15,441 nucleotides of DNA, from contig JAITDR010000017.1 in assembly GCA_031282465.1 (NCBI GenBank), forward strand, positions 1 through 15,441. Reading direction: 5' to 3'. Under the pieces are notes generated by a model that saw only the letters and a program-made list of their open reading frames with translations, searched no databases and had not been told where the DNA came from. Made by a program: the position numbers and the translations under genes. Below, in pieces: positions 1-15,441 of the stretch (positions within the stretch are counted from its first letter, which is position 1; every line of letters starts with the position of its first letter). This DNA is from Desulfovibrio sp. Lineage in GTDB: Bacteria; Desulfobacterota; Desulfovibrionia; Desulfovibrionales; Desulfovibrionaceae.

Positions 1-365
1 ACAGCCCCCAAGGAAGGGTCGTCGTCCAACGCCTTCAGCAAGGGTGGAAGGAAGCCGGGCGTGAGCAGCGTGTCGTTGTTGAGAAAAAAGAGCAGGGGCG
101 CGGCGGCCGCACAGGCGCCCGCGTTGCAGGCCGGTCCGAAATTTCTGTTTTCCGGAAAACGCAGCAGGTGGAACGCCTCGCCGAACAAGCCCCTGCCCAA
201 CGGCTCAAGTTCCGTTGCCGTGGCATCACTGGAGCCGTTGTCAGCGACAACGACCTCATAATCAGCGCCCGCAGTGTGTTCGCGCAGGCTGTTCAGGCAG
301 TCGCGGGTCATCTCCCAGCCGTTGAAGACGGGGATAATGACGGATACTTGGGGTGAGGCGGACAC
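1..365 (-). CDS. Family 2 glycosyltransferase, N-terminal part (cut by window edge)
   Basis: Only the first 121 codons lie in the window; the gene continues past position 1. The start is a GTG at 365-363, preceded by GGAGG at 380-376. The protein opens with the GT2 nucleotide-binding strand VSVIIPVFNGW (residues 7-17). It continues with DNGSSD (42-47), then NRNFGPACNAG (73-83) and FFLNNDT (93-99), where NND takes the place of the metal-binding DXD motif. This is the GT-A fold layout of rhamnosyltransferase-like GT2 enzymes, which move a sugar from a nucleotide donor to a lipid-linked or polysaccharide acceptor at the inner membrane face. It lies 58 bases downstream of trmFO on the same strand and is probably the last gene seen of the cheZ-trmFO operon. 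The acceptor cannot be told from this fragment. Confidence 0.88.
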   Translation of the reverse strand, partial: MSASPQVSVIIPVFNGWEMTRDCLNSLREHTAGADYEVVVADNGSSDATATELEPLGRGLFGEAFHLLRFPENRNFGPACNAGACAAAAPLLFFLNNDTLLTPGFLPPLLKALDDDPSLGA

Positions 366-423
366 GGCAGCTTATCCTCCGGATCTACTCCGACGTTGTT
401 GTGAGCAAAGCAAAACAGCGATG

Positions 424-1770
424 CTATATCCCGTGTGTATCCTTCCAGGAGCGGAAGCGGGCATGCGCCCGCTCCGCGTAAAGGCGTCTGCGTTCGGGTT
501 TGCGTGCCTTGGCGTTCAGGGGGGGCATCAGGCCGAACTGCGCGTTGCTCGGCTGAAAATGCGGATTCGGAGCGCGCAGGTGCTCAAGCAGCGCTCCCAG
601 GGCCGTTTCCGGCGGCGGCGGGGGTAAATATGTCCCGCGCGCCCGCGCGGCCAGATGTCTGCCCAGCCACAAGCCGCAGGACGCAGACTCCATATAGCCT
701 TCCATTCCGGTGATCTGTCCCGCAAGGAAGATGCCGGGGGCGGACTTCAGCGAAAGATCCTCCGCCAGCACCTTCGGGGCATTGACGAACGTATTGCGGT
801 GCATGCTGCCCAGGCGCGCGAATTCCGCGCGTTCCAGGCCGGGAACCAGGCGAAACACGCGTTCCTGTTCGCCGTACGCCAGCTTGGTCTGGCATCCCAC
901 GAGGTTGAACATGTCCCGGTTCAGGTTTTCAGGGCGCAACTGCAACAGGGCGAACGGACGTTCGCCCGTGCGCGGGTCGATGAACCCCACGGGCTTCATG
1001 GGCCCGAAGGCCAAGGTCATGAAACCGCGTTCCGCCAGGGTTTCGATCGGCATGCAGCCCTCAAAGTGTTTTTCGTCTTCAAAGGCGCGGGTCGGGACAC
1101 GTCTGCCCGCCGTCAGGGCCGCGTGGAAGCGCGCGTATTCGTCGCGGTTCATGGGACAGTTCAGGTAATCTCCGTCTTCCGGGTTGCGGCGCGAAGCCGC
1201 AAAGACGACCTCCCGGTTCAGCGTCGCGCCGTCCACTATCGGGGCCACGGCATCGTAAAAATACAGAGAATCTTCCCCGGTCAACACGGCGAGCGACGCG
1301 GCCAGGGCTTCGCCGGGCAGCGGGCCGGCGGCGACGATCAGGGCGTCGTATCCCTGCGGGGCCGCCTCGCGGTAAGGGTCGCCCGGCACTCCCAGAGAGA
1401 GTATCTCCTTGCGCTCAACGCGGATGCCGGGATGGGCCGACACGCGCGCGGTCATCCACGCGGCGAACCGCTGCCGGTCCACGGCCAAAGCCTTGCCCGC
1501 AGGCACCTTTGTCGCATCCGCCGCCTGCATGCACAGGCTGCCCAGGGCTCGCATTTCTTCTTTCAGTATGCCCGCGGCCGAATGCGGATCTTCGGAGCGG
1601 AAAGAGTTGGAACAGACCAGTTCCGCAAAATCGGAACCGACATGCGCTCCGGAAAAGCGCAAGGGTTTCATTTCAAAGAGCGTGACCGGGATGCCGGCAT
1701 CCGCCAGGGCAACGGCGCATTCACAGCCGGCGAGTCCCGCCCCGACAACCGCCGCGGAGGCAGGGAACAT
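424..1770 (-). CDS. trmFO: Methylenetetrahydrofolate--tRNA-(uracil-54-C5)-methyltransferase TrmFO
   Basis: TrmFO makes 5-methyluridine at position 54 in the tRNA T-loop, using methylene-tetrahydrofolate as carbon donor and reduced FAD plus NAD(P)H as reductant. The 448-residue product is close to the usual 435-450. It has an N-terminal Rossmann FAD motif VVGAGLAGCECA (residues 8-19). AELVCSNSFRSED (49-61) carries Cys53, and FEGCMPIE (236-243) carries Cys239; these match the two active-site cysteines known in Bacillus subtilis TrmFO (Cys53 and Cys226). TGEDSLYFYDAVAPIV (164-179) and FGPMKPVG are further family hallmarks. The ATG at 1770 follows AGGAAG, and only 9 bases separate it from the cheZ stop, so the two genes are co-transcribed. 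The identification is secure; nothing is truncated. Confidence 0.97.
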   Translation of the reverse strand: MFPASAAVVGAGLAGCECAVALADAGIPVTLFEMKPLRFSGAHVGSDFAELVCSNSFRSEDPHSAAGILKEEMRALGSLCMQAADATKVPAGKALAVDRQRFAAWMTARVSAHPGIRVERKEILSLGVPGDPYREAAPQGYDALIVAAGPLPGEALAASLAVLTGEDSLYFYDAVAPIVDGATLNREVVFAASRRNPEDGDYLNCPMNRDEYARFHAALTAGRRVPTRAFEDEKHFEGCMPIETLAERGFMTLAFGPMKPVGFIDPRTGERPFALLQLRPENLNRDMFNLVGCQTKLAYGEQERVFRLVPGLERAEFARLGSMHRNTFVNAPKVLAEDLSLKSAPGIFLAGQITGMEGYMESASCGLWLGRHLAARARGTYLPPPPPETALGALLEHLRAPNPHFQPSNAQFGLMPPLNAKARKPERRRLYAERAHARFRSWKDTHGI

Positions 1771-1779
1771 ACGGGCTTC

Positions 1780-2520
1780 CTAAAGTCCCAGGCCGGCGAG
1801 CAGTTCGTCCACCGCAGCCTGCGATGTGCCCGTCTGCGGACCTTTCAGTTCGGAATGCTTGATTTCGGCGACCCTGCGCCGGCTGTCCTCGGCGATTTCG
1901 GCGATGTCCTTTTCCGGGGTTTCTTCGCGCGTCTTCATCATCAGTCCTGTGGAAACGTAAAGATCGAAAACGGTTTCCCGGATGGACTCCAAAGCGGCAA
2001 CGACCTTTTTCAGGCGCTGGCCGGTCAGGTCCTGAAAACTCAACTCGGAGACGATCCGCGCCAGCGAATGTTCGAGCGCGCGGTTCAGGGTGCCGAGGCG
2101 GGCCAGGTTTTTTTCGTGTTCCGGGCCGAGTTCGAGGGAGGCGATGATTGCGCCCGCCTCAAGCTGCTGCTCCTGCAATGTTTCCACGGTTTCCATGATG
2201 TTTTCCGTGGCCCGCAGGGTGGTTGCCGTAATCTCCTCAAGCTGTTTGGAAGCGTCGCTGAACAATTTCTGCGTTTGCCCGGAATTGTCCGCCGCCGCAC
2301 CGTCGGCCGAAGCGCTGGAGATTTCCCTGTAGATGCCGCGCAGACCGCTGAGCATCTCGTCATTGACCTTACGGTAAAACTCGCTTTCCACCGCGGCATT
2401 TGCCATGCCCGCGGAGAGCCCGCGCTGCACGGCATCGACGACGGTTTGCTTGACGGTTTCCGCTACGGCGTCCGCCACGCGTTCGATCACCCGCTCCATG
2501 AGTTGTTCCTGAGAAATCAT
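1780..2520 (-). CDS. cheZ: Protein phosphatase CheZ (CheY-P dephosphorylation)
   Basis: CheZ stimulates dephosphorylation of the chemotaxis response regulator CheY-P. The predicted protein (246 residues) is almost all helix and carries FQDLTGQ (residues 162-168). Its Asp164 and Gln168 correspond to E. coli CheZ Asp143 and the catalytic Gln147. The C-terminus keeps a GPQ spacer and ends in AVDELLAGLGL, equivalent to the E. coli CheY-binding tail DQVDDLLDSLGF. I chose the ATG at 2520, which follows GGAGG at a short spacing. An in-frame ATG at 2586 or TTG at 2592 would add 22 or 24 low-complexity residues, but neither has a ribosome site, and a TACAAT -10-like hexamer (2577-2572, minus strand) would lie downstream of them. 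First gene of the operon with trmFO; divergent from the lipoprotein gene. Confidence 0.9.
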   Translation of the reverse strand: MISQEQLMERVIERVADAVAETVKQTVVDAVQRGLSAGMANAAVESEFYRKVNDEMLSGLRGIYREISSASADGAAADNSGQTQKLFSDASKQLEEITATTLRATENIMETVETLQEQQLEAGAIIASLELGPEHEKNLARLGTLNRALEHSLARIVSELSFQDLTGQRLKKVVAALESIRETVFDLYVSTGLMMKTREETPEKDIAEIAEDSRRRVAEIKHSELKGPQTGTSQAAVDELLAGLGL

Positions 2521-2539
2521 ACGGCCTCCGGCAGGAACG

Positions 2540-2557
2540 GCCCGGCTGCTGCCGGGC
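2540..2557 (-). promoter_or_regulatory. Perfect 7-bp hairpin in the cheZ leader
   Basis: GCCCGGC (2540-2546) and GCCGGGC (2551-2557) form a perfect 7-bp stem with a 4-base loop, 20 bases upstream of the chosen cheZ start. No T-run follows on either strand, so it is not a classical terminator. It could affect message stability or translation of cheZ. Part of the 130-base divergent region between cheZ and the lipoprotein gene. Confidence 0.25.
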
Positions 2558-2650
2558 TGGTTCTCCGTTGCATTGTAGTGTATCATGGGCAAAAAGAAAA
2601 GCCGGGCGGAGGCGCTGTGTCGCGCTTCCTTGCCGGTCCGGGAGGTTGCC

Positions 2651-2809
2651 GTGTCGCTGTTCGGAACACTGTGCGGATGCGGGCGTGTATTGTTGCCTGC
2701 CGTGTTGCTGCTTGCCCTTGCCGCGGCGTCATGCGCCGACAGTCATGTCAATGTCCGCGGACAGTACGATTTTTCCACGGGATATGTGAAGGGCCTGCCC
2801 GCGCGCTGA
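2651..2809 (+). CDS. Small predicted lipoprotein (52 residues)
   Basis: A 52-codon gene starting at GTG 2651, chosen because GGGAGG lies 5 bases upstream; the earlier in-frame ATG at 2585 has no ribosome site. Residues 1-29 form a hydrophobic export signal (core VLLPAVLLLALAA) ending in a lipobox-like AASC, so lipidation at Cys30 is predicted; cleavage after SCA by signal peptidase I is an alternative. The short mature part contains VNVRGQYDFSTGYVK, a compact beta-like segment that I associate from memory with tiny lipoproteins in sulfate reducers, but I cannot verify this. It lies 23 bases upstream of the aminotransferase ATG on the same strand and could share its transcript. Function unknown. 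Confidence 0.6.
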   Translation: MSLFGTLCGCGRVLLPAVLLLALAAASCADSHVNVRGQYDFSTGYVKGLPAR

Positions 2810-2832
2810 GCGGGAAACCGCTTGAAATACCT

Positions 2833-4065
2833 ATGCGCGAATTACCGCCGACGGACGGTCTGCCTCTGCAGGCGGGCGATTTCTTCCGCAAGCCGCCCAA
2901 GCCTCTGGACGCCGGTCTGGCCGAGATGTTCGGCCTGCCCGAAGTCACCCTGACCTGTTCGGGCACGGCGGCGCTGGTCGTCATCCTGCACACCCTGCGC
3001 GCGTTGCGTCCGCGACGCGACGAGGTCGTCGTCCCCGCCTACACCTGTCCTCTGGTTCCCCTGGCCGTTGCCCTTGTTCCCGGTCTGCATCCCGTGGCCT
3101 GCGACACGGCGCCTCTGAGTTTCGACTTTGATCCGGAGATGCTGCCGCGCCTGTGCTCGGACAGGACGCTGGCCGTGATCCCCGCCCACCTGGGCGGGCT
3201 GGTCGCGGACACGGCCCCGGTATCGGCAGCGGCGCTGCGCTGCGGGGCCGCTTTGGTGGAGGACGCGGCGCAGGCCGTGGGCGCGCGCGTCGCGGGACAA
3301 AGCGTCGGTTCGGCCGGGGACGCGGCCTTTTTCAGTCTGGCCGCCGGCAAGGGATTGACCACCTATGAGGGAGGAGGCCTGTTCAGCGCCGATCCGAAGC
3401 TCGCCGCCCTGCTGCGGCAAACGGCGCAACGCCTGTTGCGTCCGCATGCGCTGTGGACCTTGCGCCGGAACATTGAGCTCGCGGCCTACGCATTTTTTTA
3501 CCGACCGGACCGCCTGCGTTTTGTGTACGGCATACCCTTGCGCCGCGCTTTGGCTCAGGGGCGGGAAGACAAGGCTGCGGGCGATAGTTTTACAGCGGAC
3601 GACATCCCCCTGCACAGCCTGGACGCGTTACGCGCCCGCACGGCCGCCAACGCCCTGCCGCGCCTGCCCGCGCATCTGGAAGCGGGCAGACGGCGGGCCG
3701 CGGCGCGTCTCGACGCGCTGCTTTCTCTGCCCGGCGTGTTTGTTTTTCGTGACAGACCAGGCACGGAAGGCACGCGTCCCTTCTTCATGCTGCTCATGCC
3801 GGGTGCGGAACAGCGCGCCGAGGCACTGAAACGACTGTGGGGTGCGGGGCTCGGCGTTTCCAGGCTCTTTGTCCGGGCCTTGCCGGACTATGCGTCCACG
3901 GCGTCGCTTTTTGACGGATCTCCGCCCTGTCCCCATGCACGCGACCTGGCGGAGCGTATGCTCACTGTTTCCAACTCCGCCGCGCTTGACGAAGAAAGCT
4001 TCCGGCATATCACCGAGACACTGCGCGCATGTCTTGAAGCAGTGCCTGTGCGGGCTGATTTGTAA
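2833..4065 (+). CDS. DegT/DnrJ/EryC1/StrS-family PLP-dependent aminotransferase
   Basis: The 410-residue protein begins at the only ATG in the frame near the homologous start (2833; weak ribosome site, 23 bases after the lipoprotein gene). It shows the fold-type I aminotransferase layout: PLQAGDFF at the N-terminus (11-18), TCSGTAAL (41-48) for PLP phosphate binding, VPAYTC (67-72), VEDAAQAVGA (142-151) with Asp144 facing the PLP pyridine nitrogen, and FFSLAAGKGLTTYEGGG (166-182) with Lys173 as the likely Schiff-base lysine. Family members usually aminate keto-sugars bound to nucleotides, but some act on other ketones or aldehydes. The context (a FemAB-like acyltransferase and an arginase-like enzyme) does not fix the substrate. 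The last codons and stop are repeated upstream of the GNAT gene (see 4045-4077). Long, with a divergent middle (200-240). Confidence 0.9.
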   Translation: MRELPPTDGLPLQAGDFFRKPPKPLDAGLAEMFGLPEVTLTCSGTAALVVILHTLRALRPRRDEVVVPAYTCPLVPLAVALVPGLHPVACDTAPLSFDFDPEMLPRLCSDRTLAVIPAHLGGLVADTAPVSAAALRCGAALVEDAAQAVGARVAGQSVGSAGDAAFFSLAAGKGLTTYEGGGLFSADPKLAALLRQTAQRLLRPHALWTLRRNIELAAYAFFYRPDRLRFVYGIPLRRALAQGREDKAAGDSFTADDIPLHSLDALRARTAANALPRLPAHLEAGRRRAAARLDALLSLPGVFVFRDRPGTEGTRPFFMLLMPGAEQRAEALKRLWGAGLGVSRLFVRALPDYASTASLFDGSPPCPHARDLAERMLTVSNSAALDEESFRHITETLRACLEAVPVRADL

Positions 4066-4077
4066 AAACGCCGCAAT
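4045..4077 (+). repeat. Left copy of direct repeat flanking the TA island
   Basis: Bases 4042-4070 match 4956-4984 at 23 of 29 positions, including CCTGTGCGG without mismatch. After a 5-base gap in alignment, CCGCAAT (4071-4077) matches 4990-4996 exactly. In this copy the sequence encodes the real aminotransferase end (PVRADL, stop), followed by a dead version of the GNAT start in which GTG has become GTA. The right edge touches the toxin stop codon. Confidence 0.7.
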
Positions 4078-4346
4078 TATTTGTACACTTTACTCCTGTG
4101 CCCTATACCAACTACTAAAATAATAATTTCTTTGTCCCTGATGTCGCAAATAATCCTGGAATCACCTACTCTGTATCTCCATAAGCCGGAAAAGCGTTTA
4201 TCTTTAAGTGCCTCACCGATACATCGCGGATTTTCCAATGTTGCAACTCTTTTAACTAAAAAATTTCTAATACGGTTTTGTTCGCTATAAGAAAATTTTG
4301 CAAATTGTTTTTCCACAATATCTGCAAAATTAATTATCCATGCCAA
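4077..4346 (-). CDS. RelE/ParE-superfamily toxin of a type II TA module
   Basis: A small basic protein of 89 residues if started at the TTG at 4346, or 96 if at the ATG at 4367. I prefer TTG because GGAG lies 7 bases upstream and because the protein then begins MAWIINF, like typical family members. The C-terminal half has LWRYRVGDSRIICDI and ends in GHRSKVYK, the RelE-type core. Its arginines and final tyrosine lie where E. coli RelE has Arg61, Arg81 and Tyr87. Such toxins cut mRNA on the ribosome; some ParE relatives inhibit gyrase instead. It overlaps the antitoxin gene by 17 bases, the usual antitoxin-first order with translational coupling. It faces the aminotransferase gene with only 11 bases between the two stops. 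Strongly AT-rich against its neighbours, so probably acquired. Confidence 0.9.
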   Translation of the reverse strand: MAWIINFADIVEKQFAKFSYSEQNRIRNFLVKRVATLENPRCIGEALKDKRFSGLWRYRVGDSRIICDIRDKEIIILVVGIGHRSKVYK

Positions 4347-4584
4347 GGCGATGCTCCATTTCTTCAAGAGAAATTATATTTATCGTTCCATTGTTAATAC
4401 CGTCTAATACAATTTTTGCATTTTCTATATCTTCCATGTCTTCAAGATATCTCTCAACAGCTTCCAAGGCTAATTGTATATTTGTTATACCTTCACGCCT
4501 TGCAAAGTCTTCAAGCCTGCTGTACAATTCAGAGCTTAGAGGTAGTGTTATATCCGTATTCTTTTGGATATCTGTATCTTGCAT
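4330..4584 (-). CDS. RelB-type ribbon-helix-helix antitoxin
   Basis: The antitoxin (84 residues) starts at ATG 4584, preceded by AAGGAAGGG six bases upstream; an upstream GTG at 4605 has no comparable site. Residues 10-17 (TDITLPLS) form the ribbon strand, followed by two helices covering SSELYSRLEDFARREG and NIQLALEAVERYLED. This is the DNA-binding RHH arrangement. The C-terminal part (NIISLEEMEHRLGMDN) is the typical toxin-wrapping tail of RelB-like antitoxins. It should bind and neutralise the RelE-like toxin and repress its own promoter through an operator upstream; candidates are the inverted repeats at 4614-4639 and 4769-4789. Base composition is low GC, like the toxin. Confidence 0.88.
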   Translation of the reverse strand: MQDTDIQKNTDITLPLSSELYSRLEDFARREGITNIQLALEAVERYLEDMEDIENAKIVLDGINNGTINIISLEEMEHRLGMDN

Positions 4585-4613
4585 TTTTTGCCCTTCCTTA
4601 TTCACTTCTCAAA

Positions 4614-4639
4614 GCAAAATTACGTCTATGCAGTTTTGC
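4614..4639. repeat. Inverted repeat upstream of the antitoxin (possible operator)
   Basis: GCAAAA (4614-4619) and TTTTGC (4634-4639) are perfect inverted arms 14 bases apart, beginning 30 bases upstream of the antitoxin start. Position and size would suit an RHH repressor site, but the arms are short and the assignment is inference. Confidence 0.3.
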
Positions 4640-4699
4640 GCTGCCGGTTGCGAGGCGGCACGTTCTCGTCTTGCCTCGCGCTCTACTTGACCTTTCGCC

Positions 4700-4733
4700 G
4701 TGCAGGCCTGTCGTGCCCGCCCAATCCCGGATA
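4700..4733. repeat. Dispersed repeat, copy 1
   Basis: Bases 4700-4733 match 7071-7104 at 27 of 34 positions without gaps, sharing GGCCTGTC and CCAATCCCGGATA. The copies lie in two intergenic regions about 2.4 kb apart, in the same orientation. No coding function is apparent; a small dispersed non-coding element or remnant is likely. Confidence 0.5.
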
Positions 4734-4768
4734 AAATCGCGGCCATGTTGATATAGGATTGAATTTAG

Positions 4769-4789
4769 CGACATTCTATGCAAATGTCG
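4769..4789. repeat. Perfect 7-bp inverted repeat
   Basis: CGACATT (4769-4775) and AATGTCG (4783-4789) are perfect inverted arms around a 7-base loop. The element is about 185 bases upstream of the antitoxin start, so it may be an operator for a more distant promoter, or a structural edge of the island. No T-run follows. Confidence 0.35.
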
Positions 4790-4866
4790 ACTCACAAATC
4801 AATCCCGTCACAGCAAATTCTTGAGTTTTCTCTATAACCGAAGATATTTTTCTGTTTTCATAAAAA

Positions 4867-4896
4867 TTGTGATATTTCGCTGTGATAATGTATATC
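4867..4896 (+). promoter_or_regulatory. Candidate promoter for the GNAT-arginase pair
   Basis: TTGTGA (4867-4872) and TATATC (4891-4896) are separated by 18 bases and would start transcription near 4903. The TA island separates the GNAT gene from its presumed ancestral promoter upstream of the aminotransferase, so a promoter here would make sense. Both hexamers are imperfect and the region is AT-rich, so chance matches are likely. Confidence 0.25.
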
Positions 4897-4922
4897 TTGC
4901 CGAAAATCGGGATTACCTGAAT

Positions 4923-4979
4923 ATGACAATGTTGCTGCGGAATCGGCATACGGCTGCGCCTGTGCGGACGGACTTGTGA
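4923..4979 (+). pseudogene. Vestigial 3' end of the aminotransferase gene
   Basis: An 18-codon open stretch from ATG 4923 ends in AAPVRTDL and TGA. It aligns without gaps to the last 18 codons and stop of the aminotransferase (ending AVPVRADL), with 9 of 18 residues identical and the best match in the last eight. Its TGA (4977-4979) overlaps the GTG start of the GNAT gene (4976-4978). This looks like the original gene junction, left behind when the TA island split the operon. An alternative reading is a short leader peptide that couples translation into the GNAT gene; it may in effect do that now. Confidence 0.6.
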
Positions 4980-4996
4980 AGACGTGCCCCCGCAAT
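4959..4996 (+). repeat. Right copy of direct repeat flanking the TA island
   Basis: Counterpart of 4045-4077. This copy contains the real GNAT start (GTG at 4976 and the codons for KTCPRN), preceded by the dead aminotransferase tail. Differences from the left copy fall mainly at third codon positions of whichever gene end is still alive. The period between copies is about 914 bases. Confidence 0.7.
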
Positions 4997-6061
4997 CTGC
5001 TGGAACCGCCCGCGTTTGCCGGGCTTTTCCGGGCCTGTCCGCCGGAGGGCTTCACCGTATCCCCGCGTTCCGAGTTGAACGTATTCCGCGCCGAGTATGA
5101 CCTGCTGACCACGTTGGACAGAGATATACCCGCCTTCCTGCGCCGGTCTGCCGGCGTTGCGCGCCGGTCCGGCCTGTTCAGGGTTCGGGCGGCTTTTGTC
5201 GGCAGCACGGTGACCGAGTACGCAATCCTGCCCCGCGCGTCCGGCCCGGAGGATATCCTGGACGCCGTGCTGCGGGAACGGGACGGACGCGACCGCATCA
5301 CCGTGATCAAGGATTTGCCGGACGCTTCCCCGCTTCTGAACGCGGAAGACAACGCCTTTGCCGATGCACTGGTGCGCTCGGCCCGCGCGCGCGGCTTCTT
5401 TACCCTGAGCGGACAGGCCCTGGCCTATGTGCCGATTGATTTCTCAAGCACGGACGAGTATCTGTCCCGCTTGTCCGCGGGCAGGCGCAAGGATCTGCGC
5501 CGCAAGCTGCGGCGCGGCCCCCGGCCGGACCCGGAAATCATCGCATGCGGCGACCCCCGCTGCTCCGACCCGGCCTTTGCGGACGAGATATATGCCCTGT
5601 ATCGCGCGGTCTATGATCAGAGCGAGGTGCATTTCGACCTCCTGAGCCGCGAATTCTTCGCGAGCCTGTTGCGGAGCCGGGATGCCGGCGCGCTGCTCTT
5701 TCTCTATCGGCACAAAGGAGAAACGGTGGGCTGGAATCTCTGCCTGGCGCACAACGGCCTGCTGATCGACAAGTACGTCGGCTTCCGCTACCCTGCCGCC
5801 AGAGAGCTGAACCTGTATTTCCTGAGCTGGCTGTTCAATCTGGAGTATGCCGTGAACAACGGCTTCAAAACCTACATCGCCGGTTGGACGGACCCGGAGG
5901 TCAAGGCCGGCCTGGGAGCATCCTTCACCTTCACCCGTCATGCGGTGCTGGTGCACAACCCCGTGCTGCGCGCCGCGCTGTATCCTCTGCGCCGCTTCTT
6001 TGAAGCGGACAGGGCGTCGTTTGCCGCTTCCGCAAAACCGCATTCGGACGAAAACGCGTGA
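4976..6061 (+). CDS. GNAT-fold acyltransferase, FemAB/BioF2-like (PF13480 type)
   Basis: The 361-residue protein starts at GTG 4976, with only a weak GGA-rich ribosome site, and overlaps the dead aminotransferase tail. The basic stretch SAGRRKDLRRKLRR (167-180), the following DEIYALYRAVYDQSEVHF, LLFLYRHKGETVGWNLCL and the tail half of a second GNAT domain are typical of BioF2/FemAB-like acyltransferases. Relatives transfer acyl or aminoacyl groups to amines, for example in cell-wall crossbridges or secondary metabolites; the substrate here is unknown. No signal peptide or membrane segment is visible, so it should be cytoplasmic. Its stop overlaps the arginase-like start by four bases (GTGA), implying translational coupling and joint function. 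In its present position it is separated from the aminotransferase gene by the TA island. Confidence 0.82.
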   Translation: MKTCPRNLLEPPAFAGLFRACPPEGFTVSPRSELNVFRAEYDLLTTLDRDIPAFLRRSAGVARRSGLFRVRAAFVGSTVTEYAILPRASGPEDILDAVLRERDGRDRITVIKDLPDASPLLNAEDNAFADALVRSARARGFFTLSGQALAYVPIDFSSTDEYLSRLSAGRRKDLRRKLRRGPRPDPEIIACGDPRCSDPAFADEIYALYRAVYDQSEVHFDLLSREFFASLLRSRDAGALLFLYRHKGETVGWNLCLAHNGLLIDKYVGFRYPAARELNLYFLSWLFNLEYAVNNGFKTYIAGWTDPEVKAGLGASFTFTRHAVLVHNPVLRAALYPLRRFFEADRASFAASAKPHSDENA

Positions 6062-7032
6062 ACGGGGACGCGCCGGCGCCTGCTTTCGGCGCGCCCCCCG
6101 CATCGCCCGGGCTTGATTGCGGCGTGTCCCGCCCCTCGCTTGCGCTTGATTTCAACGCGTCCGCTCCGCCGCTTGTGCTTGACTTCGACGCGTCCGTCCT
6201 GCCGCTTGAGCCGGATGAACGGCGCATCCCCCTCGGGGAATGGCGGGAGCGCATAGGCTTCGGCTGTTCCCGGCGCGATTTCGCCCGCCTGGAAACCTTT
6301 CTCGACCGCGCCATGCCTGCGGCGCACGGGCCGGTGTTCCTCGGCAGCGGCGATTTCCATCATGTTTCCCTTGCCCTGCTGCGCAGGCTCATCCGCGCTC
6401 ATGCGTCCGCACCCGCTTCACTTGATCTGGTGATTCTCGACAATCACCCGGACAACATGCTCTACCCCTTCGGCGTACACTGCGGTTCCTGGGCGGGCCG
6501 CGCCGCCGCTCTCGAGGCCGTGCGGCATGTGCATGTCGCGGGCATCACGTCGCCGGACATCGGTCTTCTGCATGCCTGGGAGAATGATTGCAGGCCTTTT
6601 TTGCGGAAGAAACTGACCTGGTGGAGCGTAGGCCGGCACGCGCCGTTGCCGTCCTTGATCGCCGGGAAAGAGCACGCCCGCTGCTTTCGCTCGGTCGACG
6701 CATTGCTTGCCGCGTTTTTGCCGCGTCTGCGGGACATGGAGAACGTCTATCTTTCTGTGGACAAGGATGTGCTGCATCCTGATGCGGTTTACACCGGGTG
6801 GGATCAGGGGCTTTTCCGGCCGGAGCATGTGGAAGCCGTCGCGGCGTGCTGTGCAGGGCGGCTGGTCGGTGTCGACATTTGCGGTGATTATGCGCGCCGC
6901 TCTTACCGGAGCATCGGCAAACGCCTGCTCTGCCGTCTGGACGGGCTTGAGGGTGCCCCTCCCGTGGATGCGCAACGCATCGGGGAGCGCGGCAGGGAAA
7001 TCAATGTGAAAATTCTGGAAGCACTGCGCTGA
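6058..7032 (+). CDS. Arginase/ureohydrolase-superfamily protein of unknown substrate
   Basis: The GTG at 6058 overlaps the GNAT stop. The 324-residue product has the dimanganese site of the arginase fold. GSGDFHH (96-102) stands for the first histidine loop (GGDHS in arginase), LDNHPDN (127-133) for DAHxD with Asp128, His130 and Asp132, and SVDKDVLHPD (233-242) for SxDxDxxDP with Asp235 and Asp237. GVDICGD (271-277) fills the later acidic segment. The family hydrolyses C-N bonds of guanidines (arginine, agmatine, formimidoylglutamate, guanidinobutyrate). The DNHPDN variant and the W-rich middle (TWWSVG) differ from classical arginase and agmatinase, so the substrate is open. The first 47 residues are an extension built from three 11-residue repeats. 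An internal GTG at codon 40 could serve as a start but has no ribosome site. Confidence 0.85.
   Translation: MNGDAPAPAFGAPPASPGLDCGVSRPSLALDFNASAPPLVLDFDASVLPLEPDERRIPLGEWRERIGFGCSRRDFARLETFLDRAMPAAHGPVFLGSGDFHHVSLALLRRLIRAHASAPASLDLVILDNHPDNMLYPFGVHCGSWAGRAAALEAVRHVHVAGITSPDIGLLHAWENDCRPFLRKKLTWWSVGRHAPLPSLIAGKEHARCFRSVDALLAAFLPRLRDMENVYLSVDKDVLHPDAVYTGWDQGLFRPEHVEAVAACCAGRLVGVDICGDYARRSYRSIGKRLLCRLDGLEGAPPVDAQRIGERGREINVKILEALR
6103..6201 (+). repeat. Three 33-bp tandem repeats inside the arginase-like gene
   Basis: Units 6103-6135, 6136-6168 and 6169-6201 follow without gaps. Units 2 and 3 agree at 26 of 33 bases, and units 1 and 2 at 22 of 33. They encode SPGLDCGVSRP, SLALDFNASAP and PLVLDFDASVL, keeping the frame. 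The last unit is the native beginning of the fold, so the earlier two look like stepwise duplications. Confidence 0.7.
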
Positions 7033-7034
7033 AA

Positions 7035-7129
7035 CGCGCCGAAAAGTGACCGCCGGTTCGTTTTGTCGGCGTGCCGGCCTGTCCCGCTGTTCCAATCCCG
7101 GATACCGGCAGGCAAGGGTGATCCGGGAT
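7035..7129. terminator. Inverted repeats in convergent intergenic region (possible bidirectional terminator)
   Basis: Two structures lie between the arginase-like stop and the O-methyltransferase stop. Arms at 7035-7045 and 7061-7073 pair through GCCGA/TCGGC plus an A/T extension with one bulge. ATCCCGGAT (7095-7103) and ATCCGGGAT (7121-7129) are a perfect 9-bp inverted repeat with a 17-base loop. Neither has a clean T-run beyond the stem, so transcription stop is inferred from the convergent setting. Confidence 0.4.
7071..7104. repeat. Dispersed repeat, copy 2
   Basis: Second copy of the element at 4700-4733 (27 of 34 bases identical, same orientation). Its CCCGGAT end is also the left arm of the 9-bp inverted repeat at 7095-7129, which copy 1 lacks. 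Confidence 0.5.
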
Positions 7130-7143
7130 CGGACACAGCGGAT

Positions 7144-7803
7144 TCAGCCGAGGCGCAGGGACAATTCGACGCCCTCGGAGAGCCGCGCAGACAAGTAGCC
7201 TCCAGCGGGCGACCGCACACGCGCCAGATACTCGGGATTGTGGTCGGCATCGTCGGCCAGGACCAACGCGCCCGGCCTGAGGCGGCTCTCCGTCAGGCTC
7301 AAAATTTCGGGATACAACGCCTTGGCGCCGTCGAGCAGGAGCATGTCGATGTTTTCCGGAAGATCGGCGCGAAACGTCTGCAGAGCGTCGCCCTCCCGGA
7401 GTTCCACCAGATCGGTAAGACCGCCTTCCGCCAGATTTTGTCGGGCGCGTGCCGCCTTGGACGCCTCGAACTCGCCGGTGATGAGGATGCCGCCGCCGTT
7501 GTCCCGCAAGGCCGCGGCAAGGTGCAGGGTCGATAGTCCGAACGAGGTCCCGAACTCGACGATAGCCCGCGCTCCGCAACTCCGCGCAAGCATATAGAGC
7601 AGCCTGCCGGTTTCCCGCGAAACGGCGAGCGGGAAATCCTTGAGGCTGCCGTAGAAGTCGAGATACTCGGTCCGACTCCGCATCAGGCGCTCCACCTCCG
7701 AAGCGGAGAGATGGGCCACCGCGGCCCTTGTCGCAGGCTCCGCAGCGGCGGCTTCGCTGAACAGGCGGTCCAGCAGGGGGGCAAGATTGGTCAAGGTGTT
7801 CAT
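7144..7803 (-). CDS. SAM-dependent O-methyltransferase (class I, catechol/caffeoyl-type)
   Basis: The 219-residue protein starts at ATG 7803, which has GGAG seven bases upstream; a TTG farther up at 7851 is unsupported and would lie at the edge of the terminator T-run. It shows the class I Rossmann methyltransferase order: motif I VEFGTSFG (82-89), acidic end of strand 2 TGEFEASKA (109-117), GDAL (138-141), LLLDGAK (155-161) with Asp158, and LADDADHNPE (182-191). The D-G-A-K and DD-x-D positions match metal-dependent O-methyltransferases of family 3 (COMT-like). The hydroxylated small-molecule substrate cannot be told. It stands alone on the minus strand, convergent with the arginase-like gene and divergent from metE, and its leader contains an intrinsic terminator. 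Confidence 0.88.
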   Translation of the reverse strand: MNTLTNLAPLLDRLFSEAAAAEPATRAAVAHLSASEVERLMRSRTEYLDFYGSLKDFPLAVSRETGRLLYMLARSCGARAIVEFGTSFGLSTLHLAAALRDNGGGILITGEFEASKAARARQNLAEGGLTDLVELREGDALQTFRADLPENIDMLLLDGAKALYPEILSLTESRLRPGALVLADDADHNPEYLARVRSPAGGYLSARLSEGVELSLRLG

Positions 7804-7849
7804 GGCGGTACTCCAGCTTGGGTATGCCGCAGCATCGGGTCGGGAATGC

Positions 7850-7897
7850 AAAAAAACAACGCATCCCGTCCCCGCCGTTGCGGGAGGTGATGCGTTG
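7850..7897 (-). terminator. Strong intrinsic terminator upstream of the O-methyltransferase (attenuator candidate)
   Basis: On the minus strand, CAACGCATC pairs with GATGCGTTG (plus-strand 7857-7865 with 7889-7897). An inner CCCGC/GCGGG stem (7871-7875 with 7880-7884) closes a 4-base loop, and seven T residues (7856-7850) follow directly. It lies 47 bases before the O-methyltransferase start, so it can only end a minus-strand RNA made upstream. In the same RNA, GCGTT just upstream could pair with the AACGC of the 5' arm and act as antiterminator. Confidence 0.8.
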
Positions 7898-7941
7898 AGT
7901 GACGTTAACGCTTACGCGACAAGCCGTAAGGCTTGTGTATG
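7850..7941 (-). ncRNA. Predicted short leader RNA or sRNA ending at the attenuator
   Basis: If the promoter at 7947-7975 is used, a roughly 90-base minus-strand RNA would run from about 7940 to the terminator T-run. It would contain a perfect hairpin (ACAAGCC/GGCTTGT, 7919-7936, 4-base loop) and the terminator hairpin. I do not recognise a known riboswitch class. It may be an attenuation leader of the methyltransferase gene, or an independent small RNA. Confidence 0.35.
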
Positions 7942-7946
7942 GAAGC

Positions 7947-7975
7947 TGTTTACAGGATGCGCTCCATGCCGTCAA
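7947..7975 (-). promoter_or_regulatory. Candidate minus-strand promoter for the leader RNA
   Basis: Reading the minus strand, TTGACG (7975-7970) is followed after 17 bases by TAAACA (7952-7947). The -35 box is good and the -10 box is poor. It is the best candidate between the metE promoter and the terminator. Confidence 0.3.
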
Positions 7976-7993
7976 GGGTGCGCGAAAAATGCC

Positions 7994-8022
7994 TTGACAG
8001 CCTTGCCGCCTTTATATATCAA
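7994..8022 (+). promoter_or_regulatory. Promoter of metE
   Basis: A consensus -35 TTGACA (7994-7999) and TATCAA (8017-8022) lie 17 bases apart within an AT-rich run. The start would be near 8030, just before the first stem of the cobalamin riboswitch at 8034, which supports the assignment. Confidence 0.6.
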
Positions 8023-8033
8023 TTTATTCAGAT

Positions 8034-8179
8034 ATTGTGATAAAAACGGAAAGCGGTGCAAAGCCGCTGCGGACGCGCCACCGTAACCGGCAAAATCCAG
8101 CCGAAGCCACTGTCTGCCGAAAGCGGGCGGGAAGGCGAGGCATCTGTGGGCCGGGAGCCGGGAGACGACTTGTCACAAT
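8034..8179 (+). promoter_or_regulatory. Cobalamin (vitamin B12) riboswitch
   Basis: The aptamer is closed by ATTGTGA (8034-8040) pairing with TCACAAT (8173-8179). Inside, in the family order, are GGAAAGCGGTGCAAAGCCG (8048-8066), the GCGCCACCGTAACC segment (about 8075-8088), AGCCACTG (8105-8112), GGGAAGGCG (8129-8137) and the B12 box GAGCCGGGAGAC. These are hallmarks of the adenosyl/methylcobalamin riboswitch family. It sits between the metE promoter and gene, where B12 binding should block expression of the B12-independent enzyme. Confidence 0.92.
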
Positions 8180-8287
8180 CGCCGCGACAGGCGCGGCACG
8201 GCAGTACTGTCTCGCGTACAGGCAACTTGCCCCATCTGTTCAGGGTGCGCGACGCGCCCCGGCCGTTGAACTACGTGAACGGACTGC

Positions 8288-8312
8288 CCTTTCAAACCAC
8301 TTTTGAAAGGAG
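8288..8312 (+). promoter_or_regulatory. Shine-Dalgarno hairpin before metE (riboswitch expression platform)
   Basis: CCTTTCAAA (8288-8296) and TTTGAAAGG (8302-8310) form a perfect 9-bp stem with a 5-base loop. The 3' arm contains the first bases of the ribosome site GAAAGGAG (8305-8312), so the folded form hides it. No terminator T-run occurs between the aptamer and metE, which points to translational control. Confidence 0.65.
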
Positions 8313-8317
8313 CAACC

Positions 8318-10600
8318 ATGCGCATTCACATCCTCGGTTTTCCCTCCATCGGGAAACGGCGGGAGCAGAAACAGGCTCTCGAAGCTTTCTGGGACGGCGC
8401 TCTTTCCGTCGACGCCCTCTCCGCGACATGCACGGAACTGAAAAAACGCCACTGGCATATACAGAAGGAATCCGGTCTTGATTATGTGAGTACCGGCGAT
8501 TTCTCCCTGTATGACCGCATGCTGGACGTAACCTGCATGCTCGGCGCGCTGCCGGAGCGCTTCACGCCGTGCCTCGGCGATGCCCCCACGGACAGGTATT
8601 TCAGTCTGGCGCGCGGCAATGCGGAACGCAACACAGCCCCCCTGGAAATGACCAAGTGGTTCGACACCAATTACCATTACCTTGTGCCGGAAATCGACAG
8701 TGACCGCCCCTGGACCGCCGGCACGCACCCGGTCGTCGCCGACACCAAGTCGGCCCGTGAACTCGGTTTTTCGCCCAAGCCCGCGATTATCGGGCCGTTT
8801 ACCTGGCTGACCCCGGCAAAAGCGCCGCGGGACGTTCTCAAGTGGTCGCGGCTTGATGCCGTCGTCTCCTCCTACGTGAACCTGCTGACCGGCCTTGCCC
8901 CCTATTGCGACTGCATCCAGATCGAGGAGCCGGTACTGTGCACGGAACTTCTGCCGGATGACATCCGCGGACGCTTTCACGAAGCATACGCGACGCTGAA
9001 CGCGGCCTGCCCGAAACTTATGCTGACGACCTATTTCGGGGCGCTCGGGCGCAATCTGCAAACCGCCGTCGGGTCCGGTTGCGCCGTTCTGCATGTCGAT
9101 ATGGTGCGCGGCCGGAAACAGTTCGACGACATTCTGAACGCGCTTCCACGTGATATGGCGCTGTCGCTCGGCGTAGTAGACGGACGCAATATTTGGAAAA
9201 TCGATTATTCCACGGTAGTTCCGCTTATCAAGCGGGCCGTTTCCGCGCTCGGCAAAGACCGCGTTCTTTCGGGCTCAAGTTGCTCGCTGCTCCATTGCCC
9301 TGTGGACGTGACGGAAGAAACGGCCCTGCCGGAACATATCAGGAACCGCATGGCCTTCGCCGTCCAGAAATGCGCTGAACTGTCGACGTTGCGCGACATT
9401 ATCGAGAAAGAAGGCGCGGGCTCCGCAGGGGGGTATGCGGCAGCCGCGTATGCCGCGCCGGCGCAGCCCCGCGAGCAGCATCCCGCCGGCCGCGTCGAGG
9501 CGGTTCGGGAACGCGTCGCCGCCGTCACGCCGGACATGCTTTCGCGCCGCTCCCCCTATCCGGAACGCCGCGCCGCCCAAGCCCGGCTCAATCTGCCGCC
9601 GCTGCCCGCGACGACCATCGGCTCGTTTCCGCAGACCGATGCCATCCGCAAAACGCGACTGGACTACAAACGCGGAACCATTTCGGAAGCGGATTATGTC
9701 GCCGTCATCCGGAGCGAAATCCGCAAGTGCATCGAAAAACAGGAACAACTCGGCCTTGACGTTCTTGTTCACGGCGAAGCAGAGCGCAACGACATGGTGG
9801 AGTATTTCGGCCAACAGCTCGGCGGATTCTGCTTTACGCAAAACGGCTGGGTGCAGAGTTACGGAAGCCGCTGCGTAAAGCCGCCGGTCATATACGGCGA
9901 CGTCTACCGCAAACATCCCATGACCACGGACTGGATACTCTACGCGCAGTCACTTACGAAAAAGCCGGTCAAAGGCATGTTGACCGGGCCGGTGACGATT
10001 CTGTGCTGGAGTTTTGTGCGTGACGATTTGGAGCGCAGCGAAGTCTGCAAACAGATTGCCCTGGCCGTTCGTGACGAAGTGCAAAGCCTGGAAAAGGCAG
10101 GCATCCGCGTCATCCAGATTGACGAGGCCGCCCTTCGCGAAGGCATGCCGTTGACCCGCGACGAGGCGGAAGTGTACCTGCGTTGGGCTGTGGATGCCTT
10201 TCGCCTTGCCGCGTCGGGAGTGGATGACTCCACGCAGATACACTCCCACATGTGCTACAGCGAATTCAATTCCATCCTGACCTGGATAGCCGAAATGGAT
10301 GCGGACGTCATCAGCATTGAAGCGAGCCGCAGCGGCATGGAACTGCTGGACGCGTTCACCGACGTTCACTATCAAGGCGCGGTCGGGCCGGGCGTGTACG
10401 ACATCCACAGTCCGCGCATTCCGACGGAAGAAGAAATAACGCGGCTGCTGCGCAGGGCGTTGCGCCATATACCCGAAGACCAACTGTGGGTGAATCCCGA
10501 TTGCGGACTGAAAACGCGCCGCTGGGAAGAAGCATGGCCGTCGCTGCAACACATGGTTGCCGCCGCCGCGCGGTTGCGCGCCGAAACGGCGCGCCGCTGA
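8318..10600 (+). CDS. metE: Cobalamin-independent methionine synthase MetE
   Basis: MetE moves the methyl group of 5-methyltetrahydropteroyl-triglutamate to homocysteine in the last step of methionine synthesis, in the cytoplasm. The 760-residue length is normal (E. coli 753). The ATG at 8318 follows AAAGGAG and begins MRIHILGFPSIGKRREQK. The duplicated barrel is complete: folate-binding N-terminal half (to about 360), a low-complexity linker (about 375-400, rich in Ala, Pro and Gln), and the catalytic half beginning TTIGSFPQT. Zinc ligands are visible as HSHMC (His644, Cys646), ISIEASRS (Glu668) and NPDCG (Cys729). These match E. coli His641, Cys643, Glu665 and Cys726 with a constant offset of three. 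The B12 riboswitch upstream suggests the cell also has B12-dependent MetH and uses MetE when B12 is short. Confidence 0.98.
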   Translation: MRIHILGFPSIGKRREQKQALEAFWDGALSVDALSATCTELKKRHWHIQKESGLDYVSTGDFSLYDRMLDVTCMLGALPERFTPCLGDAPTDRYFSLARGNAERNTAPLEMTKWFDTNYHYLVPEIDSDRPWTAGTHPVVADTKSARELGFSPKPAIIGPFTWLTPAKAPRDVLKWSRLDAVVSSYVNLLTGLAPYCDCIQIEEPVLCTELLPDDIRGRFHEAYATLNAACPKLMLTTYFGALGRNLQTAVGSGCAVLHVDMVRGRKQFDDILNALPRDMALSLGVVDGRNIWKIDYSTVVPLIKRAVSALGKDRVLSGSSCSLLHCPVDVTEETALPEHIRNRMAFAVQKCAELSTLRDIIEKEGAGSAGGYAAAAYAAPAQPREQHPAGRVEAVRERVAAVTPDMLSRRSPYPERRAAQARLNLPPLPATTIGSFPQTDAIRKTRLDYKRGTISEADYVAVIRSEIRKCIEKQEQLGLDVLVHGEAERNDMVEYFGQQLGGFCFTQNGWVQSYGSRCVKPPVIYGDVYRKHPMTTDWILYAQSLTKKPVKGMLTGPVTILCWSFVRDDLERSEVCKQIALAVRDEVQSLEKAGIRVIQIDEAALREGMPLTRDEAEVYLRWAVDAFRLAASGVDDSTQIHSHMCYSEFNSILTWIAEMDADVISIEASRSGMELLDAFTDVHYQGAVGPGVYDIHSPRIPTEEEITRLLRRALRHIPEDQLWVNPDCGLKTRRWEEAWPSLQHMVAAAARLRAETARR

Positions 10601-10602
10601 AA

Positions 10603-10683
10603 CCGGGCGCGGCTTCGGGTTGCCGCCGACGGAACCGCTCCGCGTCCGATGCGTCGACCCGAAGCCGCCCCGGCCGGCTTTTT
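10603..10683 (+). terminator. Intrinsic terminator of metE
   Basis: Arms 10609-10620 and 10657-10668 are a perfect 12-bp inverted repeat (GCGGCTTCGGGT and its complement). CCGGG/CCCGG (10603-10607 with 10669-10673) extends it past one bulged C. A five-T run (10679-10683) follows closely. The loop is long (36 bases). Confidence 0.7.
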
Positions 10684-10707
10684 CCTCGTCAATGACAATT
10701 TTTTACG

Positions 10708-10737
10708 TTGTCCCTGCCGAAAATACCCGGTTATATT
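10708..10737 (+). promoter_or_regulatory. Candidate promoter of the decayed chemoreceptor gene
   Basis: TTGTCC (10708-10713) and TATATT (10732-10737) lie 18 bases apart after the metE terminator, about 110 bases before the first codon of the pseudogene. It could be the vestigial promoter of that gene, or still feed the intact chemoreceptor downstream. Confidence 0.3.
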
Positions 10738-10854
10738 CCGTCAGTGTATTACCCGAAGCGTATTCTTTTCCGGCGCCTTCCACCCCGCGGAGAGAAGCCG
10801 GCCGGCATGTCTCCTCCCTGAAGAGAGAGGCTTCAAGCCATAACGACATTTCTG

Positions 10855-11323
10855 ATGAAAATTGACAAAAAACTGCTGCTGCCCGCAGGTACGACAATTG
10901 TTGCCCTGGTTACTGCGTATCGCGTTACAGATTACTATGTGCTTACAGACTATGGGGCCTCAACGATGCAAGCCGCTCTGTTTACCGCATCAAAGGCAAT
11001 ACAATGTTACCTTGACTAAAGTATGCGTATGTGCTGTGCTGCAGCCGGGGAGTTCGACGCGGATAAGGCGTCGGCGCAGGCGGTTGCGGAAAAGGACCAG
11101 CCGTTTGCCGAAACCTGTGCGGATGCAATAAATTCCCTTGCCGGAGCCGGTCTTGACCATAGTCGACACGGAAACTGCCGTATGTGAGGGAGGCCGCTCT
11201 GTAAAAGCGGGTAGTGCATTGGAGTTCGACCGGATCGGCGCGGCGCTTCCTCCGAGGCAGGGCAAAACAATTCTCGTATGGAGTATAATAACCACAAAAA
11301 CCGAACGTGTTATGGAACAGTAG
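10855..11323 (+). pseudogene. Remnant of a chemoreceptor periplasmic (Cache-like) sensor domain
   Basis: An ATG at 10855 opens MKIDKKLLLPAGTTIVALVT, the usual cytoplasmic tip and first membrane helix of a methyl-accepting chemotaxis protein. The frame meets TAA after 54 codons (11017), then stays open and coding-like (EFDADKASAQAVAEKDQPFA) up to 11187. From about 11150 the sense moves into another frame (LTIVDTETAVCEGGRSVKAG, later GKTILVWSIITTKTE), stopping at 11321. The order resembles the Cache sensor domains of sulfate reducers. The second membrane helix, HAMP and signalling domain are missing. One stop, one frameshift and a 3' deletion make it a decayed gene, lying just upstream of the intact receptor. 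The family assignment is by eye. The rest of the 802-base interval (10601-11402) holds only regulatory candidates. Confidence 0.55.
11284..11289 (+). promoter_or_regulatory. Consensus -10 hexamer upstream of the chemoreceptor
   Basis: TATAAT at 11284-11289 is a perfect -10 box inside the pseudogene, about 114 bases before the receptor start. No good -35 box precedes it. A weak flagellar-sigma-like arrangement (TAAA near 11341, then GCGGGAAA) lies closer to the gene, but matches too poorly to call. Confidence 0.3.
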
Positions 11324-11402
11324 AGAAAATAGCGCATTGATAAACCTGTAAGCACGCTGCGGGAAAAGATCCCGGCATCAAACGCTTCGAGGAGTAAGAA
11401 CG

Positions 11403-13817
11403 ATGAGTACCAAGATTAGAATTATTTCAGGGTTTATCGTCATGATCATCATCCTGATCGTTGTTTCGGTCATCGGCTACAGCGCGCTGAACAAAGCGTC
11501 AACATTGTTTCTCGACTACGTTCGTGTCTCACGACTCAATGTAGATACCAGCGATGTAGAAACTGGAATAAATAGTTCGGCTTACTATTTGGAAAAATTT
11601 ATGCGGTTGTCGAGTGCCGGGGATATGGAACTCTCCGTGAGCGCTCAACAGAAAGCATTTGAAATTTCTCGGCAGAGTTTGGAATACATTGTCGATCCTG
11701 AACGAAAAAAGATGATGAATCAGGCCGTAACGCGTCTGCAGATGTATGTGGAAGAACTCAGGAAGATGGGAAATATATTTGGGCCTTGGTATAACGACTA
11801 CCTGAAGGTCATTCGTCCGAATTTCAAAGCTGCGGAAAAGTATCTCGGCGAAGTCGGCGATCTTGCGGTAAAAGTGAATAATATCGATCTGCTCCGCCAG
11901 ACCAATGCGATATGGCGCATGATCGCCAACCTTGATACGGCTGTCGGCAATTTCCGCGAGCAGGCCGGCGAAGCGAACGGCGCGGCGATAGATGCGCTTC
12001 TGGAGCAGGGGAAAACCTTAAACGACCAATTCGCCGCCGCGCTCAGCACTGAAGAAGGCCGGCGCATCTTTTCGGAATACAAGGCCCGGTACGACACTAT
12101 AGCCGATACATACCGAAAAAATCGGCAGCAGGTTATTCGTGCCGAGGCGATATTGCAGGAGGCATACGGATGGGATGCCGAACTGGAAGAGATCAGCCGC
12201 GCGTTGAGTCAATCCGCCGCCGAGGATCAAAACAAAACGCAGGCCGAGATTATCGCTTCCAACAACAACGCCCTGATTTTCATGCTTGCTTCTTCGGCCG
12301 TCGGTCTTCTCGTCGGCGTGCTCTTCGCCGTGTTTATTATTGCCAAGCTGATTGCCATACTGCACAAGGTCGCTGCGTACGCCGGGGCCATAGCCGAAGG
12401 CGACTTCGAATATAAAGTCCTTATCAAGGAAAAGGGAGAAATAGGCACATTGGTTGATGCCATGCGGACCATACCGAGTGTCCTGAATGATATTTTGGAT
12501 ACGTATAAAAAGTTGGCCCACGATATTCAATACGGAAAATTACAAAGTCAGGCTGAGGCGACGCGTTTTAAAGGCAGCTTTGCCACCTTGATCAATGGAA
12601 CAAATGCCGTCGTGGGCAACTTGCGCGGCATTATCGACAGTATACCGACACCGGTAATCCTGATGAACCTCGATACCAAGGCCGAGTACCTGAACCGGCA
12701 AGCCGCGGAGATCGCGGGCGCCGACGGAGTCGGCAAAGCGTGCAGGCAGCTTTTCAACCGTGAAGATACCGACACGCCGGGCGATGCGTTGCGCAAGGCT
12801 ATCGACTCCAAGAGGCCGGCGGCGGCGGAAACGCGCTGCAGGCCGCGCGGCAAAGAAATGGACATCGCCTACAGCGCCCTGCCCATTCTGGATAAGGACA
12901 ACACCCTGACGGCCGTGTTGCTGCTCATCTCAGACCTGACGGCAATTAAATCGACCGCACGTACCATACTGGCTGTAGCGGATCAGGCGTCGGGCATTGC
13001 AGGCCGCGTGGCCGCGGCATCGGAAGAACTCTCGGCACAGGTCGAGGAAGTGTCGCGGGGAGCGGACGCCCAGCGCGGGCGCGTCGAGCAGACGGCGAGC
13101 GCCATGAGTGAAATGAACTCCACGGTACTGGAAGTGGCGCGCAATGCCGGCCGAGCCTCGGAACAGAGCGGCCTTACGCGCGACAAGGCCGGAAACGGCG
13201 CCGAACTCGTCAACAGGGTCGTAAAAGCCATCAACAATGTCAACAGCGTGGCGACAACGCTGCAGGACAATATGAAAGAACTCGGCGCCCAGGCCGAAAG
13301 TATCGGCGGAGTGATGAACGTCATCTCCGACATTGCAGACCAGACCAACCTTCTGGCGTTGAACGCCGCCATAGAAGCGGCGCGGGCCGGCGAAGCCGGT
13401 CGCGGTTTCGCGGTGGTGGCCGATGAAGTGCGCAAGCTGGCGGAAAAAACCATGTCGGCCACTCAGGAAGTCGGCGCCAGCATCAGCGCCATCCAGCAAT
13501 CAACAAAGACCAATATTCAGGAAGTCGGCTCGGCGGTGAGCAGCATAGGCGAAGCCACGGGGCTGGCCGACGCTTCGGGCGAGGCGCTTAAAGAAATCGT
13601 GGAGCTGGCGACGGCCAACTCTTCCGTCGTGGAGTCCATAGCTACGGCAGCGGAAGAGCAAAGCGCGACTTCGGAAGAAATCAACAGGTCCATTGAGGAA
13701 ATCAACCGTATCGTCAACGAGACGTCGAGCGGCATGATGCAGGCTTCCGCCGCTGTTCAGGAATTGTCGCAAACTGCGCAGGAACTGAATCGGGTTATGG
13801 AGCAGTTGAAGCAATAG
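11403..13817 (+). CDS. Methyl-accepting chemotaxis protein with large helical sensor and PAS domain
   Basis: An 804-residue inner-membrane receptor. ATG 11403 follows GAGGAG at 8 bases. Domains in order: membrane helix 1 (about 8-28); a long, all-helical periplasmic region (about 30-285) of the size of an HBM (helical bimodular) sensor; membrane helix 2 (289-316); HAMP (about 317-370) followed by a second HAMP-like linker with [13 protein letters not shown] (389-401); PAS (about 405-515, starting [13 protein letters not shown]); then the signalling coiled coil (520-804). The kinase-contact tip reads [42 protein letters not shown] (core 646-670). The C-terminus EQLKQ lacks the NWETF-type CheR/CheB tether. 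It should signal through CheA/CheW to CheY, which the CheZ encoded nearby resets. Ligand unknown; HBM domains of other bacteria bind organic acids, and a short-chain fatty acid permease gene lies next door. Confidence 0.93.
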
Positions 13818-13883
13818 AGTCTTTCAGCATTGAGTTGCTCTCAAATATACAGCATCACCGCGTCATTGTCGCAGGATGAAGGC

Positions 13884-13924
13884 GAAACAACGAGGGGCCG
13901 GATTATCCGGCCCCTTGTTGTTTC
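13884..13924. terminator. Bidirectional intrinsic terminator
   Basis: GAAACAAC (13884-13891) pairs with GTTGTTTC (13917-13924), enclosing GGGGCCGGA/TCCGGCCCC around a TTA loop. T-rich ends arise on both strands, and TTTCG is repeated three times just after it on the plus strand. It lies between the convergent chemoreceptor and permease genes, 20 bases from the permease stop. Confidence 0.9.
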
Positions 13925-13944
13925 GTTTCGTTTCGAGATGCCTG

Positions 13945-15264
13945 TTACCAGGGTATGAGCAGACCCACACCCATGATTACGCCCGCCCAGAGCATGACCA
14001 TGGTCGTGTAGCCCATGATGTCCTTGGGGCCGAGTCTGGCTATGCCCAGCAGAGGCAAGGCCCAGAACGGCTGCACCATGTTCGTCCACTGGTCGCCGTA
14101 GGCAATGGCCATGGCCACCTTGGACGGGGCCGCGCCCAGTTTGACCGCCGCTTCCATGCATATCTGGCCCATGACCACCCAGTGACCGCCGCCCGACGGC
14201 ACGAAAAAGTTGAGTATGCCGCTCGCGATGTAGGTGAAGAACGGGAAGGTGTACTCCGTTGCCATGGAAACAAAGGCGTTGACAATCATCACGCCCAGGC
14301 CGGTGCCGACCATGATGCCCTGAATACCGCCGTACAGGGGGAACTGCACGGCAACGCCGGCCCCGCCCTTGATGGCTTCATTGACAGCGCGCACATAGGC
14401 GATGGGTGTGCCGTGCATGATGATGCCCAGCCACATGAAGACAAAAATCACGATGTTCAGGGAAAGGTTCAGCGCCCCGTTGACGTAGAAATAGCGCACC
14501 AGATAGACGACGCCCATAAGTCCCAGCACCATGGTGATGATGCGGGAATATTCCAGCTTTTGCGCCGGAGTCTTCACTTTGGGCTCTTCCGGTTCCGCCG
14601 GCTCCAGCAGCAGTGCCGGGTCCACAGGGCGGATTTCGTCTTTGGTTGGAGCGATCAGTTTCATCAGCAGGGGCAGGCTGCATACGATGACTGCGGTGAT
14701 AAGCAGGTTGGGCGCGGAAAACATGGTATCGGTGGTCGGGATGATGCCGATAAGTTTCTCCGCCATGTGTCCCTTGGTGGCGACGGCCAGCGGAACGGAG
14801 CCGGAAAGGCCCGCGTGCCAGACAATGAAGCCGCCGTAGCCGGCGGCCACCACAAAGGCATAGTCCATGTGCTGCACCTTGCGCGCCAGTTCGCGCGCGA
14901 GCAGGGCCGCGACGATGAGTCCGAAGCCCCAGTTGATGAAGCTGGCGATGCCCGCCACAAAGATAGTGAGCATGGCGGCCCCGGTATTGTCCTTGGGTAT
15001 GGAGGCCAAAGCGGAGAGCAGGCGTTTGACCGGACGGCTGCTGGCCATGGTATGCCCTGTGACCACGATCAGAATCATCTGCATGGCAAAGGCGAGGATG
15101 CCCCAAAGTCCGTTGCCCCAACTGTTGATGACTTCAATAAAGCTTTTGTCCGTGAGGCCCCATGCTACAAGAAACGCCGCAAACGTGAGAATGACGGCGA
15201 ACAGGTAGGCGTCCGGCAGATACTTCTGCATGACGTTGACGAAAAATCTGACCATTGCTTTCAT
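13945..15264 (-). CDS. atoE: Short-chain fatty acid transporter, AtoE/TIGR00366 family
   Basis: A 439-residue, very hydrophobic inner-membrane protein with about ten to twelve membrane helices. Family signatures include GYGGFIVWHAGLSGSVPLA (142-160), INWGFGLIVAALLAREL (110-126), and VPSGGGHW in the C-terminal half. A charged cytoplasmic loop (about 203-240, rich in Glu, Pro and Lys) splits the two halves. Length matches E. coli AtoE (440), the putative short-chain fatty acid permease of acetoacetate/butyrate degradation. The ATG at 15264 follows GAGAGGG at about nine bases. No ato catabolic genes are visible within the window; anything upstream lies beyond 15441. Real substrate is inferred from the family only. 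Confidence 0.88.
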   Translation of the reverse strand: MKAMVRFFVNVMQKYLPDAYLFAVILTFAAFLVAWGLTDKSFIEVINSWGNGLWGILAFAMQMILIVVTGHTMASSRPVKRLLSALASIPKDNTGAAMLTIFVAGIASFINWGFGLIVAALLARELARKVQHMDYAFVVAAGYGGFIVWHAGLSGSVPLAVATKGHMAEKLIGIIPTTDTMFSAPNLLITAVIVCSLPLLMKLIAPTKDEIRPVDPALLLEPAEPEEPKVKTPAQKLEYSRIITMVLGLMGVVYLVRYFYVNGALNLSLNIVIFVFMWLGIIMHGTPIAYVRAVNEAIKGGAGVAVQFPLYGGIQGIMVGTGLGVMIVNAFVSMATEYTFPFFTYIASGILNFFVPSGGGHWVVMGQICMEAAVKLGAAPSKVAMAIAYGDQWTNMVQPFWALPLLGIARLGPKDIMGYTTMVMLWAGVIMGVGLLIPW

Positions 15265-15417
15265 AAGGCAAACCCTCTCGTAGTAAAAGTGTCCGCCGGG
15301 CGTTCCCTGAGGAACATCGCGCAGGCGCCGTTCCGGTCACACGCGGCATACAGGCTTCGGAAGCGGTCCGACCCGTCCGCCGGTCTCCGGTCCTTCCTGA
15401 ACCCTGATCCGTCCGCT

Positions 15418-15441
15418 GTCCCGTTGTCCCGTTGTCCGTCC
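15418..15441. repeat. Short tandem repeat at the window edge
   Basis: Two exact copies of GTCCCGTT and a third partial copy (GTCCGTCC) run to the end of the window. They lie 150-180 bases upstream of the permease gene. The rest of that leader (15265-15417) shows no clear promoter. Confidence 0.5.

Follow-up and report, generated by a model that had tools for sequence, protein, structure and literature searches.

A toxin–antitoxin pair inserted at an overlapping gene junction of a Desulfovibrio operon, with duplication of the junction

How does a toxin–antitoxin (TA) pair come to lie between two operon genes that overlap in related genomes? A 2020 review calls TA integration unelucidated, and a locus in the 15,441-nucleotide stretch of DNA analysed here (the window), from a gut-type Desulfovibrio relative, bears on the question. 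On the plus strand it consists of a live DegT/DnrJ/EryC1-type aminotransferase gene (2833–4065; PF01041, E 6e-39), a GNAT/FemAB-like acyltransferase gene (4976–6061; PF13480 and PF04339) and an arginase-like gene (6058–7032; PF00491) that shares a GTGA overlap with the GNAT gene. An 886-bp insert (4067–4952) separates the first two genes and is absent from this joint in the sister species G013 and in six other genomes that carry the gene pair.

The insert encodes what is, judged from gene order and family matches, an intact type II RelBE/ParE-like pair, with the antitoxin gene first and a small, overlapping toxin gene behind it. Both genes lie on the minus strand, against the direction of the operon. 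The RelB-family antitoxin (4330–4584, with ATG at 4584 preferred by eye over GTG at 4605) matches NF048017 with 57.6 bits (cut-off 50) and has no Pfam match. The toxin, of the RelE/ParE superfamily (4077–4346, with TTG taken by eye as the start), overlaps the end of the antitoxin gene and matches PF05016 (46.3 bits, cut-off 23), phrog_1213 (RelE-like toxin) and PDB 2khe (E 1.1e-19); its score of 23.6 bits against TIGR02385, the RelE_StbE model, is under that model's cut-off of 27.9. Our scan of the insert covered the two TA proteins and five other ORFs of 65–164 residues and left out three ORFs of 45–57 residues. None of the five matched Pfam or PHROGs, and no recombinase or transposase family was found among the ORFs scanned.

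The initial annotation described the insert as carrying RelB/RelE and little else; the family matches uphold the first part and the remaining content contradicts the second, as the repeat, the IS relic and unassigned DNA together take up about 350 bp upstream of the antitoxin. A dispersed, palindrome-rich repeat is present in degenerate form (4600–4764, strand unassigned), with ATTC...GAAT ends read by eye, directly upstream of the TA ribosome-binding region. Of the 15 genomes of the genus, seven contain matches to its first half, with 20 matches in one of them (G014); several of the matches fall at contig ends. Further upstream is the relic of an insertion-sequence end (4858–4921, plus strand), recognized because it resembles the ends of insertion sequences in G010 and G013 and has, by eye, its boundary in the same place. 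The C-terminal fragment of the IS had no Pfam match; its one plasmid match was weak (32%, E 0.05), and comparison with UPF0236 gave no match but was uninformative because 14 of 14 controls were likewise unmatched. An 89-residue ORF beside one G010 IS end found only itself in 15 genomes and matched DUF3991 weakly, and pairing of IS-end flanks to size the target duplication yielded at most six self-complementary bases and no usable pair.

The G013 genome, which shares about 90% DNA identity with the window over the operon, provides the empty site. Homology to the window ends at 4066 (90.8% DNA identity in the aminotransferase region up to that point) and resumes at 4953, and the two BLAST segments, 2822–4066 and 4953–7153, both cover the same 28 bases of G013 (C182, 8448–8475). 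There, the aminotransferase end TTGTGA lies over the GNAT GTG. All seven distinct genomes found with the aminotransferase gene just upstream of the GNAT gene show a 4-bp overlap and no insert. These comparisons bear out the earlier proposals that the TA module was inserted at a coupled junction and that the ancestral genes overlapped, and they supply the empty site that had been named as a check. The idea of a hot spot at this joint fared less well, with a second insert in 0 of the 7 genomes carrying the gene pair. The exact junction is readable in one relative, G013, the sole one close enough, where precise deletion between the repeats may be an alternative origin of the empty site.

The 28 bases are present twice in the window, at 4039–4066 and 4953–4980 (plus strand), with six differences; an ungapped alternative spans 32 bp with seven. 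The assignment of both copies draws on the G013 comparison, the alignment and the letters themselves. In the left copy the GNAT start is dead, GTG having become GTA, which forms the TAA stop of the aminotransferase gene, and a 5-base gap is present relative to the right copy. The right copy retains the live GNAT start, overlapped by the TGA of an aminotransferase tail. These letters, like the GNAT/arginase overlap, are as first described. The initial annotation had also proposed aligning the copies with statistics, and this places the repeat beyond chance, its score of 14.5 being reached by 0 of 400 dinucleotide shuffles (maximum 14.0) and 0 of 202 spaced control pairs (maximum 13.0). Taken alone, this local test is clear if modest; what decides the matter is the comparison with G013. 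The folds of the two copies are unremarkable (z 0.07 and -0.11).

Past the 5-base gap the copies match again at CCGCAAT, a match found at 720 of 112,786 places (0.6%), so the duplicated segment may extend to 43 bp. We did not adopt a longer duplication, of about 59 bp and running up to the IS end at 4921, since identity falls from 79% to 45–48%: the tail at 4922–4952 is identical to the left gene end at 14 of 31 bases (1.4% of places equal or better) and to G013 at 15 of 31 (0.5%). The right-hand dead aminotransferase tail, earlier given as 18 codons with nine identical residues, is thus overstated as a copy. It helps to form an 18-codon leader ORF (4923–4979, plus strand) whose TGA overlaps the GNAT GTG.

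A three-way comparison found the left and right copies alike, and unlike G013, at three sites, with five left-only changes and one right-only change. The three sites common to both copies favour duplication within the window species' own lineage over import. The copies differ at 21% of positions, slightly above the gene average (6/28, p 0.045), and third codon positions between the window species and G013 at 15–18%; divergence by codon position is 24/17/55 over 360 codons for the GNAT gene and 21/23/54 over 323 codons for the arginase-like gene. The difference between the copies fits an insertion that would date to soon after the split from G013.

The best reading, which we place a little short of even, is that the piece was inserted without a transposase and with a long target duplication, in the manner proposed for restriction-modification genes. 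Nobusato et al. (2000) reportedly described restriction-modification gene insertion with long target duplication, including cases in H. pylori. In PMC1643837 and PMC3031569, such genes are said to insert with long, variable target duplications. As in the cases outlined there, the Desulfovibrio locus combines an addiction-type gene set with a long direct target duplication seen by comparison with a related genome; it differs from them in its TA cargo, in its host, a Desulfovibrio relative, and in having an overlapping gene junction as target.

On the preferred reading, an 886-bp piece that comprised the RelB/RelE-type pair together with a dispersed repeat and an IS end, both of them old, would have entered the 4-bp aminotransferase/GNAT overlap in the lineage of the window species, after the G013 split. 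We infer that a long-staggered break, or a template switch at a fork, was filled in around the captured fragment, copying at least 28 and perhaps up to 43 bp of the junction to both sides; an encoded transposase or recombinase would not be required for this joining. The duplication would have given each neighbour its own junction, with a stop codon for the left gene and a start and ribosome-binding region for GNAT, and the left copy would later have lost its superfluous GNAT start. The insert could be retained since two overlapping genes both stay intact only when the insertion duplicates their overlap; a non-duplicating insertion there breaks a gene, and the exact fit would therefore reflect survivorship, not targeting. 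The GNAT and arginase genes would now have to be expressed either through the insert or from within it, perhaps coupled through the 18-codon leader, which, from its sequence, may preserve translational coupling to GNAT. A promoter scan of 3950–5100 found eight sites against 2.2 (sd 1.5) in shuffles. Three lie on the minus strand between 4612 and 4802, level with the antitoxin start or upstream of it, and no plus-strand site lies right of 4528; that the scan found no GNAT promoter within the insert counts against the preferred reading.

It is possible, though unlikely, that the TA pair was instead the passenger of a long-duplication element of the IS1202 group or of IS1549/IS1634 type whose transposase and ends have decayed or been deleted. 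The direct repeat at both insert ends, at least 28 bp, exceeds usual IS duplications, and the initial annotation held that known transposons do not leave such long ones. That statement is wrong: reported target duplications measure 16–28 bp in the IS1202 group, a range that includes the 28 bp seen here (if the duplication is not longer), and 8–514 bp in IS1549/IS1634. The insert does hold an IS relic, but 31 bp separate its end at 4921 from the duplication, and its G010 relatives resemble a promoter-upstream-inserting IS. Moreover, elements of both kinds encode a transposase and have defined ends (for the IS1202 group, terminal inverted repeats and a large DDE transposase), whereas the scanned ORFs contain no transposase family and a comparison of 4059–4108 with 4913–4962 found no terminal inverted repeat, 1356 of 2000 shuffles scoring as well. 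A vanished long-stagger transposase would leave much the same scar, a point that counts against the preferred reading.

Somewhat less probable is short-homology integration, in which the incoming DNA brought its own variant of the aminotransferase end, as the initial annotation had suggested, and the left copy is donor-derived. The left copy has 8 differences from G013 in 28 positions, above the gene average (p 0.003), after two differences in the preceding 31 bases. We count this excess and the slight one between the copies, both as an imported variant would show, against the preferred reading. However, the three sites that unite left and right against G013 disfavour an imported variant. The right copy is also nearer G013 on both sides of a shared 10-base core (5/5 and 11/13, against 3/5 and 9/13 for the left), which argues against a donor variant because one side should then be donor-derived. 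The 5:1 split of the six copy differences is not significant (p 0.22).

Slippage could first have duplicated the junction, short tandem duplications being common, and ordinary DNA could then have entered between the copies. These two steps yield the same final structure but require an insertion between the copies; being less economical, they appear quite improbable. An assembly chimera is very improbable: the metagenome-derived genome is 67% complete in 277 contigs, but both flanks are native to the operon, and the longest exact word common to the junction neighbourhoods, 10 bases, is too short for a k-mer join. A site-specific islet, also raised at first, hardly merits belief as an Acinetobacter-like dif module moved by host XerCD, for while the 28-bp length, the TA cargo, the lack of a recombinase among the scanned ORFs and the 15/28 agreement of the left copy with a dif-like consensus (a score found at 22 of 30,828 window places) would suit Xer sites, the right copy agrees at only 10/28, the G013 junction resembles the right copy, the likely genus dif, CCATAATGTAAATTATGTTAA (exact in 11 of 15 genomes, one change in two more), is unlike either copy, and with no convincing dif-like pair we rejected it.

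Searches for other copies and donors returned little. In 199 family genomes, with as a rule the two best candidates per genome scored, no further copy of the insert was found apart from small repeat matches and a 68% match to the toxin gene (G047), and the non-TA pieces, compared with TA loci, matched the window alone, apart from words of 12–19 bases. A rough flanking-repeat test covered 30 toxin loci including this one; one locus (L149) was too short and some flanks were short. Among the 29 others, 28 were long enough and 27 had no flanking repeat beyond every shuffle. At L147 (G007) a 13-mer beat all 40 shuffles and was set aside because its left copy sits in a palindrome. Four pattern matches in viral_contigs gave no confirmed phage source, where only close relatives would be detected. 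Among 444 plasmid records the best listed match had 50.6% identity, indicating no near donor.

TA pairs between operon genes are known elsewhere. PMC7167474 describes relA-mazEF-mazG, dinB-yafNO-yafP and folA-ccd-apaH, where, as here, a TA pair lies between operon genes that are undisturbed in other strains, and REP sequences at the folA-apaH site parallel the dispersed repeat in our insert. Unlike those cases as presented there, the Desulfovibrio neighbours overlapped, a duplication scar of 28 bp or more can be read, and the TA genes are oriented opposite to the operon. A Microcystis ParE/ParD-like pair of the same broad superfamily also lies between two direct repeats, but these, according to PMC7935541, are 152 bp long and identical, and they follow the stop of a gene instead of spanning an overlap between genes.

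At this locus the scar can still be read: the TA pair is intact, the insertion can be roughly dated and a sister species shows the empty site. The locus is thereby a useful datum on TA integration. One prediction is that a TA pair lying between two genes whose relatives overlap will be flanked by duplications covering the overlap, given a close empty-site relative, and that insertions in ordinary intergenic DNA need not show target duplications. Speculatively, and with considerable doubt, small TA pairs could move inside genomes and from one genome to another without a transposase, by a route that copies long targets, as proposed for restriction-modification genes, with scars surviving at tightly coupled operon joints because the copied overlap restores both neighbours. 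If they do spread in this way, the TA pairs that chromosomes carry between the genes of an operon would be ancient insertions of the long-duplication kind, their scars since eroded.

Comparison with the sister species, G013, is proof that the aminotransferase–GNAT junction was duplicated. The operon is ~90% identical between the window and G013 contig C182, and the matches break at window position 4066 and restart at 4953, with G013 positions 8448–8475 included in both. In G013, the GNAT GTG is overlapped by the aminotransferase TGA. In the window, the left copy (4039–4066) lies at the end of the aminotransferase gene (2833–4065; DegT family by family match) and the right copy (4953–4980) at the start of the GNAT gene (4976–6061), with an 886 bp insert (4067–4952) between them. 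The copies are identical at 22/28 bases (25/32 ungapped). None of 400 dinucleotide shuffles (maximum 14.0) or 202 spaced control pairs (maximum 13.0) reached the score of 14.5; taken alone, the repeat is moderately significant.

We examined 86 loci around GNAT, some representing one genome counted twice, and asked whether the 2.5 kb upstream holds a same-strand aminotransferase match. Such a match was present in nine, corresponding to seven distinct genomes; the other 77, including those of G007, had none and are therefore uninformative on the joint. In all seven genomes the aminotransferase stop is part of a GTGA or ATGA in which the GTG or ATG shares the reading frame of the GNAT match, hence the genes overlap by 4 bp and the insert is absent. 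The GNAT match of one of them, G002, is split into two pieces, which may reflect a break in the gene or a misreading of it. These genomes, G013 among them, bear out the proposed insertion at a formerly overlapping junction, with the empty site retained in a relative.

G007 carries the GNAT and arginase genes without the aminotransferase upstream, and the methyltransferase gene found on the 3′ side in the window lies upstream of the pair there (L003/L016/L097); the neighborhood has therefore been rearranged between close species. Among the best 80 of 193 relatives, GNAT adjoining an arginase-like gene (4976–7032 in the window; L022–L095) is widespread, for example in Comamonas, Rhodanobacter, Gilliamella and Acinetobacter, and the aminotransferase is mostly absent from such pairs. 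The window lies on contig C163 of a metagenome-derived genome (G000; 67% complete, 277 contigs). Its closest named GNAT proteins belong to the Desulfovibrio MAG isolates Nm470_bin82 (90%) and Nc350_bin1 (87%), types that we take to be of termite gut origin.

The junction columns contain five left-only sites, one right-only site and three at which left and right agree but differ from G013. These three, few as they are, argue that both copies descend from one junction of this lineage rather than from an imported variant. Telling the other way, the excess of differences between the left copy and G013 (8/28, p = 0.003 against the gene average) and between left and right (6/28, p = 0.045) would point toward an imported variant; the right copy differs from G013 at 4/28 (p = 0.28). 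The copies diverge by 21%, and the two species by 15–18% at third codon positions; the insertion is therefore probably old, near the species split.

Two genes of the insert, both minus-strand, code for a RelB-family antitoxin (NF048017) and for a toxin of the RelE/ParE superfamily (PF05016), each above cut-off. The toxin falls below cut-off for the RelE_StbE model, matches the RelE-like toxin phrog_1213 in PHROGs and is related to the solved structure 2khe (E = 1.1e-19); its stop lies 10 bases from the left copy. The scan of Pfam and PHROGs covered five other ORFs (65–164 aa) in or overlapping the insert, where three of 45–57 aa are also present, and gave no match. Upstream of the antitoxin, aligned copies show 4600–4764 to be a degenerate member of a dispersed repeat that is rich in palindromes and has ATTC...GAAT ends. 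Positions 4600–4745 found some match in 9/15 genomes of the genus (E up to 0.05), the first half in 7/15 including the window genome, and G014 alone has 20 matches. The repeat, ~165–185 bp long and often at contig ends (L143, L117, L128, L131 and others), has the look of a non-autonomous mobile element within the genus. A partial copy lies 3′ of the arginase-like gene (7066–7104) and also in G013 (L096, 10559–10599). Between the repeat and an IS relic is a hairpin (4765–4800; z = −2.8, 4/200 shuffles as good).

The IS relic (4858–4921) resembles the ends of a multicopy IS of genome G010 and one G013 end, the boundary being equal by eye. The 31 bp from its end to the duplication (4922–4952) agree with the aminotransferase gene end at 14/31 bases to the left end (equaled at 1.4% of places) and with the G013 gene end at 15/31 (0.5%). 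For the G010 IS, 38 ends were listed and 30 given loci (L196–L225), with 30 distinct flanks; TTG starts 17–19 bases past the end in 13/30 (control three-offset windows, mean 2.2, maximum 6), and 5/30 have TTG plus TAnnnT at promoter spacing. Judged from these motifs, the ends adjoin promoter-like sequence, a position resembling that of Mutator-type elements of the ISKra4 group, whose insertion upstream of promoters is described in PMC3942029.

No hot spot was seen: the seven genomes with the gene pair have no second insert at the joint. The initial annotation's statement that known transposons do not leave such long duplications fails, as transposases with long target duplications are known; a since-lost transposase with a long stagger is the main rival explanation. 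Family profiles and PHROGs revealed no recombinase family among the insert ORFs scanned, the insert ends lack inverted repeats, and the two copies hold no convincing pair of dif-like sites. No further insert copy was found in 199 family genomes, with generally the best two candidates per genome scored. Because of these absences, and because the IS relic ends 31 bp before the duplication is reached, illegitimate insertion with a long target duplication is the simplest account. The overlap could have been hit exactly without targeting if only insertions that duplicated it survived, since an unduplicated insertion would remove one gene's stop or the other's start.

In its long target duplication the insert is like restriction-modification genes, for which insertion with long and variable target duplications is described in PMC1643837 and PMC3031569. 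In separating operon genes that adjoin each other in relatives, its TA pair is like the intercistronic pairs of PMC7167474, which reports them within operons whose genes are neighbors in other strains and calls their integration route unelucidated.

Differences from G013 by codon position are 24/17/55 over 360 codons for GNAT and 21/23/54 over 323 codons for the arginase-like gene (6058–7032), a divergence that includes the G013 branch. Because these fall mainly at third positions, they are consistent with both genes having remained under selection despite the interruption of the operon.
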